Assembly: GCF_009909615.1 (NCBI RefSeq)
Contig: NZ_WWNE01000003.1
Span: forward strand, 1 to 64,000
Origin: Acidiluteibacter ferrifornacis
GTDB taxonomy: Bacteria; Bacteroidota; Bacteroidia; Flavobacteriales_E; Vicingaceae
DNA: 64,000 bases
Direction: 5' to 3'
Made by a program: the position numbers and the translations under genes. Every line of letters starts with the position of its first letter. Position 1 is the stretch's first letter. The notes under the pieces were generated by a model, which was given only the letters and a program-made list of their open reading frames with translations, did not search any database and had not been told where the DNA came from. Shown here in pieces: positions 1 to 64,000 of this stretch.

Positions 1-1
1 C

Positions 2-35
2 AAGGAGTAATCAAAAATGATTGCTCCTTTTTTTT
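2..35 (+). terminator. Rho-independent terminator of a gene upstream of the window
   Basis: A 12-bp stem (2-13 with 18-29, one G-T wobble) and a 4-base loop are followed by a run of eight T. The T run lies on the + strand, so this ends a rightward transcript that begins outside the window. The rest of 36-146 shows nothing else I recognise. Confidence 0.75.
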
Positions 36-146
36 GTTCTAATTTTTTAAATGGAAAGTACTGACTGCATTTAAAATAGAATGAATACATTTCAGAACTG
101 ATGAACAAGCCACAAAATCATAATAAAAAGGGTGAATTTGTCCCCA

Positions 147-1181
147 CTATCCCTTCACAATTCGTTTCCGAAGCTTTCGACCAAAATTGATTGAGGGTTG
201 TTCAATAAGTGAATAGGTAAAATGCGAAAATAAAATTGTAGAACCTAAAACTAATATCACTTTAGCAAAACCACTAAAACTATCCAAAATAGTCACTCTT
301 TGTATTATAAATATCGCTAATGGATGAAACACATAAATCGAATAGCTGACTTTCCCCAGGTACTCCATTATTAGAGATGAATGCTTAAAGTGACAAATTC
401 CTATAAATAGTGATAGTCCTATAAAGTAAGACAGTGTATACTTCAACCAACTTTCATTAAACCCAAAATCATAATTATAACCTAAATAACTTATGATAGG
501 AATCAAAATGCCAAAGAATATAAAATAATAATTCGATAACTTACTAGCATAAAAACTATTACTAATTACATAATATCTGTAATAAGAGCTAAAATACATA
601 AGAGATAAGCTAAGAGGAAGAGCTAAGGGCAACTTAACGATTAATGCATTTCTAACTACAGCCATCACCAAAGAAATTAGTAAAAAAAACACCGATGTTT
701 GAAACAAGAACTTCATATTATTAAGCCTATTAAAAACAAAAGTGAGGGCAATAAGAAAGTAAAATATTAACTCCAGCTGCAAAGTCCAATAAAGACCGAT
801 AATATTCTCCACCCCAAAGAACTGCTGTAACATAGTTAAGTTTACTAACAGTTCTTTAAGAGTAAATGTACCCATTAGAATAAATCCCAAGATTGCTGAC
901 AACCAGTAAACCGGATAAAGACGAAAAAAGCGTGAGAGAACAAAACTTTTTATAGCATTCCTTCCTTCGCCCCTTATACTGTAAGGAATAACGAAACCAC
1001 TAGTTAGAAAAAAAAGGATTAAAAAGATTTTGCCTAAATCTAAATACGATTCTGTAAAACTGGCCAAAGTAATGAGATCTAAGCTTTTTTCACTAAAGGA
1101 TGCGATAGCATGCGCAAACAGCACTCCTATTGCAGCCAATCCTCTAGCACTATCTAAATACCCTAATCGCTCTTGTTTCAA
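147..1181 (-). CDS. Acyltransferase 3 family membrane protein (OafA/YrhL-like)
   Basis: Predicted integral membrane O-acyltransferase of 344 residues, the usual size for the single-domain family. The N-terminus has the family pattern LDSARGLAAIGVLFAH, with the conserved Arg (R13) and the His thought to be catalytic (H24). About ten hydrophobic segments follow, and the protein ends in a basic tail. Family members move acetyl or other acyl groups onto surface sugars, but nothing nearby shows the acceptor, so the substrate is unknown. The only possible start is TTG: an in-frame stop lies three codons upstream and no ATG is near. It stands alone, with no polysaccharide genes next to it in this window. 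Confidence 0.85.
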   Translation of the reverse strand: MKQERLGYLDSARGLAAIGVLFAHAIASFSEKSLDLITLASFTESYLDLGKIFLILFFLTSGFVIPYSIRGEGRNAIKSFVLSRFFRLYPVYWLSAILGFILMGTFTLKELLVNLTMLQQFFGVENIIGLYWTLQLELIFYFLIALTFVFNRLNNMKFLFQTSVFFLLISLVMAVVRNALIVKLPLALPLSLSLMYFSSYYRYYVISNSFYASKLSNYYFIFFGILIPIISYLGYNYDFGFNESWLKYTLSYFIGLSLFIGICHFKHSSLIMEYLGKVSYSIYVFHPLAIFIIQRVTILDSFSGFAKVILVLGSTILFSHFTYSLIEQPSINFGRKLRKRIVKG

Positions 1182-1281
1182 TTCAAATCAATTAATTTTC
1201 TAAATCTATTCTACAAACAAAAGTAATGTATTTATAAATGTTCAGATTAACATAATCCGATTCAATTGTTGATTGATTACT

Positions 1282-1317
1282 AAAAAAAGAGCCCATTCTA
1301 CCTTAGTAAAATGGGCT
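1282..1317 (-). terminator. Terminator of the leftward RND/DUF2892 operon
   Basis: Read on the minus strand, an 8-bp stem AGCCCATT/AATGGGCT (1290-1297 with 1310-1317), extended by inner TAC/GTA pairs, is followed by a T-rich run (1282-1288). It lies 25 bases after the stop of the DUF2892 gene. Confidence 0.75.
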
Positions 1318-1341
1318 TATAATACATCTTTACTTATCACA

Positions 1342-1527
1342 TTAATCTTTCACTCCTAATTTTGCTACAATCTTATCCATCAAGCACCATTTAGTAAAAG
1401 ATGATTGCAATAAATTAACTCCCACAAAGGCTGTAAACCACAACCAAGATTGATCGACATAAACAGCCAGCAACAAACTGATCAATATAAATGTACCTGC
1501 TATACCTCTAACTACTCTATTTACCAT
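1342..1527 (-). CDS. DUF2892 (YgaP-type) small inner-membrane protein
   Basis: Protein of 61 residues with two hydrophobic helices separated by a short polar turn. The pattern (N-terminal VNRVVRGIAGTFIL, then a second helix and a WCLMDKIVAKLGVKD tail) matches DUF2892, the membrane half of YgaP. DUF2892 proteins are often encoded with rhodaneses and other sulfur genes; the biochemical role of the free-standing form is not established. It is the last gene of a leftward run TolC - fusion protein - RND pump - PII-like protein - this gene, 11 bases after the preceding stop and just before a terminator. It would therefore share the Crp/Fnr-type site ahead of the TolC gene. Confidence 0.8.
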   Translation of the reverse strand: MVNRVVRGIAGTFILISLLLAVYVDQSWLWFTAFVGVNLLQSSFTKWCLMDKIVAKLGVKD

Positions 1528-1538
1528 TTTTTTGAATT

Positions 1539-1844
1539 TTATATACTACGTTCTATCGGCACTACTACCGCTTTTATTGGATTATTCGTTTCAATATTTT
1601 GATTAAATTCTGCAATCAGTTCAAACAAATGATTAATCTTTATATCATCTGTAAAGGAGAAAAACAAATTCGACTCTGCTCCCGACTTTTCACTAGGAAA
1701 CCAACTAGAAGACATCATCGTAGAAGGCGCGTTTTTATAGCCGTCAATATCTGATTCGCTGTAATTTTCAATCTTAGCTTGCTTGAATAATTTCATCACT
1801 TTTTCGTGGTAATCTTCTACCACTGTCACGATTAATAATTTCAT
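1539..1844 (-). CDS. PII-like (ferredoxin-like fold) small protein of the RND operon
   Basis: Soluble protein of 101 residues without signal peptide. It begins with a beta strand MKLLIVTVV, has a helix, a Ser/Met-rich loop near residues 42-55 and a C-terminal strand KAVVVPIE. That beta-alpha-beta-beta-alpha-beta order and length resemble PII-like/CutA-like trimeric proteins, and such genes occur beside RND pumps. I infer a cytoplasmic sensor or accessory of the pump; no binding residue can be assigned. It lies 14 bases after the RND gene and 11 before the DUF2892 gene, so it is almost certainly cotranscribed. The family call is by pattern only, so moderate confidence. Confidence 0.55.
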   Translation of the reverse strand: MKLLIVTVVEDYHEKVMKLFKQAKIENYSESDIDGYKNAPSTMMSSSWFPSEKSGAESNLFFSFTDDIKINHLFELIAEFNQNIETNNPIKAVVVPIERSI

Positions 1845-1858
1845 CTTTACCTCCTTTT

Positions 1859-4800
1859 TTAATTGATGTGATTTTTACGTTCTATCATATAGTAAACCAA
1901 TGGCACTACTAACAATGTCAATACAGTAGAAACAATGGTTCCACCCATTAGAGAAATCGCCAAACCTTGGAATATGGGATCAAATAGGATAACGAATGCA
2001 CCAATAACTACTGTTCCAGCAGTTAACAAAATCGGTGTCGTCCTTACCGCTCCTGCTTCAATTACTGCTTGCTTCAAACCCACCCCATCTTCCAATCGGA
2101 TATTGATAAAATCGATCAACAGAACGGAGTTTCGAACCATAATTCCGGCGAGAGCAATCATTCCGATGAATGAAGTAGCAGTAAAAAATGCATCCATCAT
2201 CCAGTGCCCTAAAACTATCCCAACTAACGATAATGGAATCGCCACCATCATTACAATTGGTGCTTTAAAGTTTTGGAACCATCCTACAATTAAAATGTAA
2301 ATCATAACAATAACTCCTAAGAATGCAATTCCCAAATCGCGAAATACTTCCAAAGTAATCTGCCATTCTCCATCCCATTTTACTGTAAAATCCTCATTAC
2401 TTCCAGGCTGAGAAATGTATAGTTCATTGATCCCATAGCCTGCAGGCAGATCCATTTCTTTTAATTTTTCCTCCATCCCAAGAATCGCATAAACTGGACT
2501 TTCTAACTCTCCCGCCATATCGGCCAAAACATACACCACTCTTTGTTGATTCTTTCTATAAATCGCCTTGTCCGCAATTTTCTCCTTTATTTCTACCAAA
2601 TCACCAATACTTACCATGGCTCCTTGATTAGACTTCACCTCCAACTGAGTCACTTCCTGTATGGTAGACTTTTCCTTAGGTGCTAAGGCCAAGATAATTC
2701 CAACTTGATCCGCAGCATTCTCATCGTATAGCATAGACACTGCTCGGTTTGAAAGCGCCATATTCATGGTGTATACCACTTGCTGAGGAGCTACACCATA
2801 AAGCATTGCCTTTTCTCTGTTCACTATTAATTCGTAGGCTGTTTGATCGGCTTCTACCATCCAATCCACATCCACCACATCGGTGGTGTTTTCCAAAATT
2901 GCTTTCACTTGGTTGGCTACTTTTATCTGCTCCCCATAATCAGGACCATAAATCTCAGCTACAATCGTAGACAATACGGGAGGCCCTGGCGGAACTTCTA
3001 CTACCTTTACATTTGCATTATATTTCTTAGCAATTTCTTGAATATAAGGCCTAAACGCACTTGCTATTTCATGACTCTGAGCTGACCGATCGTGTTTATC
3101 CGTCAAGTTCACCTGAATATCAGCAACATTACTTCCTCTACGCACATCATAATGACGAACCAAACCGTTGAACGTAATAGGCGCCGAAGTTCCAACATAG
3201 CTTTGGTAATTCACAACCTCTGGTCGTGTAGATAAAAATTGTGCAATTTCCTTCGCTACTAAATCAGTTCGCTCTAAAGTTGTGCCCTCTGGCATATCAA
3301 TCACCACTTGAAATTCATTCTTATTATCAAATGGCAACATTTTTACAGCAACCGTCTTAGTAAAGAATAAGGCTACTGAACCTAACAATAGCAAAGCCGT
3401 AAATCCTAAGAAACCCCAACGTTTGGCTTTATTTTCAATCAATGGTTTTTCAAAGCGTTCGTAAATTCTGTAAATAAATGTGTCAGATATTTCTTTTTCT
3501 GGTGCTTTTTCCTTGCCATCTTTCGGCTCCTTTTCTTGTAAGAAAATGTAACCCAAATAAGGCGTAATAGTCAATGCGACAAACAAAGATAGAATCATGG
3601 CGATAGAAGCCCCAATTGGCATAGGCGACATATATGGCCCCATCAATCCAGAAACAAAAGCCATCGGCAATACAGACGCAATCACGGTAAACGTAGCCAA
3701 AATAGTAGGGTTTCCTACTTCATTAATGGCATACAATGCTGCTTGCTTAAACGGCAATCGCTTCATTTTAAAGTGACGGTGCATGTTCTCCGCAATAATA
3801 ATGGAATCATCCACAACAATACCAGTCACAAACACCAAGGCAAAAAGCGTAATTCTATTTAAGGTGTAATCCAATAAATAGTAACTCAATAATGTCAATG
3901 CAAACGTTACGGGAACGGATAAAAACACCACCAATCCACCTCTCCAGCCCATGGCCAACATTACTACAATGGTTACAGCCACAATGGCGCCTATTAAGTG
4001 CATTAGCAATTCCGACACTTTCTGAGAAGCTGTTTCTCCGTAATTTCGAGTGACCTCCACAAATACGTCATTTGGAATCAACGTCGCCTTTAATCCTTCT
4101 ACTTTATCTAAAATAACATCTGCAATTTTCATGGCATCAGCTCCTTTTCGCTTAGCGATAGAAAGCGTAACCGCTGGATACTCCGATGGAAAATCAGCCG
4201 TTTTTGCACTTGCTTGACCAAATCCTAACTGTACATAGTTAACCGGAATTTCAGGGCCATCAACCACCTCAGCTACTTGCTTTAAGTAAATCGGCTGATT
4301 TTGCTGAACACCTATGACCAAATTTTCTACATCTTCTACTGTCGATAAGAATAATCCAGTTTCCACAGTGAATTCCCGATCATTTTTAGTGATGTTTCCG
4401 CTACTCAATTGCTGATTGTTTGCTTTTAGCATTTCTGCTACACCCAAAAAATCTAAACCTGAAGCAGCCAATTTAGCCGGATTCAACACTACTCTCATTT
4501 CTCGGTTTCTTCCACCAATTAAATGCGTCGCAGAAACATCATTCACCTTTTTGATTTCATCGTTCAGCTCCTGTGCGATCTGTTTGATTTGATAATCGTC
4601 ATAGTTTTCGCTCCAAAGCGTTAAGCTCAACATCGGCACATCATCAATAGATCTCGCTTTCACTAATGGCATGGTGACACCTTTTGGCAGCTCATTCATG
4701 TGCTTGTTCATCTCGGTATACAACTTCACGAAAGATCGCTCAATGTCTTCTCCCACATAAAACTGCACAATGATCATGGCTTGCTCTTTCATAGAAGTGG

Positions 4801-5059
4801 AGTACACATACTCAACACCTTTGATATTAGAAATCATTTTTTCTAATGGTTGAGCCACCCTCGATTCTACTTCCTCAGGGCTTGCCCCTGGGTAACCAAT
4901 AAAAATATCGGCCATGGCCACATCAATCTGTGGCTCTTCCTCTCTTGGTATCAGAAAGGAACTGTAAACCCCAACCACCATAAATACGACCATCAACAAC
5001 ACTGTTAACTTAGAGTTGATGAATACCTTGGCGATTCTACCTGCTAATCCTTCTTTCAT
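1859..5059 (-). CDS. RND-family efflux pump, inner-membrane permease subunit
   Basis: Proton-driven RND permease of 1066 residues, full length. TM1 lies at residues 15-36, followed by the PREEEPQID segment and first periplasmic loop; TM2-TM6 begin near 350. The proton-relay Asp pair is in TM4 (GIVVDDSI, D417-D418). The second half repeats the plan (helix near 550, large loop, last helices from about 945). The double Asp and the general sequence fit the AcrB/MdtB-like (HAE) side of the superfamily, not the metal-exporting HME type seen later in this window. It lies 21 bases after its fusion-protein gene and two genes after its TolC. Substrate unknown; the shared regulatory site with sulfur genes suggests a physiological toxicant and not necessarily an antibiotic. 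Confidence 0.92.
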   Translation of the reverse strand: MKEGLAGRIAKVFINSKLTVLLMVVFMVVGVYSSFLIPREEEPQIDVAMADIFIGYPGASPEEVESRVAQPLEKMISNIKGVEYVYSTSMKEQAMIIVQFYVGEDIERSFVKLYTEMNKHMNELPKGVTMPLVKARSIDDVPMLSLTLWSENYDDYQIKQIAQELNDEIKKVNDVSATHLIGGRNREMRVVLNPAKLAASGLDFLGVAEMLKANNQQLSSGNITKNDREFTVETGLFLSTVEDVENLVIGVQQNQPIYLKQVAEVVDGPEIPVNYVQLGFGQASAKTADFPSEYPAVTLSIAKRKGADAMKIADVILDKVEGLKATLIPNDVFVEVTRNYGETASQKVSELLMHLIGAIVAVTIVVMLAMGWRGGLVVFLSVPVTFALTLLSYYLLDYTLNRITLFALVFVTGIVVDDSIIIAENMHRHFKMKRLPFKQAALYAINEVGNPTILATFTVIASVLPMAFVSGLMGPYMSPMPIGASIAMILSLFVALTITPYLGYIFLQEKEPKDGKEKAPEKEISDTFIYRIYERFEKPLIENKAKRWGFLGFTALLLLGSVALFFTKTVAVKMLPFDNKNEFQVVIDMPEGTTLERTDLVAKEIAQFLSTRPEVVNYQSYVGTSAPITFNGLVRHYDVRRGSNVADIQVNLTDKHDRSAQSHEIASAFRPYIQEIAKKYNANVKVVEVPPGPPVLSTIVAEIYGPDYGEQIKVANQVKAILENTTDVVDVDWMVEADQTAYELIVNREKAMLYGVAPQQVVYTMNMALSNRAVSMLYDENAADQVGIILALAPKEKSTIQEVTQLEVKSNQGAMVSIGDLVEIKEKIADKAIYRKNQQRVVYVLADMAGELESPVYAILGMEEKLKEMDLPAGYGINELYISQPGSNEDFTVKWDGEWQITLEVFRDLGIAFLGVIVMIYILIVGWFQNFKAPIVMMVAIPLSLVGIVLGHWMMDAFFTATSFIGMIALAGIMVRNSVLLIDFINIRLEDGVGLKQAVIEAGAVRTTPILLTAGTVVIGAFVILFDPIFQGLAISLMGGTIVSTVLTLLVVPLVYYMIERKNHIN

Positions 5060-5080
5060 CTTTTCGTTCTTTTCTGATTA

Positions 5081-6160
5081 TTAATAAACAACAGGTGCTC
5101 CGTTGTATAATTTACTTTCCGCTGACAAAATCAATTGCTCTCCAGCCGAAAGTCCTGATAAAACCTCTACATGGTCACCTGTCTTTTGCCCCAACTTCAA
5201 CCACCTTAAAATAGCCGTATTACTTTGGCTTACAGTATAAACTCCAGACAACTGACCTCTCGACACTATAGCTGATTGAGGAATCATTACCACCGAATTA
5301 GTCGTAACCTCACTTTTAACTCCAACACCCACTGTTGCAAACATTCCTGATCGTAGTGCTCTACTTTCCTCTGTAATTGAGACGCGTATAGCGTATTGTC
5401 CACCTGTATTTTTTGAAGAACTACTCACTTCGGTTACTATTCCTTTTAAGGCCGAATTGATGGAATTAATGTGCACCACTACCTCAGCACCTTGCTTCAC
5501 TAGTTGAATCTGATTTTCAGGAACCATTGCCGAAACTTCCATTTTACCTGGTTGTTCAATCGCTAACAAAGGCATTCCCGGATTGGCCATATCACCTGCT
5601 TCGATAAATCGGTTAGTAATTACACCATCAAAAGGTGCCGTTAAATTCACATATTGCAATTGTGCATTCACTTCACTTTGCTGTTGCTTTGCACCTTCCA
5701 ATTGCGATTTCATCATTTCATATCGTGTCGTCATGTCGTCCATTTCCTTTTGAGAAATACTGTTCGACTTCATCAAACTTTGAAATCTTTTGTAATCTTT
5801 CTCTGCATTTTCAAACCCCGCTTTCGCAGCAGCAATAGCAGCTTTCACTTGCGCACTTTTAGCTTGTAAATCAGCATTATTGATTACCATCAACAATTGC
5901 CCTTTTTTAACTTCATCGCCTACCTTCACGTTTACTTTATCCACAAATCCCATCATTCGGGTGCTGATGTTCGCACTGTTGGCAGCAGTTACTTTTCCAT
6001 TAAAATTGATTGTTGCTATTCCATCAGGATTAGCTACACTTAACACTTCTACCTTCACCGGGTCTTGTGCTACTACAGTGGTTGTTTCTTCCTTTGTTCC
6101 ACAGCCATAAATTGAAATTCCAGTCAATGCAATGGCAGCTATTGTTATCTTCGTTTTCAT
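5081..6160 (-). CDS. RND periplasmic adaptor (membrane-fusion) lipoprotein
   Basis: Adaptor linking the RND permease to TolC. Starting at the ATG at 6160 gives 359 residues; the longer reading begins with TTG and adds four residues before the signal sequence. The signal ends in a lipobox with C20 (ISIYGC), so a lipoprotein. Next come the first half of the lipoyl/barrel-sandwich domain, an Ala/Gln-rich alpha-helical hairpin (about 100-160), the second lipoyl half (NLTAPFDGVI), then beta-barrel and membrane-proximal domains. TolC gene upstream and RND gene downstream make a complete tripartite pump. Confidence 0.9.
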   Translation of the reverse strand: MKTKITIAAIALTGISIYGCGTKEETTTVVAQDPVKVEVLSVANPDGIATINFNGKVTAANSANISTRMMGFVDKVNVKVGDEVKKGQLLMVINNADLQAKSAQVKAAIAAAKAGFENAEKDYKRFQSLMKSNSISQKEMDDMTTRYEMMKSQLEGAKQQQSEVNAQLQYVNLTAPFDGVITNRFIEAGDMANPGMPLLAIEQPGKMEVSAMVPENQIQLVKQGAEVVVHINSINSALKGIVTEVSSSSKNTGGQYAIRVSITEESRALRSGMFATVGVGVKSEVTTNSVVMIPQSAIVSRGQLSGVYTVSQSNTAILRWLKLGQKTGDHVEVLSGLSAGEQLILSAESKLYNGAPVVY

Positions 6161-6240
6161 ATTTTGATTCAATTATTTCTTATACCGATTAAAACGTTAA
6201 GACTATTGTTATTAAAATTATATATTGGCTTCCTTAACGG

Positions 6241-7557
6241 TTAGTTGGTATCAGTTAAGAATGCAAGTGTTGATTGAGCCATATTGTAGGAAAATATGGA
6301 CTGATAATAGGCCAATTGCATTTGTGCATATTGTGTTTCTGCCATTAACAAGTCGGTTGTTTTCTCCAACCCTTCCTTAAATCTGTTGGTTCGAATTCTC
6401 AATACCTCCTTAGCTTGTTGCTCTGCCAATTGGGCTGTTTCAAACTGTCGTTTAGCATCTGCTAATTGTCGCTTCGCTTGATTAATTTCCAATTCACTTT
6501 TAGCCACATATTGCTCAAACTCTAGGTCCGCTTTTTGACTATTCGCCCCACTTTGTTTCGTTTTTCCGAATCGCTTAGCACCTTCAAAAACAGTCCAACT
6601 CAATTGCGCCCCTAATAAATAGCCATTTGCACTCGCATTAAACAATTGATCGTCGTATAATTGGTAACTACCAAAAGCATTCAATCTTGGTAAAAAGCTC
6701 ATTTTATCCGACAGGTACATTTTTTTATAGGCTTCTGACGCTAAACTCATCGCTTGAATATCTGCCCGACTTTCAGACAATTGCAACCCTGAAGATTCTG
6801 TCAACTGTATGGTTAAAGAATCCGACGGTAGGTAAACCGCTTCAATTGGTTCATTCATGATAAAACCCAAATAGTCGGAAGCATTTTGCAATTGCGATTC
6901 TGCCAGACTCAATTGATTTTTTAATTGGTTGACTTGAATTTCAACTGATAAAAAATCGGCTTGCTGCATGTAGCCAGCCTCTAAATTATCTTTGGCTACT
7001 TTTTTATTGGCTTCTGCTGTAGCGACTGCTTGCTGCATTACTGCGACAGCTTTGTGTGCCAATTGTAGTTGCATATAAGCCTTATCCACCTCTAGGTGTA
7101 TGTGATCAATTGATCGATCCCACTGCAATTTGGTGGCTTGCATTTGCATTTTTGCCGCTTGGCGCTGATAAAAACCATCTACATTGATGAGTGGTTGTTC
7201 AAAAGCAATGTTGGTTGCGTAATTCTCTGTTTGATCAGGATCATTTAATAATGCTGGATTAAAATCTGCAGCAGTCAGAACCTCTTGATTCAGCTTAGAA
7301 CCAAATGCCATTAAGGGGTTGGTAGTTACCATTGCAGTGTGAGAAACTGAAATAGTAGGAAGAACCACCGCATTGGCTTGGCTAAAACCTGCCTTTGAAC
7401 TGTTGTAATTCTGTTCTGCTATTTTGATGGAACTGTTTTGTGCATCTACTTTTGTGAGCACTTCAGCTTTCGTGATTGGAATTCGCTCTGCCGACTGAGC
7501 AAAGAGCCCTATCGAAGCAATTCCAAATGACCATAACAATATGTGTTTTTTCATCAT
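6241..7557 (-). CDS. TolC-family outer-membrane efflux protein
   Basis: Outer-membrane channel of a tripartite pump, 438 residues. A signal peptide ends near FAQS (about residue 21). Two repeated OEP halves follow, rich in long Gln/Ala/Leu coiled-coil helices (about 120-230 and 330-420), with a beta segment near 280-310. Two ATG codons stand in tandem at the start (7557 and 7554). First gene of the operon TolC - adaptor - RND - PII-like - DUF2892. A Crp/Fnr-type palindrome and a near-consensus -7 box lie immediately upstream (7574-7618), so this promoter probably drives the whole unit. Confidence 0.9.
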   Translation of the reverse strand: MMKKHILLWSFGIASIGLFAQSAERIPITKAEVLTKVDAQNSSIKIAEQNYNSSKAGFSQANAVVLPTISVSHTAMVTTNPLMAFGSKLNQEVLTAADFNPALLNDPDQTENYATNIAFEQPLINVDGFYQRQAAKMQMQATKLQWDRSIDHIHLEVDKAYMQLQLAHKAVAVMQQAVATAEANKKVAKDNLEAGYMQQADFLSVEIQVNQLKNQLSLAESQLQNASDYLGFIMNEPIEAVYLPSDSLTIQLTESSGLQLSESRADIQAMSLASEAYKKMYLSDKMSFLPRLNAFGSYQLYDDQLFNASANGYLLGAQLSWTVFEGAKRFGKTKQSGANSQKADLEFEQYVAKSELEINQAKRQLADAKRQFETAQLAEQQAKEVLRIRTNRFKEGLEKTTDLLMAETQYAQMQLAYYQSIFSYNMAQSTLAFLTDTN

Positions 7558-7573
7558 AAAATAAATTATGATG

Positions 7574-7618
7574 CAAAGTTGCGACGAAGTGCAGGGGGAA
7601 GTCAGTAACCTTTGTTAC
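7574..7618 (-). promoter_or_regulatory. Crp/Fnr-type site plus -7 box of the TolC-RND operon (site A)
   Basis: The palindrome GTAACCTTTGTTAC covers 7605-7618. On the minus strand the -7 box CAACTTTG (consensus TAnnTTTG, one mismatch) covers 7581-7574, followed by a short leader to the ATG at 7557. Site centre to last base of the box is 37.5 bp, which would put the site near -42. The same arrangement recurs four more times in this window. Confidence 0.7.
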
Positions 7619-7658
7619 CGTGGAGGAAGATTTGTTGGGAATGGGGATTAGATTATCT

Positions 7659-7883
7659 TTATGGGTACCTAAATAGTAAATAGGTTGCGATTCCAAATAT
7701 GAAACAAGTTGAAATTATAACATATACGATAAAGGCCTTTTTAGGAAAACTTATTTTTAACTGCTCACTCATATATGGTTTTAAAATGAGTTCTATTACC
7801 CAGCCCAAAGTATAAACCACATTCATGCCAAATCCGATAACTAAATAAACAAGATCTCCCACCACAATATCACCTCGTACCAT
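7659..7883 (-). CDS. Small two-helix membrane protein, function unknown
   Basis: A 74-residue reading frame with ATG start. Two hydrophobic stretches (about 8-33 and 48-70) are separated by a polar, Lys-containing loop, and the protein ends RYP. I do not recognise a family. The strong helix pattern and lack of a better frame here favour a real gene. It ends 102 bases before the TolC start but before the regulatory site, so it is not part of that operon. Codon use is AT-rich like its neighbours. It could instead be a fragment of a longer lost protein. Confidence 0.4.
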   Translation of the reverse strand: MVRGDIVVGDLVYLVIGFGMNVVYTLGWVIELILKPYMSEQLKISFPKKAFIVYVIISTCFIFGIATYLLFRYP

Positions 7884-7928
7884 TTCCTATCTGGTCTAGT
7901 AATTTTAAGAATATCCATATTTACTTTA

Positions 7929-8312
7929 TTATTCTTTAAGTCTATTAAAATCGGGAAATCTTGGCCAAAACTCGATCAAAACACTATTTCCAACCTCATA
8001 CTTAATATCTCTAGAATCTCCTAAATAAGACTTTTCCTTTACCATAAACTTATATGAATATGAAAATAGTCTTGTGTTATTTCCTTTGTAGTTTTTCTTA
8101 TTGATTATCAATCCCTTTTCCGATTCAGAATAATAGTTCAAAATATAGTTCTTAAACTCTCCATTAATTCCAATAAAACTAAAGTATAAGAGCACACCAA
8201 AAAATGAAATAATTAACCCTCTTTCAGAAAAATACTTAATAAATCTTCTCACTTTATTAGTTCTAATTTCATTTCCGAAGATAAGAGATAAAATAATAAA
8301 ATATAATCCCAA
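7929..8312 (-). CDS. Small membrane protein, possibly N-terminally truncated
   Basis: A 127-residue frame with a hydrophobic N-terminus (1-14), a second membrane segment (about 33-50), then a soluble domain whose strand pattern (FSYSYKFMVKEKSYLGDS) recalls the DUF3592 style of exposed beta domain; that resemblance is weak. The only start codon is TTG. The frame is open eight codons further upstream without ATG or GTG and then meets a stop, so the gene may be the tail of a decayed longer gene. Base composition is markedly AT-rich. Function unknown. Confidence 0.4.
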   Translation of the reverse strand: MGLYFIILSLIFGNEIRTNKVRRFIKYFSERGLIISFFGVLLYFSFIGINGEFKNYILNYYSESEKGLIINKKNYKGNNTRLFSYSYKFMVKEKSYLGDSRDIKYEVGNSVLIEFWPRFPDFNRLKE

Positions 8313-8355
8313 ACAGACCCGCTCAACATTTTTACCTTAAATCTGTTACAATACT

Positions 8356-8553
8356 ATGAGAAATTTAGCCATAATAACAAGCCTATCATTAACGGTATTA
8401 CTTTTCATCGTAATGACGCCAACATTAAACATTAGTTTTAACCTGATTTACTTGTTATTCATTGCGGGGAATGGAGTATTTGTCTATTTGGTCTATAAAA
8501 TTCTAAAAGACGGAAAACCTTCTTCTAAGAAGTTTGATGAAGGTAATTGGTAG
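8356..8553 (+). CDS. Small conserved Bacteroidota membrane protein
   Basis: A 65-residue protein with two hydrophobic helices (about 4-24 and 29-47) and a polar C-terminal tail VYKILKDGKPSSKKFDEGNW. The tail pattern (VYKxLKDGKPSxKxFDE) is one I recognise from small unnamed membrane proteins of Bacteroidota; no function is known to me. ATG start. It stands alone, divergent from the preceding frame and followed by a repeat-bearing gap. Confidence 0.6.
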   Translation: MRNLAIITSLSLTVLLFIVMTPTLNISFNLIYLLFIAGNGVFVYLVYKILKDGKPSSKKFDEGNW

Positions 8554-8598
8554 AGGATACATCCAAGTAATTATTACTCAAATTTCCAAACTTTTAAC

Positions 8599-8640
8599 CG
8601 CAAAGGGACACAAAGAAAAAGGCGCAAAGGACACAAAGAA
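8599..8640. repeat. Tandem intergenic repeat of CGCAAAGG(G)ACACAAAGAA
   Basis: Two near-identical units, 8599-8617 and 8623-8640, separated by a short A/G-rich spacer. The second lacks one G. Motifs of the form CGCAAAGG followed by CAAAGA are, from memory, frequent intergenic repeats in Bacteroidota genomes. Here they lie in the 154-base gap between a small membrane protein and the end of the cytochrome gene; no coding role. Confidence 0.6.
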
Positions 8641-8707
8641 TGGATAACGCAGTCAATAATAATTGTTATATCGATCAATTGCTAGATTAATTAATTCATT
8701 AATAAAA

Positions 8708-9667
8708 TCAATCAAACACCACTTTCCACATACCACGCACTTCATCTACTGAATAGCCTGTAGCTTTATCTTCTGGATATTTGGCTTTGATCGCAGCTAA
8801 AGTAGAACGCTCAATATCTATCTCTGGCTTACCATGACACTGCATGCACATGGAGTTCGTCATAATTGGGAAATAGAAAAACGTTTTGCCATTTTCTTCT
8901 CTTAACACTGGTTCTTGTTCTACTCCATCATTTGCTCTTTGCTTAAATAAACTAAGGGTTGATAACTCATTTTCATTCGCTAAATTATCTTGATTCCTTG
9001 GCTTATCCGTCACTCGACTAATCAAAGCATGATGAACTTTAGCCATACTATCAGTAAGCGGGATAGCTTGAATATTACAAAACTCCAATGCGCCAATTGT
9101 TCCTTCAGATTGAATCTTTCCCATTAAATTTTTACCTAAAACGGCCTTCGTGCTCAGCGCATATTCTAAACCACGTTCAGCTTTAGTCATTTCTGACTTT
9201 TGTTCACCGCCTTTATGCATTTGGTTGCCTTTTCCATGCTTCTTTTTATGTCCTCTAAAATCTCCTGGCCCTTCTATTTCATTGTTATAAATGTAGTCGG
9301 CAATCTTCTTCAACGTTTCTTCAGGGAAAGCTTGTTGTGGCATTAAGCCAAAATTAGCAATGGCTCCTGGCATTTTTGCTTTCTCTATGGTGGGATGTTT
9401 TATAAACGAAATGAAGGCTTCAGTGAACTCTTCTTCAGTAGTCCCTTCTTTAATGTAATGCTCCTTTACATATTGCATCGGTGGTGCTATTCTTCCTGTT
9501 TCCATAGTAGGGTGATGACAAACGTAACAGTTCTTTTTCAATAGAATCGCCCCTTCATGAACCGTTTCCTGCTCTTGGTTATCTGCTAATTGCTCGGTAT
9601 TATTCGTGGTATTGATACACGCCATAAAAGCTGCGATTCCTAATGTAGCGATGATGTACTTTTTCAT
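8708..9667 (-). CDS. Cytochrome c lipoprotein with C-terminal DUF3365 haem domain
   Basis: A 319-residue periplasmic lipoprotein. The start is taken at the ATG at 9667: it opens a signal peptide with lipobox C17 (FMAC), and an earlier start at 9691 would lie before the predicted transcription start. Domain 1 is a class I cytochrome c with haem motif CYVCHH (C47, C50, H51) and candidate Met ligands near MPQQAF. A Lys/His/Gly-rich linker follows (about 138-160). Domain 2 is a DUF3365 (Tll0287-like) domain with a second haem motif CMQCH (C274, C277, H278). DUF3365 is known as a haem-binding sensor or redox module. I infer an electron-transfer or sensing lipoprotein; partner unknown. A Crp/Fnr-type site precedes it. 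Confidence 0.85.
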   Translation of the reverse strand: MKKYIIATLGIAAFMACINTTNNTEQLADNQEQETVHEGAILLKKNCYVCHHPTMETGRIAPPMQYVKEHYIKEGTTEEEFTEAFISFIKHPTIEKAKMPGAIANFGLMPQQAFPEETLKKIADYIYNNEIEGPGDFRGHKKKHGKGNQMHKGGEQKSEMTKAERGLEYALSTKAVLGKNLMGKIQSEGTIGALEFCNIQAIPLTDSMAKVHHALISRVTDKPRNQDNLANENELSTLSLFKQRANDGVEQEPVLREENGKTFFYFPIMTNSMCMQCHGKPEIDIERSTLAAIKAKYPEDKATGYSVDEVRGMWKVVFD

Positions 9668-9691
9668 TGGTTCAGGTTTGAAATTAGACAA

Positions 9692-9735
9692 TAAAAGTAA
9701 GTGTTAAGTTAATCACAAAAAGTAACATTGGTTAC
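9692..9735 (-). promoter_or_regulatory. Crp/Fnr-type site plus -7 box of the cytochrome c/DUF3365 gene (site B)
   Basis: The palindrome GTAACATTGGTTAC covers 9722-9735. On the minus strand the -7 box TACTTTTA (consensus TAnnTTTG, last base differs) covers 9699-9692. Centre-to-box distance is 36.5 bp. The predicted transcription start near 9687 fits translation from 9667. Confidence 0.7.
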
Positions 9736-9762
9736 ACAAGATAAATCTTAAAAAAGAATGTA

Positions 9763-10887
9763 CTAAACTGTTTTCTTATAACTCCACACCGCTAATCCAT
9801 TCATTAAAATGGCATAGATACTTGTTTTTATAATCTGAGGAAGTATATCTTGAAAAGAAGAACCTTTTAGCATTACCATTCTCATCACCTCTACAAAATA
9901 CTTAATTGGATTAAAATCAGTCAAGACTTGAGCCCATTTTGGCATGCTTTCTATCGGAGTAAATAAACCACTCATTAAAATAAAAATCACCACAAAAAAC
10001 CAAGAGATAAACATGGCTTGCTGTTGCGTATCAGTGAAGTTAGAAATAAATAAACCAATGCCCAAAATTACCAAAATATAAATAATTGTATAGCCATACA
10101 TTAACAGTATACTTCCATTAATTGGAATTGAAAAAATCACCTTTGAAATGACCAGTCCAATCGTCAATAACAACAAGCCTATCAACACAAAAGGAAATAG
10201 TTTACCAATAATAAATTGATGTTTTTTAATGGGTGTCACATTGATCTGCTCTAAAGTTCCAATTTCTTTTTCACGCACGATATTCATCCCAGATAAGAAA
10301 AGGGTAATCATGGTCACAATTAAAACTAAGATTCCTGGAACCATAAAGGTTTTGTAATTCAAGGTTTCATTGTACCAAAAAGATGGAATGGTCAATAAAT
10401 TTTTAGGAAGCATTTCTGAAGGCAAGTTTCCTTGAATCAATTCTGCTCGAATCGCATTATTATAGGTTGAAACTACTTGCTGAATGTAAAAATTAGTCAC
10501 ACCTGCTGCCGCTCCATCTATGGCATTAATTTGTAACCCTAAATTGACCTTTTGCTCTTTCAATAAATCCCGCTCAAAATGAGAAGGGATGGTTATAATA
10601 ACATCGATATCGCCATTGAGCATCGCCGAATTCGCTAACTGTTGTGATGGGAATTGATCCTTCACTTGAAAATATGTGGAAGCTGTAAACTTATCCATCA
10701 AGCCATCAGAAGTGGAAGAATGATCAAAATCAACGTAGCCTACTTTTATATTTTTAATCTCAAAAGTAGCCGCATTTGAAAGTATGATTAACTGAATTAA
10801 CGGCAACACAAAAATCAAAGGTAACATTCCTTTGTTTCTAAAGATTTGCTTAAACTCCTTCTGAATAATATATCGTATCGTATTCAT
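9763..10887 (-). CDS. ABC-2 type exporter permease (YbhR/YbhS-like)
   Basis: Membrane subunit of 374 residues, last gene of the operon. One N-terminal helix (about 21-42) is followed by a large extracytoplasmic domain (about 45-175), then five helices from about 180. The cytosolic coupling segment EKEIGTLEQINVTPI near 205-219 is characteristic of ABC-2 permeases of the YbhF/YbhS/YbhR group. It begins with the ATG at 10887, whose first base is the last base of the preceding permease frame. The two permeases are paralogous and probably form a heterodimer. Confidence 0.88.
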   Translation of the reverse strand: MNTIRYIIQKEFKQIFRNKGMLPLIFVLPLIQLIILSNAATFEIKNIKVGYVDFDHSSTSDGLMDKFTASTYFQVKDQFPSQQLANSAMLNGDIDVIITIPSHFERDLLKEQKVNLGLQINAIDGAAAGVTNFYIQQVVSTYNNAIRAELIQGNLPSEMLPKNLLTIPSFWYNETLNYKTFMVPGILVLIVTMITLFLSGMNIVREKEIGTLEQINVTPIKKHQFIIGKLFPFVLIGLLLLTIGLVISKVIFSIPINGSILLMYGYTIIYILVILGIGLFISNFTDTQQQAMFISWFFVVIFILMSGLFTPIESMPKWAQVLTDFNPIKYFVEVMRMVMLKGSSFQDILPQIIKTSIYAILMNGLAVWSYKKTV

Positions 10888-11993
10888 TACTCTAGTCTTA
10901 TTTTATATTTACGAATACTTAATAGGATGAAAAATACAGTCATGCCCAATAAAATCAGTGTTTCTTTCCAAAGGTAGAGTAGACCTACGCCTTTTAGCAT
11001 TACACCCTTTATGATGATAATAAACCACTTGGCAGGAATGATATTACTAATCACTTGCAGCGGAAGCGGCATACTGTTAATTGGAAAAATAAAACCGGAC
11101 AGAAGAATTACTGGCAACATTAACCCCATTAAGGAAATCATCATGGCAGTTTGTTGCGTTTTAGACATCGTAGAAATTAGAATTCCCAATGAGAGTGAAG
11201 TAATGATAAATAATACACTTTCTAAGCCCAATAAAAAGAAACTCCCCTGAACTGGCATTTTAAATATAAATATGCTGAGCAGAATAATTACCAAGGCATT
11301 AATGATCGACAAGAACACGTAAGGAATGACTTTTCCAATAATTACTTGGTAAGGTTTAAGTGGAGATACTAATAGAATCTCCATAGTTCCCAATTCTTTT
11401 TCTTTGGTGATGGAAATGGAGGTCATCATGGCTGAAACGAGCATTAAAATGATCGTCATCACACCGGGAACGAACATAAATACACTCTTGATCTCTGGAT
11501 TAAATACCATTCTACTTTCCGGTACAATTTGAAAAGGTAGTTGAATGTCTTGATTGATTTCTTTGGCGTAATTCTGTGTAATGGAGGTGATATAATTGTT
11601 AATGGTATTAGCCGTGTTGGGGTCGGTTGCGTCAGTTAATAATTGGATTTTAGCGATGCCCGCGTTTCTCATTTGCTGATCAAAATCCTTTTCGAAAACA
11701 ATGACCGCTTTTACTTTTCCCTTTTTAAAAATGGATTCCACCTCGTTTTGCGACTCCAATAATTGAGTTACGGTAAAGTAGCTAGATGCACTAATTTTAT
11801 TGACGATGGTGTTGGTCGAAACGTCTTTTGACAAATCTAAAACGACCACATTTACATTATTAATTTCGTTGGTAATGGCAAATCCAAATAACATAATTTG
11901 GGCAATAGGCATCCCAAACAGAATGAACAACGATCGCCGATCTCTGAAAATGTGGTAGAATTCCTTCTTTATAAATCCGATAAACTTTTTCAC
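10887..11993 (-). CDS. ABC-2 type exporter permease (YbhS-like)
   Basis: Permease of 368 residues built like its downstream partner: N-terminal helix (about 21-42), large external domain, coupling segment EKELGTMEILLVSPL near 195-209 and five further helices. The start is GTG at 11993 within a GTGA overlap with the stop of the ATPase gene, so translation is probably coupled. In E. coli the homologous YbhFSR/YbhG system exports cations and some drugs. The presence of a TolC, a fusion lipoprotein and a TetR gene in the same operon fits export across both membranes. Confidence 0.88.
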   Translation of the reverse strand: MKKFIGFIKKEFYHIFRDRRSLFILFGMPIAQIMLFGFAITNEINNVNVVVLDLSKDVSTNTIVNKISASSYFTVTQLLESQNEVESIFKKGKVKAVIVFEKDFDQQMRNAGIAKIQLLTDATDPNTANTINNYITSITQNYAKEINQDIQLPFQIVPESRMVFNPEIKSVFMFVPGVMTIILMLVSAMMTSISITKEKELGTMEILLVSPLKPYQVIIGKVIPYVFLSIINALVIILLSIFIFKMPVQGSFFLLGLESVLFIITSLSLGILISTMSKTQQTAMMISLMGLMLPVILLSGFIFPINSMPLPLQVISNIIPAKWFIIIIKGVMLKGVGLLYLWKETLILLGMTVFFILLSIRKYKIRLE

Positions 11994-12724
11994 CCTCTCG
12001 CGAGTTTTAAAAATACATCGTTCATATTGTCCGCTTTAAACTGTTCTTTCAATTTCTGCGGTGTGTCTAGCGCTTCTATTTTGCCATTTACCATAATGGA
12101 AACTCGGTTACAATATTCCGCTTCATCCATGTAATGCGTGGTTACAAATATGGTCGTTCCTTCATCAGCTGCTTTGTAAATCATCTCCCAAAACTGCCTG
12201 CGTGTGATTGGATCTACGCCACCAGTTGGTTCATCCAGAAATACAATTTTTGGTTCATGTAGCATGGCCACAGAAAACGATATTTTTTGCTTCCAACCTA
12301 ATGGCAAGGAACCTACGAGTTGATTTTTAACATCTTCTAATCCTAACTCTTCGATAAGTTGATTGGATTTATTTTTTATCTGCTGACGCTTTAATCCATA
12401 AATACCTCCAAAGAAGGTGATGTTTTCACGAACAGTTAAGTCATCATACAGCGCGAATTTTTGACTCATATAACCGATGTTTTTCTTGATGTCTTCAGCA
12501 GAGGTAAACACATCAAAACCGGCGACTTTTGCCTTTCCAGAAGTTGGTGTAGAAATTCCGATCAACATTTTCATTGCCGTGGTTTTTCCTGCTCCATTCG
12601 CTCCTAAAAAGCCAAATATTTCGCCACGCTTTACAACGAATGAAATTTCATTCACCGCCTTAAAGTCACCAAACGCTTTCGTTAGTCCTTCTACTTCAAT
12701 TATATTTTCGTCTCTAACGCTCAT
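11990..12724 (-). CDS. ABC transporter ATP-binding subunit (YbhF C-terminal-half type)
   Basis: ATPase of 244 residues with Walker A GANGAGKTT (41-49), Walker B with D164-E165 and switch His H197 (VTTHYMDE). The signature motif is LPLGWKQ (140-146) instead of LSGGQ. I recall the same substitution in the C-terminal half of YbhF-type proteins. It therefore supplies an intact catalytic half but a non-canonical signature. It lies four bases after the other ATPase gene and overlaps the next permease gene by four bases. The two ATPases most likely act as a heterodimer, corresponding to the single fused YbhF of enterobacteria. Confidence 0.9.
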   Translation of the reverse strand: MSVRDENIIEVEGLTKAFGDFKAVNEISFVVKRGEIFGFLGANGAGKTTAMKMLIGISTPTSGKAKVAGFDVFTSAEDIKKNIGYMSQKFALYDDLTVRENITFFGGIYGLKRQQIKNKSNQLIEELGLEDVKNQLVGSLPLGWKQKISFSVAMLHEPKIVFLDEPTGGVDPITRRQFWEMIYKAADEGTTIFVTTHYMDEAEYCNRVSIMVNGKIEALDTPQKLKEQFKADNMNDVFLKLARG

Positions 12725-12728
12725 TTCT

Positions 12729-13631
12729 CTAATTCGCTAATTCCATAAAAGCATCTTCTATGGTTGCAGGCGTAGGCTGAATTACAATTTCCTTCAACCC
12801 ATTGTGTGCTAAATAAGCATGTAAATCTTCTTGTTTAAACTCTCCAGATTGATCTGTATAATGCACATATTCTCCGAAAGGATACACACTATGTGCAGTT
12901 GGATACGCCTTTAATAATGAAATAAGTTGGTGCGGATTAGAAGCTTTTACATCATAAATTACATGCTGGTGCTTGGCTACAATTTCCTCAGGACTATTAA
13001 TATCTAGAATTTTACCATCTTGAATCAGCGCAATCCGATCACACAATGCCGCTTCATCCATATAAGGCGTAGAAACTAAAATCGTAATTCCTTTTTGCTG
13101 CAATCGTTTTAACATTTCCCAAAACTCTTTCCGAGAAACAGGATCGACACCAGTGGTTGGTTCATCCAAAAACAACACTTTAGGCTGATGAATTAACGCA
13201 CAGCACAAGGCTAATTTCTGTTTCATTCCACCGGAAAGTGCGCCTGCCCTTCTATTTTTAAACGGCTCTATCTGAACGTAGATATCTTCAATTAAATGGT
13301 AATTCTCTGCAACCGTAGTATCAAATATGGTCGCAAAAAAGGTCAAATTCTCTTCCACGGTTAAATCCTGATAAAGCGAAAACTTACCGGGCATATATCC
13401 GACACTGTTCCGAATATCGTTCATTCCGTCAATCACATCAAAACCAAAAACGGAAGCACTTCCTTCATCTGCCACCAATAAAGTGGTTAGGATTCTGAAA
13501 AGCGTCGTTTTTCCTGCACCGTCAGGCCCAATTAATCCAAATAGCTCGCCTTGTGCTACTTCAAAACTAATTTGATCTAACGCTTGTACTTTTTTAAACG
13601 ATTTTGATATGTTCCGAACGGAAATGCTCAC
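12729..13631 (-). CDS. ABC transporter ATP-binding subunit (YbhF N-terminal-half type)
   Basis: ATPase of 300 residues with Walker A GPDGAGKTT (35-43), canonical signature LSGGMKQ (132-138) and Walker B D156-E157. The switch His is replaced by Pro (STPYMDE, P189). After the ATPase domain (to about 225) a C-terminal extension of some 75 residues ends in EDAFMELAN, a common ending in this group. Start is GTG at 13631. The missing switch His together with the partner's odd signature means one composite ATP site would be degenerate and the other complete. Product of the TetR-controlled export operon. Confidence 0.9.
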   Translation of the reverse strand: MSISVRNISKSFKKVQALDQISFEVAQGELFGLIGPDGAGKTTLFRILTTLLVADEGSASVFGFDVIDGMNDIRNSVGYMPGKFSLYQDLTVEENLTFFATIFDTTVAENYHLIEDIYVQIEPFKNRRAGALSGGMKQKLALCCALIHQPKVLFLDEPTTGVDPVSRKEFWEMLKRLQQKGITILVSTPYMDEAALCDRIALIQDGKILDINSPEEIVAKHQHVIYDVKASNPHQLISLLKAYPTAHSVYPFGEYVHYTDQSGEFKQEDLHAYLAHNGLKEIVIQPTPATIEDAFMELAN

Positions 13632-13641
13632 TATTTCTACC

Positions 13642-14025
13642 TTACTTAATTAATAAGAAATGACTTTCTTTCTCAGCAACAACTTCATGCTTTAAATCTG
13701 CTTCAATAAATACATAATCACCAGATTTCATAGCAGTGGTATCGCCTTTTTCAGTCGCATAAAAACCTTCTCCTTTTACACAAATTAAAAATGCATCAAC
13801 AGGGCTGGTGTGTTCTTTTAACTTTTCACCAGCTTCGATTTTTAAGGCAATGGTTTTACCTTGTTCTCCACTAAACAACACGCTGGTTTGCACCGCCTTT
13901 TGTTCTTTAAAATAACTCTCTATTCCGCTTTTTTCTCCTTTATCACATTTACTCATCGTACATTCAGTTGTTTTGCAACCTACCATTATTGTTAGTAGCG
14001 ATGCAATGATTAATACTCTTTTCAT
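13642..14025 (-). CDS. Cupin-domain lipoprotein within the export operon
   Basis: A 127-residue protein. The signal peptide ends in lipobox C17 (IMVGC); a short Cys/Lys-rich linker with C22 and C27 follows, then one cupin barrel (about 45-127). Cupin motif 1 has the G-x-K-x-x-x-H element (GEKLKEH) and motif 2 is around GDYVFIEADLKHEV, with few of the usual metal-ligating His. Function unknown; I infer an envelope small-ligand or metal binder. It sits between the fusion protein and the first ATPase, 6 and 10 bases from its neighbours, so it belongs to the operon although YbhGFSR systems normally lack such a component. Confidence 0.75.
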   Translation of the reverse strand: MKRVLIIASLLTIMVGCKTTECTMSKCDKGEKSGIESYFKEQKAVQTSVLFSGEQGKTIALKIEAGEKLKEHTSPVDAFLICVKGEGFYATEKGDTTAMKSGDYVFIEADLKHEVVAEKESHFLLIK

Positions 14026-14031
14026 AATTGA

Positions 14032-14931
14032 TTAATTTATAGTTTGAAAACTTACTTCGGCAGGCATTCCAATTTTTAATGCGCCGTCATTTTTTACGAT
14101 TATTTTCATGGCGTACACCAGATTTACCCGTTCTTCTTTAGTTTGGATAATTTTTGGTGTAAACTCAGCTTCCGCTGATATCCAACTAATGGTTCCATCA
14201 TAAGCAGTCAACCCTTCTTTTCCATCGATAGAAACTCGCACCGTTTGGCCAATCTTAACCTCTGCCAATTGTGTTTCGCTGATGTAAACTTTTAACTCCA
14301 ATTCATCTAGATTTGCAATCTTGTACAAGGGTTTCCCAAAACTGACTACCTCTTGTTCTTCTGTATATTTTACCAATACCGTTCCATCGATCGGGTTGGT
14401 GATAATGCTTTTAGAAAGCTGCTCATCCAATCGATTCAATTGTGCATCAATAACTGCCAATTCACTAATAATCGGTGCGTTTTGAGTTTCTACGCTTTTG
14501 ATTTGAGCTTTCAGCACATCTACTTTACCATTTACCTCATCGAGTTGTCGCTGAGTAGCGGCTTCATTTTTAAACATATTGGAAACTCTATCTTGCTCTG
14601 ATTGAGCTGTTTTTAATTGAGTTCGCAATACGGTAATTTGAGATAATACGTTAGCCGATTTGGCAGTAATTCCTGATTTATTGGCCAACAACTGCTGCTT
14701 ATTCAAATGCAAATCAATGGTATCTATCAACCCTACCATATTACCTTTTGCCAATTTCTCTCCTTCCTCTAGCGTGAAAGAAAGTACTTTCCCCATGGCT
14801 TCGGCTGAAATAATTACTTCTTTCGCTTCAAAGTTTCCATATGCATCTGCACGGTCGGAAGAGGAATTACAGGAAGTAATCGTTCCTACTAAAGCAATTC
14901 CAACTAATAATTTATATCCTATTTTTTTCAT
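14032..14931 (-). CDS. HlyD/YbhG-type membrane-fusion lipoprotein
   Basis: Periplasmic adaptor of the ABC exporter, 299 residues from the ATG at 14931 (the longer frame starts at TTG two codons earlier). The signal ends in lipobox C21 (TITSC). Order: first lipoyl half (VLSFTLEEGEKLAKGNMV), long helical hairpin (about 70-160, Gln/Lys/Leu-rich), second lipoyl half (IDGTVLVKYTEEQEVV), then a beta-barrel domain ending GMPAEVSFQ. TolC gene directly upstream; cupin, ATPases and permeases downstream, as in ybhGFSR plus an outer-membrane channel. Confidence 0.88.
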   Translation of the reverse strand: MKKIGYKLLVGIALVGTITSCNSSSDRADAYGNFEAKEVIISAEAMGKVLSFTLEEGEKLAKGNMVGLIDTIDLHLNKQQLLANKSGITAKSANVLSQITVLRTQLKTAQSEQDRVSNMFKNEAATQRQLDEVNGKVDVLKAQIKSVETQNAPIISELAVIDAQLNRLDEQLSKSIITNPIDGTVLVKYTEEQEVVSFGKPLYKIANLDELELKVYISETQLAEVKIGQTVRVSIDGKEGLTAYDGTISWISAEAEFTPKIIQTKEERVNLVYAMKIIVKNDGALKIGMPAEVSFQTIN

Positions 14932-14942
14932 TTCCAACTAAT

Positions 14943-16196
14943 TTAAGGAGTTACTCCTTTCAATAAATAATAATTTGCTTCAGCCAATGTCAGCTGCATT
15001 TCATGAGTAGCTTTCTTGCTTTTGGCTTCGTATAAATCCGTCAAGTCATCTAAATAAACCGAAGCCGTAATTGCTCCATTTTCTAACTCGCTATCTGAAA
15101 TTTTTACAATGTCATCTCGAAGTTCAATCAAGGTTATGTCTGACTGGATCAATTGCTTTATTTTCTCCATTTCAGCGGTTGCTTCTGTTAATTGAATTTC
15201 ATTATTTACTTCAAAAATAGATTGCTCAACAGCCACCATTTCTCTTGCAAATGATAAAGATTCATTGGTCTTTTTAACTTTATTCCAATCTAAAATGGTC
15301 CATTTAAGCTTTACTCCTACTATGTAGTACTCAGTGAAGGCATTTTCTAGCATATTCAACCCAGGATTACCGTACCCTAATTGGCCAAAAGCATTTAATG
15401 TCGGTTTACGCGTACTAGAATTTAATTCCTGAGAAAGCGATAGTTTCTGGCTTTGTAGCTCAAATAATTTCAATTCAGGACGTGGCGCCAATTCAGTGTT
15501 AAAAAAAGTAGGACGTTTTAAAACAGCACTTTCACTTATTTCGTTATAAGTCAATTGGCTTAATTGTTTTAAAAGTTGTGCACGACTAGCTCGAACTGCA
15601 ATTATCTCTTGTTGGATTTGAATTCGCTCAGCTTTTAAACCTTTCTCCACTTTCGCTAAAGCCATTCCATTTGTGACAGCTACTTCCAACTCTTTCAACT
15701 TCAAGTTCAATTGCTTTAGCTTGTCACCAAATAAGCTTTCTTTTTCTTGAAGAAGTAGTATGGAGATGTAATAATAATTGATTCTTGCTTTTAATTGATA
15801 TAAACTCACTGCCGCTTCTTGTTGTCTTACAGCAGATTCTGCAGTTGACAATGCTACTGATGAATTAACAGCACCACCATTATAAATGGGCTGAAAAATA
15901 TCAATTGTGGCTCTGTATTGGTCATTATTTAACGGCTCTACAGACATTCCGGGAATCTCCAATGGAAACTGGATTACTTCCGATTGATAAGTCGCTTGTC
16001 CGTTCAGCTCAATTCGAGGCAGATTAGAAGTTTTTATTACGTCATTTTGCACTTCTGATTGAGCTTCTAAAAGTGCCTGCTTTTTAATCAGCGGATAATT
16101 CTGATTTAATAATCCATAACAATCCGACAGCGTTACCGTTTGCTGACTAATAAGCAGCAGCGGACTAATTAAAAGGATGAAGATTAGCTTTTTCAT
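14943..16196 (-). CDS. TolC-family outer-membrane efflux protein
   Basis: A 417-residue outer-membrane factor with a signal peptide ending near LLISQQ, two OEP repeats with long Gln/Glu/Leu coiled-coil helices (about 115-215 and 320-400) and short beta regions. The start ATG at 16196 overlaps the TetR stop by four bases, and the adaptor gene follows after 11 bases. It completes a Gram-negative tripartite ABC exporter. Confidence 0.88.
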   Translation of the reverse strand: MKKLIFILLISPLLLISQQTVTLSDCYGLLNQNYPLIKKQALLEAQSEVQNDVIKTSNLPRIELNGQATYQSEVIQFPLEIPGMSVEPLNNDQYRATIDIFQPIYNGGAVNSSVALSTAESAVRQQEAAVSLYQLKARINYYYISILLLQEKESLFGDKLKQLNLKLKELEVAVTNGMALAKVEKGLKAERIQIQQEIIAVRASRAQLLKQLSQLTYNEISESAVLKRPTFFNTELAPRPELKLFELQSQKLSLSQELNSSTRKPTLNAFGQLGYGNPGLNMLENAFTEYYIVGVKLKWTILDWNKVKKTNESLSFAREMVAVEQSIFEVNNEIQLTEATAEMEKIKQLIQSDITLIELRDDIVKISDSELENGAITASVYLDDLTDLYEAKSKKATHEMQLTLAEANYYLLKGVTP

Positions 16197-16801
16197 TTCT
16201 TTATAGAATTTAATAGCATCGTAGTCACATGTTCAATTCGACCTTGAATCAAATCATCAAAACCTTGATCATCTTTTTGTAGCAAATTTTTCATCAACGG
16301 ACGACCTACAAAAGGAAATACCACGACTGCGAATAAATCCAAGACAAATTGATCTGGATCTACATTTCGAATTTCACCTATCTTTGATGCTTCTATAAGT
16401 TGATATCTAAATTTTTCAGTTTTTGGAAGTGCATTAGCACTAAAAAACTGTTCAGCAAAAACTGGATTATTGTTTAATTCTTGGATTACAAAAACCGGTA
16501 AAAACCGATTTTGATTCACAAATGGAATGTAATATGAAACGAAGGCGGTTATCTTTTCTTCAATCGATAAATCAGCATTAAATATCTTACTAATCTCAGG
16601 TGCTAATTGACCTAAGGCCGATTTAAAAACAGCTTCAAACAACATTTGCTTGTTCCTAAAATAATAATGCAACAATGCTTTATTGATTCCAGCTTTATCA
16701 GCAATTTCTTGCATGCGTGCCCCAGCCATTCCTTTCGACTGGAATATTTCGACAGCTGCATTCATTATAGCTTGCTCGGTATTTTGATCTTTACTTTTCA
16801 T
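16193..16801 (-). CDS. TetR/AcrR-family repressor of the export operon
   Basis: A 202-residue regulator counted from the ATG at 16801 (a TTG precedes it by one codon). The N-terminal TetR helix-turn-helix lies at about residues 8-55, with AGARMQEIADKAGINKALL and the typical YYFRNKQMLFEAVF helix. The C-terminal ligand domain is all-helical and of ordinary length. First gene of the operon it presumably controls, with four-base overlap into the TolC gene. A perfect 16-bp palindrome lies 13 bases before its ATG and abuts the -7 box. By position and composition it resembles E. coli CecR (YbiH), which regulates ybhGFSR. Ligand unknown. Confidence 0.88.
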   Translation of the reverse strand: MKSKDQNTEQAIMNAAVEIFQSKGMAGARMQEIADKAGINKALLHYYFRNKQMLFEAVFKSALGQLAPEISKIFNADLSIEEKITAFVSYYIPFVNQNRFLPVFVIQELNNNPVFAEQFFSANALPKTEKFRYQLIEASKIGEIRNVDPDQFVLDLFAVVVFPFVGRPLMKNLLQKDDQGFDDLIQGRIEHVTTMLLNSIKK

Positions 16802-16813
16802 CAACCAATTAGT

Positions 16814-16837
16814 TTAACCATATGGTTAACAAATGTA
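16814..16837 (-). promoter_or_regulatory. TetR operator and -7 box of the export operon
   Basis: TTAACCATATGGTTAA at 16814-16829 is a perfect 16-bp palindrome. On the minus strand the -7 box TACATTTG (a perfect TAnnTTTG) occupies 16837-16830, directly upstream. The palindrome therefore covers the expected transcription start, a typical repressor position, and implies autoregulation by the TetR protein. Confidence 0.75.
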
Positions 16838-16940
16838 CCTAAATAGTTTCTGTTATTATAATAACTTTAATTAAAAAACTACAAATTGATAAATATCAGC
16901 AACTTAAAGAGTCGATATATATTCAAATAGTAAACAAAAA

Positions 16941-16970
16941 AAGGAGCAACTTAAAATAAGCTGCTCCTTT
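16941..16970 (-). terminator. Terminator after the CstB-like gene
   Basis: A hairpin AAGGAGCA-A-CTTA / TAAG-C-TGCTCCTT with one mismatch and a 4-base loop is followed on the minus strand by a run of T (16940-16934). It ends the leftward transcript of the gene that stops at 17022 and isolates it from the TetR operon. Confidence 0.75.
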
Positions 16971-17021
16971 TCAAACCTAAAAACATGAAAAATTAATGAG
17001 GAAACCACCCCTCATAAAATC

Positions 17022-18440
17022 TTATAATAAAGTCGTTGGACAAACATAGTCTGTCGTTTTAATTCCTTCTTCTTTTATGGCTGCGAAACCTCCTTCTACG
17101 TCAATAAGGTTGTGAATCCCTCTGCTTTTTAAAATTGAAGCTGCAATCATACTTCTATAACCCCCTGCACAATGCAGATAAAAAGGCTCATCCGATGGAA
17201 ATTCTGCTAAGTGATTGTTTATAAAATCCAATGGTGTGTTGTTGGCAATTTCAATATGCTCTGATTGAAATTCACTTTCTTTTCTAACATCAAATATTGG
17301 ATAGTGATTTTCTTTAGAAATTGCTTCTTTTAGCTGAGATGGGGTGATAGTATCTACCGTATCATATTCTTTACCTGATTTCTTCCAAGCCACAAATCCA
17401 CCTTTCAAAAACCCTATAGCATTATCGAAACCAACGCGTGAAAGTCTTGTGATGGTTTCTTCCTCTCTACCTGAATCGGCAACTATTAATATGGGTTGTT
17501 TAGTATCTACAATCATAGCTCCTACCCACTGCGCAAAACTTCCATCGATTCCTATAAAAATAGATTTAGGAATATGTCCTTTTGCAAAATCTTGTTGTGA
17601 ACGAACATCCAATACCAAGGCTCCCGTCTCGTTTGCAGCCGCTTCAAAAGCTTCAGGAGATAATGGTCGTTCAGATTTTTTCATCACTTCATCCAGGCTC
17701 TCATATCCTTTGATGTTCATCAACACATTTTGTGGGAAATAACCTGGAGGTGGCACTAAACCTTCCAACAACTCTTTTTTAAACTCTTCTTTGGTCATAT
17801 CTGGACGTAACGCATAGTTCGTTTTCTTTTGGTTCCCCAAAGTATCAGTCGTTTCTTTACTCATATTTTTACCACAAGCAGAGCCCGCTCCGTGGTTCGG
17901 ATAAACAATCAAATCGTCGCTCAGAGGCATTATTTTATTTCGTAAAGAATCATATAAATGACCTGCCAATTTATCTTCTGTAAGGTCAGAAACTACATGC
18001 TGGGCCAAATCAGGACGACCAACATCGCCAATGAACAATGTATCTCCTGTGATTATTCCGTGCTCTTTTCCATTTTCATCGATGATTAAATAAGTCGAGC
18101 TTTCCATGGTATGACCCGGGGTGTGCAATACTTTTACGCGACATTTTCCAACGTTGAATATTTGTTCATCCTCAGCTACTATGGCTTCATATCCTGGCTT
18201 GGCTGATGGTCCAAAAACAATCTCTGCTCCAGTTTTCTTTTTCAAATCCAAATGTCCACTCACAAAATCAGCGTGAAAATGAGTTTCGAATACATATTTA
18301 ATCGACGCATTATTTTCTTTTGCTCTATCGATGTATGGTTGCACTTCTCTCAATGGATCAAAAATAGCTACTTCGCCATCGCTTTCTAAGTAGTATGCTG
18401 CGTGTGCTAGACATCCGGTATAAATTTGCTCTAATTTCAT
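17022..18440 (-). CDS. CstB-like persulfide dioxygenase / rhodanese fusion
   Basis: A 472-residue, apparently cytoplasmic enzyme in three parts. Residues 1-240 form a metallo-beta-lactamase-fold domain with HFHADFVSGH (H54, H56, D58), HTPGHT (H110) and GD (D133). By analogy with ETHE1, H54, H110 and D133 bind mononuclear iron of a persulfide dioxygenase. Residues 260-360 are a pseudo-rhodanese: V320 sits where the catalytic Cys belongs (VADSGR). Residues 365-470 are a rhodanese with active-site loop CAGGYR (C424). Staphylococcal CstB has this same order with an inactive middle domain and turns low-molecular-weight persulfides into thiosulfate. I infer the same role here. The Crp/Fnr-type site lies upstream and the TauE-like exporter gene just beyond. 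Confidence 0.82.
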   Translation of the reverse strand: MKLEQIYTGCLAHAAYYLESDGEVAIFDPLREVQPYIDRAKENNASIKYVFETHFHADFVSGHLDLKKKTGAEIVFGPSAKPGYEAIVAEDEQIFNVGKCRVKVLHTPGHTMESSTYLIIDENGKEHGIITGDTLFIGDVGRPDLAQHVVSDLTEDKLAGHLYDSLRNKIMPLSDDLIVYPNHGAGSACGKNMSKETTDTLGNQKKTNYALRPDMTKEEFKKELLEGLVPPPGYFPQNVLMNIKGYESLDEVMKKSERPLSPEAFEAAANETGALVLDVRSQQDFAKGHIPKSIFIGIDGSFAQWVGAMIVDTKQPILIVADSGREEETITRLSRVGFDNAIGFLKGGFVAWKKSGKEYDTVDTITPSQLKEAISKENHYPIFDVRKESEFQSEHIEIANNTPLDFINNHLAEFPSDEPFYLHCAGGYRSMIAASILKSRGIHNLIDVEGGFAAIKEEGIKTTDYVCPTTLL

Positions 18441-18476
18441 AGTATATGTTTTTCTGATTAATATCTAATTATACCA

Positions 18477-18520
18477 CAAAGTTAAACGACGTAAATATCA
18501 AAAAAAGTGACATTTGTTAC
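18477..18520 (-). promoter_or_regulatory. Crp/Fnr-type site plus -7 box of the CstB-like gene (site C)
   Basis: GTGACATTTGTTAC at 18507-18520 matches the palindrome with one base changed. The minus-strand -7 box TAACTTTG at 18484-18477 is a perfect TAnnTTTG. Centre-to-box distance is 36.5 bp. The start codon is at 18440. Confidence 0.72.
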
Positions 18521-18623
18521 ATTATGGCATTTTTTCCAACTATTAAAGATGAATCGAAAATAAAGAGAATTGCGACTAGCTTTCCCATCAAATTTATTCG
18601 AAAAAATAGTGATGATATTATTT

Positions 18624-18706
18624 GCGTTAGGGATAGAAACGGCATCCTTTTATGGAGTGAAACGAAATAAAAGATATAGTGAAAAGCCCGACCGAAGGTA
18701 ACGCCC
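18624..18706. repeat. Bacteroidota dispersed intergenic repeat (GCGTTAGGGAT ... AACGCCC)
   Basis: An 83-base block has the order GCGTTAGGGAT - CGGCATCCTTTTAT - AAAAGATATAGTG - AAAGCCCGACC - GAAGG - TAACGCCC. I recognise this succession of short conserved words from intergenic regions of many flavobacterial genomes, usually next to gene 3' ends. I know no name or function. Here it begins 10 bases after the TauE stop (reading leftward) and fills most of the gap to the CstB-like gene. It could form a hairpin through ACC-GAA-GGT. Confidence 0.6.
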
Positions 18707-18715
18707 AGAAAAAAA

Positions 18716-19513
18716 CTAGCCCAACTCTTTGATGATAATGTAAATCCCCATTACTAAAACGAACCACCCAAATCCCTTTTTGAGTTTTTTGCCATCAATA
18801 AATTGGTTGAGCCATATTCCTACAAAAATACCGACGATGGATAAGGAAGTAAAAACAGCCAAGAAACTCCAGTCTATTTCAAGGTTCTGCACATCGCCCA
18901 TAAATCCAATCAAAGATTTAATCGCGATGATAAGCAAGGACGTCGCCACGGCCTTTTTCATGGGCAAACGAGCCAAAAGCACCAAAGCTGGGATAATTAA
19001 AAATCCACCTCCTGCACCTACGATTCCTGTGACCATACCCACCAAAAGGCCTTCCACAATAATCAAGGGATAGTTATATTTGATTTCTTGTTCCTCATCT
19101 GTTTCTTTTCGTTTGTTTCGAATCATAGAAATAGATGCTAGTAACATAATAACGGCGAAGAAAATCATAATAGCGACGTTCTTCGATAAAACAACATCTC
19201 CGATTTGCGTAATTTGTTCGGGAATGGCTGGAATCAAGTATTTTCTGCTGATATAAACCGATATAAAGGCTGGAATTGCAAAAACTATGGCTGTTCTAAA
19301 ATCAACCAACCCTTTCTGCATATTTCTGATAGCCCCCACTAAAGACGCCGAACCGACTACAAAAAGTGAATATGCAGTAGCCAAGACGGGATTTACCCCC
19401 AATAAATATACGAGAACAGGTACTGTAAGTATAGAGCCTCCGCCGCCTATTAAACCCAATACCAAACCTATAAGTAATGCGCCTAAGTATCCAAAAAATG
19501 TTAATCCGTCCAT
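18716..19513 (-). CDS. TauE/SafE-family sulfite/sulfonate exporter-like permease
   Basis: A 265-residue membrane protein with about eight helices in two repeated halves. Each half starts with a glycine-rich signature: GLIGGGGSILTVPVLVYLLG near 20-39 and GIVGAGGGFLIIPALVLL near 163-180. That pair defines the TauE/SafE family, which moves sulfite, sulfoacetate or other sulfur anions. TauE-like genes occur in the staphylococcal cst operon together with CstB, and here it lies beside the CstB-like gene. I infer export of sulfite or thiosulfate made from persulfides. It follows the Crp/Fnr gene after 62 bases with its own perfect regulatory site. Confidence 0.85.
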   Translation of the reverse strand: MDGLTFFGYLGALLIGLVLGLIGGGGSILTVPVLVYLLGVNPVLATAYSLFVVGSASLVGAIRNMQKGLVDFRTAIVFAIPAFISVYISRKYLIPAIPEQITQIGDVVLSKNVAIMIFFAVIMLLASISMIRNKRKETDEEQEIKYNYPLIIVEGLLVGMVTGIVGAGGGFLIIPALVLLARLPMKKAVATSLLIIAIKSLIGFMGDVQNLEIDWSFLAVFTSLSIVGIFVGIWLNQFIDGKKLKKGFGWFVLVMGIYIIIKELG

Positions 19514-19530
19514 GTATAAATAATATGCTT

Positions 19531-19574
19531 CAAAGCTAGTGCTTTATCCGAAACCTAAAGGTAACAGCTGTTAC
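19531..19574 (-). promoter_or_regulatory. Crp/Fnr-type site plus -7 box of the TauE gene (site D)
   Basis: GTAACAGCTGTTAC at 19561-19574 is a perfect 14-bp palindrome. The minus-strand -7 box TAGCTTTG at 19538-19531 is a perfect TAnnTTTG. Centre-to-box distance is 36.5 bp. The site begins right after the stop of the Crp/Fnr gene, so TauE has its own promoter in addition to any readthrough. Confidence 0.75.
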
Positions 19575-19575
19575 A

Positions 19576-20211
19576 TTAATCGATATTCTTTACTTTGATA
19601 TGATTACGATGCAACTCAATTTTTCCCATATTCTCAAGAGTTTTTAATAGGCGAGAAATGACAACACGTGAGGTATGAAGGTCATAAGCAATTTGTTGGT
19701 GAGTCGAATGAATGGTATTATCATTAGAAATACGCACTTTTTCTTTTAAATAGGCTAATAGTCGCTCATCCATTTTCTTGAAAGCTATTCGATCAATTGT
19801 TTCTAACATTTCATTTAACCGATTGTGGTAGCTCGCAAATACAAAATCACGCCAAGTACTATATTTTGCAATCCATTCGCTCATTTTCTGAACAGGAATC
19901 ATAATCAAAGTGGTATCCAATTCTGCGACTGCCCTAATTTCACTTTTGGTCATCCCCATGCAGCATTGCATCGTCATGGCACAAGTTTCTCCTCGCTCTA
20001 AAAAATAAAGTAACAATTCATCGCCTTCCTCATCTTCCCGCAAAATTTTCACAGCACCAGAAACGAGTAAGGGCATCGATTTTACATAATCTCCAATCTC
20101 TATTAGATAGCCACCCTCAGCTACTTCTTTATATGTTCCTACTTGATTAATCTCTTGCAATAACGCCTCTTCAAATAAATGCCCGTAATTCTCTCGTAGT
20201 ACTTCAATCAT
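19576..20211 (-). CDS. Crp/Fnr-family transcriptional regulator
   Basis: A 211-residue regulator. The N-terminal cyclic-nucleotide-type beta barrel spans about 12-115, a dimerisation helix 125-145, and the C-terminal helix-turn-helix 165-195 (HQQIAYDLHTSRVVISRLLK, recognition helix about 179-190). The barrel carries three Cys (C77, C83, C84; GETCAMTMQCC) where cAMP-binding members have the phosphate cassette, and I see no FNR-type N-terminal Cys cluster. It is thus unlikely to bind cAMP in the E. coli CRP manner; thiol-based sensing is possible. It is the only Crp/Fnr gene in the window, surrounded by five identical-type sites, and is the best candidate for their ligand. Site E lies 77 bases before its start, in the divergent promoter region. 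Confidence 0.9.
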   Translation of the reverse strand: MIEVLRENYGHLFEEALLQEINQVGTYKEVAEGGYLIEIGDYVKSMPLLVSGAVKILREDEEGDELLLYFLERGETCAMTMQCCMGMTKSEIRAVAELDTTLIMIPVQKMSEWIAKYSTWRDFVFASYHNRLNEMLETIDRIAFKKMDERLLAYLKEKVRISNDNTIHSTHQQIAYDLHTSRVVISRLLKTLENMGKIELHRNHIKVKNID

Positions 20212-20287
20212 TTCAGTTCAAAATAGTTGTAAAAATCTATCAATTAATCCAATAAATCAAAATTAAGCAAATGCAAAAGATGCCTAT

Positions 20288-20330
20288 GTAACTTTTGATA
20301 CAATAAATATTATTAAAAAGATTAACTTTA
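20288..20330 (+). promoter_or_regulatory. Crp/Fnr-type site plus -7 box of the metal-efflux operon (site E)
   Basis: GTAACTTTTGATAC at 20288-20301 matches the palindrome with one change in the right half. The + strand -7 box TAACTTTA at 20323-20330 differs from TAnnTTTG only in the last base. Centre-to-box distance is 35.5 bp. It lies in the 128-base divergent region between the Crp/Fnr gene and the His-rich protein gene and could serve both. Confidence 0.65.
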
Positions 20331-20339
20331 TACCCCAAA

Positions 20340-20738
20340 ATGAAAAGAATACTGCCATTTATATTATCCATGATTATACTTTTTCAAAGTATGAATGTGT
20401 CTGCTAAAGACATTATTCAGATGGATGAATTTATTGAGCATGCCCAATTTCATTATGAGGAATATGGAGACGACCTATTCGCATTTATCTCTAAACACTA
20501 TGGTGACCAAAAAGAAGAACACCAAAAAAATCAACAACACGAGAAATCGCAACACGAGCAACTTCCATTCAACCATAACTTAGGGTCTCATACCTCTACT
20601 ATTTTCCTAGCTGATTTTATTGAGAACGAGAACCTTTCAACTCCGTTCGCTCAAATTTTATCTCCTAATTTTTTCTACTTGCTTCCGGCTATTTCTGCAG
20701 CCGCTGCTGATATTTTTCAGCCCCCTAAGATAGCATAA
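20340..20738 (+). CDS. Secreted His-rich protein preceding the CusA-type pump
   Basis: A 132-residue protein with a cleavable signal peptide (cleavage near NVSA, residue 22). A hydrophilic stretch rich in His, Glu and Gln follows (about 55-85; spaced HxxxxxxHEKSQHEQ and NHNLGSH), then a C-terminal region with moderate hydrophobicity. The His-rich part looks suited to binding divalent metal in the periplasm. No family recognised. First gene of the rightward operon, 88 bases before the pump gene. Its predicted leader is very short (about 5 bases after the inferred transcription start). Confidence 0.65.
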   Translation: MKRILPFILSMIILFQSMNVSAKDIIQMDEFIEHAQFHYEEYGDDLFAFISKHYGDQKEEHQKNQQHEKSQHEQLPFNHNLGSHTSTIFLADFIENENLSTPFAQILSPNFFYLLPAISAAAADIFQPPKIA

Positions 20739-20826
20739 CCGATTTTTCCATTCATACTTTATGAATTCTTGCTTGCTATGATTTTTAGTAAGTCAATCCG
20801 TTATTTTTTATAAACAACTTTCGTTT

Positions 20827-23800
20827 ATGCTTTCTAGAATAATTCAATTTAGCCTAGCTAATAAGCTAATCATCTTTTTGTTTACCACAGCAATAGCTGT
20901 AGTTGGACTTTTTTCTATCAGCCAAATTCCTTTTGGTGTGGTGCCAGACATTACCAATAATCAAGTGCAGGTAATTACCACTAGCACCAGTTTATCTACA
21001 CAAGACATTGAGCAGTTTATCACTTATCCTGTAGAGTTAGAAATGTCGAACCTACCAGGAGTAAAGGAAATTCGTTCTGTATCCAAGTTCGGACTTTCAG
21101 TGGTAACCGTAGTTTTTGAAGACGATATGGGAACATATTTGCCTCGTCAATTATTAGCGGAGAAAATAAACGCTGCCGCAGAAAAGATTCCACAAGAGTT
21201 TGGACGCCCGGAAATGGGACCTATCACCACAGGGTTGGGAGAAATTTATCAATACATCATTGATGTAAAACCAGGATTTGAAGACCGCTACACCTTAATG
21301 GAATTGCGAACCATCCAAGATTGGATTGTTCGCCGACAGTTATCAGGAATACCAGGAGTAGTGGAAGTAAATAGCTGGGGCGGACTATTGAAACAATATG
21401 AAGTAGCCATAAAATCAGAACAGCTAGCTGCAAAGAAAATCACCATTACCCAAGTAATGGATGCACTTGAAAACAACAATAGTGTGGCCGGTGGCGGTTA
21501 CATTGAAAAAGCAAATCAATCGTACTTTATTCGTGGAGATGGTTTGGTGAGCAATCTTGAAGACATCGAAAATATCGTAGTAGAAAACAGAAATGGAACA
21601 CCTATTTTTATTCGCGACATCGCAAAAGTGGGTTTCGGTAGTGCCAACCGTTTTGGTGCAACTACAGCCAATGGACAAGGCGAAAAAGTGTTGGGACAGG
21701 TGATGATGCTGAAAGATGCCAACTCCAACAAAGTGATCAATGCTGTACAAAAAAGAGTAGAAGAGATTCAGTCGACTTTACCAGAAGGGGTGTTCATCAA
21801 TGGCTTTTTAGATAGAAGTACATTGATTGACAAAACAACATTTACCATCGGGGAGAACCTCATTTTGGGTTGCTTGATTGTAATTTTTGTAGTGGTTTTA
21901 TTGCTTGGAAACATTCGATCAGGATTAGTAGTCGCTTCTGTAATTCCATTGAGTTTGCTTTTCGCGATTTCACTGATGAATATCTTTGGTGTGGATGCCA
22001 ACTTAATGAGTTTAGGAGCTATTGATTTCGGAATCATCATAGACGGTGCCGTAATTATTGTTGAGTTTATTGCTTTTCAAATGACCAAAAGTGTAAACAA
22101 ACTGAACGGATTGTCCAAAGAAGAGTTGCAAACCGAGAAAGATGCGATTACCTTAATGAGTGCCAATAAAATGATGAGCTCGGCAGTATTCGGACAGATT
22201 ATTATTCTAATAGTATTTATTCCTATTTTTTCATTGGCCGGCGTTGAAGGCAAAATGTTTCAGCCAATGGCGCTGACTTTTAGCTTTGCACTCATTGGCA
22301 CAATGGTTCTTTGTTTCACCTATGTTCCAGCCATATCTTCAATTCTGATAAAACCAGATGTTGTAGATAAGCCCAATTTTTCCAAACGATTGAACAATTG
22401 GCTGGCTAACCAATATGAGCATTTTTTAACTCGAGCACTTTCTCACAAAAAAGCCATTCTAACCGTTGCTTCAGCTTTGTTAATTGGATCAGTAATACTC
22501 TTCAATTCTATGGGTGGAGAGTTTGTACCTACATTAGACGAAGGCGACTTTGTGATACAACCGGTTTTAAAAACAGGAACATCCTTGAGTAGTACCATCG
22601 CAACGACCACTAAAATTGAGCAAATTCTAATCGATAAATTCCCTGAAGTGGATCAAATTGTGACGAGAATAGGTGCGGCAGAAGTCCCTACCGACCCTAT
22701 GTCAATGGAGGAAAGCGATGTCATGATCACCTTGAAACCTAAAAGCGAGTGGACTTCGGCAAAATCTAAAGATGAATTGGCCGATTTATTCAAAGAAGCA
22801 TTAACGATCATTCCTGGTTTGGAAGTAGAATTTACTCAGCCAATTGAGATGCGATTTAATGAACTGATCACTGGAGTTCGAGCTGACATTGCCATTAAAA
22901 TTGTGGGCGAAGACTTGGAATTTCTTAGTCAGAAAGCAAATGAAATCAAAACACTCATCAGCAATGTAGAAGGAGCCGCAGACATTACGGTAGAAAAAAT
23001 AACTGGGTTGCCACAAATGAGTATTGATTACAAACGCGATAAAATTGCGAGATATGGTTTATCTATTGCTGCTATTAATCAAGTTGTTTCTATGGCTTTT
23101 GGAGGCCAATCATTAGGCAGTGTTTTCGAAGGCGAAAAACGTTTCGATTTGGTATTGCGATTGGACCAGTCAAAAAGAACTGACATTGATGACGTACAAA
23201 ACCTGTATGTAGATCTTCCTAATGGTGGAAAAATTCCACTGAGTGAGGTCGCTGAAATTAGCTACAAAAAAGGTGCTGCAAAAATTTCTAGAGACGATAC
23301 GAAGAGAAGAACAGTTGTTGGAATTAATGTTAGAAACCGAGACTTACAATCAGTGGTAGATGATGTACAAAAACTAATTACTGAAAATGTGAAACTTCCT
23401 GTTGGCTACACCATCACTTATGGAGGACAGTTTGAGAACTTAACGTCTGCCAAGAATCGATTATTAATCGCAGTTCCTATTGCTTTGATACTCATCTTTA
23501 TCTTCTTGTTTTTTGCTTTCAAATCGGTAAAAGATGCATTGATTATTTACTCTGCTATTCCGTTATCAGCAGTAGGTGGAATTTTATTGCTTTGGATTCG
23601 AGACATGCCATTTAGCATTTCTGCAGGCGTTGGATTTATTGCACTTTTTGGAATCGCAGTCCTCAATGGAATTGTAATGATCGAGCATTTTAAAGAACTC
23701 CAAAAAGAAGGCGAATTATCTAACAAGGATATTATCATTTTAGGATCTAAGGATCGACTAAGAGCTGTGTTATTAACTGCCTCAGCTGCTGCTTTGGGAT

Positions 23801-25149
23801 TTTTACCCATGGCTATTTCTACTAATGCCGGAGCAGAAGTTCAACGACCATTAGCAACTGTAGTAGTAGGTGGTTTGATTTCTGCTACTTTACTGACTTT
23901 AATCGTCTTGCCCATTTTATATTCCATATTTAAAGCTAAATCAACCAAAACTATGAAAAATGGAACCCTTACTTTATTAGTCGCTCTATTAATAGGTGCT
24001 TCGTCTGCTACAGCACAGGAAAACACCTATAACATCGCACAGCTAGAACAATTGATGTTGGAGCACAACAGCCAATTAAAAGCTGGATCGTATAGAATGG
24101 AAGAAAAAAATGCTCAAATAAATGGTGCCTTTCAGTTTGAAAAAACAGAAATCTATTACGGTTATGATCAGAATAATTTAGCAGTAAATAATTTACCACT
24201 TGACGTGATTGGTGTACAACAAAACTTTGCCTTTCCTACCATATATGCAGCAGAGCGCAAAGCAAATAAAGCCAATTTACAGTTAGAAAAAAGCGCTTAT
24301 GCAATTCAACAGAATCAATTGAAGAAAGAATTATGGAGCAGTTACTATCAGTATCAATTTGAAATTAATCAACTACAAGTCATTGAAAACTTAGATAGTT
24401 TATATCAAAATTTTTCACAATTGGCCAATCGACGGTTTGAACTTGGCGAAACCACTTACTTGGAAAAAGCTACAGCTCAGTCCAAACAACGCCAAGTAAA
24501 CACCTTATTTGAACAAGCAAAAGAAGATGTAAAAAGTGCTAAAACACAGCTTATAAATATTGTTCAGGCTCCTGATTCATTTCGTATCAAAAAGGAGCAG
24601 TTAACTGCGCTTCAACCACAAATTAGCTCCATAGAGGATAATGTAACCAATCAATATTTCGAGGATAAATCAGCTGTTCTTTACCAACAGAATACATTGG
24701 TCAAACAACAGCTACTCCCCGATATCACAGTCAACTATTTTCAAGGCAAAAATAGTGGGTTGAATGAATCACTTTATGGATACCAATTGGGATTGAAAAT
24801 TCCATTGTTATTTACAGGACAACAGGCCAAAATAAAAGCATCCCAATTAGCATTTCAGGCCACAGAACAAGAAGCGATTGATTATCAATTTCAACTAAAA
24901 TCAAAATACAATCAATTGATTCATCAATTGGCTAAATACCAAGAAGCCATCGATTATTACCAATCTGAAGGCAATGCACTTGCAACAGAAATTACCAAAG
25001 CAGCTGAAATCAGTTACAAAACTGGTGAAATTGATTTTTTTCAATACATACAAAGTATAGAAAATGCCTATCAAATCAAATTAACCTTTTTAGAAAACCT
25101 GAATAACTACAACCAAACCGCTATCGCAATCAGTTATTTAACGCTATAA
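20827..25149 (+). CDS. CusA/CzcA-family heavy-metal RND pump fused to a TolC-like channel
   Basis: A 1440-residue protein. Residues 1 to about 1040 are a complete HME-type RND permease: first helix 12-30, TM4 with the acidic residues D400 and D406 (AIDFGIIIDGAV), second half from about 540, last helices to about 1035. The MRFNELITG segment (from M675) looks more like CzcA/CnrA-type divalent-metal pumps than E. coli CusA. From M1043 a second hydrophobic signal-like stretch ends in ATAQ, followed by a TolC-type outer-membrane protein (about 1065-1440). This fusion is known in Bacteroidota; the internal signal suggests cleavage into two proteins after export. Fusion-protein gene 10 bases downstream. 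Confidence 0.9.
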   Translation: MLSRIIQFSLANKLIIFLFTTAIAVVGLFSISQIPFGVVPDITNNQVQVITTSTSLSTQDIEQFITYPVELEMSNLPGVKEIRSVSKFGLSVVTVVFEDDMGTYLPRQLLAEKINAAAEKIPQEFGRPEMGPITTGLGEIYQYIIDVKPGFEDRYTLMELRTIQDWIVRRQLSGIPGVVEVNSWGGLLKQYEVAIKSEQLAAKKITITQVMDALENNNSVAGGGYIEKANQSYFIRGDGLVSNLEDIENIVVENRNGTPIFIRDIAKVGFGSANRFGATTANGQGEKVLGQVMMLKDANSNKVINAVQKRVEEIQSTLPEGVFINGFLDRSTLIDKTTFTIGENLILGCLIVIFVVVLLLGNIRSGLVVASVIPLSLLFAISLMNIFGVDANLMSLGAIDFGIIIDGAVIIVEFIAFQMTKSVNKLNGLSKEELQTEKDAITLMSANKMMSSAVFGQIIILIVFIPIFSLAGVEGKMFQPMALTFSFALIGTMVLCFTYVPAISSILIKPDVVDKPNFSKRLNNWLANQYEHFLTRALSHKKAILTVASALLIGSVILFNSMGGEFVPTLDEGDFVIQPVLKTGTSLSSTIATTTKIEQILIDKFPEVDQIVTRIGAAEVPTDPMSMEESDVMITLKPKSEWTSAKSKDELADLFKEALTIIPGLEVEFTQPIEMRFNELITGVRADIAIKIVGEDLEFLSQKANEIKTLISNVEGAADITVEKITGLPQMSIDYKRDKIARYGLSIAAINQVVSMAFGGQSLGSVFEGEKRFDLVLRLDQSKRTDIDDVQNLYVDLPNGGKIPLSEVAEISYKKGAAKISRDDTKRRTVVGINVRNRDLQSVVDDVQKLITENVKLPVGYTITYGGQFENLTSAKNRLLIAVPIALILIFIFLFFAFKSVKDALIIYSAIPLSAVGGILLLWIRDMPFSISAGVGFIALFGIAVLNGIVMIEHFKELQKEGELSNKDIIILGSKDRLRAVLLTASAAALGFLPMAISTNAGAEVQRPLATVVVGGLISATLLTLIVLPILYSIFKAKSTKTMKNGTLTLLVALLIGASSATAQENTYNIAQLEQLMLEHNSQLKAGSYRMEEKNAQINGAFQFEKTEIYYGYDQNNLAVNNLPLDVIGVQQNFAFPTIYAAERKANKANLQLEKSAYAIQQNQLKKELWSSYYQYQFEINQLQVIENLDSLYQNFSQLANRRFELGETTYLEKATAQSKQRQVNTLFEQAKEDVKSAKTQLINIVQAPDSFRIKKEQLTALQPQISSIEDNVTNQYFEDKSAVLYQQNTLVKQQLLPDITVNYFQGKNSGLNESLYGYQLGLKIPLLFTGQQAKIKASQLAFQATEQEAIDYQFQLKSKYNQLIHQLAKYQEAIDYYQSEGNALATEITKAAEISYKTGEIDFFQYIQSIENAYQIKLTFLENLNNYNQTAIAISYLTL

Positions 25150-25159
25150 TCTTACACAC

Positions 25160-26296
25160 ATGAAACAATATATATCGCTCACTGCCCTTTTTATTTGCAT
25201 AACATTTTTAACCGCATGTAATTCTTCAACAGGTGAATCAACTTCTGAAGACACAAGTGAAGAATCCACTGAAATAGTGGTCACCAAAGCTCAATTTGAC
25301 TACAACCAAATGGAATTGGGAAAACTAGAAATGCAATCGTTTGCTACCACTGTGCAAACAACCGGAACCATAGATGTGCCGCCACAGAATAAAGTAATTG
25401 TAAATGCTAAGATGGGTGGTTTCGTTCAATCTACTCCACTCCTATTGGGAAATTATGTTGAGAAGGGAGCTACATTAGTCATTATAGAAAACCCTGAATT
25501 CATAAAGATTCAGCAGCAATACCTAGAGCACAAACAACAATTATCTTATTTAGAATCCGAATACAATCGTCAAAAGACATTGAATACAGAGCAAATCAGT
25601 TCTGAAAAGAACTTTTTAAAAGCAGAAAGTGATTACAAAAGCACTTTGGCCACTGTGAAAGGGTTGGAAAAAACATTGGGACTAATTGGAATTTCTACTG
25701 CATCACTGACCGAGGACAACATCAGCTCTTCCGCTCGAATAACTGCACCCATCAGTGGAACCATTTCAGCATTAAATATCACCACAGGAAGTTATGTTTC
25801 AGCTACTGACCCTATTTTGGAAATCACAAACTCTGATCACATGCATTTGGAGCTTGAGGTATTTGAAAAAGATGCGTTAAAAATCAAAAAAGGGCAACAC
25901 CTTTCTTTCACGATTCCTGAAAGTGGAAATACAGCATTTCCTGCAGAAGTTCATTTGGTGTCTAATACCATTGATGCCAATAAACGAACAGTAAGAGTTC
26001 ATGCACATATCAATGACAGCCTGCATCAATTATTTGCGGTGGGAATGTATGTCAATGCCCAAATCCATATTGTAGAAAAGGAGGCATTAGCTTTACCCGC
26101 TTCGGCGGTCACTGAAGTAAACGATCATTATTATGTATTGGAGTTAATCAACAAAAATGAAGATCAATTTACCTTCAAGAAAACCGAAGTTAAAGTTATA
26201 GAGTCTAACGCTACCTACACATTCATTCAACTAGAGCAAAATGAAAATCAATATTTAATTGATGGTGCTTATTCCATCATAAAAGACAAAGAATAA
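25160..26296 (+). CDS. CusB/CzcB-type periplasmic adaptor lipoprotein
   Basis: A 378-residue membrane-fusion protein with a signal and lipobox C20 (FLTAC). An acidic Ser/Thr/Glu-rich stretch follows (21-40), then the first lipoyl half (NAKMGGFVQ), helical hairpin (about 105-160), second lipoyl half (ITAPISGTISALNI), barrel domain and C-terminal part. It lacks an obvious Met-rich N-terminal metal site as in E. coli CusB. It sits between the RND/TolC fusion gene and the thioredoxin gene, with short gaps of 10 and 15 bases. Confidence 0.88.
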   Translation: MKQYISLTALFICITFLTACNSSTGESTSEDTSEESTEIVVTKAQFDYNQMELGKLEMQSFATTVQTTGTIDVPPQNKVIVNAKMGGFVQSTPLLLGNYVEKGATLVIIENPEFIKIQQQYLEHKQQLSYLESEYNRQKTLNTEQISSEKNFLKAESDYKSTLATVKGLEKTLGLIGISTASLTEDNISSSARITAPISGTISALNITTGSYVSATDPILEITNSDHMHLELEVFEKDALKIKKGQHLSFTIPESGNTAFPAEVHLVSNTIDANKRTVRVHAHINDSLHQLFAVGMYVNAQIHIVEKEALALPASAVTEVNDHYYVLELINKNEDQFTFKKTEVKVIESNATYTFIQLEQNENQYLIDGAYSIIKDKE

Positions 26297-26311
26297 TTTA
26301 AATCAATCAGA

Positions 26312-26755
26312 ATGAAAACACTCACAACATTAATCGTATTACTATGCCTAATTGGTGGAGTAAATGCACAAGACTGGAATACCGATTTCGAAAAAGCGAA
26401 ATCGATTGCAAAAGCAGAAAACAAACCTATAATTCTAGTTTTTCAGGGATCAGATTGGTGCGCTCCATGCATCAAGCTAGACAAAGAAATATGGAGCTCA
26501 GAAACCTTCAAAGCCTATGCTAAAAAACATTACGTAATGGTAAAAGCCGACTTTCCACGGAGAAAGGCAAATGCCTTATCTGAGGATGTGCAGAAGCAAA
26601 ACAACCAACTTGCTGAAAAATACAACCTCAACGGATATTTCCCTTTTGTTGTGATCATAGATGCAAGCGGGAAAAAAGTGGGAGAAACCGGTTATAAAAA
26701 AATAACTCCTCAGGAATATATCGAGCTAATCAATCAATTCACGTCAAGAAAATGA
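26312..26755 (+). CDS. Secreted thioredoxin-family protein
   Basis: A 147-residue protein with signal peptide (cleavage near VNAQ, residue 20) and a thioredoxin fold whose active site is WCAPC (C50, C53). It belongs to the Thioredoxin_7-like/DUF255-like type (FQGSDWCAPC, KLDKEIW) and not classical thioredoxin (WCGPC). The cis-Pro loop is likely FPFVVIID. I infer a periplasmic thiol reductase or disulfide exchanger. Its stop overlaps the ApbE start (ATGA), so the two are translationally coupled. The Cys-containing DUF4266 peptide two genes on is an attractive client. Confidence 0.87.
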   Translation: MKTLTTLIVLLCLIGGVNAQDWNTDFEKAKSIAKAENKPIILVFQGSDWCAPCIKLDKEIWSSETFKAYAKKHYVMVKADFPRRKANALSEDVQKQNNQLAEKYNLNGYFPFVVIIDASGKKVGETGYKKITPQEYIELINQFTSRK

Positions 26756-27732
26756 AACCTATTCTATTCATCTGCACATTTTTTGTGTTTCAAGCAGTCA
26801 ATGCTGAAAGCACTTTTAAGCGGACATTAAAATTAATGGGTAGTCGATTTGAAATTACTGTAATTGCTGAAAATACAAAATTAGGCGACCAATACATTGA
26901 AGAAGCGGTAGCAGAAATTACTCGAATTGAACGATTAATTTCTTCTTGGAACCCAGAATCACAAACAAGTGAAATCAATCGGCAAGCTGGGATAATGCCT
27001 GTTAAAGTAGATCTTGAATTGTATCAACTTATTGAGCGTGCAAATGGTATCTCCAACTTGACAGATGGCGCTTTTGATATTAGCTATGCCTCCATGGACC
27101 GCATTTGGAAATTCGACGGAAGCATGACAATAATCCCATCTGCAGAAGAAATTAAACATTCTGTCTCAAAAGTTGGATACCAAAAAATAAAACTCAATGC
27201 ATCGGATACGACGGTATTTTTAACTGAAAAAGGAATGAAAATTGGCTTTGGGGCTATCGGAAAAGGGTATGCCGCCGATAAAGCAAAAGCACTTTTGATA
27301 GAGAAAGGAGTAAAAGGCGGAATCATCAATGCTTCGGGAGATATGAATACTTGGGGAAAACAAACCAATGGAGAAGATTGGAAAGTAGCCATTACCAATC
27401 CATTAAATAAAGATAAAGCAATAGCAATATTTCCGCTAAACAATAGTGCAGTAGTTACTTCTGGAGATTATGAAAAGTACATCAAACTAGAAGGAAAGAA
27501 ATTCGCCCACATTATCGACCCTCGAACAGGATATCCTACTTCAGGAATTATTAGTGCTACAGTTTTTGCCCCAAAAGCTGAATTAGCTGATGCATTAGCC
27601 ACTTCTATTTTTGTAATGGGAGTTAATGCCGGCATTGATCGAATAAATCAACTACCAAATATTGAATGCATTATTATCAACGACGAAGGTAAAATTTTCA
27701 CTTCCACTAACATAAAAATTAAAAACAAATGA
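26752..27732 (+). CDS. apbE: FAD:protein FMN transferase (ApbE)
   Basis: A 326-residue exported ApbE enzyme, which covalently attaches FMN from FAD to Ser/Thr of target proteins. A signal peptide (to about VNA, residue 18) without lipobox Cys is followed by the catalytic domain: GSRFEITV (30-37), GAIGKGYAAD (167-176), ASGDMNTWG (194-202), HIIDPRTGYP (253-262) and ADALATSIFVMG (279-290), in the expected family order with acidic residues for Mg. None of the window's proteins carries a clear ApbE target motif (DxxTGAT type). Start overlaps the thioredoxin stop and its stop overlaps the DUF4266 start (ATGA both times). Confidence 0.92.
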   Translation: MKPILFICTFFVFQAVNAESTFKRTLKLMGSRFEITVIAENTKLGDQYIEEAVAEITRIERLISSWNPESQTSEINRQAGIMPVKVDLELYQLIERANGISNLTDGAFDISYASMDRIWKFDGSMTIIPSAEEIKHSVSKVGYQKIKLNASDTTVFLTEKGMKIGFGAIGKGYAADKAKALLIEKGVKGGIINASGDMNTWGKQTNGEDWKVAITNPLNKDKAIAIFPLNNSAVVTSGDYEKYIKLEGKKFAHIIDPRTGYPTSGIISATVFAPKAELADALATSIFVMGVNAGIDRINQLPNIECIIINDEGKIFTSTNIKIKNK

Positions 27733-27941
27733 AAAAACATTGGTTAGGACTCATTATAGCAATCGCATTATTAAGCAGTTGTACTGTAGTAAAGGAATAT
27801 GAGAAAGTCAACTTAAACGATCCAGACATGGCATTAACAACCAAAAAGTCGGATCGATTTGAAACAAATTTCCAGTCCTACAGAGAAGCTGCTACTGGTG
27901 CAAACGGTGGCAAAACTGGTGGAGGATGCGGTTGCAATTAA
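27729..27941 (+). CDS. DUF4266 small Gly/Cys-tailed lipoprotein
   Basis: A 70-residue lipoprotein: signal with lipobox C18 (LLSSC), a short conserved segment (MALTTKKSDRFETNFQSYRE) and a glycine-rich tail ending GGGCGCN. Length, DxxMAL motif and C-terminal CxCN match DUF4266, whose function is unknown. The mature part is only about 53 residues, tethered by lipid, with two Cys at the extreme C-terminus. Genes of this family regularly lie with ApbE, a thioredoxin and a DUF3570 protein, exactly as here. The TGAN of the tail weakly resembles an ApbE acceptor motif. Metal binding, or modification of the Cys tail, are possible roles; neither is shown by the sequence. Confidence 0.85.
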   Translation: MKKHWLGLIIAIALLSSCTVVKEYEKVNLNDPDMALTTKKSDRFETNFQSYREAATGANGGKTGGGCGCN

Positions 27942-27952
27942 AAATAAAAATC

Positions 27953-29275
27953 ATGAAAAATATACTATTCATCTTCACCTTATTCTTGAGCTTTACCCTT
28001 TTTGCTCAAGACCCTCCTCAAGCCGATTCTTTAGTCGTTTATAAAAAACGAGTATTGGAAACCACTGAATTAGATTTCTTGATGAGTTATTACACCCAAG
28101 ATGGTAAAAATGCGGCTGTTTCCGGTGGTATCGGCACCGAAGAATTACAAGATATCACACCCACAATTATAGTATCTATGCCGCTGAATGATGACGATGT
28201 GCTGACTGTAGACGCAGGAATCTCTGCCTATACATCCGCTTCTTCTAGTAACATTAATCCGTTTGATTCCAAGAATCCTGATGCATTTCAAGCTTCAACA
28301 GGTGCCTCAAGTGGAGATGTATGGGCAAATGTTGTCCTCTCATATTCACACAGCAGCGATGATCGGAATAAAATCTATTCAGGAAAGCTCTCAGTAGCCT
28401 CGGAGTATGACTATTTCTCAGTAGGTTTAGGTGGAACATATACTCAACTATTTAATCAAAAGAATACAGAGTTAAGCTTAAGCGGCAACGTATACATTGA
28501 TAAATGGAACGCCATCTACCCATATGAATTAAGACCATTCGACTCAGGAGGTCCAGGATTAAATAGCAGCTTATTTCTTGTAAATCAGATCTCAGGAAAT
28601 GTCAATTATGCACCAGACTTTAAAGCCTTTGATAGCGAAAATAGAAACTCATATTCTTTCGGTGCGAGTTTTTCCCAGATTCTGTCCAAACGCCTTCAAG
28701 GATTAATTGTCACTGATGTAGTTTACCAGAGTGGATTATTGTCCACTCCCTTTCAGCGTGTTTACTTTGCTGATGTTGCCAATAGTTACATCGATGGCTT
28801 TCAACTCGCCGACAACAATGAACAATTACCTGATCAACGTTTCAAATTAGCCATTGGTGGTCGATTAAACTATTATGTTAATGAACGAATTGTACTTCGA
28901 TCATTTTATAGATATTATAGAGATGATTGGGGAATAAATTCACATACTACGAGCTTGGAAGTGCCTGTCAAAATCAGTCAAAAATTTACACTTTACCCTT
29001 CTTATCGTTATTACTTCCAAAGTTCAGCCGATTATTTTGCTGGATATGAACAACACCTTTCAACAGAAAAATACTATACATCAGATTATGATTTATCCGA
29101 ATACAATGCTAATCAGTATGGCTTCGGAATTGAATACACTGATATTCTCACTTCAAAAAAGATTGGAAAACTTGCGTTAAAATCTATTCATTTAAAATAC
29201 AATTATTACGAGCGGAACTCCGGTTTTAAAGCCAACTTAATTGCAGGAGGAGTAAAGTTTATTATTGATAAATAA
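27953..29275 (+). CDS. DUF3570 outer-membrane beta-barrel-like protein
   Basis: A 440-residue protein from the ATG at 27953; an upstream in-frame ATG at 27926 overlaps the DUF4266 gene and would put nine basic residues before the signal peptide. Signal peptide (cleavage near FAQD), conserved N-terminal block with YKKRVLETTELDFLMSYYTQDGKNAAVSGGIGTE-type sequence, then many alternating amphipathic strands rich in Tyr/Ser/Asn, ending KFIIDK. This matches DUF3570, a presumed outer-membrane barrel of unknown role linked to DUF4266. Last gene of the operon, followed by a terminator. Confidence 0.85.
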   Translation: MKNILFIFTLFLSFTLFAQDPPQADSLVVYKKRVLETTELDFLMSYYTQDGKNAAVSGGIGTEELQDITPTIIVSMPLNDDDVLTVDAGISAYTSASSSNINPFDSKNPDAFQASTGASSGDVWANVVLSYSHSSDDRNKIYSGKLSVASEYDYFSVGLGGTYTQLFNQKNTELSLSGNVYIDKWNAIYPYELRPFDSGGPGLNSSLFLVNQISGNVNYAPDFKAFDSENRNSYSFGASFSQILSKRLQGLIVTDVVYQSGLLSTPFQRVYFADVANSYIDGFQLADNNEQLPDQRFKLAIGGRLNYYVNERIVLRSFYRYYRDDWGINSHTTSLEVPVKISQKFTLYPSYRYYFQSSADYFAGYEQHLSTEKYYTSDYDLSEYNANQYGFGIEYTDILTSKKIGKLALKSIHLKYNYYERNSGFKANLIAGGVKFIIDK

Positions 29276-29293
29276 GCATTGAATTTATTTTCA

Positions 29294-29329
29294 AATAGAA
29301 TCCTAAAAAAGTACTTTTAGGATTCTATT
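29294..29329 (+). terminator. Terminator after the DUF3570 gene
   Basis: A perfect 15-bp stem (29294-29308 with 29315-29329) with a 6-base loop starts 18 bases after the stop. It is followed by ATTAAGATT, so the U-tract is weak, but stem quality and position support termination of the rightward metal-efflux operon before acs. Confidence 0.7.
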
Positions 29330-29345
29330 ATTAAGATTATCTACT

Positions 29346-31253
29346 ATGAGTAACTATAGCATCAAGCATTTCGAGGAATATTTTCAAGTATATCGCAAGT
29401 CAATCAGAGACCCTGAATTGTTTTGGGAAGAAATTGCAGAAGAGCATTTTGTATGGCGAAAAAGATGGAATTCAGTACTTAAATGGGATTTTAAAAAACC
29501 AGAGATAAAGTGGTTTGGTGGGGCACAATTGAACATCACCGAAAACTGTATTGATAGGCACTTAAGAACGAAAGGTGACAAAACAGCAATCATTTTTGAA
29601 CCGAACAATCCCAATGAAGAAGCTTTACACATTTCATATAAAGAGTTACATGATAGAGTGACTCGAATGAGTAACGTTCTTAAAGATAAAGGCGTCAAAA
29701 AAGGAGATCGAGTTTGTATCTATTTACCGATGATTCCTGAGTTAGCCGTAGCATTATTAGCTTGTGCTAGAATCGGAGCGATTCATTCAGTTGTTTTTGC
29801 AGGTTTTTCCTCAACTGCATTATCATCAAGAATTAACGACAGTGAATGTAAGGTTATCATTACTTCTGATGGTTCATATAGAGGTAGTAAAACAATTGAC
29901 CTAAAAGGAATAGTAGATGATGCATTAGAAAAATGTCCGTGTGTGGAAACGGCTTTAGTGGTAAAGCGAATCAACAGTGAGATTACAATGAAAAAGGGAC
30001 GTGACTTATGGCTACAACCGCTACTGGATCAAGCAATACCTCATTGTGAACCAGAAATTATGGAAGCAGAAGACCCTTTATTTATTCTGTATACTTCAGG
30101 TTCTACAGGAAAACCAAAAGGTATGGTTCATAGTACTGCAGGCTATATGATTTACTCAGCCTATACGTTTAAAAATATTTTCAACTATAAAGACCCTGAT
30201 GTGTATTGGTGTACTGCTGACATTGGATGGATTACTGGTCATAGCTATATCGTTTATGGACCATTAGCTAATGGAGCAACTACTCTTATGTTTGAAGGCG
30301 TACCTTCTTATCCTGATTTTGGTCGATTTTGGGAAATTGTAGAAAAACATAAAGTCAATCAATTGTACACCGCTCCAACTGCGATTCGTGCATTGGCAAA
30401 GGAAAATATTTCTTTCATTGAGAACCACGATCTGTCTTCATTAAAAGTATTGGGATCTGTAGGTGAACCAATCAATGAAGAAGCATGGCACTGGTACAAT
30501 GACAATGTTGGGAAAAAGAAAAGCCCGATTGTAGACACTTGGTGGCAAACAGAAACAGGCGGAATTATGATTTCTCCAATCCCCTATTGTACCCCCACAA
30601 AACCGACCTACGCCACCCTCCCATTTCCGGGAATTCAACCCGCATTGATGGATGAACATGGAGTAGAAATAAAGGGCAACCAAGTAGATGGTCGATTATG
30701 TATTAAATTTCCATGGCCTTCGATAGCAAGAACCATTTGGGGAGATCATCAGCGTTATAAAGAAACGTATTTCACTGCCTATAAGGACATGTACTTTACA
30801 GGTGATGGTGCTTTACGTGATGAAGTTGGATACTATAGAATTACTGGTCGAGTTGACGATGTAATTATAGTTTCCGGCCATAATTTAGGAACTGCCCCAA
30901 TTGAAGATTCAATTAACGAGCATCCAGCAGTTGCTGAATCAGCTATCGTTGGATTCCCTCACGACGTGAAAGGTAATGCATTATACGGTTTTGTTACACT
31001 AAAGGAAACCGGTGAATCCAGAGTACACGAGAACTTAAGAAAGGAGATCAATCAAATCATAACCGAACACATTGGCCCTATAGCTAAGCTCGACAAAATT
31101 CAATTTGTAACTGGTCTTCCTAAAACTAGATCAGGGAAAATAATGCGACGAATACTCAGAAAAATTGCTGGAAACGACATAAATAATTTAGGTGACACCA
31201 GTACACTACTCAATCCTGAGGTGGTAGATGATATTATCAAAGGAGCATTATAG
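29346..31253 (+). CDS. acs: Acetyl-CoA synthetase (AMP-forming)
   Basis: A 635-residue enzyme making acetyl-CoA from acetate, ATP and CoA. N-terminal ACAS_N region (FEEYFQVYRKSIRDPELFWEE type), AMP-binding P-loop YTSGSTGKPKG at about 250-260, core motif WWQTETGG at about 399-406, the FTGDGA hinge region and a C-terminal lid with SGKIMRR. The conserved catalytic lysine, usually the acetylation site, is K598. Length is typical for Acs. A propionate-active relative cannot be excluded. Single gene, start ATG at 29346. Confidence 0.93.
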   Translation: MSNYSIKHFEEYFQVYRKSIRDPELFWEEIAEEHFVWRKRWNSVLKWDFKKPEIKWFGGAQLNITENCIDRHLRTKGDKTAIIFEPNNPNEEALHISYKELHDRVTRMSNVLKDKGVKKGDRVCIYLPMIPELAVALLACARIGAIHSVVFAGFSSTALSSRINDSECKVIITSDGSYRGSKTIDLKGIVDDALEKCPCVETALVVKRINSEITMKKGRDLWLQPLLDQAIPHCEPEIMEAEDPLFILYTSGSTGKPKGMVHSTAGYMIYSAYTFKNIFNYKDPDVYWCTADIGWITGHSYIVYGPLANGATTLMFEGVPSYPDFGRFWEIVEKHKVNQLYTAPTAIRALAKENISFIENHDLSSLKVLGSVGEPINEEAWHWYNDNVGKKKSPIVDTWWQTETGGIMISPIPYCTPTKPTYATLPFPGIQPALMDEHGVEIKGNQVDGRLCIKFPWPSIARTIWGDHQRYKETYFTAYKDMYFTGDGALRDEVGYYRITGRVDDVIIVSGHNLGTAPIEDSINEHPAVAESAIVGFPHDVKGNALYGFVTLKETGESRVHENLRKEINQIITEHIGPIAKLDKIQFVTGLPKTRSGKIMRRILRKIAGNDINNLGDTSTLLNPEVVDDIIKGAL

Positions 31254-31373
31254 GAATTTAAAGTATAAATTAGATATAGCTTGGTAGAGTTTTAGTTAAT
31301 TTAGCAGGTATATTAGCATGCTTTTGAGACCAAGACTTCTAAAGCAATTCACTACTTTCGTAAAAAAAAGAGA

Positions 31374-32114
31374 ATGAACTTACTTTCTCACATGGGGCAA
31401 TTTTCTATCCTAATGGCTAGAACATTTAAAAAACCGGAAAAAATGAAAATTTTTTATCGGCAATTGATGTTTGAAATTGACTCATTGGGTATTGGTTCTT
31501 TGGGTATTATTGCAATTATCTCCTTTTTTATGGGCGCAGTAATTACCATTCAAACCGCATCTAATATTGACAGTGCATTAATCCCGGCATACACCGTAGG
31601 ATTTACTGTCCGTCAGTCTATGATTTTGGAGTTTGCTCCGACGATCATCGCACTAATATTAGCTGGAAAAGTAGGTTCAAACATCGCTTCAGAAATTGGC
31701 ACTATGCGTGTATCTGAGCAAATTGATGCTCTAGAAATCATGGGTATCAATTCTGCCTCTTATTTGATTCTTCCCAAGATTACCGCAGCAATGTTGATTA
31801 ATCCGTTTTTAGTCATCATTAGTATGTTTATCGGAATGGCAGGCGGATACCTAGTTTCATGGGGCACAGGAATGATTCCTACTTCTGAATACATTTACGG
31901 ATTAGAATATGATTTTAAAGTATTTAGCGTCTACTATGCAGTTATAAAAACGATATTTTTCGCATTTATAATTACTGCAGTGCCTTCCTACTATGGATAT
32001 TTTACGAAAGGTGGCTCATTAGCTGTAGGTGCAGCAAGTACTAAAGCCGTTGTTGCAAGTAGCATCATCATTCTAATTATCAATTATATATTAACTCAAT
32101 TGTTACTGGTATAA
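31374..32114 (+). CDS. MlaE-family lipid ABC transporter permease
   Basis: A 246-residue permease with about five to six helices and the MlaE hallmark region from AVITIQTASNI through EFAPTIIALILAGKVGSNIASEIGTMRVSEQIDALE (about 54-120). The family moves phospholipids between inner and outer membrane. The stop is directly followed by the ATG of the ATPase gene (TAA then ATG, no gap). An MCE-domain (MlaD) gene would be expected next but the following gene runs the other way, so it must lie elsewhere. Confidence 0.88.
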   Translation: MNLLSHMGQFSILMARTFKKPEKMKIFYRQLMFEIDSLGIGSLGIIAIISFFMGAVITIQTASNIDSALIPAYTVGFTVRQSMILEFAPTIIALILAGKVGSNIASEIGTMRVSEQIDALEIMGINSASYLILPKITAAMLINPFLVIISMFIGMAGGYLVSWGTGMIPTSEYIYGLEYDFKVFSVYYAVIKTIFFAFIITAVPSYYGYFTKGGSLAVGAASTKAVVASSIIILIINYILTQLLLV

Positions 32115-32870
32115 ATGATAAAAATAGAAAATGTCAGCAAGGCCTTTAATGGCGAACAAATTCTTTCTAATATTAATATCACCTATGAGAGAGGAAAAAC
32201 CAACTTAATCATAGGAGCTAGTGGTTCAGGAAAGTCTGTTTTAACCAAATGCACGGTTGGACTAATAAAGCCCGATTCAGGAAAAGTTTTTTTTGATGAT
32301 CGTGAATTTACCTCATTAAATACGCAAGAGCGCCAAGAAGTTCGCACTGAAATTGGAATGTTGTTTCAAGGCAATGCGCTTTTTGATTCACTTACCATTG
32401 AGCAGAATGTAATGTTTCCACTTCAGATGCACTCCTCAATGAATGCAGAAGAGATGAAAGAGCGTGTAGACTTTTGTTTAAAGCGAGTTCAACTTGAAGG
32501 AGTAAACCACAAATACCCTGCAGAAATAAGCGGTGGTATGCAGAAAAGAGTAGCGTTAGCTAGAGCCATAGCTATGAAGCCAAAATACCTTTTTTGCGAT
32601 GAGCCTAACTCAGGCTTAGATCCTCAAACTTCCATTGTAATTGATCAATTGATTAGTGAAATTACGAAGGAAAATGACATGACTACAATTATCGTCACCC
32701 ATGACATGAATTCAGTTATGGAAATAGGTGAAAAAGTGATATTCATACATAAAGGCAAAAAATGGTGGGAAGGTGATAGCGAAACCATTCTAACCACTGA
32801 CAATCAAGAATTATCTGATTTCGTATTCGCTTCTAGTGTAATGAAACGACTAGCTAGATCTAGCAAATAA
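32115..32870 (+). CDS. MlaF-family lipid ABC transporter ATPase
   Basis: A 251-residue ATPase with Walker A GASGSGKS (34-41), signature ISGGMQKR (about 139-146) and Walker B LFCDEPNSGLDP (about 168-179), followed by the H-loop VTHD. The GMQKR variant and the SGLDPQT segment are typical of MlaF. Partner of the preceding permease. Only six bases separate its stop from that of the convergent T9SS protein gene, and I see no terminator between them. Confidence 0.88.
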   Translation: MIKIENVSKAFNGEQILSNINITYERGKTNLIIGASGSGKSVLTKCTVGLIKPDSGKVFFDDREFTSLNTQERQEVRTEIGMLFQGNALFDSLTIEQNVMFPLQMHSSMNAEEMKERVDFCLKRVQLEGVNHKYPAEISGGMQKRVALARAIAMKPKYLFCDEPNSGLDPQTSIVIDQLISEITKENDMTTIIVTHDMNSVMEIGEKVIFIHKGKKWWEGDSETILTTDNQELSDFVFASSVMKRLARSSK

Positions 32871-32876
32871 AATTAA

Positions 32877-34739
32877 CTACTTTAATACTATCTTCTCCAC
32901 TCCTTTTTTCTGTCCGCCTTTAAGGGCAATAAAATAAATCCCTTTATCTAAATGCGACAAATCGACATTAGTTGTGGATATATTAGACGGGATATGGCCA
33001 ACAAATACAGTTTGACCAAGCGTATTCATTACTTCTAGTTGTTTCGGCTGAGAATTCCCCATAAAATTCACTTGAATTATCCCATTCGTAGGATTCGGAA
33101 AAACTTCTAAATGAAAATCATGGTCAATCTGTTTCTTTATCCCTACATTACTTTGTCCAAAGTGCATACGCATCATTGGTTGTTTTGGAGTCCAACCCCA
33201 TGAAGGATTAGAGCCATTTATATTGATGTAAGTCCCAAATTCATAGTTATTAGGATGAAACTTCTCAACATTCAATGCACGACCAACTGTTAACTCACGG
33301 TTAATCGAATCGCCAAAGGTTTGTTTCAATGCTAAAATATATTGTCCCGAATCTAAAAGAATTGGTGGATCAACTTTAAAATCTAACCAACTCCCTACAT
33401 TATTACTATCCAAAAAATATTCAAAACCCTCGTACTTTAATCCGGGAATCATAATCATATCTGTAATGGAATTATAAGAGGTGTCAAAACCCCAAACTTG
33501 AGCTTTAACACCAACTCCTACGTTCCATGTACTCGCTCCAATCAGATATGAAATGGACGTTAATAAATTGGTTGAATCAATGTGAAAGCGAGTCCCTACA
33601 ATTCCACCATCGTTTGAAGGAAAACCAAATGACCCTGAACTTACTGACCCAAAGCTTTGATCCAAATCTTTAGCGTAAATAGAATCCGTAATTTCATAAT
33701 GAATCGTATCCTCATCAAACAATTCATTGACAGAATCTGAAGAAAGTGAATAAATCAATTGGTATTTTCCAATACCATCTTGATTAGCATAAATAGCACT
33801 TGATAGCACAGATGATGAATCTCTTTTTAGTGTATCTATACGAGTAGAAGGTGTAGAATAAACAACAGCATTATCCTTTAGAACCCTCATATCTAGCTTT
33901 AAATTGCTAGCAGGCTCTCCACCAACATTTCTAACATGCGTCTTTAGCTGAATTGGGCTAGCCATACCTACTGGCACTTTAGTATAATACTCCAACCTTC
34001 CATCACCATTTGAAATAGCAACCTTATCAATTACCACAGCATTATTATACCCTTCAACAATCGCAATATCGTCTATCATCCAGTAGTAATGTGAGGCGTT
34101 CTGATAAAATCGGATATAAATTGTATCCTGGTTGGCGGCAACTGAGGTGATGTCTAATTCTATAGCAGAATTTACCACAGTATTAGGACTTGAACTTAAT
34201 TTCGCATTAAAACTCACCCAATTTACTTTGTCGCTACTCACTTGTAACTCCATAGAATCCGTCGCACTATTACAACAATACCTATAACTCTGTTGCCATC
34301 GTACTTTTACACTTCTTTTTGGTGAAATTACAATAGGGCCCGAGGTTAAATAGGCGTCCATTGATAGAAATCCATTTGCGGGTGTAGGAGTATTGTAATA
34401 ATCAGATGGAAGAGATGCAAATCCATTTAGAGATGTAGTAGAGTGTATTGCTTGTACATTAGAAGAATATTGACCTCCCGGCGCTACTGTCGTATAAATC
34501 CAATCAAAAGCGTTCCCTGTTAGATCAGTAGATATCCATCCATTTGGAACGAAACCATTCGCAAAATCTTCATACCACAAAGTGTCTCCCGCAGATTTAT
34601 TCCATCTAGTATTGTGATTAATTTTTGCATCAATTACTTCTTCAGCTTTAATTAGCAATGCTTCTTGGGCAATCATTCCAAGATTAAAACTAATGAACAA
34701 AAAAAATAAGCCACTTCTGATAAAATTCATAGGTATCAT
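32877..34739 (-). CDS. T9SS-exported protein, tandem paralogue 1
   Basis: A 620-residue secreted protein. Signal peptide; an N-terminal jelly-roll-like domain (about 50-225) starting SAGDTLWYEDF and containing the strictly repeated YRYCCN pair of adjacent Cys and ending HYYWMIDDIAIVEG; middle beta-rich region; and a C-terminal type A T9SS sorting domain (about 545-620) with FPNPTNG and final KGVEKIVLK. No catalytic motif seen; adhesion or matrix role is a guess. The ATG at 34739 immediately follows the stop of the next gene upstream (TAA ATG), with a second ATG three codons on, so the pair 36638-32877 is probably one operon. Confidence 0.82.
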   Translation of the reverse strand: MIPMNFIRSGLFFLFISFNLGMIAQEALLIKAEEVIDAKINHNTRWNKSAGDTLWYEDFANGFVPNGWISTDLTGNAFDWIYTTVAPGGQYSSNVQAIHSTTSLNGFASLPSDYYNTPTPANGFLSMDAYLTSGPIVISPKRSVKVRWQQSYRYCCNSATDSMELQVSSDKVNWVSFNAKLSSSPNTVVNSAIELDITSVAANQDTIYIRFYQNASHYYWMIDDIAIVEGYNNAVVIDKVAISNGDGRLEYYTKVPVGMASPIQLKTHVRNVGGEPASNLKLDMRVLKDNAVVYSTPSTRIDTLKRDSSSVLSSAIYANQDGIGKYQLIYSLSSDSVNELFDEDTIHYEITDSIYAKDLDQSFGSVSSGSFGFPSNDGGIVGTRFHIDSTNLLTSISYLIGASTWNVGVGVKAQVWGFDTSYNSITDMIMIPGLKYEGFEYFLDSNNVGSWLDFKVDPPILLDSGQYILALKQTFGDSINRELTVGRALNVEKFHPNNYEFGTYININGSNPSWGWTPKQPMMRMHFGQSNVGIKKQIDHDFHLEVFPNPTNGIIQVNFMGNSQPKQLEVMNTLGQTVFVGHIPSNISTTNVDLSHLDKGIYFIALKGGQKKGVEKIVLK

Positions 34740-36638
34740 TTAGTAAACAACCACCTTTTGCGTGATCATTCTTCCGTGAGCAATGGATTGAATAAAGTAC
34801 AGTCCTTTAGGTTGGTCAGTCATATCGATTCTGAAAGGAGAGTTTCCATTTGAAATGGATAAACGCTTAACCACCCTACCTTCTATTCCGTATATAATAA
34901 TCTCGCTTACCTCTGAAGACAAAGGTAAAATGAGGTTAAAAACCCCTTTTGTAGGATTCGGTTGAATTTGAAAAGCCTCAGAATTTTCTTGTTCTTCCTT
35001 CAAACTAACTGGCGCACAAACTCCAGTCAAAGGGGTCGCTACATTTAGCCGAATCATAGGCATGGTATTAATAACTCCCCAATTAGGTACAAAGCCACCA
35101 TTTGCATAAAGAAATGATATAAAATCCTTGTCAAATGACTGATAGTTCTCTGCATTCACATCTCTTCCCATGTATAACTCACGTCCATTTTGAAACCCAT
35201 CAGACTGCTCTACAACTGCAACATACCTTCCAGGAGCAGCTGTCACTAGATTCATAAAAGGAATACTAATCCACTGCCCTAAGTCAGAAGTTTGGACCAC
35301 GTAAGTATTCGCACTTTGAGCAATGACAGTATTCAAAGCAGCATTCAAAGAGCCAGCAGTAGTATCAAAACTCCTGACACTGACTTTTACACCCGCACCA
35401 ACATTTAAAGGATTGTTAGTGACATAAAATGAAATAGAACTTAAAGCCTCTGAACGAAACAAATCATAACTTAATGCAAGACAAGAACCGTTCACATTCC
35501 CACCAACAAAGCTTCCAGGCCCTACTTCCGCAGTAGGTTGATTGTAATCACGTGCATAAACTGAATCTGTAACTGTAAAACTATAGTTGGCGGCATTTGT
35601 ATTTTGACTAAGTATGGATGAGTTTGTTTTATAGACTACGTTATAGACTCCTTGGGGCAATTGTTTGTTTACAGCACCTTGCATCATCAAAACACTGTCA
35701 GAATTTGGAAGCAATTGAGTCAAACTGGTAGAAATTCCAGAGTAATACACATTTGCTCCTGAAACAACAGCAGCTTTCAACTGAACATTATTGGAATTTA
35801 TACCACTTTCATTTTTCACTCGTGCAGCAGGATATAGTGAGTTAGTCGCTCCACAAGGCATCATACTATACGACCCTCCTTGACTAGGGTAGTTGTATAA
35901 ATAGGTGTCAGGCATAGTAATTCCGTTATTTGAAATTCCTTGCCCTTCAACAATAGCAATATCATCAACCATCCAATAATAATGTGTAGCCAGTTGATAA
36001 AACCTAAGGTATATGCTTGTTTGATTTGCAGCTACTGAAGAAATGTCGATTTCCATTAAATTGAATGTATGACTATTAGCCGATACCGATAATTTTGTAT
36101 CAAAACTTGTCCAGTTAATATTATCTGTACTCACTTGAAACTCAAAAATATCTGTATTAGAATTACAACAATACCTGAAAGTTTGTTGGAACCGAACTAG
36201 CACGGACGATTTAGCTGGTATGCCAATTGAACCGGAACTTATAGATGAATTAATAGTTTGAAAATTTGCTCCAGGAGGTGTTGGGGTATTGTAAAAATCG
36301 GAAGGAAGAGATGCAAAGCCATTGTTATTGGTAGTTGAAGTCAACGGCCCTACATTAGTAGAGTATTGACCACCTGGCCCCTGTGTTGTAAAAATCCATG
36401 GAGTATTACCTGTGGAAGTCCATTGATTAGTAGAGAAACCACTCCCAAAATCTTCATACCATAAAGTGTCACCGGGTGCTTTATTGATAGAATTTATGAT
36501 CGGCTTATTCCGTATTTCATCCACCGAAACAGCTACCAATTGATGTGTTGCAACTTCGAATTGCTTTAAGTTTACTTGACTCATCAGGGGGGATAGTGAC
36601 AGCGACAATACTGTCAAAAAAAAGGCAACTGTTTTCAT
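34740..36638 (-). CDS. T9SS-exported protein, tandem paralogue 2
   Basis: A 632-residue paralogue with the same plan: signal peptide (to about MSQ, residue 21), APGDTLWYEDF, jelly-roll-like domain with FRYCCN, HYYWMVDDIAIVEG, a middle region, then a type A sorting domain with QPNPTKGVF and end RMITQKVVVY. It is the most diverged of the five: the post-jelly-roll segment is different (extra Cys residues, YNYPSQGGSYSMMPCGA) and the C-terminal Lys is replaced by Tyr. A -7-like box TAACTTTA lies upstream at 36683-36676. Confidence 0.82.
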   Translation of the reverse strand: MKTVAFFLTVLSLSLSPLMSQVNLKQFEVATHQLVAVSVDEIRNKPIINSINKAPGDTLWYEDFGSGFSTNQWTSTGNTPWIFTTQGPGGQYSTNVGPLTSTTNNNGFASLPSDFYNTPTPPGANFQTINSSISSGSIGIPAKSSVLVRFQQTFRYCCNSNTDIFEFQVSTDNINWTSFDTKLSVSANSHTFNLMEIDISSVAANQTSIYLRFYQLATHYYWMVDDIAIVEGQGISNNGITMPDTYLYNYPSQGGSYSMMPCGATNSLYPAARVKNESGINSNNVQLKAAVVSGANVYYSGISTSLTQLLPNSDSVLMMQGAVNKQLPQGVYNVVYKTNSSILSQNTNAANYSFTVTDSVYARDYNQPTAEVGPGSFVGGNVNGSCLALSYDLFRSEALSSISFYVTNNPLNVGAGVKVSVRSFDTTAGSLNAALNTVIAQSANTYVVQTSDLGQWISIPFMNLVTAAPGRYVAVVEQSDGFQNGRELYMGRDVNAENYQSFDKDFISFLYANGGFVPNWGVINTMPMIRLNVATPLTGVCAPVSLKEEQENSEAFQIQPNPTKGVFNLILPLSSEVSEIIIYGIEGRVVKRLSISNGNSPFRIDMTDQPKGLYFIQSIAHGRMITQKVVVY

Positions 36639-36675
36639 GTTGTTTAATTTTATTAAGTCAAGATAATCAATCTAC

Positions 36676-36683
36676 TAAAGTTA
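36676..36683 (-). promoter_or_regulatory. -7 box of the paralogue 2-1 transcript
   Basis: Minus-strand TAACTTTA, one base from TAnnTTTG, 38 bases before the ATG at 36638. No convincing -33 TTG at the usual distance. Confidence 0.4.
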
Positions 36684-36748
36684 GATAAAAAAGTTTAATA
36701 ATTTATAGACAAATTTATTTCAACCCAAAGAGGACTTATAGAATAGAA

Positions 36749-36779
36749 AAAGCGTCCTCAATTTTCTTAAGGACGCTTT
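36749..36779 (-). terminator. Terminator of T9SS paralogue 3
   Basis: A 10-bp stem AAAGCGTCCT/AGGACGCTTT with an 11-base loop, followed on the minus strand by TTCTATT. It lies 17 bases after the stop at 36796. Confidence 0.7.
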
Positions 36780-36795
36780 AACTCGAATTAATAGA

Positions 36796-38685
36796 TTATT
36801 GAATAATTATCTTTTCAACTTTTCTGGTGATGCCATTATTTAATGAAATAAAATAGACACCTTTATCTAACGATGTTAACTCAATACTTTTTGAGTATCT
36901 ATGAGTAATGGTAACATTCTCAGCGTATACTTCTTGTCCTAAAACATTAGCCACTGATAAAACGTAATTCCCTTGATCCGCTGTAATATCTAATTTAAAT
37001 TGTCCATTACTCGGATTTGGAGAAATTCTAAAATTGTTACCACTTTCTTTCGAATCTTTAATACCTACAGGTAATAAATCTCCAAAGTTCATCCTAATCA
37101 TAGGCTGTGCGGTTATCCATCCCCAATTGGGCTGTAAAGAACCTGCAGTGTACACAAAATTGCTTAAAAACAAAGTTTGATTATTTGGCTGTAAATCCTC
37201 AGTAGCTCTAGACCTGCCTAGTGAAAAACTAATAGCAGCACTACTTGCTAAAGATTGCTCTGCCGCAGCAACATACAACCCTGGAGCAAGTATTGTATCA
37301 ACTCGGATAGTAACCCAAGTTCCCAAATCTGAAGCCTGAATAGTGTAGGCATTCTGACTTTGCGCCGCTAATACCAAGGCTCCATTAATGGTACTCTGAG
37401 AAGTATCAAATTTGTAGATCTTGACCTTAAATTGAGCACCAACATTTAAATTGGAAGAAGCAATAAAATAAGAAACAGAAGTTAAGTTAACCGTGTTATC
37501 AATGTTAAATCTAGTACCAATCATTGAACCAGCAGCATCTCCATCAACATATGAACCAGGACCGATGATACCATTTGCAATATTGTAATCTTTAGCAAAG
37601 ATCGTATCACTTATTTTATAGGTTATGGCATCTTTTTCCAATGAAGGGTTATAGCTAGGCAAAAGTCCTTCTGCCAAATAATTAATCGTATAATCTCCAA
37701 CTCCATCTGTATTCTGATATGAATTGTTCAAATAAAAAGTGTCTTTGGACAAAGGAGCTAGACTAGTAACCATTCCGGAAGAATCTTCATATACTATTGT
37801 TGAGTTTTTATATACGCTAACTTTTAATTTTACATTATTTGCAGTTAATCCCCCGCTATTTCTAATTTCTCCCCCAAATGCTAATGGCTGAGATAATGAC
37901 TCGGGTACAATTGAGAAAAAACCTTCTCTAAAAATAGAGCCAAACGAATGGTATGATTTTTCCAATTCTAATTGCTCAGTTACCCCTTCTACAACAGCAA
38001 TATCATCTATCATCCAATAATAATGACTCGCATTTTGATAAAATCGAATATAAATTGTGCTTTGATTTCTTGCAACCTGAGAGATATCCACTTCGAAATC
38101 ACCCATGAATGAGGTACTAGCGCTTACTCCAGGCTTAGCATTAAATGAAGTCCAATTAATACCATCGGAACTCACTTGCACTAACATTTCGTCAATTACC
38201 TGATTACAACAATATCGATAAGACTGCTGCCACCTTAACTTAATACTCGATTTAGGAACTATAGAAATAGGTCCAGAGGTTAAATATGAATCCATGTTGA
38301 GAAATCCTCCAGCAGGAGTTGGAGTATTATAAAAATCTGAAGGTAAGCATGCGAAACCATTTGCTCCTGTTGTCGATGCTATAGGAGGTATTACAGTAGA
38401 ATATTGCCCACCAGGAGCCATTGTAGTATAAATCCAATTAAATCCATTGGACGCATTATTACTCGCAATCCACCCATTATTAGAAAATCCATTTCCAAAG
38501 TCCTCGTACCACAAAGTATCTCCAGGGGATTTGGCAAAATTTGTGGTAAAAGTATTTTTTAACTCATTCCCTGATATTGGCCTTGGAATTTCATCAACCC
38601 AATTTCCAATCAATTGCTCTTGTTGAGCAAATGATAAAATGGAAATGATAAAAAATACAACAGCTAAAGTATATTTCTTTTTCAT
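36796..38685 (-). CDS. T9SS-exported protein, tandem paralogue 3
   Basis: A 629-residue protein from the ATG at 38685, chosen because MKKKYTLAVVFF opens a normal signal peptide; an upstream in-frame start would add 14 residues. Plan as in the other copies: SPGDTLWYEDF, jelly-roll-like domain with YRYCCNQ, HYYWMIDDIAVVEG, middle region with the DGVGDYTINY and FAKDYN motifs, then type A sorting domain with SPNPSNGQFKLD and end RKVEKIIIQ. It has its own terminator and so is a separate transcript. Confidence 0.82.
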   Translation of the reverse strand: MKKKYTLAVVFFIISILSFAQQEQLIGNWVDEIPRPISGNELKNTFTTNFAKSPGDTLWYEDFGNGFSNNGWIASNNASNGFNWIYTTMAPGGQYSTVIPPIASTTGANGFACLPSDFYNTPTPAGGFLNMDSYLTSGPISIVPKSSIKLRWQQSYRYCCNQVIDEMLVQVSSDGINWTSFNAKPGVSASTSFMGDFEVDISQVARNQSTIYIRFYQNASHYYWMIDDIAVVEGVTEQLELEKSYHSFGSIFREGFFSIVPESLSQPLAFGGEIRNSGGLTANNVKLKVSVYKNSTIVYEDSSGMVTSLAPLSKDTFYLNNSYQNTDGVGDYTINYLAEGLLPSYNPSLEKDAITYKISDTIFAKDYNIANGIIGPGSYVDGDAAGSMIGTRFNIDNTVNLTSVSYFIASSNLNVGAQFKVKIYKFDTSQSTINGALVLAAQSQNAYTIQASDLGTWVTIRVDTILAPGLYVAAAEQSLASSAAISFSLGRSRATEDLQPNNQTLFLSNFVYTAGSLQPNWGWITAQPMIRMNFGDLLPVGIKDSKESGNNFRISPNPSNGQFKLDITADQGNYVLSVANVLGQEVYAENVTITHRYSKSIELTSLDKGVYFISLNNGITRKVEKIIIQ

Positions 38686-38825
38686 AACAAAATGCATTGA
38701 GTAAGTACAATATTTAAATTTAATCAATTCTACAGATTTTGTAATTAATACTTATTCTCCATTTCATACAACAGTTATAATTGTTCATAATGGAAAATTA
38801 AAAAAAGCTCATAACAACAAAAAAA

Positions 38826-38851
38826 AGCCTCCTTGATTACTCAAGGAGGCT
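38826..38851 (-). terminator. Terminator of T9SS paralogue 4 (duplicated sequence)
   Basis: A 10-bp stem AGCCTCCTTG/CAAGGAGGCT with a 6-base loop, followed on the minus strand by a run of eight T. The 26-base hairpin is identical to that at 40889-40914. Confidence 0.85.
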
Positions 38852-38877
38852 CCTATAAACATTATTTATCTTATCAA

Positions 38878-40785
38878 TTACTTGATGATCACTTTTTGCA
38901 CCTCTCTATTCACTCCATTGTCTAAAGAAACAAAATAAACACCTTTATCTAAGTTAGAAAGATCGATATTCTTAGTCAAAGTATTGTTTACAGAAATATC
39001 TTCGTTGTATACTACTTGACCAATCACATTTCTAATGGATAAATTGATTCTAAAGTTAAGATCATTAAATTTCAATCTAAAATGACCATCGCTTGGATTG
39101 GGATTAATTGTATAACTACCAACCAACTCATCATTATTAACTGATACCAATCGACAGCTATTATATATTGTGGTGTTAATTCTTATCATTGGTAAAGCTG
39201 TTATCCAGTTCCATTCTGGTGTGGTTGACCCAGCAGTATATACAAAACTACTATAGCCAACGGTTTGGTCATTTGGCTGTAAATACTCTGAATTAATTGA
39301 ACGTCCTAATCTCAATTCCACTGAAGTTGTATTATTATTTAACTGCTCAATCGCAGCCACATACATACCTGCTGGAAGAATATTATTATTACAAACATTC
39401 AATGTCACCCAAGTTCCTAGGTCACTCGCTTGTATGGTATAAGGTAATGAACTTTGCTTCAACCCACCAACACTAAACGCTCCATTTAATGTTGACTGTG
39501 AAGGATCAAAACCCCAAATCTTTGCGCTGACAACTGCTCCAACATTTAAAGTAGAGGGAGATACATAAAAAGACATAGTTGAAACAATAGTGCCAAACCT
39601 AAAACTATATCGAGTTCCAATGCTTGAACCAGCATCATCTCCTCCTAAGTAGGCGCCTGGTCCAATTGCACCGCCAGAAACTCCGTAATCTTTCGCAAAC
39701 ACAGTATCTGTGACTGAAAAAGAAATAGACTGTGAAGTTAGAGAGTCTATCGTATTCACTGAGTCAGCAGCTGCAAAATAATTAATACTGTAATCTCCAA
39801 ATCCATCATGATTGGAATAGGGCAGTAATAAACGAACTGTGTCTGATTCATTAAGATTTAATGAGTTTTTATTAGAAGCAGAATCACTGTATACCATAAC
39901 CCCTCCTTTTTTAACATTAACCTTCAGCTTTGGATTAGTGGAAACAGCAGCCCCCACATTCTTAATTTCGCCACTAAATTGTAATGGTTGTAATAAATGA
40001 AGTGGTATTTTGGTATAAAATCCTTCTCTATCAACAGTACCAAAAGAGCTCAATCCTTTTACTAACTCCAATTGGTTATCAATTCCTTCTAGAATAACTA
40101 TATCATCTATCATCCAAAAATAATGACTCGCACTTTGATAAAATCGGACATATATAGTATCTTCATAGCTTGCAATTGAAGTAATGTTTAATTGTTTCTT
40201 TTCATCAACAAAGGTATTGGGAGTATTGCCTCCTTTTACGTCATAAGTAATCCAATTTATGCTATCTGTACTTACTTGAACTTCCATACGCTCAGTAGCT
40301 GCATTACAACAATAACGGAAGGACTGCTGCCATTGAAGTATTACAACTTTAGTTGGAGTAATGACAATGGGACCTGAAGTCAAATAATTATCCATATTGA
40401 TGAATCCGCTTGTGGGAGTCGGGGTATTGTAAAAGTCTGATCGTAATGACGCAAAGCCGTTAGCGGAAGTAGTAGAGGCAATTGGAGTAGCAATAATAGA
40501 ATACTGGCCACCTGGAGCCAAGGTTGTATAAATCCAATCAAATCCCTTATTTGAAGTGTCTGTTGTCCTCCAATTATTCGTGGAAAATCCATTTCCGAAA
40601 TCCTCATAAAATAAAGTATCACCCTGTGCTTTGTTGGGCGTTGCCAAAATTTTATACTTCAGTTCATCTACTGAAATAGCAGCTGGCATTAGATCCAAAA
40701 GATTGTCCCTAACGCTATCTTGTTGGCCATAGCTTACAGTCATAAATAGCAGCTGGAGTCCGATTAAAAGAGAGAATCCTTTCAT
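38878..40785 (-). CDS. T9SS-exported protein, tandem paralogue 4
   Basis: A 635-residue protein from the ATG at 40785 (MKGFSLLIGLQLLF opens the signal peptide; upstream extension of 14 residues rejected because it would cover the promoter). Same domain plan with QGDTLFYEDF, FRYCCNAATE, HYFWMIDDIVILEG and a type A sorting domain. The last about 40 residues (VNNTLTKNIDLSNLDKG ... VQKVIIK) are almost the same as in paralogue 5, far closer than the rest of the two proteins, which suggests gene conversion. Confidence 0.82.
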   Translation of the reverse strand: MKGFSLLIGLQLLFMTVSYGQQDSVRDNLLDLMPAAISVDELKYKILATPNKAQGDTLFYEDFGNGFSTNNWRTTDTSNKGFDWIYTTLAPGGQYSIIATPIASTTSANGFASLRSDFYNTPTPTSGFINMDNYLTSGPIVITPTKVVILQWQQSFRYCCNAATERMEVQVSTDSINWITYDVKGGNTPNTFVDEKKQLNITSIASYEDTIYVRFYQSASHYFWMIDDIVILEGIDNQLELVKGLSSFGTVDREGFYTKIPLHLLQPLQFSGEIKNVGAAVSTNPKLKVNVKKGGVMVYSDSASNKNSLNLNESDTVRLLLPYSNHDGFGDYSINYFAAADSVNTIDSLTSQSISFSVTDTVFAKDYGVSGGAIGPGAYLGGDDAGSSIGTRYSFRFGTIVSTMSFYVSPSTLNVGAVVSAKIWGFDPSQSTLNGAFSVGGLKQSSLPYTIQASDLGTWVTLNVCNNNILPAGMYVAAIEQLNNNTTSVELRLGRSINSEYLQPNDQTVGYSSFVYTAGSTTPEWNWITALPMIRINTTIYNSCRLVSVNNDELVGSYTINPNPSDGHFRLKFNDLNFRINLSIRNVIGQVVYNEDISVNNTLTKNIDLSNLDKGVYFVSLDNGVNREVQKVIIK

Positions 40786-40806
40786 AGGTTTTAGTTTTTG
40801 TTTCCC

Positions 40807-40834
40807 TAAATATAAGCATTTTAGCATTCATCAA
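40807..40834 (-). promoter_or_regulatory. Promoter of T9SS paralogue 4
   Basis: Minus-strand -33 TTG (40834-40832) and -7 box TATATTTA (40814-40807) with a 17-base spacer, followed by a 21-base leader to the ATG at 40785. Confidence 0.5.
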
Positions 40835-40888
40835 TCCAAATCCAAAATTAATTTCAATTCCAGCAACCAATTTCTATAAACAAAAAAA

Positions 40889-40914
40889 AGCCTCCTTGAT
40901 TACTCAAGGAGGCT
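40889..40914 (-). terminator. Terminator of T9SS paralogue 5 (duplicated sequence)
   Basis: The 26-base hairpin and flanking T run are identical to 38826-38851, although the genes they follow differ over most of their length. Confidence 0.85.
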
Positions 40915-40940
40915 CCTATAAATTTTAGTTATCTTATCAA

Positions 40941-42848
40941 TTACTTGATGATCACTTTTTGTACTTCTCTATTCACTCCATTCTCTAAAGAAACAAAGTA
41001 AATACCTTTATCTAAGTTTGATAAATCAATATTCTTAGTCAAAGTATTGTTTACAGAAATATCTTCGTTGTAAACTACTTGACCAATCATATTTCTTACA
41101 GAAAGGTTAAATCTCGCGTTCTCAGCATCGATTTGAACTTTAAACTGTCCATTACTTGGATTTGGAGAAACGTTGAAACGGTTAATTGCTTCTTTAGTTT
41201 CATTAATACCAATTGGTAATAATTCACCGAAGTTCATTCTGATCATCGGTTGACGAGTAATCCATCCCCATGATGGTGCAGCAGCACCCGCAGGATATAA
41301 ATAGGTTGTGTAGTTTGGTGTTTCGTTATTCGGCTGCAAGGCTTCAGAATTCAATGCTCTACCTAAAGTAAAATCAACGGTAGCAGTATTTGCATTACTT
41401 TGCTCTACAGCAGCAGCATAATTTCCTGCAGGTAATGTAACAGCTGGGATCATTGGGAAAGTTACCCAAGCTCCTACATCAGTTGATTGAATGATATAAG
41501 GAATTGGGTTCTGAGCTACAACTCCAGGAACATTCATTGCATCATTCAATGAAGCTTGAGAGGAATCAAACCCCCATACTTTAGATTTAATTTCAGCACC
41601 AATATTCAATGTAGAAGTTGAAATAAAGTAGGAAACTGAAGTTAATTTAGCCGCTTGCTTTAAGTTGTATCGAACAGCTACTCTTGAACCAGCTGCATCT
41701 CCATCAACATATGAACCAGGCCCAACAGTACCGTTGGCAACATTATAATCTTTACCAAAAATAGTATCAGTAATTGTAAAGTCGATAGATGTCATTGTAC
41801 GAGCCATGTCAGAACTTGCTGCACTTGCAACTGCACTGTAGTTGATGGTATAATCTCCAGTACCATCTGTATTTGCATAAGGCGTTACGATATCTACTGT
41901 ATCAGAAGTTTGAGGAGCTAAAGTAGCTGCTGCTGAAACAGAATCGTTGTAAACTACCGAACTACCCTTAGTAATATTTACTTTTAGTTTAGTGTTGGTT
42001 GCGTTAGAACCTCCATCATTTTTAATTTCTCCTCTGAAAGAAATAGGTTGAGTCATGGCAAATGGAACCATAGTATAAAAACCTTCTCTGTCCGTATTTC
42101 CAAAAGAGCTTAACCCTCTGGTCAATTCTAACTGATTAGAAGCTCCTTCTACGATTGCGATATCATCAATCATCCAGTAATAGTGGCTAGCTGTTTGATG
42201 GAATCTAATGTAAATAGTAGTTTGGTTTGCTGCTGCTGTCGAAATATTCACCTGAATTGGAGCATTAACTACGGTGTTTGGAGTAACCCCCGGCTTTGCT
42301 GAATAAGTTGTCCAGTTTACGTTATCGCTACTAACTTCCACTTCCAATAAATCGGTTGATTGGTTACAGCAGTAACGATAATTTTGTTGCCATCTTAACA
42401 ACACGTTTCCTGTAGCAGGAATAGTAATAGGACCAGAAGTCAAATAAGAATCCATATTAATGAATCCACCACCAGGAGTTGGAGTGTTATAAAAATCTGA
42501 TCTCAACGAAGCAAAACCATTGGCTGCTGTAGTTGAAGTGATTGCTGGTACTGTTGAAGAATACTGACCACCTGGAGCAGCAGTAGTATAAATCCAATCA
42601 AAACCATTCTGGCTTATATCATTAGAAACCCAGCCATTGGTAGAAAATCCTGTTCCAAAATCTTCATAAAATAAGGTATCGCCTTCCGCTTTATTAAAAT
42701 TTACAGTTGAAGAAGCATTCTTCAAATCTTCTGCAGTTACAGGTACTAATTTCTCATCCATCACTTTACCTACCATTTTCTCTTGCTGAGCAAAAGCGAA
42801 GGTAGAAGCTAAAACAAGTGCACCTGTTAAAAAGTAATTCTTTTTCAT
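40941..42848 (-). CDS. T9SS-exported protein, tandem paralogue 5
   Basis: A 635-residue secreted protein. Signal peptide cleaved near FAFAQ (residue 20). Jelly-roll-like N-terminal domain about 57-235 with GDTLFYEDF, APGGQYS, NTPTP, YRYCC (C160-C161) and HYYWMIDDIAIVEG. Middle region with FTITDTIFGKDYN and YVDGDAAGSR. Type A T9SS sorting domain from about 555 with SPNPSNGQF and end REVQKVIIK. It is richer in Ala/Thr and has more regular codons than its paralogues, which may mean higher expression. Function unknown; no enzyme motif visible. Confidence 0.84.
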   Translation of the reverse strand: MKKNYFLTGALVLASTFAFAQQEKMVGKVMDEKLVPVTAEDLKNASSTVNFNKAEGDTLFYEDFGTGFSTNGWVSNDISQNGFDWIYTTAAPGGQYSSTVPAITSTTAANGFASLRSDFYNTPTPGGGFINMDSYLTSGPITIPATGNVLLRWQQNYRYCCNQSTDLLEVEVSSDNVNWTTYSAKPGVTPNTVVNAPIQVNISTAAANQTTIYIRFHQTASHYYWMIDDIAIVEGASNQLELTRGLSSFGNTDREGFYTMVPFAMTQPISFRGEIKNDGGSNATNTKLKVNITKGSSVVYNDSVSAAATLAPQTSDTVDIVTPYANTDGTGDYTINYSAVASAASSDMARTMTSIDFTITDTIFGKDYNVANGTVGPGSYVDGDAAGSRVAVRYNLKQAAKLTSVSYFISTSTLNIGAEIKSKVWGFDSSQASLNDAMNVPGVVAQNPIPYIIQSTDVGAWVTFPMIPAVTLPAGNYAAAVEQSNANTATVDFTLGRALNSEALQPNNETPNYTTYLYPAGAAAPSWGWITRQPMIRMNFGELLPIGINETKEAINRFNVSPNPSNGQFKVQIDAENARFNLSVRNMIGQVVYNEDISVNNTLTKNIDLSNLDKGIYFVSLENGVNREVQKVIIK

Positions 42849-42884
42849 TGTGTGTGTTTTTAGTTAAACAATTTTTATCAACCC

Positions 42885-42912
42885 TAAAGTTAAGACTTTT
42901 TTATTAAATCAA
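42885..42912 (-). promoter_or_regulatory. Promoter of T9SS paralogue 5
   Basis: Minus-strand -33 TTG (42912-42910) and -7 box TAACTTTA (42892-42885) separated by 17 bases, with a leader of about 30 bases to the ATG at 42848. Confidence 0.5.
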
Positions 42913-42959
42913 TAGATTTTTACAAAAAGTTTAAATTTATGTTAACGTTTTAAACGGTT

Positions 42960-45842
42960 CTATTCGCTTAAGACTGGCTCTTCATAATCTTGAATGGGGG
43001 CACAACTACAAATCAAGTTTCTATCCCCATAAGCATCATCAACTCTTTTAACTGATGGCCAAAATTTATTGACCTGAATATAAGACAATGGGAATACAGC
43101 TCTAGTTCTAGTGTAAGGATAATCCCAATTTTCACTTACCACTTCATTTAGTGTATGAGGTGCATTTTTCAAAACATTATTCTGTTTATCTGCAATTCCA
43201 TTTTCTATAGACTCTATTTCAGAATAAATAGATAACATTGCTTTAATAAATTGATCCAACTCCTTTTTACTTTCACTTTCTGTAGGCTCTATCATTAATG
43301 TTCCTCCCACTGGAAATGAAACAGTAGGCGCATGGTATCCATAATCCATTAATCGTTTGGCGATATCAACCACCTCTATACCCGACTTAGCTTTAAACCC
43401 TCTACAGTCCAAGATCATTTCGTGTGCTACAAATCCATTCTCTCCTTTATAAAGAACATCATACTTTTCCTCAAGTAACACACGCATATAATTAGCATTT
43501 AAAATCGCAAACTCAGTGCTATTTCTCAAACCAACTGCACCTAACATTCTAATATAAGCATATGAGATAGTCAAAACTAGAGCACTTCCAAATGGAGCCG
43601 CTGATATTGCTGTAATTGCCTTATCTCCGCCTGTTGAGACAACCGGGTTGGTTGGTAAGAAGGGCGCTAAGTGAGCTGCAACTCCGATTGGCCCCATCCC
43701 TGGGCCACCACCACCGTGAGGGATAGCGAATGTTTTATGTAAATTCAAGTGACATACATCAGCTCCAATCTCAGCTGGATTTGTAAGTCCAACTTGAGCG
43801 TTCATATTAGCACCATCCATGTATACTTGGCCTCCATTCTCATGAATAATCTTAGTAATATCTTTTACTGAGCTTTCGAACACACCATGAGTAGAGGGAT
43901 AGGTAATCATTAAACATGATAATTCATCAGAATATTTTTCAGCCTTTTCTTTCAAATCTGCAACATCAATATTCCCTCTTTCATCGCACTTCACTACAAC
44001 GACTTTCATTCCCGCCATAACTGCTGAAGCAGGATTTGTTCCATGAGCAGAGGAAGGAATCAAAGCAACATTCCTATGATGATCTCCCCTATCCATATGA
44101 TAAGCACGTATAACCATCAACCCTGCATACTCTCCCTGAGCACCTGAATTGGGTTGCAAAGAGGTTTGTGCAAACCCAGTAATTTCCGATAAGTATCGCT
44201 CTAAATTGTGCAACATGATAGTATAACCTTCTGCCTGATCAACTGGCACGAACGGGTGCAAATTATTAAACTCCGGCCAACTAAGTGCAAACAGCTCACT
44301 AGCTGCATTTAATTTCATTGTGCATGACCCTAAAGCAATCATGGAATGAGTCAACGACAAATCCTTATTCTCTAAACTCTTAATGTAACGCATCATATCA
44401 GTTTCAGAATGATACTGATTAAATACCTCATGAGTTAAAAACGGAGTGGTTCTCTGAATTGATTCATGAATTGAGATAGGACCAATTTCGTCTCTACTGA
44501 TTGTAATATCAGACCCTACTAACTTAGCAAAAACATGTAACAGTTCATTTAAGTCATCCAACTCTACTGTTTCGTCCAAACTAATAGAAACTGTAGATTC
44601 ATCAACTTTTCTAATATTAATTTCTGCAATCAAAGCCGCAGCCACTATTTGGTCTGCAGTATATTTTGCAGTATCCACTTGAATGGTATCAAAAAAGTCA
44701 GTGTTTAGGTTTTTAAACCCCAACTCGCTCAACTTTACACTAAGGGCATTGGCATACCTATGAATATTGGTTGAGATCGCTTTAATTCCTTCAGCACCAT
44801 GATAACAAGCATACATACCTGACATAACCGCTAACAATACTTGTGCTGTACAAATATTTGAAGTAGCTCTATCTCGTTTAATATGCTGTTCTCTAGTTTG
44901 CAAGGCCATTCTCAATGCTCTATTTCCACTAGCATCTACAGAAACCCCAATAATTCTTCCGGGTATATTTCTTTTGTATTCTTCTTTTGTTGCAAAGTAA
45001 GCAGCGTGAGGACCACCGTAACCCATTGGGATACCAAACCGCTGAGTAGTTCCAACTACTGCGTCTGCTCCCCATTGACCAGGAGCCTCCAAAATTGCTA
45101 AGCTCATGATATCTGCCGCTACAACTAAAAATGCATCATTATTCTTTACTTTTTCAGCAAATGATTTGTAATTATATACCTCACCATTCATTGCCGGATA
45201 CTGAACAATTGCACCAAAAACCTTGTTGGTAAACTCAAATGTTTGGTGGTCTCCTATTACCAATTCTATATCTAAAGGCTCCGCTCTGGTCTGCAGCAAT
45301 GATATAGTTTGTGGCAGTACTTCCTGAGAGACAAAAAACTGGTTAGCTTCATTTTTCTTTGCATCCTTACTCCTGCTGCTGTAGAACATTGCCATAGCTT
45401 CTGCTGCTGCAGTAGATTCGTCCAACAACGATGCATTTGCGATTTCCATTCCGGTCAAGTCAGTAACCATAGTTTGAAAATTAAGCAATGCTTCCAATCT
45501 ACCTTGAGCAATTTCAGCCTGGTAGGGAGTATAGGCTGTATACCAGCCTGGATTCTCCAAAATATTCCTTTGAATTACTCCCGGCAACTTTGTTCCATGA
45601 TAACCCAACCCAAGATATGATTTGTATAATTTATTCTTACCGCCCAGCTCCTTTAGGTGTTTTATAAATTGGAACTCACTCATCGCTTTAGGAACATTCA
45701 ACTCTCTGTCAAGTCGGATATTTGAAGGAACGGTTTTGTTGATTAATTCTTCAATTGAACTCACTCCTATCACGTCCAACATTTGTTGGATTTCACTATC
45801 GCGTGGACCAATATGTCTTGATTTAAACTCAGCGGTTGTCAT
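42960..45842 (-). CDS. gcvP: Glycine dehydrogenase (decarboxylating), P-protein
   Basis: A 960-residue single-chain P-protein of the glycine cleavage system; it decarboxylates glycine and passes the aminomethyl group to lipoyl-GcvH. N-terminal half begins [12 protein letters not shown]; the catalytic C-terminal half carries the PLP lysine in NLHKTF at about residue 700, followed by the glycine-rich [12 protein letters not shown] loop. Full length for the fused type (alpha plus beta halves). No gcvT or gcvH gene lies adjacent. A perfect -7 box precedes it. Confidence 0.95.
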
Positions 45843-45877
45843 CTGTAATCTGGTATTTAAGTTAAAAAATTAGTGGA

Positions 45878-45885
45878 CAAATATA
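45878..45885 (-). promoter_or_regulatory. -7 box of gcvP
   Basis: Minus-strand TATATTTG, a perfect TAnnTTTG, 36 bases before the ATG. No clear -33 TTG. No glycine riboswitch-like structure was seen in the short leader. Confidence 0.5.
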
Positions 45886-46080
45886 CTCATATCGAAATGT
45901 TTCTTTGCTAATTTTTAGCTTATTTTGAATGGCACAAACCTGATTAAAACAAAACAATAAAAAAAGCTTTTAAATACTAACAATTAAATAGTTAAAATAG
46001 ATTGACTTTCCACATTTCTACAAATCAAAACAGCCATTTACAAAAAGTGTTTTTAATGATTCAATAAACCTCGAATAAAA

Positions 46081-46111
46081 TTGATTTTATATCGCTCTGG
46101 TTCTAACTTTA
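46081..46111 (+). promoter_or_regulatory. Promoter of the UbiA-like gene
   Basis: TTG at 46081-46083 and TAACTTTA at 46104-46111, spacer 20 bases, 26 bases before the TTG start codon. The remaining 45886-46080 gap is AT-rich and shows nothing else I recognise. Confidence 0.45.
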
Positions 46112-46136
46112 CATCTCTCATATACCACCACTAAAT

Positions 46137-47000
46137 TTGAAGGCTACAATCATACATTTCAGCAATTTTCTATTCTATGGAAATGTATTTGTTTCTCTAT
46201 GCGCTGCAAGTCTAACCTACCTCAATTGTTTGTTTTTCGGAGTCGATCAATTCGCTTTTCATCTTAGTCTATTTATTTTTTGCGCAACAAATGTTGCCTA
46301 TAATTTTCAACGATTATTTAGAATAAGAAAAACTAACTCTACACCTAGCTCTGCGAGGTTAAACTGGATTAAAAAACATAAAAACCACCTCCTTCTTATG
46401 AACTTCTTGTTGTCAGGCCTCGCGTTTTACTGCTTGATTCTGCTTCCAATGAAAGTCCTCGTCATTCTAATTCCAATTGGATTTATTTCATTTTGGTATG
46501 TTGTTGACCTTAAATCAATTCCCGCTATAAGAAGCATTCCTTTCATAAAACTTTTTGTCATTGGAATAACTTGGTCTTTGAGTACTTTCGGTTTGCCACT
46601 TATGATCTCCAACTCCCTTTATTGTTCTAAAAATTACGCCATTTTATTCCTTTCCATCACATTTTATGTGATACTCCAAACCATTCCTTTTGATATTAGA
46701 GACATTGATTACGACACCGAATTAAAGATTAAAACATTAGCTCAAAGACTTGGAGTTAAAAAAAGCAAACTCCTTTCTGCAACTGGCTTCCTCACTTTAT
46801 CAATCACGTTTTACCTCATTAGTTTTCATGAACTTTCTACCCAAATCATTGTCCAATCTTATGCCATAAGTTCTCTTTTAGCAATCCCCCTCATTCTTGC
46901 AATCAATCCACACAAAAAGGAGTATTACTACTCAGGGGTCATTGAAAGCATACTGCTTTTTCCATTTTTGATTCATCTTTTTTTATCGAAAGTTTTTTGA
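46137..47000 (+). CDS. UbiA-like prenyltransferase-fold membrane protein with a degenerate first motif
   Basis: A 287-residue protein with about eight or nine helices. The second UbiA motif is intact (FDIRDIDYD, D186-D193). The first, normally NxxxDxxxD, reads NVAYNFQRLFR (N52, N56, R59): the aspartates that bind Mg-diphosphate are absent. Family members prenylate quinone or haem precursors. With one Asp motif lost, this protein may use another chemistry or none. The only fitting start is TTG at 46137; no ATG lies near the N-terminus. It ends 51 bases before kynU but each has its own -7 box, so linkage to tryptophan catabolism is not shown. Confidence 0.7.
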   Translation: MKATIIHFSNFLFYGNVFVSLCAASLTYLNCLFFGVDQFAFHLSLFIFCATNVAYNFQRLFRIRKTNSTPSSARLNWIKKHKNHLLLMNFLLSGLAFYCLILLPMKVLVILIPIGFISFWYVVDLKSIPAIRSIPFIKLFVIGITWSLSTFGLPLMISNSLYCSKNYAILFLSITFYVILQTIPFDIRDIDYDTELKIKTLAQRLGVKKSKLLSATGFLTLSITFYLISFHELSTQIIVQSYAISSLLAIPLILAINPHKKEYYYSGVIESILLFPFLIHLFLSKVF

Positions 47001-47026
47001 ATGGCATAAAACATTCTTCAGGTTTG

Positions 47027-47034
47027 TATCTTTG
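47027..47034 (+). promoter_or_regulatory. -7 box of the kynU-kmo operon
   Basis: TATCTTTG, a perfect TAnnTTTG, 17 bases before the kynU ATG at 47052. Confidence 0.5.
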
Positions 47035-47051
47035 AAGCAAAAGAAAATCAC

Positions 47052-48329
47052 ATGAACTATATCAACTCACTTGATTTCGCAAAGGAACAAGACCAGAAAG
47101 ATCCGTTAAAACGATTTAGATCTGAATTTCATTTCCCAAACTTTAATCCAAACGGTTGTTACTATTTCACTGGAAACAGCTTAGGGCTGATGCCGAAAAG
47201 AGCAAAAGAAGCCATTGAACAGGAGCTAGATGATTGGGCAAGATTTGGCGTTGAAGGACACTTTCATGCTAAAAACCCTTGGTTTTCCTATCACGAAAAC
47301 TTTAAAAAAGGAGCAGCTATGATTGCTGGAGCCAAAGAAAGTGAAGTTACCGTAATGAATGGACTAACGACCAACTTACACCTTTTAATGGCCTCATTCT
47401 ATCAGCCGAAAGGCAAGAGATATAAAATATTATGTGAGGCAAAAGCTTTTCCATCAGACCAATACGCTTTAGAAAGTCAGGTTAAATTTCATGGATTTGA
47501 TCCAGAAGATGCCATTATAGAAATTCCACCTAGGATTGGAGAACACACCATCAATCATGATGACATTTACGATGCATTAAAAATTCACGGTGACCAAATT
47601 GCATTAGTCATGATCGGCGGAGTCAATTACTATACAGGTCAAGTATTCGATATGAAATCGATTACTGAAAAAGGTCATCAAGCAGGAGCTATTGTCGGAT
47701 TTGATTTAGCTCACGGAGCAGGAAACATTGAATTGAAGCTTCACGAATGGGGCGTTGATTTCGCCGCATGGTGCTCCTATAAGTACTTAAATTCGGGGCC
47801 AGGAAGCGTTTCCGGTGTTTTCGTACATCAACGACATGAACAAAACAAAGAGCTCAAACGTTTTGCAGGTTGGTGGGGAACACCATCTGAAGGAAGATTT
47901 AAAATGGCGAAAGGATTTGAACCAGCAGTTGGGGCTGACGGATGGCAACTAAGCAATGCGCCGGTATTAGCTATGGCCGCTCATAAAGTTTCTTTGGATC
48001 TATTTGAAGAAGCAGGAATGCAGAATTTGTTTGCAAAAAGAGATGCGTTAACAGGATATTTAGAATACATTATTAATGATATTTCTAATCGAAATCCTGC
48101 TGCAAATTTTGAAATAATTACCCCTAAAAAAGTCAGTGAGCGGGGTTCTCAAATTTCTATTTTAACACATGGAACTGGAAAGGAGTTATTTGATTTTATC
48201 ACAGAAAAAGGAGTAATCGCAGATTGGAGAGAGCCCAATGTAATAAGAATGGCGCCTGTTCCTTTATATAATTCATTCGAAGATGTATATCAGTTTGGAC
48301 AATTATTGGAAGCAGGATTAAACAAATAA
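47052..48329 (+). CDS. kynU: Kynureninase
   Basis: A 425-residue PLP enzyme splitting (3-hydroxy)kynurenine into (3-hydroxy)anthranilate and alanine. Typical length. N-terminal FYFTGNSLGLMP-type block (residues 35-50), DLAHGAGN at about 218-225, and the PLP lysine K244 in WCSYKYLNSGPG. The GWWGTP segment follows at about 276. It is 11 bases before kmo, so the two form an operon for consecutive steps of the kynurenine pathway. Confidence 0.94.
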   Translation: MNYINSLDFAKEQDQKDPLKRFRSEFHFPNFNPNGCYYFTGNSLGLMPKRAKEAIEQELDDWARFGVEGHFHAKNPWFSYHENFKKGAAMIAGAKESEVTVMNGLTTNLHLLMASFYQPKGKRYKILCEAKAFPSDQYALESQVKFHGFDPEDAIIEIPPRIGEHTINHDDIYDALKIHGDQIALVMIGGVNYYTGQVFDMKSITEKGHQAGAIVGFDLAHGAGNIELKLHEWGVDFAAWCSYKYLNSGPGSVSGVFVHQRHEQNKELKRFAGWWGTPSEGRFKMAKGFEPAVGADGWQLSNAPVLAMAAHKVSLDLFEEAGMQNLFAKRDALTGYLEYIINDISNRNPAANFEIITPKKVSERGSQISILTHGTGKELFDFITEKGVIADWREPNVIRMAPVPLYNSFEDVYQFGQLLEAGLNK

Positions 48330-48340
48330 GAACAAAGAGT

Positions 48341-49675
48341 ATGGAAAAGATTGCAATTGTCGGAGCAGGATTAGTAGGGTCTTTAGAGGCCATTTTATTA
48401 GCGAAAAAAGGTTATCAAGTAGAGGTTTTTGAACGTCGTCCTGATATGCGGTTCGTAGAATTAAGCGCTGGTAGGTCAATAAACTTAGCACTTTCCGATA
48501 GAGGATGGAAAGCTCTAAAGATGGCCGGTGTAGATGAAAAAATAAAAGAAACGGCCATTCCTATGTACGGAAGAATAATGCATGCCGTGGATGGAACTTT
48601 AACGAGTCAGCCCTATGGTAAAGATGCCCAAGCCATTTATTCTGTGAGCAGAGGTGGATTAAATCAAACCCTGATGAACATTGCTGACCAATATGAAAAT
48701 GTTAATTTTCATTTCAATAAAACTTGTGAAGACATTGATTTAAACACCAACGAACTTCAATTCACAGACTCTGAAACAAACCAAACGAATAAGTTTAAAG
48801 CCGACCGAATTTTTGGTACGGATGGCGCATTTTCCGCTGTAAGATTGAGACTACAAAAAACTCCTAGATTTGATTTTTCCCAAACTTATTTAAAGCACGG
48901 ATATAAAGAATTAAGTATTCCTCCGAATGAAGATGGAACACATAAAATAGATAAGAATGCTCTTCATATTTGGCCAAGAGGCGAATTTATGATGATTGCA
49001 TTGCCTAACATGGATGGCAGTTTTACCTGCACCTTATTTTTTCCATTTGAAGGGAAAAACTCCTTTGCATCGCTTCAATCGAAAGAAGATGTTCTCCACT
49101 TTTTCAATGAAACATTTCCAGATGCAGTAGGTTTAATGCCTGATTTAGTAAATGATTATTTCGAAAATCCAACCTCTCCGCTTGTCACTGTGAAATGTGA
49201 ACCATGGAATTATGAAGACAAAATCATTTTAATGGGAGATGCCTCTCACGCCATCGTTCCTTTTTACGGACAAGGTATGAATAGTGGATTTGAAGACTGT
49301 TCAGTATTCGAAGAAATGTCGGCAGATTTCGATGGAGACTGGACAAAACTATTTGCTGACTTTGCCAGAGAGCGTAAACCAAATGGTGATGCCATCGCAG
49401 ATTTGGCTATTCAGAATTTTATAGAAATGCGAGACAAGGTTGCTGATGAAAGTTTCCTTTTGCGAAAGAAAATTGAAAAAAAATTATATTCTAAATACCC
49501 AGACAAGTGGATGCCTTTATATTCACAAGTTACATTTAGCCACACCCCTTATTCCACTGCTTTAAAGCAAGGTAAAAAGCAAGAAGCAATAATGGATCAA
49601 ATCATGGCTAAACCAGAAATTGAAACTATTTGGGACAGCAATGAAATAGAACAGGAGATTTTAAGTTTAATCTAG
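48341..49675 (+). CDS. kmo: Kynurenine 3-monooxygenase
   Basis: A 444-residue flavoprotein hydroxylase converting kynurenine to 3-hydroxykynurenine with NADPH and O2. FAD dinucleotide motif VGAGLVG at 7-13 followed by an FERRPD acidic end of strand 2; FAD-ribityl motif GDASHA at 299-304; conserved PFYGQGMNSGFEDC right after. A C-terminal helix region ends EILSLI. Together with KynU it would give 3-hydroxyanthranilate for NAD synthesis or catabolism. Tryptophan dioxygenase and the later nad genes are not in this window. Confidence 0.94.
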   Translation: MEKIAIVGAGLVGSLEAILLAKKGYQVEVFERRPDMRFVELSAGRSINLALSDRGWKALKMAGVDEKIKETAIPMYGRIMHAVDGTLTSQPYGKDAQAIYSVSRGGLNQTLMNIADQYENVNFHFNKTCEDIDLNTNELQFTDSETNQTNKFKADRIFGTDGAFSAVRLRLQKTPRFDFSQTYLKHGYKELSIPPNEDGTHKIDKNALHIWPRGEFMMIALPNMDGSFTCTLFFPFEGKNSFASLQSKEDVLHFFNETFPDAVGLMPDLVNDYFENPTSPLVTVKCEPWNYEDKIILMGDASHAIVPFYGQGMNSGFEDCSVFEEMSADFDGDWTKLFADFARERKPNGDAIADLAIQNFIEMRDKVADESFLLRKKIEKKLYSKYPDKWMPLYSQVTFSHTPYSTALKQGKKQEAIMDQIMAKPEIETIWDSNEIEQEILSLI

Positions 49676-49676
49676 T

Positions 49677-50477
49677 ATGAAGAATATTCTTGTAATTATT
49701 TTATTCTTTCTATCTATAGGAAGTATTGCGCAAATGAGAAAAGAACGCGGCGCCATATTTCCACTAGACAGAGAATTGCGAAATGGTGGATTTATGGTGG
49801 CTCCAGGCCTCACTTACACTTTTGCTCCGAAAACCAACGGAACTTTAATTGAAAATGACACACTAAAGACTACTTACGAAGCCAATGCCAAAGGAAAAAT
49901 TGGAGGTTTTATTCATGCAGGCTGGTTTCACAGTTTCGAAAACCCCTCATTGATTCATTTCATTGACTTTGGGATAAGCTACAAGCTTTTTAGAGGAGAA
50001 ACAGAAGAAACACAATCTACAGTAAAAAATGGAACTGCACAGCCCGATTTAATGAACACTTATTCATTTAGTGACCATAATTTAGGACTATACTTTAATG
50101 CTACACATTCAACCCACCTCAGTCAAAACACGTTTTTAAGTAATTCTATTGGTTTTAATGGAGATTACATTCTTATAGAAGATCGTGAATATTCAGGAGA
50201 CCAACCTTCACTTAACCCAACCACTCCAGATGAGTTAACCGTTCAATTGCATTATAAAATAGGAATCGGTTTTCGTGCATTCAAGAAACTTTTAATTGTT
50301 CCTAGTTTAGAAACTCCAATTTTATCTATACAACCTTTTGAAAACGGGAAGTCTACTTTAAGCTATTTCAATAACAATTATCGTCCACTATTGGTAAGTG
50401 TTCAGTTTTACTTTTTGCGAGACGACCCTGTCAACTGTAGCTCTCCTACCTACAATGGCCCAGATTACGGAATGTAA
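49677..50477 (+). CDS. Secreted beta-rich protein downstream of kmo, probable outer-membrane barrel
   Basis: A 266-residue protein with signal peptide (cleavage near IAQM, residue 19). The mature part has alternating hydrophobic strands (GGFMVAPGLTYTF, GGFIHAGWFHSF, FGISYKLF, LTVQLHYKIGIGFRAF, RPLLVSVQFYFL) ending in an aromatic strand and a short tail with Cys. This looks like a small outer-membrane barrel; I do not recognise a family. Its ATG is one base after the kmo stop, so it is probably cotranscribed. Whether it has to do with tryptophan metabolites is unknown. Confidence 0.65.
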   Translation: MKNILVIILFFLSIGSIAQMRKERGAIFPLDRELRNGGFMVAPGLTYTFAPKTNGTLIENDTLKTTYEANAKGKIGGFIHAGWFHSFENPSLIHFIDFGISYKLFRGETEETQSTVKNGTAQPDLMNTYSFSDHNLGLYFNATHSTHLSQNTFLSNSIGFNGDYILIEDREYSGDQPSLNPTTPDELTVQLHYKIGIGFRAFKKLLIVPSLETPILSIQPFENGKSTLSYFNNNYRPLLVSVQFYFLRDDPVNCSSPTYNGPDYGM

Positions 50478-50478
50478 A

Positions 50479-51120
50479 CTATTGAGTTAAAAAAGGATTA
50501 TTCTTTCGTTCAAAACCGATTGTTGTTTTTTGACCGTGTCCAGGGTATACTGTAAAATCGTCTCCTATTGGAAATAACTTCGTTTTAATAGACTCAATTA
50601 AAGTATCATAGTCACCACCAGGCAAATCTGTCCTACCAATACTGCTGTAGAATAAAACATCGCCACCAATTATCAACTTTTCCTTTTTTGCAACAAAAAC
50701 AACATGACCCGGTGCATGACCAGGCGCAAAAATAACCTCCAACTGAGTGTTTCCAAACTGAATAACCTCACCTTCTTCAATAAATTTCATTTCTCCTCCA
50801 AAAGCTGGAATTGAAAATCCATACATAGAGGCATAGCTTGGCACTGCCTCTAACACAGGCAAGTCAGCTCTATGAAATTGAACAGGCAATTGATACTTCG
50901 AACAAGCAAAGTCCAACCCAATAACGTGATCGATATGGCAATGGGTGTTTAAAATATGAACGATTTCAATATTATTGTCAGCTATAAAATTAGAAATCTC
51001 CTTTTCTTCTGAAGAGTTGGAACAACCGCAATCAACAATTACCCCCTTTTTGGTGTCATCAAATAGTAAATAAGTATTCTCTTGAAAGGGATTGAATGTA
51101 AATATTTTAATCTTTAACAT
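50479..51120 (-). CDS. Metallo-beta-lactamase-fold hydrolase (glyoxalase II-like)
   Basis: A 213-residue cytoplasmic MBL-fold protein with the zinc motif HCHIDH (H60, H62, D64, H65), the second His in GHAPGH (about 132-137) and the Asp in GGDVLF (about 151), and a final PGHG His. Short type without the glyoxalase II C-terminal helical domain, so hydroxyacylglutathione hydrolase activity is unproven; a general thioester hydrolase is possible. Converges with the preceding gene with one base between stops. A perfect -7 box lies upstream. Confidence 0.85.
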   Translation of the reverse strand: MLKIKIFTFNPFQENTYLLFDDTKKGVIVDCGCSNSSEEKEISNFIADNNIEIVHILNTHCHIDHVIGLDFACSKYQLPVQFHRADLPVLEAVPSYASMYGFSIPAFGGEMKFIEEGEVIQFGNTQLEVIFAPGHAPGHVVFVAKKEKLIIGGDVLFYSSIGRTDLPGGDYDTLIESIKTKLFPIGDDFTVYPGHGQKTTIGFERKNNPFLTQ

Positions 51121-51143
51121 ATAGCGATTGTTTTTAGCGACAA

Positions 51144-51151
51144 CAAATATA
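51144..51151 (-). promoter_or_regulatory. -7 box of the MBL-fold hydrolase gene
   Basis: Minus-strand TATATTTG, a perfect TAnnTTTG, 24 bases before the ATG at 51120, in the 72-base divergent region. Confidence 0.45.
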
Positions 51152-51192
51152 ATGGTTAACGTAGATTTTAATTAATTTTATGCCACTATAAT

Positions 51193-54100
51193 ATGAAACA
51201 AACCCTTCACTTTTTTCCATCTCATCTTTTAAGAAGAGGTATTACGCTAACCCTTCTTCTGTTGGTTAGCTTAACTGTTGATGCCCAGTTTTATAATGGA
51301 AGCAACATGGATTTTGGTAAAAATAGGGTGCAATATGAGAACTTTGAATGGAAGTTCTATCGTTTTGAAAAATATGAGACCTATTTTTATACTGGTGGAA
51401 AAGAATTAGCAGAGTATACTGCTGAATATGCCCATCATCAGATAAAAAAGCAAGAAGCTTTTTTTGATTACGTATTAGATGAGAAAATTCAATTTGTCAT
51501 TTATAACAAACACTCTGATTTCAAACAAAGCAACATAGGACTAAGTTCAGATGAGACCTACAGCATAGGTGGAGTGACCAGAATTGTAGGCTCAAAGGTC
51601 TTTTTGTATTTTGAGGGTGATTACGAGCGATTAAATCAACAGATAAATTCTGGAATAATAGAAGTTTTAATTTATCAGATGATGTATGGTGGAAACTGGA
51701 AAGATGTTATCAAAAACTCAGCTTTACTTACTTTGCCTCAGTGGTATGTTAATGGATTAATTTCCTATTTAACTAAAGGAGACGATCCAGAAGTTATCAA
51801 TCGAATTAAAGATGGAATCACGAATGAAAAGTATGATAAATTTAATCGTTTAAACCCAAAAGAAGCTACGGTGGCAAGTCATGCTATGTGGAGCTACATT
51901 GCAGACAAATACGGACCATCTACCATTAGCAACATTTTATACATGACAAGAGTTACTCGTGATGTTGAAGATGGGTTTATTTATGTAATCGGTACTGGCT
52001 TTGATGATCTTAAAAATAGTTGGATTAAGTTTTATCAGAACAATTACATGAATAATGGTGCTCCAGAATACACTAAAACCAATGCTCAATTGGATTTTAA
52101 AACTCGAAAAAACAGAGCCTACCAACAACTAAAAGTGTCATCTGACGGCAATAAGGTAGCATATAGCACCAATCAAAGAGGACAATATAAGGTATTTATC
52201 TATGACCGTGTTGCCGATAAACGCACTCGAATATTTAAAGATGAACATAAATTAGATCGAATTGTAGATTATTCATATCCAGTTTTAAAATGGCATCCAA
52301 CGGGTAAATTACTTTCTTTTTTCAGAGAGGAAAAAGGACAAGTTTTACTATGTACGTATAACCTAGAAGAAGAACAATTGTATCAGAAACCCATATTTAA
52401 TCTAGAGAAGATACTCAGTTTTGATTATTCTCCAGACGGTAAACAAATGGTTCTATCAGCTGTATTTAATGGACAAACCGACTTATACCTCTACAATATA
52501 GGCGGAAATACACAGAAAAAAATAACGGATGATATTTTTGACGATTTACATCCTTCCTTTGTAGAGGGAGGACATGCTATAGCATTTGCTAGTAATAGAA
52601 TTACCGACAGTTTAAACCCCACATCAATTCTGATTAAAGACTTGGATTACAAACGAGATATTTTTGTAATCGATTACAAATCAAAAGAGCCTAGATTAGT
52701 TCGGGTAAATAGCACAGCAAACTTAACGGAGAAAATGCCCATTAATTTCAACGGTTCAATAGCCTATTTGGGTATAGAGGATGCAACCTATGGAAGACAT
52801 ATCGCCAAGTTTGATAGCGCAGTTAGCCGAATAGATACTACTATTCACTACAATTATTTTTACACGAAAGAAAACTCGACAACCTATAGTAGAAACATTT
52901 CAGAGCAGAGCAGCTCCCTATCAGGCTCTAATTATTCGGAAATTGTATTTGATAATGACAAGTATTTGCTGACTGTTGAAGACTTTAATTCCAAATCAAA
53001 AACGGAAGAAGAGCCGAAGAAAATTCGCAATAAAAAATCGTCTAAATCCGAAGAAGCTAGAAGGAAAGATAACGACAATGAACGAACCATTGTTTTAATA
53101 TCAAAACCCAAATCAACACTAAAAGGAGATGAAAATTTTGATATTAATAATTACCAATTTGAAAATCAGAAAAAAGCAAAAAGAACAGTAATACCCATCA
53201 CCACAATTGATCAGGACGCTCCTGTTAAACAAGAGGAAAAAGCATTCGCACTCACAAACCAAAGAAATTACAACTTGAATTTCAAGATTGACAATTCTGA
53301 TATTCAATTGAACAATACCTTTTTAAATGGTCAATACCAAGTATTCACTGGAAGACCTTATAATAACCCGGGGCTGGGAGCTACAATGAGACTAGGAGTT
53401 GTTGACTTAATGGAGGATTACAGAGTATACGGAGGCTTCAGATATTCAGGCAATAGTCAAGAATATTTATTAGGTTTTCAAGATTTAAAAAAACGATTAG
53501 ATAAAGAGTACATTTTAAGCCGAATAAAAACTAATTCAGAAATTGGGAATACACCTGCCGACATTTTCACCCTACAAGGAACTTACTCTCTTATCTATCC
53601 ATTCAGTGAAGTTGCCAGCTTAAGGGGTACTGTTACCGCCAGAAACGACCGTATTGTGCCTTTATCTGTTAGTGCGAATTCGCTTGAAACACCAATCCGA
53701 AACGAGGCCTGGGGAAGTTTAAAGATGGCCTATGTCTTTGATAATACCAGAAACATTGCCCTAAATATTAAGTATGGAACTCGATTAAAAGTTTTTGGAG
53801 AGTATTACCAAAAGGTATTTGATGAAAATAATGACAATACGGATGGAAACCTATATGTTGTAGGTTTTGATATTAGAAACTATCAAAAAATTAGTCGACA
53901 ACTAATTTTTGTAACGCGACTAGCGGGGAGCTCGTCATTTGGTAAAGATAAACTCATTTATTACATGGGAGGAGTTGATGATTGGTGGAAAACCTCCAAT
54001 AACTTTGATGATACTAAAATAGATGAAACACAAAATTATCGCTTTCAAACGATCGCCACTAATATGCGTGGTCACCTTCAAAATATAAGAAATGGAAATA

Positions 54101-54459
54101 ATTTCATGGTCTTTAACAGCGAACTGCGTTTCCCTGTATTTTCCTATTTCATAAGAAAGCCTATACAATCAGAGTTTATAAAAAACTTCCAATTAATTGG
54201 ATTTGCAGATGCAGGAACAGCATGGACTGGTTCTAGTCCATTTGATGACAAAAACCCATCCAATACCGAAAACATTTATCAAAAACCATTTGAAATTGAC
54301 GTTTTTAATCTCAATGATCCGATAGTTGGTGGATACGGGTTTGGATTAAGAACCATGTTATTGGGCTATTTTGTTCGAGCAGATTGGGCCTGGGGAATCG
54401 AAAATGGAGTTGTTAACGATAAATCTATTTTCTATTTATCATTGAGCATGGATATTTAA
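51193..54459 (+). CDS. Large envelope protein: pseudo-peptidase domain, TolB-like propeller, BamA-like barrel
   Basis: A 1088-residue protein in four parts. Signal peptide to about VDAQ (residue 32). Residues 35-290 resemble the peptidase-MA/gluzincin fold, but the expected HExxH site reads IIEVLIYQM (155-163), so no zinc centre. Residues about 305-560 have WD40/PD40 repeats as in TolB (YSPDGKQMVLSA, EGGHAIAFASNR). A charged disordered linker lies near 605-650. From about 695 to the end are barrel strands with the Omp85-like ending GFADAGTAWTG. The family seems conserved in Bacteroidota and is often auto-annotated as TolB. I infer an outer-membrane protein with a large periplasmic part, perhaps in envelope assembly. 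Confidence 0.75.
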   Translation: MKQTLHFFPSHLLRRGITLTLLLLVSLTVDAQFYNGSNMDFGKNRVQYENFEWKFYRFEKYETYFYTGGKELAEYTAEYAHHQIKKQEAFFDYVLDEKIQFVIYNKHSDFKQSNIGLSSDETYSIGGVTRIVGSKVFLYFEGDYERLNQQINSGIIEVLIYQMMYGGNWKDVIKNSALLTLPQWYVNGLISYLTKGDDPEVINRIKDGITNEKYDKFNRLNPKEATVASHAMWSYIADKYGPSTISNILYMTRVTRDVEDGFIYVIGTGFDDLKNSWIKFYQNNYMNNGAPEYTKTNAQLDFKTRKNRAYQQLKVSSDGNKVAYSTNQRGQYKVFIYDRVADKRTRIFKDEHKLDRIVDYSYPVLKWHPTGKLLSFFREEKGQVLLCTYNLEEEQLYQKPIFNLEKILSFDYSPDGKQMVLSAVFNGQTDLYLYNIGGNTQKKITDDIFDDLHPSFVEGGHAIAFASNRITDSLNPTSILIKDLDYKRDIFVIDYKSKEPRLVRVNSTANLTEKMPINFNGSIAYLGIEDATYGRHIAKFDSAVSRIDTTIHYNYFYTKENSTTYSRNISEQSSSLSGSNYSEIVFDNDKYLLTVEDFNSKSKTEEEPKKIRNKKSSKSEEARRKDNDNERTIVLISKPKSTLKGDENFDINNYQFENQKKAKRTVIPITTIDQDAPVKQEEKAFALTNQRNYNLNFKIDNSDIQLNNTFLNGQYQVFTGRPYNNPGLGATMRLGVVDLMEDYRVYGGFRYSGNSQEYLLGFQDLKKRLDKEYILSRIKTNSEIGNTPADIFTLQGTYSLIYPFSEVASLRGTVTARNDRIVPLSVSANSLETPIRNEAWGSLKMAYVFDNTRNIALNIKYGTRLKVFGEYYQKVFDENNDNTDGNLYVVGFDIRNYQKISRQLIFVTRLAGSSSFGKDKLIYYMGGVDDWWKTSNNFDDTKIDETQNYRFQTIATNMRGHLQNIRNGNNFMVFNSELRFPVFSYFIRKPIQSEFIKNFQLIGFADAGTAWTGSSPFDDKNPSNTENIYQKPFEIDVFNLNDPIVGGYGFGLRTMLLGYFVRADWAWGIENGVVNDKSIFYLSLSMDI

Positions 54460-54470
54460 TAAAACATCAG

Positions 54471-55664
54471 GTGGATATAATAAACGATATTAAAAATAAA
54501 GCAAAGGCTAATTTTAGAGAGGTACAAGCCATTCGTCATCATTTGCATCAGTTCCCTGAACTCTCTTTTGAAGAGGAAAACACTGCCTCATTTGTTCAAA
54601 AAAAATTGGATGAGTACGGTATTTCTTATCAAAAAAACGTTGCCGGACATGGTATAATAGCCCTAATAAAAGGTAATAATCCAAGTAAAAAGGTCATAGC
54701 TCTCCGCGCCGATTTAGATGCATTACCCATAGAAGAAAAAAACGAAGTTCCATACAAATCAAAAAATAATGGAGTGATGCATGCTTGTGGACATGATGTT
54801 CATACGGCTTGCCTTTTAGGAGCCGCCAAAATCTTAAATAGTCTCCAAAAGGAGTTTGAGGGAACAATCAAGCTTATTTTTCAACCTGGAGAAGAGAAAT
54901 TACCCGGCGGAGCTTCATTAATGATAAGTGCTGGAGTTTTGAAAAACCCTAATGTAGAGTCCATTATTGGGCAACATGTATACCCCGAGTTAGAAGTGGG
55001 CAAGGTTGGTTTGAGGAGTGGAATGTATATGGCAAGTGCAGATGAACTACACGTCAAGGTAATTGGGAAAGGCGGACATGGTGCTTTACCTCAACATACA
55101 GTTGATGCTGTTCTGATGGCTTCTACAATTATTGTGAACCTGCAACAAATTGTAAGTAGAAATGCTCCACCTACAGTACCTACGGTATTAAGTTTTGGTA
55201 AAATTATAGGGAACGGAGCTACCAATGTTTTACCTAGTGAGGTTTTTCTTGAAGGAACTTTCAGGACAATGAATGAAGATTGGAGGGCAGATGCTCACCA
55301 AAAAATGAAAAAATTAGCTGAAAGTATTGCAGAAGGGATGGGTGGATTATGCGAATTTGAGATCCATAAGGGATATCCTTTTTTGTGTAATGATGAAAGT
55401 ACCACTAAAATTACATACGCAGCAGCTCAACAATACTTAGGTGCAGAAAATGTGATAGATCTAGACTTAAGGATGACCGCAGAAGACTTTTCCTATTATA
55501 CACATCACACTAAAGGGTGCTTTTATCGCTTAGGGACTGGCAATAAAGAGAAAGGTATTACCCAAAAAGTACATCATCCACAGTTTGATATAGACGAGAG
55601 TGCGCTTGAAATTGGGATGGGCTTTATGGCGTATCAGGCCATTTGTCAGCTGAAGACGGAATAA
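54471..55664 (+). CDS. M20-family amidohydrolase/peptidase
   Basis: A 397-residue metal-dependent hydrolase of the M20D (IAA-amino-acid hydrolase / N-acyl amino acid amidohydrolase) group. Metal-binding motif MHACGHDVHTA (103-113), second ligand region QPGEE near 137-141, the small dimerisation domain about 190-300 and a final HHPQFDIDE with ligand His. The start is GTG at 54471; no in-frame ATG precedes the conserved core. It lies 11 bases after the large envelope protein gene and is probably cotranscribed. Substrate unknown. Confidence 0.88.
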   Translation: MDIINDIKNKAKANFREVQAIRHHLHQFPELSFEEENTASFVQKKLDEYGISYQKNVAGHGIIALIKGNNPSKKVIALRADLDALPIEEKNEVPYKSKNNGVMHACGHDVHTACLLGAAKILNSLQKEFEGTIKLIFQPGEEKLPGGASLMISAGVLKNPNVESIIGQHVYPELEVGKVGLRSGMYMASADELHVKVIGKGGHGALPQHTVDAVLMASTIIVNLQQIVSRNAPPTVPTVLSFGKIIGNGATNVLPSEVFLEGTFRTMNEDWRADAHQKMKKLAESIAEGMGGLCEFEIHKGYPFLCNDESTTKITYAAAQQYLGAENVIDLDLRMTAEDFSYYTHHTKGCFYRLGTGNKEKGITQKVHHPQFDIDESALEIGMGFMAYQAICQLKTE

Positions 55665-55668
55665 AAAA

Positions 55669-55696
55669 GCCGAAGCTCGCAAATGCTAACTTCGGC
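55669..55696 (-). terminator. Terminator of the coiled-coil lipoprotein gene
   Basis: A 7-bp stem GCCGAAG/CTTCGGC with a 14-base loop, followed on the minus strand by TTTTTTATT. It lies 28 bases after the stop at 55725 and just past the end of the convergent M20 gene. Confidence 0.65.
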
Positions 55697-55724
55697 CCTT
55701 AATCAATCAGTTTAAACAATCTGA

Positions 55725-56579
55725 CTAATCAACCAATACCACCATGTATTTTGATGCCTTCCAAAACGAGTCAGGATCTGTAATAACCAAACTATCAATT
55801 CTTTTATCATCCCCAATAAACTTATATGATCCTTTAGGGTGATTAGTCACGAGTTCTGCCTTTTTACTATAAATTAAAAAGGACTTTGTTTTGGTTTTAT
55901 CAATGATACTAAAATACTCTGTATTAAAGCCATCTTTCAAAGCTTCTTGTTTTCCAAGGCCTAAAAACCCACCTTCTTTGGTCAATACATTCTTGCTGTT
56001 TAGCTCTTCGTATGTACCGTATGCAAAATAAGCTGTATTTAATTCATCAATATTTGCTTCCAACTCTTTTTGTTTTCTCATATTTTCCAATGCCAACTCA
56101 TCAATGGATTGGTTCAATTCTTTCACTTTAAAATTCATTCCTTCTAATTCTTCTTTCAATCGAGAAATTTCACCATCCTTATCTTTCACTCTCTTATTCA
56201 AGTTGGCAATCATTCTTTCAAATTCACTTAATTTGGCTCCAGAGGCTTTAGACTTCTTATTCAAGGACGCAATTAGATTCTTATTTTCAATCATCAACTG
56301 ATTAATTCGCTGAAGGTCTCTATTTATTTTTTCTGTTCTTCCCAAACTTCTTTCGGCATCTCCATCGGTATTAATCTCAACTAGATTTTCTCTTCGCTTT
56401 ATTTCATCTAAGTTTTCTTGAATAATGTTGAAAGTTGCCATCATCTCATTTATTGTAGAGTCTTTAGAAATTGTTTGACTTTCTAAATTTGCATTTTCTT
56501 GGTTCAGTTTATCTACTTCTTCTTGATTACACGCTATTGTGAAAGCAACAATAATAGCTCCGAATACATACTTTTTCAT
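55725..56579 (-). CDS. Coiled-coil lipoprotein
   Basis: A 284-residue lipoprotein: signal with lipobox C17 (FTIAC), then about 155 residues of heptad-patterned coiled coil rich in Glu/Lys/Leu/Asn (about 22-180), and a C-terminal globular part (about 185-284) with YFAYGTYEEL, GFLGLGKQEALKDG and a final WKASKYMVVLVD. I recognise the general type from Bacteroidota genomes but know no function. A periplasmic spacer or scaffold is likely. Single gene with its own terminator. Confidence 0.8.
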   Translation of the reverse strand: MKKYVFGAIIVAFTIACNQEEVDKLNQENANLESQTISKDSTINEMMATFNIIQENLDEIKRRENLVEINTDGDAERSLGRTEKINRDLQRINQLMIENKNLIASLNKKSKASGAKLSEFERMIANLNKRVKDKDGEISRLKEELEGMNFKVKELNQSIDELALENMRKQKELEANIDELNTAYFAYGTYEELNSKNVLTKEGGFLGLGKQEALKDGFNTEYFSIIDKTKTKSFLIYSKKAELVTNHPKGSYKFIGDDKRIDSLVITDPDSFWKASKYMVVLVD

Positions 56580-56756
56580 AATTCTAGGTTTTAAAAATTT
56601 AATCTAATAAAAGGAAAACTATGCCAAGCCCAACACGCACAGCAAACCACTAATTTTCAACACACTGTATCTATATAATATTTTTTTACTTCATGAATAT
56701 GTAGAAAAAAATCACATTTTTAAATCAATCTTATCCCCAATAGTGGATTTTTATAT

Positions 56757-57341
56757 TCATTTTTTACTGTAAGGATATAAGAAGCACTGAGAAGTATGAT
56801 CATTAACCATGCCCGAAGCTTGCATAAATGCATAGCAAATGGTAGGACCACAAAACTTAAACCCTCTTTTCTTAAGTGCTTTACTCATTGCGGTAGCTTC
56901 TGGTGTTAGAGCAGGAATTTCTTTAACTGAGTTAAACTGATTGACCTTCGGAGAATGGCCCACAAAACTCCAAACAAACTGACTAAAGTTCACTGACTCT
57001 TGTTCCATTTCCAGAAATAGTTTAGCATTTATAATGGCTCCATTTACTTTAAGTCTATTTCTAATAATTCCAGGATCCTTCAAAAGTTCTTCCACTTTAT
57101 CATTACTGTAATTGGCTATAACTTCGGGATTAAATCCATCAAAAACTTTCCTAAAGTGATGGCGTTTCTTCAAAACGGTTATCCAACTTAAACCGGCCTG
57201 AAATCCTTCAAGTATAAAAAGTTCAAATAACTTTTGATTATCCTTCACAGGTCTTCCCCACTCCTCATCGTGGTAACGAATGTATATATCATCTTCTGTG
57301 ACCCATTCACATCTATTTTTTTTGACTTCTACTACTGCCAT
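56757..57341 (-). CDS. tag: DNA-3-methyladenine glycosylase I
   Basis: A 194-residue base-excision repair enzyme removing 3-methyladenine from alkylated DNA. All family marks are present: zinc ligands C11, H24, H182 and C186 with the same four-residue spacing as E. coli Tag, the acidic residue E45 in LEGFQAGLSWITVLKKR, and the KFCGPTICYAFMQA segment. Cytoplasmic, single gene; no ada or other alkylation gene lies adjacent. Confidence 0.94.
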   Translation of the reverse strand: MAVVEVKKNRCEWVTEDDIYIRYHDEEWGRPVKDNQKLFELFILEGFQAGLSWITVLKKRHHFRKVFDGFNPEVIANYSNDKVEELLKDPGIIRNRLKVNGAIINAKLFLEMEQESVNFSQFVWSFVGHSPKVNQFNSVKEIPALTPEATAMSKALKKRGFKFCGPTICYAFMQASGMVNDHTSQCFLYPYSKK

Positions 57342-57442
57342 TTGACTATAAATTAATTTGAAAAGTAGTGAATAATTCCATTTCTAACCAATAAAAGAAA
57401 TTACTATCTTGGAGGACAATAATTACACTAATCTAATTTATT

Positions 57443-58282
57443 ATGAAGTTTAAAACAATAATCGCAGCTCTACTTTTAAGCTATTTTGGAGTCAATGCCC
57501 AATCCTCTTATGAGGATGCTTTAAAATCTAAGGAAGGAAAAATAACGGTTGCCTATTTTGAAAATTCTCCAATGGCCTACTCTCAGGTTAAAAATGGGCC
57601 AGCAGGAATCGAAATCGATATCATATCAGCATTTCAAGGTTGGCTAGCCAAAAATAAAAATATAAAACTAACGATTGATTACAAGCCGTTCTCTGAATTT
57701 GATGAAATGTTAAAGGCAGTGCAGTCTGGAGAGAACAATTTAGTGGGTGCAGGTAGTATTACCATTACCAAAGAAAGAAAAGATCGGCTAAAATTTTCAG
57801 CACCTTATCTCAAAAATAATTCAGTTCTGATTACAAGTGGAAAAGTAAAAACCATCAGGAATGAAGAAGATTTTAATGAAGTATTCAACGGACTCAAAGG
57901 AGTTGCCGTAGAAGGTAGTTTACATGAAGATTACATCAAATCTCTGACAAAGGAATACGGAGTGGAACTGCAAGTGACCTATTTAGAAAATACAGCTGCA
58001 GTATTGTCTTACTTAAAAGATGGACAAGCTGATTTTGCTTTTCTAGATGTGCTTTCGTTTTGGACCTTTATGAAAGATTCCAAAGCGTTTTTTAAAATTC
58101 AAAAATTTGTAGATACAGAAGATGAATTTTTTGGATATACTTTCTCCCCTGAGAGTGATTGGGATAGAGCTTTTAATGAGTTTTTTGAAATTGGTTTCGG
58201 ATTTACATCAACAAAAGAATACCGTAAAATTCTAGAAAAGCACTTAGGATATGAAATAATTGAAAAAGTAGAAATGGACTAA
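57443..58282 (+). CDS. Periplasmic solute-binding protein (SBP family 3 type), orphan
   Basis: A 279-residue protein with signal peptide (cleavage near VNAQ, residue 20) and a bilobal family 3 binding fold: lobe 1 starts ITVAYFENSPMAY, GPAGIEIDIISAF; hinge near 95-110 with SITITKERKDRLKFSAPY; lobe 2 with LKGVAVEGSLHEDYI and ADFAFLDVLSFW. Such proteins usually feed amino-acid ABC transporters or serve as sensor domains. No permease or ATPase gene is near, so it may be a stand-alone binding protein. Its stop overlaps that of the convergent gene by four bases. Confidence 0.82.
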   Translation: MKFKTIIAALLLSYFGVNAQSSYEDALKSKEGKITVAYFENSPMAYSQVKNGPAGIEIDIISAFQGWLAKNKNIKLTIDYKPFSEFDEMLKAVQSGENNLVGAGSITITKERKDRLKFSAPYLKNNSVLITSGKVKTIRNEEDFNEVFNGLKGVAVEGSLHEDYIKSLTKEYGVELQVTYLENTAAVLSYLKDGQADFAFLDVLSFWTFMKDSKAFFKIQKFVDTEDEFFGYTFSPESDWDRAFNEFFEIGFGFTSTKEYRKILEKHLGYEIIEKVEMD

Positions 58283-58806
58283 TCCATAGATTTATTGACT
58301 AGCTTGTTTAATTTTTTCATAACTAACCTGTAGTCATATACTTTCATTTCGTCTAAATCAAATAGCAAATAGATATCGCCAGTAGTGAGGTCCTTGATGT
58401 AGAAATCATATATCAATAAAACACCTGACTCTGGCGATTTCATTAACCGCTCGTTGTTAAAGCAATTGCATTCCAAAACATATTTATACCCTGCTTCTAC
58501 AAGATTTTTGTATGTAGAATGATTGGCTATAGCGTATTTGTAGGGATAATCTAGCGCTGAAGTACGCAAGTAGTCATTCGCTTGCTCAGCAGCCATGTTG
58601 TGTTGTTCCTTTCTTTCTCTTATATATCGATCTTCCTTCGATCGAGGTCTCTCATCGGAAATATTGATTGGTTCATAATTTAGAAAGATGATTTTTTCTT
58701 GGGATAAATCTTCAGGTATACCTTTATACTCTTTTTGAGCATAGCCGACAAAAGAAGTAAACAGTAATACACACATTGGCAAAATCTTAAACATTAATTT
58801 CATCAT
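58279..58806 (-). CDS. Secreted protein of unknown function
   Basis: A 175-residue protein from the first of two adjacent ATG codons (58806 and 58803); a longer TTG reading is unlikely. Signal peptide cleaved near GYAQK. The mature part is polar, with a charged helix (SKEDRYIRERKEQHNMAAEQ), ECNCFNNERLMK with two Cys, and alternating strands (SGVLLIYDFYIKDLTTGDIYLLFDLDEMKVYDY). No family recognised. Lies between a solute-binding gene (convergent) and the ClC gene in the same direction. Confidence 0.65.
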   Translation of the reverse strand: MMKLMFKILPMCVLLFTSFVGYAQKEYKGIPEDLSQEKIIFLNYEPINISDERPRSKEDRYIRERKEQHNMAAEQANDYLRTSALDYPYKYAIANHSTYKNLVEAGYKYVLECNCFNNERLMKSPESGVLLIYDFYIKDLTTGDIYLLFDLDEMKVYDYRLVMKKLNKLVNKSMD

Positions 58807-58854
58807 CTTTTTATAAAAAATTTGAGACAAGGTACGTCATTTTAGCTAAACTTA

Positions 58855-60627
58855 CTATTCTGAAAAATCCATTAATATTTTTCTGTATGCGTTAAAAAGT
58901 TTAGATTTTGAAACAAAACCAACGTACTTTTTGTTGTCAATCACTGGCAAATTCCATGCCCCAGTTTTTTGAAATTTAGACATCACACTGTCCATTGTAT
59001 CCATAGAGGATACACAATCAGGGAAGTCAGACATTACATCAGCAACGGTGATAGAATCATACAAACTCGGATCAAACATTATTTTTCTGATATCATCCAA
59101 CAGTACAATCCCAACAAGCATACCGTCTTCATCTAACACAGGAAAAATATTTCGATGAGACTTAGCTACCACTTTTACTAACTCTCCTAATGTCATTTCG
59201 GGCAAGACCGTTTTAAAGTCCATTTCTACTTCTGAGTGCAATTTCATCAAGGTTAAAACAGCCTTATCTTTATCATGTGTTATTAACTCCCCCCTTTTTG
59301 CAAGCTGCATGGTGTATAAAGAGTGTGGCACGAAGTATTTGGCGGTCAGAAAACTAGTAGCAGCGGTGAGCATCAATGGAGTAATTAACTCGTATGATGC
59401 GGTAATTTCAGCTATCAAAAATAGTGCGGTCAGTGGGGCATGTAAAACTCCAGCTAACAAGCCTCCCATACCGACTAGAATAAAATTCTTTTCTGAAACG
59501 TTAATAAAATTGAAGTAGTTTAGAATTTTGGCAAAAACAAATCCTGCGGTAGATCCAAGAAAAAGTGAAGGTGCGAAAATTCCCCCAACTCCTCCAGCAC
59601 CAAAAGTTACTGCCGTCGCCATAGCCTTGAATGCCATCATTAAGAAAAGTAATCCGATAGCTACGATCAAATTCTCTCGGTATTCAAAAAACACCGAACC
59701 ATCAAAAATATTTATATAATTCCCCGTCAGCAGTTCATTGATTGTCAAGAACCCTTCCCCGTATAAAGGAGGAATAAAAAAGATCAACCCACCTAGAATA
59801 ACCCCACCAATCCATAGTCGTTGAAATGGACTTTTAATCCGATCAAATCGAGCCTCTATTGACCAATATACTTTACTAAAATAAACAGAGACTAAACCTG
59901 AAAAAACACCTAACAATACAAAGTATGGTGTATCTGATAATTTAAAAAACTCCGTAATCTCGACGTTAAAAAGTACCGAATCGCCGGCTATGAATCGAGA
60001 AGTAAGTGCGGCGGAAACAGAGGCCAACAAAAGAGGAATTAAAGAACCTGCTGTAAGGTCTAACATTATGACCTCCAGTGCAAATACAATTGCAGCTATA
60101 GGAGCATTGAATATTCCTGCCATTGCTCCTGCAGCTCCGCAACCTAACAACAAGGTAGTGGCTTTATAATTCACTTTTCCTAATCGACCAATATTTGAAC
60201 CAATTGCCGAAGACGTGCTAACTGCGGGGCCTTCTAACCCAACAGACCCCCCAAAACCTACTGTTAAAACACTTGCTACTACTGAAGCGTACATGTTGTA
60301 TCTAGCAATAATGGATCTCTTGGTAGAAATCGCATATAAAGTGGATGGAATACCGTGCCCTACTTTTTGCTTTAATATGTATTTTATAAAGATGAGGGTA
60401 AGAAAGATACCCACAATTGGATATATAAAATAAAGGTAATTATGATAATCTTTAACGAAGGAATGGGTTAACAAAGATTGAACTAAGTGAACCAAATTTT
60501 TCATGATAACAGCCGAGATTCCAGCAGCAAACCCCACCACAATGCTCAAAATCATGATCCACTGTTTTGTATTAATCTTTCGCCTTCTCCAAAGCAAAAT
60601 CCTAGTTATAAGTTTACGATTACTCAT
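58855..60627 (-). CDS. ClC-family chloride channel/antiporter with tandem CBS domains
   Basis: A 590-residue membrane protein. ClC core about 25-440 with selectivity segments KVGHGIP (88-94), GLEGP with gating Glu E132, and GIFAPSLFLG (about 350). The usual GSGIP is GHGIP here, so the Ser that coordinates chloride in CLC-ec1 is His. Residues about 455-590 form two CBS domains, which bind adenine nucleotides in relatives. Whether channel or H+/Cl- exchanger cannot be decided. Follows the MscS gene after 48 bases in the same direction. Confidence 0.88.
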   Translation of the reverse strand: MSNRKLITRILLWRRRKINTKQWIMILSIVVGFAAGISAVIMKNLVHLVQSLLTHSFVKDYHNYLYFIYPIVGIFLTLIFIKYILKQKVGHGIPSTLYAISTKRSIIARYNMYASVVASVLTVGFGGSVGLEGPAVSTSSAIGSNIGRLGKVNYKATTLLLGCGAAGAMAGIFNAPIAAIVFALEVIMLDLTAGSLIPLLLASVSAALTSRFIAGDSVLFNVEITEFFKLSDTPYFVLLGVFSGLVSVYFSKVYWSIEARFDRIKSPFQRLWIGGVILGGLIFFIPPLYGEGFLTINELLTGNYINIFDGSVFFEYRENLIVAIGLLFLMMAFKAMATAVTFGAGGVGGIFAPSLFLGSTAGFVFAKILNYFNFINVSEKNFILVGMGGLLAGVLHAPLTALFLIAEITASYELITPLMLTAATSFLTAKYFVPHSLYTMQLAKRGELITHDKDKAVLTLMKLHSEVEMDFKTVLPEMTLGELVKVVAKSHRNIFPVLDEDGMLVGIVLLDDIRKIMFDPSLYDSITVADVMSDFPDCVSSMDTMDSVMSKFQKTGAWNLPVIDNKKYVGFVSKSKLFNAYRKILMDFSE

Positions 60628-60675
60628 GGCCGCAAAAGTAATAGTTCTCAGGCGAAAGGAAACAATAATTCGAGC

Positions 60676-61542
60676 TTAATCTTCTGTCTTTCTTTTATCA
60701 GAAATGATATGAAGATCTCGTTGAGGGAAAGGAATTTGAATTTTATTCTGTTGAAATGATTTATTTATTTCAAATCTAAGATTACTCTTAGTGTTCTCGA
60801 TTCGCCAGACTTGTTCCGACCAAAAATGCAATTCAAAAATCAATGCACTATCACCAAAATCAGAAAAACGAACAAAAGATGGTATTCTAGTGGTAATTGT
60901 ATCTTCTTTTTGGGCGACTTCCAACAACAAGTCCCTAACTTTTTCTACATCGGTTCCATAAGCCACCCCAACTGTTACATGAAATCGCGTCAACTTATTA
61001 CTGTTGCTCCAATTAACAACACGCCTATTAATCAACTCAGAATTGGGAACAACCATCATTATTCCATCTCTAGTCCTCACTTTCGATGTTCTCAAGTTGA
61101 TCACCTTCACCACACCTACAATACCATTGTCCATTTCAATGACATCTGACACTTGAACATTACCCTCAAACAATAATATAACCCCAGACACCAAATCTTT
61201 GAATGCCTCTTGCAATCCAAACCCTAAGCCTACAAATAAAGCTGTAGAACCAAAGAGTAACACTGTAATGTCAAGTCCAATGCTCTTCATTCCGATAATT
61301 ATTCCAGCAGCGTACATTACGTATTTCATGATCTGAATGATCGCGAATTGTTTCCCTTCGTCAATCCATTCTTTGCCGCTAACTTTTCGTCGGACAAACA
61401 TTTCCATTGCTTTAACAAGCAACCTAACCACCAGAATAATTCCAACAAAAAGAAATATATGATACAATGTGAAAGAATAATTGGAGACTTCAATTATCTT
61501 ATATTCCAAAATTGCTTTAAGCTGAATAAACAGGTCTTTCAT
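60676..61542 (-). CDS. Mechanosensitive channel, MscS family
   Basis: A 288-residue channel with three N-terminal helices (about 20-42, 62-85, 90-112), the pore-lining TM3 with its glycine-rich FVGLGFGLQEAFKDLVSG, then the cytoplasmic vestibule with FEGNVQVSDVIE, NLRTSKVRTRDG and VVPNSELINRRVVNWS. Size is that of E. coli MscS. It opens under membrane tension to release solutes on osmotic downshock. Its ATG is four bases after the dnaG stop, so it is probably cotranscribed with dnaG; ClC follows. Confidence 0.9.
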   Translation of the reverse strand: MKDLFIQLKAILEYKIIEVSNYSFTLYHIFLFVGIILVVRLLVKAMEMFVRRKVSGKEWIDEGKQFAIIQIMKYVMYAAGIIIGMKSIGLDITVLLFGSTALFVGLGFGLQEAFKDLVSGVILLFEGNVQVSDVIEMDNGIVGVVKVINLRTSKVRTRDGIMMVVPNSELINRRVVNWSNSNKLTRFHVTVGVAYGTDVEKVRDLLLEVAQKEDTITTRIPSFVRFSDFGDSALIFELHFWSEQVWRIENTKSNLRFEINKSFQQNKIQIPFPQRDLHIISDKRKTED

Positions 61543-61546
61543 TGTT

Positions 61547-63502
61547 TTAATCTGATATTACTATTCCTAAAATCTTAGCTAAATTCTTTCTAGAGGTATC
61601 AATTTTTATAATATCAAGTAGTATATCAGTGTATTGTTCCGATTCGGTTGCATCCGTCAACAACTTCCTTTTTTCATTCTTAAGGTTGTTCAACTTCTTA
61701 AATTTAAAATAATTCAACCCTGATTGAATCGTTTTAAAAAGGTCATCGGTTTCTCTTTGAGTTAATATTTGATGTTTTTCTTCCCATTGGGCACTCAACT
61801 CATAGGGTTGAGAAATGAGGTCAATGGAAACTTGCCTGATGGTATCATCAATATGGTGAATAAAGTGCTTTTCTTCAAGTAGTATTTCTTTCTCGTAAGC
61901 ATCTGTAAATTCTTTATAAATTAAAGCAAAAGTAGGATCATCAAAAGCGATATCGTCTTGCATTAAATCTGATAGAATCACCTCCACTAGTTTGAATGGT
62001 TCTTTGATTGGATTCCCTTTCTCATCCTTATCCACTTCTAACTCTATCTCATTCAATCCGTATTGAATCATTAAGCGAATAATATCTTGCTCTTGATAGT
62101 TTATCTTTTTAGTGGTTGACTTACCGCCTTCTTGGGGTAGGTATTCAGGCACATTAATTTGTGGGGTAGACTCATTAGGAGCAGCCAACTTCTTGCTAAT
62201 TTTCTGCTTTCGAGACTTATTGAGTTCTGTCAATAACATTTCCTCTTCCATCCCCATCATACTGCTGCACTCTTGTATGTATACCGATCGAATAATGGGA
62301 TCCGGAATTAAAGCAATACTCTCTACTATATCCTTAATAAGTCCTGCCTTCTTAATAGGGTCCTTACCTGCCTCTTTTAAAAGTACATCTGTCTTAAATT
62401 TGATAAAATCTTTCGACTCCGAGTCTAAAAACGATAGAATTTCAGCTTGTGTATGACTTCTTGCATACGAATCTGGATCTTCTCCATCAGGAAATAAAAC
62501 GACTTTCACATTTAAGCCTGCTTCCAAAATCATATCAATCCCTCGAAAAGAAGCCTTTAACCCTGCTGCATCTCCATCGAACAATATAGTGATGTTTGGA
62601 GTATAGCGTTTGATCAACCGAATTTGTTCGATTGTTAGAGAAGTTCCACTTGAAGCGACCACATTTTCCACTCCACTCTGATGCAATGAGATAACATCTG
62701 TGTATCCTTCCACCAAGTAGCAAGTATCTTTTGCTACAATCGATTTTTTTGCATGAAAAATACCATATAACACCTTACTTTTATGGTAGATATCACTTTC
62801 AGGTGAATTCAGATATTTCGCTGCTTTTTTATCGCTTGTCAATATTCGGCCACCAAAACCCAAAACACGACCAGATATATTCTGAATTGGAAACATCACC
62901 CGACCTTTAAATCGATCGAATTTCTTTTCTTCTTTAACAATGGTCAACCCAGTTTTTTCTAGAAAATCTAATTGGTACCCTTTTTCAATAGCTGCATCTG
63001 TGAGCGCAGTCCATTCATCTGGACTGTATCCTAACTGAAATTTTTTAATGGTTTCTTCAGAAAAGCCTCTTTCTTTAAAGTAGCTAAGACCAATTGCTCT
63101 TCCCTTCTGTGTTTGAGTTAATTGCTCTTGAAAAAAATCTGCAGCAAACTGAGAAACAATATATAAACTCTCTTTTGCATTTAATTCTTGTCGCTGATCT
63201 ACGGTAAGTTCCTCTTCCTCTATTTCAATGTTGTATCGCTTAGCCAAAGAACGCAGAGCTTCAGGATAACTCAATTGTTCGTGATCCATCAAAAAATTAA
63301 CCACATTACCAGCCTTTCCACAGCCAAAGCATTTATAGATTCCCTTGGCCGGGGACACGGTAAATGAAGGTGTTTTTTCGTTATGAAACGGACAATTTCC
63401 GAGCAAGTTGGCTCCTCTCCGCTTAAGTGTTACGTGATCTTCTATGACCTCTTCTACTCGAGCAGTTTCTATAATTTCAGCAACTTTATCCTGTGGAATC
63501 AA
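61547..63502 (-). CDS. dnaG: DNA primase
   Basis: A 651-residue primase laying RNA primers for replication. Zinc-binding domain with CPFH and CFGC (C37, H40, C58, C61); RNA polymerase core about 120-430; TOPRIM with EGYTD near residue 255 and DGDAAG near 309-314; C-terminal helical DnaB-binding region ending ILGIVISD. Full length. The only start fitting the conserved MIPQDKVAEII beginning is TTG; no in-frame ATG or GTG lies just upstream. A 15-base inverted repeat overlaps its -7 box. Confidence 0.93.
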   Translation of the reverse strand: MIPQDKVAEIIETARVEEVIEDHVTLKRRGANLLGNCPFHNEKTPSFTVSPAKGIYKCFGCGKAGNVVNFLMDHEQLSYPEALRSLAKRYNIEIEEEELTVDQRQELNAKESLYIVSQFAADFFQEQLTQTQKGRAIGLSYFKERGFSEETIKKFQLGYSPDEWTALTDAAIEKGYQLDFLEKTGLTIVKEEKKFDRFKGRVMFPIQNISGRVLGFGGRILTSDKKAAKYLNSPESDIYHKSKVLYGIFHAKKSIVAKDTCYLVEGYTDVISLHQSGVENVVASSGTSLTIEQIRLIKRYTPNITILFDGDAAGLKASFRGIDMILEAGLNVKVVLFPDGEDPDSYARSHTQAEILSFLDSESKDFIKFKTDVLLKEAGKDPIKKAGLIKDIVESIALIPDPIIRSVYIQECSSMMGMEEEMLLTELNKSRKQKISKKLAAPNESTPQINVPEYLPQEGGKSTTKKINYQEQDIIRLMIQYGLNEIELEVDKDEKGNPIKEPFKLVEVILSDLMQDDIAFDDPTFALIYKEFTDAYEKEILLEEKHFIHHIDDTIRQVSIDLISQPYELSAQWEEKHQILTQRETDDLFKTIQSGLNYFKFKKLNNLKNEKRKLLTDATESEQYTDILLDIIKIDTSRKNLAKILGIVISD

Positions 63503-63514
63503 ACTATGATGTTG

Positions 63515-63533
63515 TTTAGCTAAGCTAAAAATA
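63515..63533 (-). promoter_or_regulatory. Inverted repeat and -7-like box before dnaG
   Basis: TTTAGCT-A-AGCTAAA at 63515-63529 is a perfect 7-bp inverted repeat. On the minus strand TATTTTTA (63533-63526), one base from TAnnTTTG, overlaps it. The repeat could be an operator for dnaG or a weak hairpin after the neighbouring gene. Confidence 0.4.
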
Positions 63534-63544
63534 CGAAAGAAATG

Positions 63545-63964
63545 TTATTTTAATTCGGCTGGCATACCGTCTTCTTCAATATTGACTTCTTTGATCAATT
63601 CTCCTTGTTCAGACCAGAATTTCCAAATACCAGCAGCTTTCCCTTCCTTATACTCCCCTTGTATTTTCTTCACTCCGTTTTCATGATAAACCATAGAATA
63701 ACCTTCTCGCACCCCGTTCTTGTATACTCCTTTACTCCAGGTAAAACCATTCTCATAGTAATACTCCCAAACACCGTCTCTTTTCCCTTCATTAAGGTAT
63801 CCCTTAATTTTCAATTTACCATTGGGGTAGGTTTCTTGAAAAATTCCGGTAGAATCAGCGTACGCGCTATCGCTCTTTACTTTATCTAACTCGCTTTTCG
63901 GTGTTGAATCACCACATGCAACTATTGCTGCAACGAATGCAACAAACAAAATTCTTTTCACCAT
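63545..63964 (-). CDS. MORN-variant (YwqK-type) repeat lipoprotein
   Basis: A 139-residue lipoprotein with lipobox C17 (AIVAC), a short linker, then four MORN-variant repeats of about 20-23 residues with the pattern YxNGKLKxxGxYxxGxxxGxWxxY (from about 45 to 130). Often annotated as toxin-antitoxin YwqK-family antitoxin, but free-standing exported members have no proven antitoxin role and no toxin gene is adjacent. Surface or periplasmic protein of unknown function. ATG at 63964, 42 bases before dnaG in the same direction. Confidence 0.82.
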   Translation of the reverse strand: MVKRILFVAFVAAIVACGDSTPKSELDKVKSDSAYADSTGIFQETYPNGKLKIKGYLNEGKRDGVWEYYYENGFTWSKGVYKNGVREGYSMVYHENGVKKIQGEYKEGKAAGIWKFWSEQGELIKEVNIEEDGMPAELK

Positions 63965-64000
63965 TACTTAACTCTTTCCGTGGTATACATTACTAATTCT

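Follow-up and report, generated by a model that had tools for sequence, protein, structure and literature searches.

The window, a stretch of 64,000 nucleotides at the start of contig NZ_WWNE01000003.1 of Acidiluteibacter ferrifornacis, carries a four-gene cassette that by Pfam encodes Thioredoxin_7 (Trx7), ApbE, DUF4266 and DUF3570, placed behind the genes of a metal pump. The features of the locus are, by position in the window:

19576-20211, minus strand: Crp/Fnr-type regulator, divergent, with the Cys-rich stretch TCAMTMQCC
20288-20301, no strand assigned: candidate operator GTAACTTTTGATAC, one mismatch to GTAACNNNNGTTAC, before the leader
20340-20738, plus strand: leader, a small exported His/Asp-rich protein with no Pfam or NCBIfam family
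20827-25149, plus strand: HME-RND pump of the CzcA type that carries a fused outer-membrane efflux (OEP) domain, with the TM4 motif DFGIIIDGAVIIVE shared by ZneA
25160-26296, plus strand: CzcB/HlyD-type periplasmic adaptor lipoprotein
26312-26755, plus strand: Trx7, exported, DsbH-like, W-C50-A-P-C53 (PF13899, E 7.7e-17)
26752-27732, plus strand: ApbE, an exported FAD:protein FMN transferase (PF02424 over the full length, E 5.6e-85)
27729-27941, plus strand: DUF4266 lipoprotein, invariant C-terminal C67-G-C69 (PF14086, E 1.7e-21, 1-50/50)
27953-29275, plus strand: DUF3570, modelled 16-strand outer-membrane barrel with two predicted FMN-serine sites (PF12094, E 4.6e-36)
28241-28243, plus strand: codon of S97 in TSAS, the first predicted FMN site, a Ser that does not vary among 98 homologues
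28307-28309, plus strand: codon of S119 (TGAS), predicted FMN site 2, matching the [S/T]GA[S/T] core
29294-29329, plus strand: operon-end hairpin, 15 perfect pairs, z -5.2

The trx and apbE genes overlap in an ATGA at 26752-26755, and apbE and the DUF4266 gene in another at 27729-27732. An earlier sequence-only reading had described four coupled genes with two such overlaps, and both overlaps and all four Pfam families are verified here. The DUF3570 gene has its better start at ATG 27953, 11 nt past the DUF4266 gene, where the signal peptide MKNILFIFTLFLSFTLFAQ begins, and a start at 27926 was dropped for that reason. Upstream, 15 nt separate the end of CzcB from trx. Because of this gene spacing and the 15-bp perfect hairpin 3' of DUF3570, the series leader-CzcA-CzcB-trx-apbE-DUF4266-DUF3570 reads as a single operon, and the earlier placement of the cassette within the pump operon holds. 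A promoter scan gave chance-level sites only.

The pump matches TIGR00914 with 1153 bits against a cut-off of 701, and the TM4 motif DFG...DGA..VE is present. Since ZneA, a zinc pump, is closer in alignment than CusA, and the TM4 motif DFGII.DGA is common to ZneA, the protein is likely an HME-RND pump of the ZneA/CzcA type with a divalent metal as its substrate. The upstream pump and adaptor genes resemble the CzcCBA/ZneCBA efflux systems; in contrast to these, the outer-membrane factor is fused to the pump, a small leader gene stands before it, and a flavinyl cassette follows.

DUF3570, the sole Pfam family of the last cassette protein, was modelled by AlphaFold2 from 71 sequences as a barrel, with a mean pLDDT of 88.6 and a pTM of 0.83. 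VIA-align matched it to 16-strand barrels from end to end, namely a BamA model (Z 21.6), PgaA (Z 21.0, rmsd 3.5 over 257 aligned residues) and PelB (Z 20.9). On this model the protein is a 16-strand outer-membrane barrel with a signal peptide, which gives substance to its earlier description as barrel-like, and the fold shared with PgaA, PelB and BamA shows no function. A search of solved structures gave no match for DUF4266 and one marginal, non-barrel match for DUF3570 (E 0.057). In the model the N-terminus is periplasmic, and residues 94-122, the loop that follows strand 3 and contains S97 and S119, lie on the extracellular side; that placement follows from strand parity, pLDDT falls below 50 in parts of the loop, and the loop could instead fold into the lumen.

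The two serines of this loop are the predicted FMN sites. Across 98 sequences, site 1 reads [T/S][S/A/T]AS with Ala-Ser invariant and an Asp at -6 in 65, and it fits the ApbE motif D-x-x-[S/T]-G-A-[S/T] save for Gly, which is replaced by Ser or Ala (by Ser here, TSAS). In other ApbE substrates, replacing this Gly lowers flavinylation without abolishing it, to about 50% when the change is to Ala. Site 2 is [S/T]GAS throughout the clade of the window. In Chlorobium luteolum, ApbE puts FMN on two [S/T]GA[S/T] serines of DUF3570, as shown by Meheust et al. 2021 (PMC8238504). In the DUF4266 alignment, no Ser or Thr is invariant, and at the one position that might serve several homologues have Val or Ala, so that FMN on DUF4266 as a general feature was ruled out. 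From the homologue precedent and the conserved serines, together with this lack in DUF4266, DUF3570 (S97 and S119) is the predicted FMN carrier. The sequence-only reading had cast DUF4266 as the modified or loaded partner, and for this no support was found: the published target of ApbE is DUF3570, and both serines are kept in the present protein.

DUF4266 is 70 aa long, with the lipobox LSSC18 and 53 mature residues ending in GGGCGCN, just as the letters had first been read. Its C-terminus follows the pattern YRE..(S/T)GANGGKTGGGCGCN, in which CGC (C67-G-C69) is invariant in the alignment. Trx7 is likewise the exported WCAPC thiol protein that had been described, with W-C50-A-P-C53 in a Thioredoxin_7 domain; among NCBIfam models it scores best with that of the disulfide reductase DsbH, below the cut-off, and the best match among solved structures is a thioredoxin disulfide isomerase. 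In Erv2 and its relatives, electrons pass between a thioredoxin-fold protein and a flavin by way of a mobile C-terminal CXC. The envelope thiol and flavin system that had been proposed is supported.

The gene set itself has been described before. In Meheust et al. 2021 (PMC8238504), the ApbE-DUF3570-Thioredoxin_7-DUF4266 set appears among the 'DsbD systems': the clusters that include DsbD hold 227 DUF3570, 183 Thioredoxin_7 and 221 DUF4266 genes, and another 316 are DsbD-less; redox cycling of the DUF4266 CXC is proposed there, and VIT1 is tied to 25 flavinylation clusters. The present cassette has the same four families, a C-terminal CXC in DUF4266 and a DUF3570 with two predicted serine FMN sites, of which S119 matches [S/T]GA[S/T] and S97 has Ser for Gly, but differs from the 'DsbD systems' in the strict sense: the genome has one full-length DsbD gene, on another contig and unlinked to the cassette, and DsbD thus lies outside the cluster, as in those 316. 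The passages of PMC8238504 consulted gave no CzcAB operon and no shared leader, and within the searchable literature no other paper names DUF3570 or DUF4266. In the accessible part of a 2024 survey of flavinylated folds, DUF3570 is not among the modelled folds, and a literature search for CzcA together with ApbE found nothing. The cassette is a known kind of flavinyl relay, and the metal-efflux setting is the part for which no published description was found. The earlier statement that the function is not established is true of the function; the cluster and its flavinylated subunit, on the other hand, are already in print in PMC8238504.

The recurrence of the gene set in other genomes, which had been stated in the earlier reading, is borne out. 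Among 100 related loci, gathered by similarity to the DUF4266 of the window, so that percentages are not population values, and with ORF-based gene calls, all 100 have DUF3570, 99 have DUF4266, 94 have ApbE and 84 have Trx7, and several of the absences are contig ends. The genes are thus found mostly together rather than apart, the latter being the outcome that had been named as fatal to the earlier idea. Across 100 genomes, that of the window among them, DUF4266 and DUF3570 occur in the same 20, one of which has two copies of each, an agreement beyond chance.

The link to metal efflux runs through the leader, an exported protein of 132 aa, His/Asp-rich with the pattern HY...LPF...QPPK, which matches no family in Pfam or NCBIfam. 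Close relatives occur in 15 of the 100 genomes, in all 15 directly 5' of CzcA-CzcB. Of 25 copies of a related leader type placed in one genus, 15 stand before CzcA, 7 before the cassette and 3 next to a cation P-type ATPase; the profile of this type also matches two leaders of the window type (E 5e-6 and 4e-5). The cassette has a leader before it with no pump in L052, L066, L070, L077, L106 and L110, and some genomes hold leader-CzcA-OEP-CzcB followed by leader-Trx7-ApbE-DUF4266-DUF3570. The leader represents an undescribed family of small exported proteins that precede CzcAB, the cassette or a cation P-type ATPase; members lie at 20340-20738 of the window, L110:7155-7553, L077:8008-8421 and L058:1118-1519.

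CzcA, CzcB and the cassette stand on one strand in five other loci (L058, L060, L062, L072 and L073), and a pump is beside the cassette in about 7 of the 100 related loci. In 12 of the 100, VIT1 lies no more than 4.5 kb away on the same strand, and in none does it lie beyond 6 kb. In L060, L062 and L073, near-identical CzcAB-cassette-VIT1 operons occur in Flavobacteriaceae PS02338, Olivibacter and Empedobacter brevis, and this occurrence in different genera suggests a recent horizontal transfer of the operon. The sister species (G001) shares Crp, leader, CzcA and CzcB with the window and has no cassette. Right behind its CzcB stop (L144), a remnant of about 62 nt corresponds to the 3' end of DUF3570, SRNSGFTANLIAGGIKFVID-stop; its alignment score is 83, and the highest of 500 shuffles scored 50. 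The cassette was lost in the sister species, and the linkage of pump and cassette therefore predates the species split. Pump and cassette are separable, given the roughly 7 of 100 loci with a pump and the sister pump that persists without the cassette.

Regulation was approached through the palindrome GTAACNNNNGTTAC. With at most one mismatch it has 6 matches in the window against 1.06 expected, a number reached in 0 of 100 shuffles. Six perfect copies occur in the 3.5 Mb genome, three inside ORFs elsewhere and three at promoters in the window, those of an RND operon (7605-7618), a haem protein (9722-9735) and TauE/SafE (19561-19574); a copy with one mismatch lies before an MBL-rhodanese gene (18507-18520). 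This clustering and the candidate operator at 20288-20301 agree, at sequence level, with the Crp/Fnr-type site that had been placed over the operon. The sister species has candidate operators at the leader promoter, near-identical and in the same place, and at the TauE promoter, and it keeps the Crp/Fnr-type regulator beside leader-CzcAB. GTAACNNNNGTTAC would most obviously be read by the divergent Crp/Fnr-type protein. An alternative operator, TTGA-N4-8-TCAA, gave 20 matches against 19 expected and none in the leader promoter, and GTAACNNNNGTTAC was adopted instead. Since an MBL-fold/rhodanese protein and a TauE/SafE-like exporter (17022-19513) adjoin the regulator, their presence suggests a sulfur-stress input.

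We propose that ApbE would place FMN on S97 and S119 of the DUF3570 barrel, that the single DsbD of the cell probably reduces Trx7, and that Trx7 would pass the electrons on to DUF4266, at the Cys-Gly-Cys near the C-terminus of this lipoprotein. The Gly-rich tail of DUF4266 would serve as a detached shuttle dithiol that reduces the FMNs of DUF3570; with the FMN loop either extracellular or luminal, the electrons would exit at or beyond the outer membrane. Co-transcription with CzcAB would tie production of the relay to the metal or thiol-stress signal that governs the pump. FMN on DUF3570 is published for a homologue, and the gene set, conserved sites, predicted barrel and operon and regulon links come from the present analysis; from these we infer the order DsbD, Trx7, CGC and FMN, the direction, the acceptor and a benefit for metal handling. 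This explanation as a whole, an ApbE-DUF3570-Trx7-DUF4266 relay embedded in a divalent-metal efflux regulon, appears to us reasonably probable. Its more ambitious form is offered tentatively, as possible and short of probable: a haem-free outer-membrane conduit, from DsbD thiol electrons through thioredoxin and a CGC lipoprotein to a two-FMN barrel, working in a Bacteroidota metal-efflux response that is marked by a new leader family. If true, electrons would have a novel haem-less route across the outer membrane, a flavin barrel driven by thiols. The proposed conduit resembles those of the MtrCAB type in that an outer-membrane barrel is proposed to pass electrons outward, but with FMN and thiols instead of haems and a barrel that is not of the MtrB family; no CxxCH haem motif occurs in the four cassette translations. 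Hundreds of flavinyl clusters are on record with no role assigned, and the metal-efflux operon with its shared leader and operator supplies a condition for testing, namely divalent-metal or sulfur stress.

The direction of this relay is not fixed by sequence, and it could run in reverse as a periplasmic sulfhydryl oxidase, in which Trx7 or client thiols would reduce CGC and FMN-DUF3570 would re-oxidise it toward an external acceptor, making disulfides or shielding thiols from soft metals. The nearest functional precedent for a mobile CXC beside a flavin is in fact an oxidase, Erv2/QSOX, which shares with the cassette a thioredoxin-fold partner, a mobile CXC shuttle and a flavin. This is an analogy and not membership: the cassette would have covalent FMN on a barrel, a separate lipoprotein as its shuttle and probably the opposite direction, and no Erv/ALR FAD domain was matched by Pfam in its four proteins. 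We consider the reversed flow unlikely, however, in view of the reductase and isomerase matches of Trx7 (that to DsbH below the cut-off), the DsbD encoded in the genome and the 227 published clusters with DsbD, an electron donor (PMC8238504).

A different reading makes DUF4266 the product: its CGC, held in the reduced state by Trx7, would bind or receive a metal or be modified, and DUF4266, partnered by DUF3570, would act as a metal chaperone for efflux. CXC motifs can bind soft metals, and the metal-efflux linkage, the shared leader and the VIT1 and HMA neighbours point the same way. Yet most cassettes have no adjacent pump, the sister species keeps its pump without DUF4266, DUF4266 lacks an invariant Ser or Thr, and the proven ApbE target (PMC8238504) is DUF3570, so we give this reading little credence. 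The operon placement might also be incidental, a mobile cassette having inserted behind CzcB with no relation to metals. The patchy distribution (20 of 100 relatives), the near-identical operons in unrelated genera, which suggest transfer, and the loss in the sister species would fit such an event, which is nevertheless improbable when the same leader precedes the cassette without an intervening pump in loci of several families and the VIT1 neighbours are all on one strand.

In the plasmid collection, DUF4266 matches occur in Hymenobacter only, Vibrio has DUF3570 matches without annotation, and the DUF3570 of the Hymenobacter sp. DG25B plasmid (L127:6854-8106) is annotated as two ORFs and possibly disrupted. 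Trx7 and ApbE form single open frames at L042:7737-9158 and L123:7030-8532, which may be real fusions or a single-base indel at the ATGA overlap. The second ApbE of the present genome is a lipoprotein gene with no NQR cluster visible around it. A Rieske-like exported protein stands directly 5' of the cassette at L041:8993-9493 and L042:7224-7733, and L041 has this protein without Trx7, hinting at a swapped electron partner.
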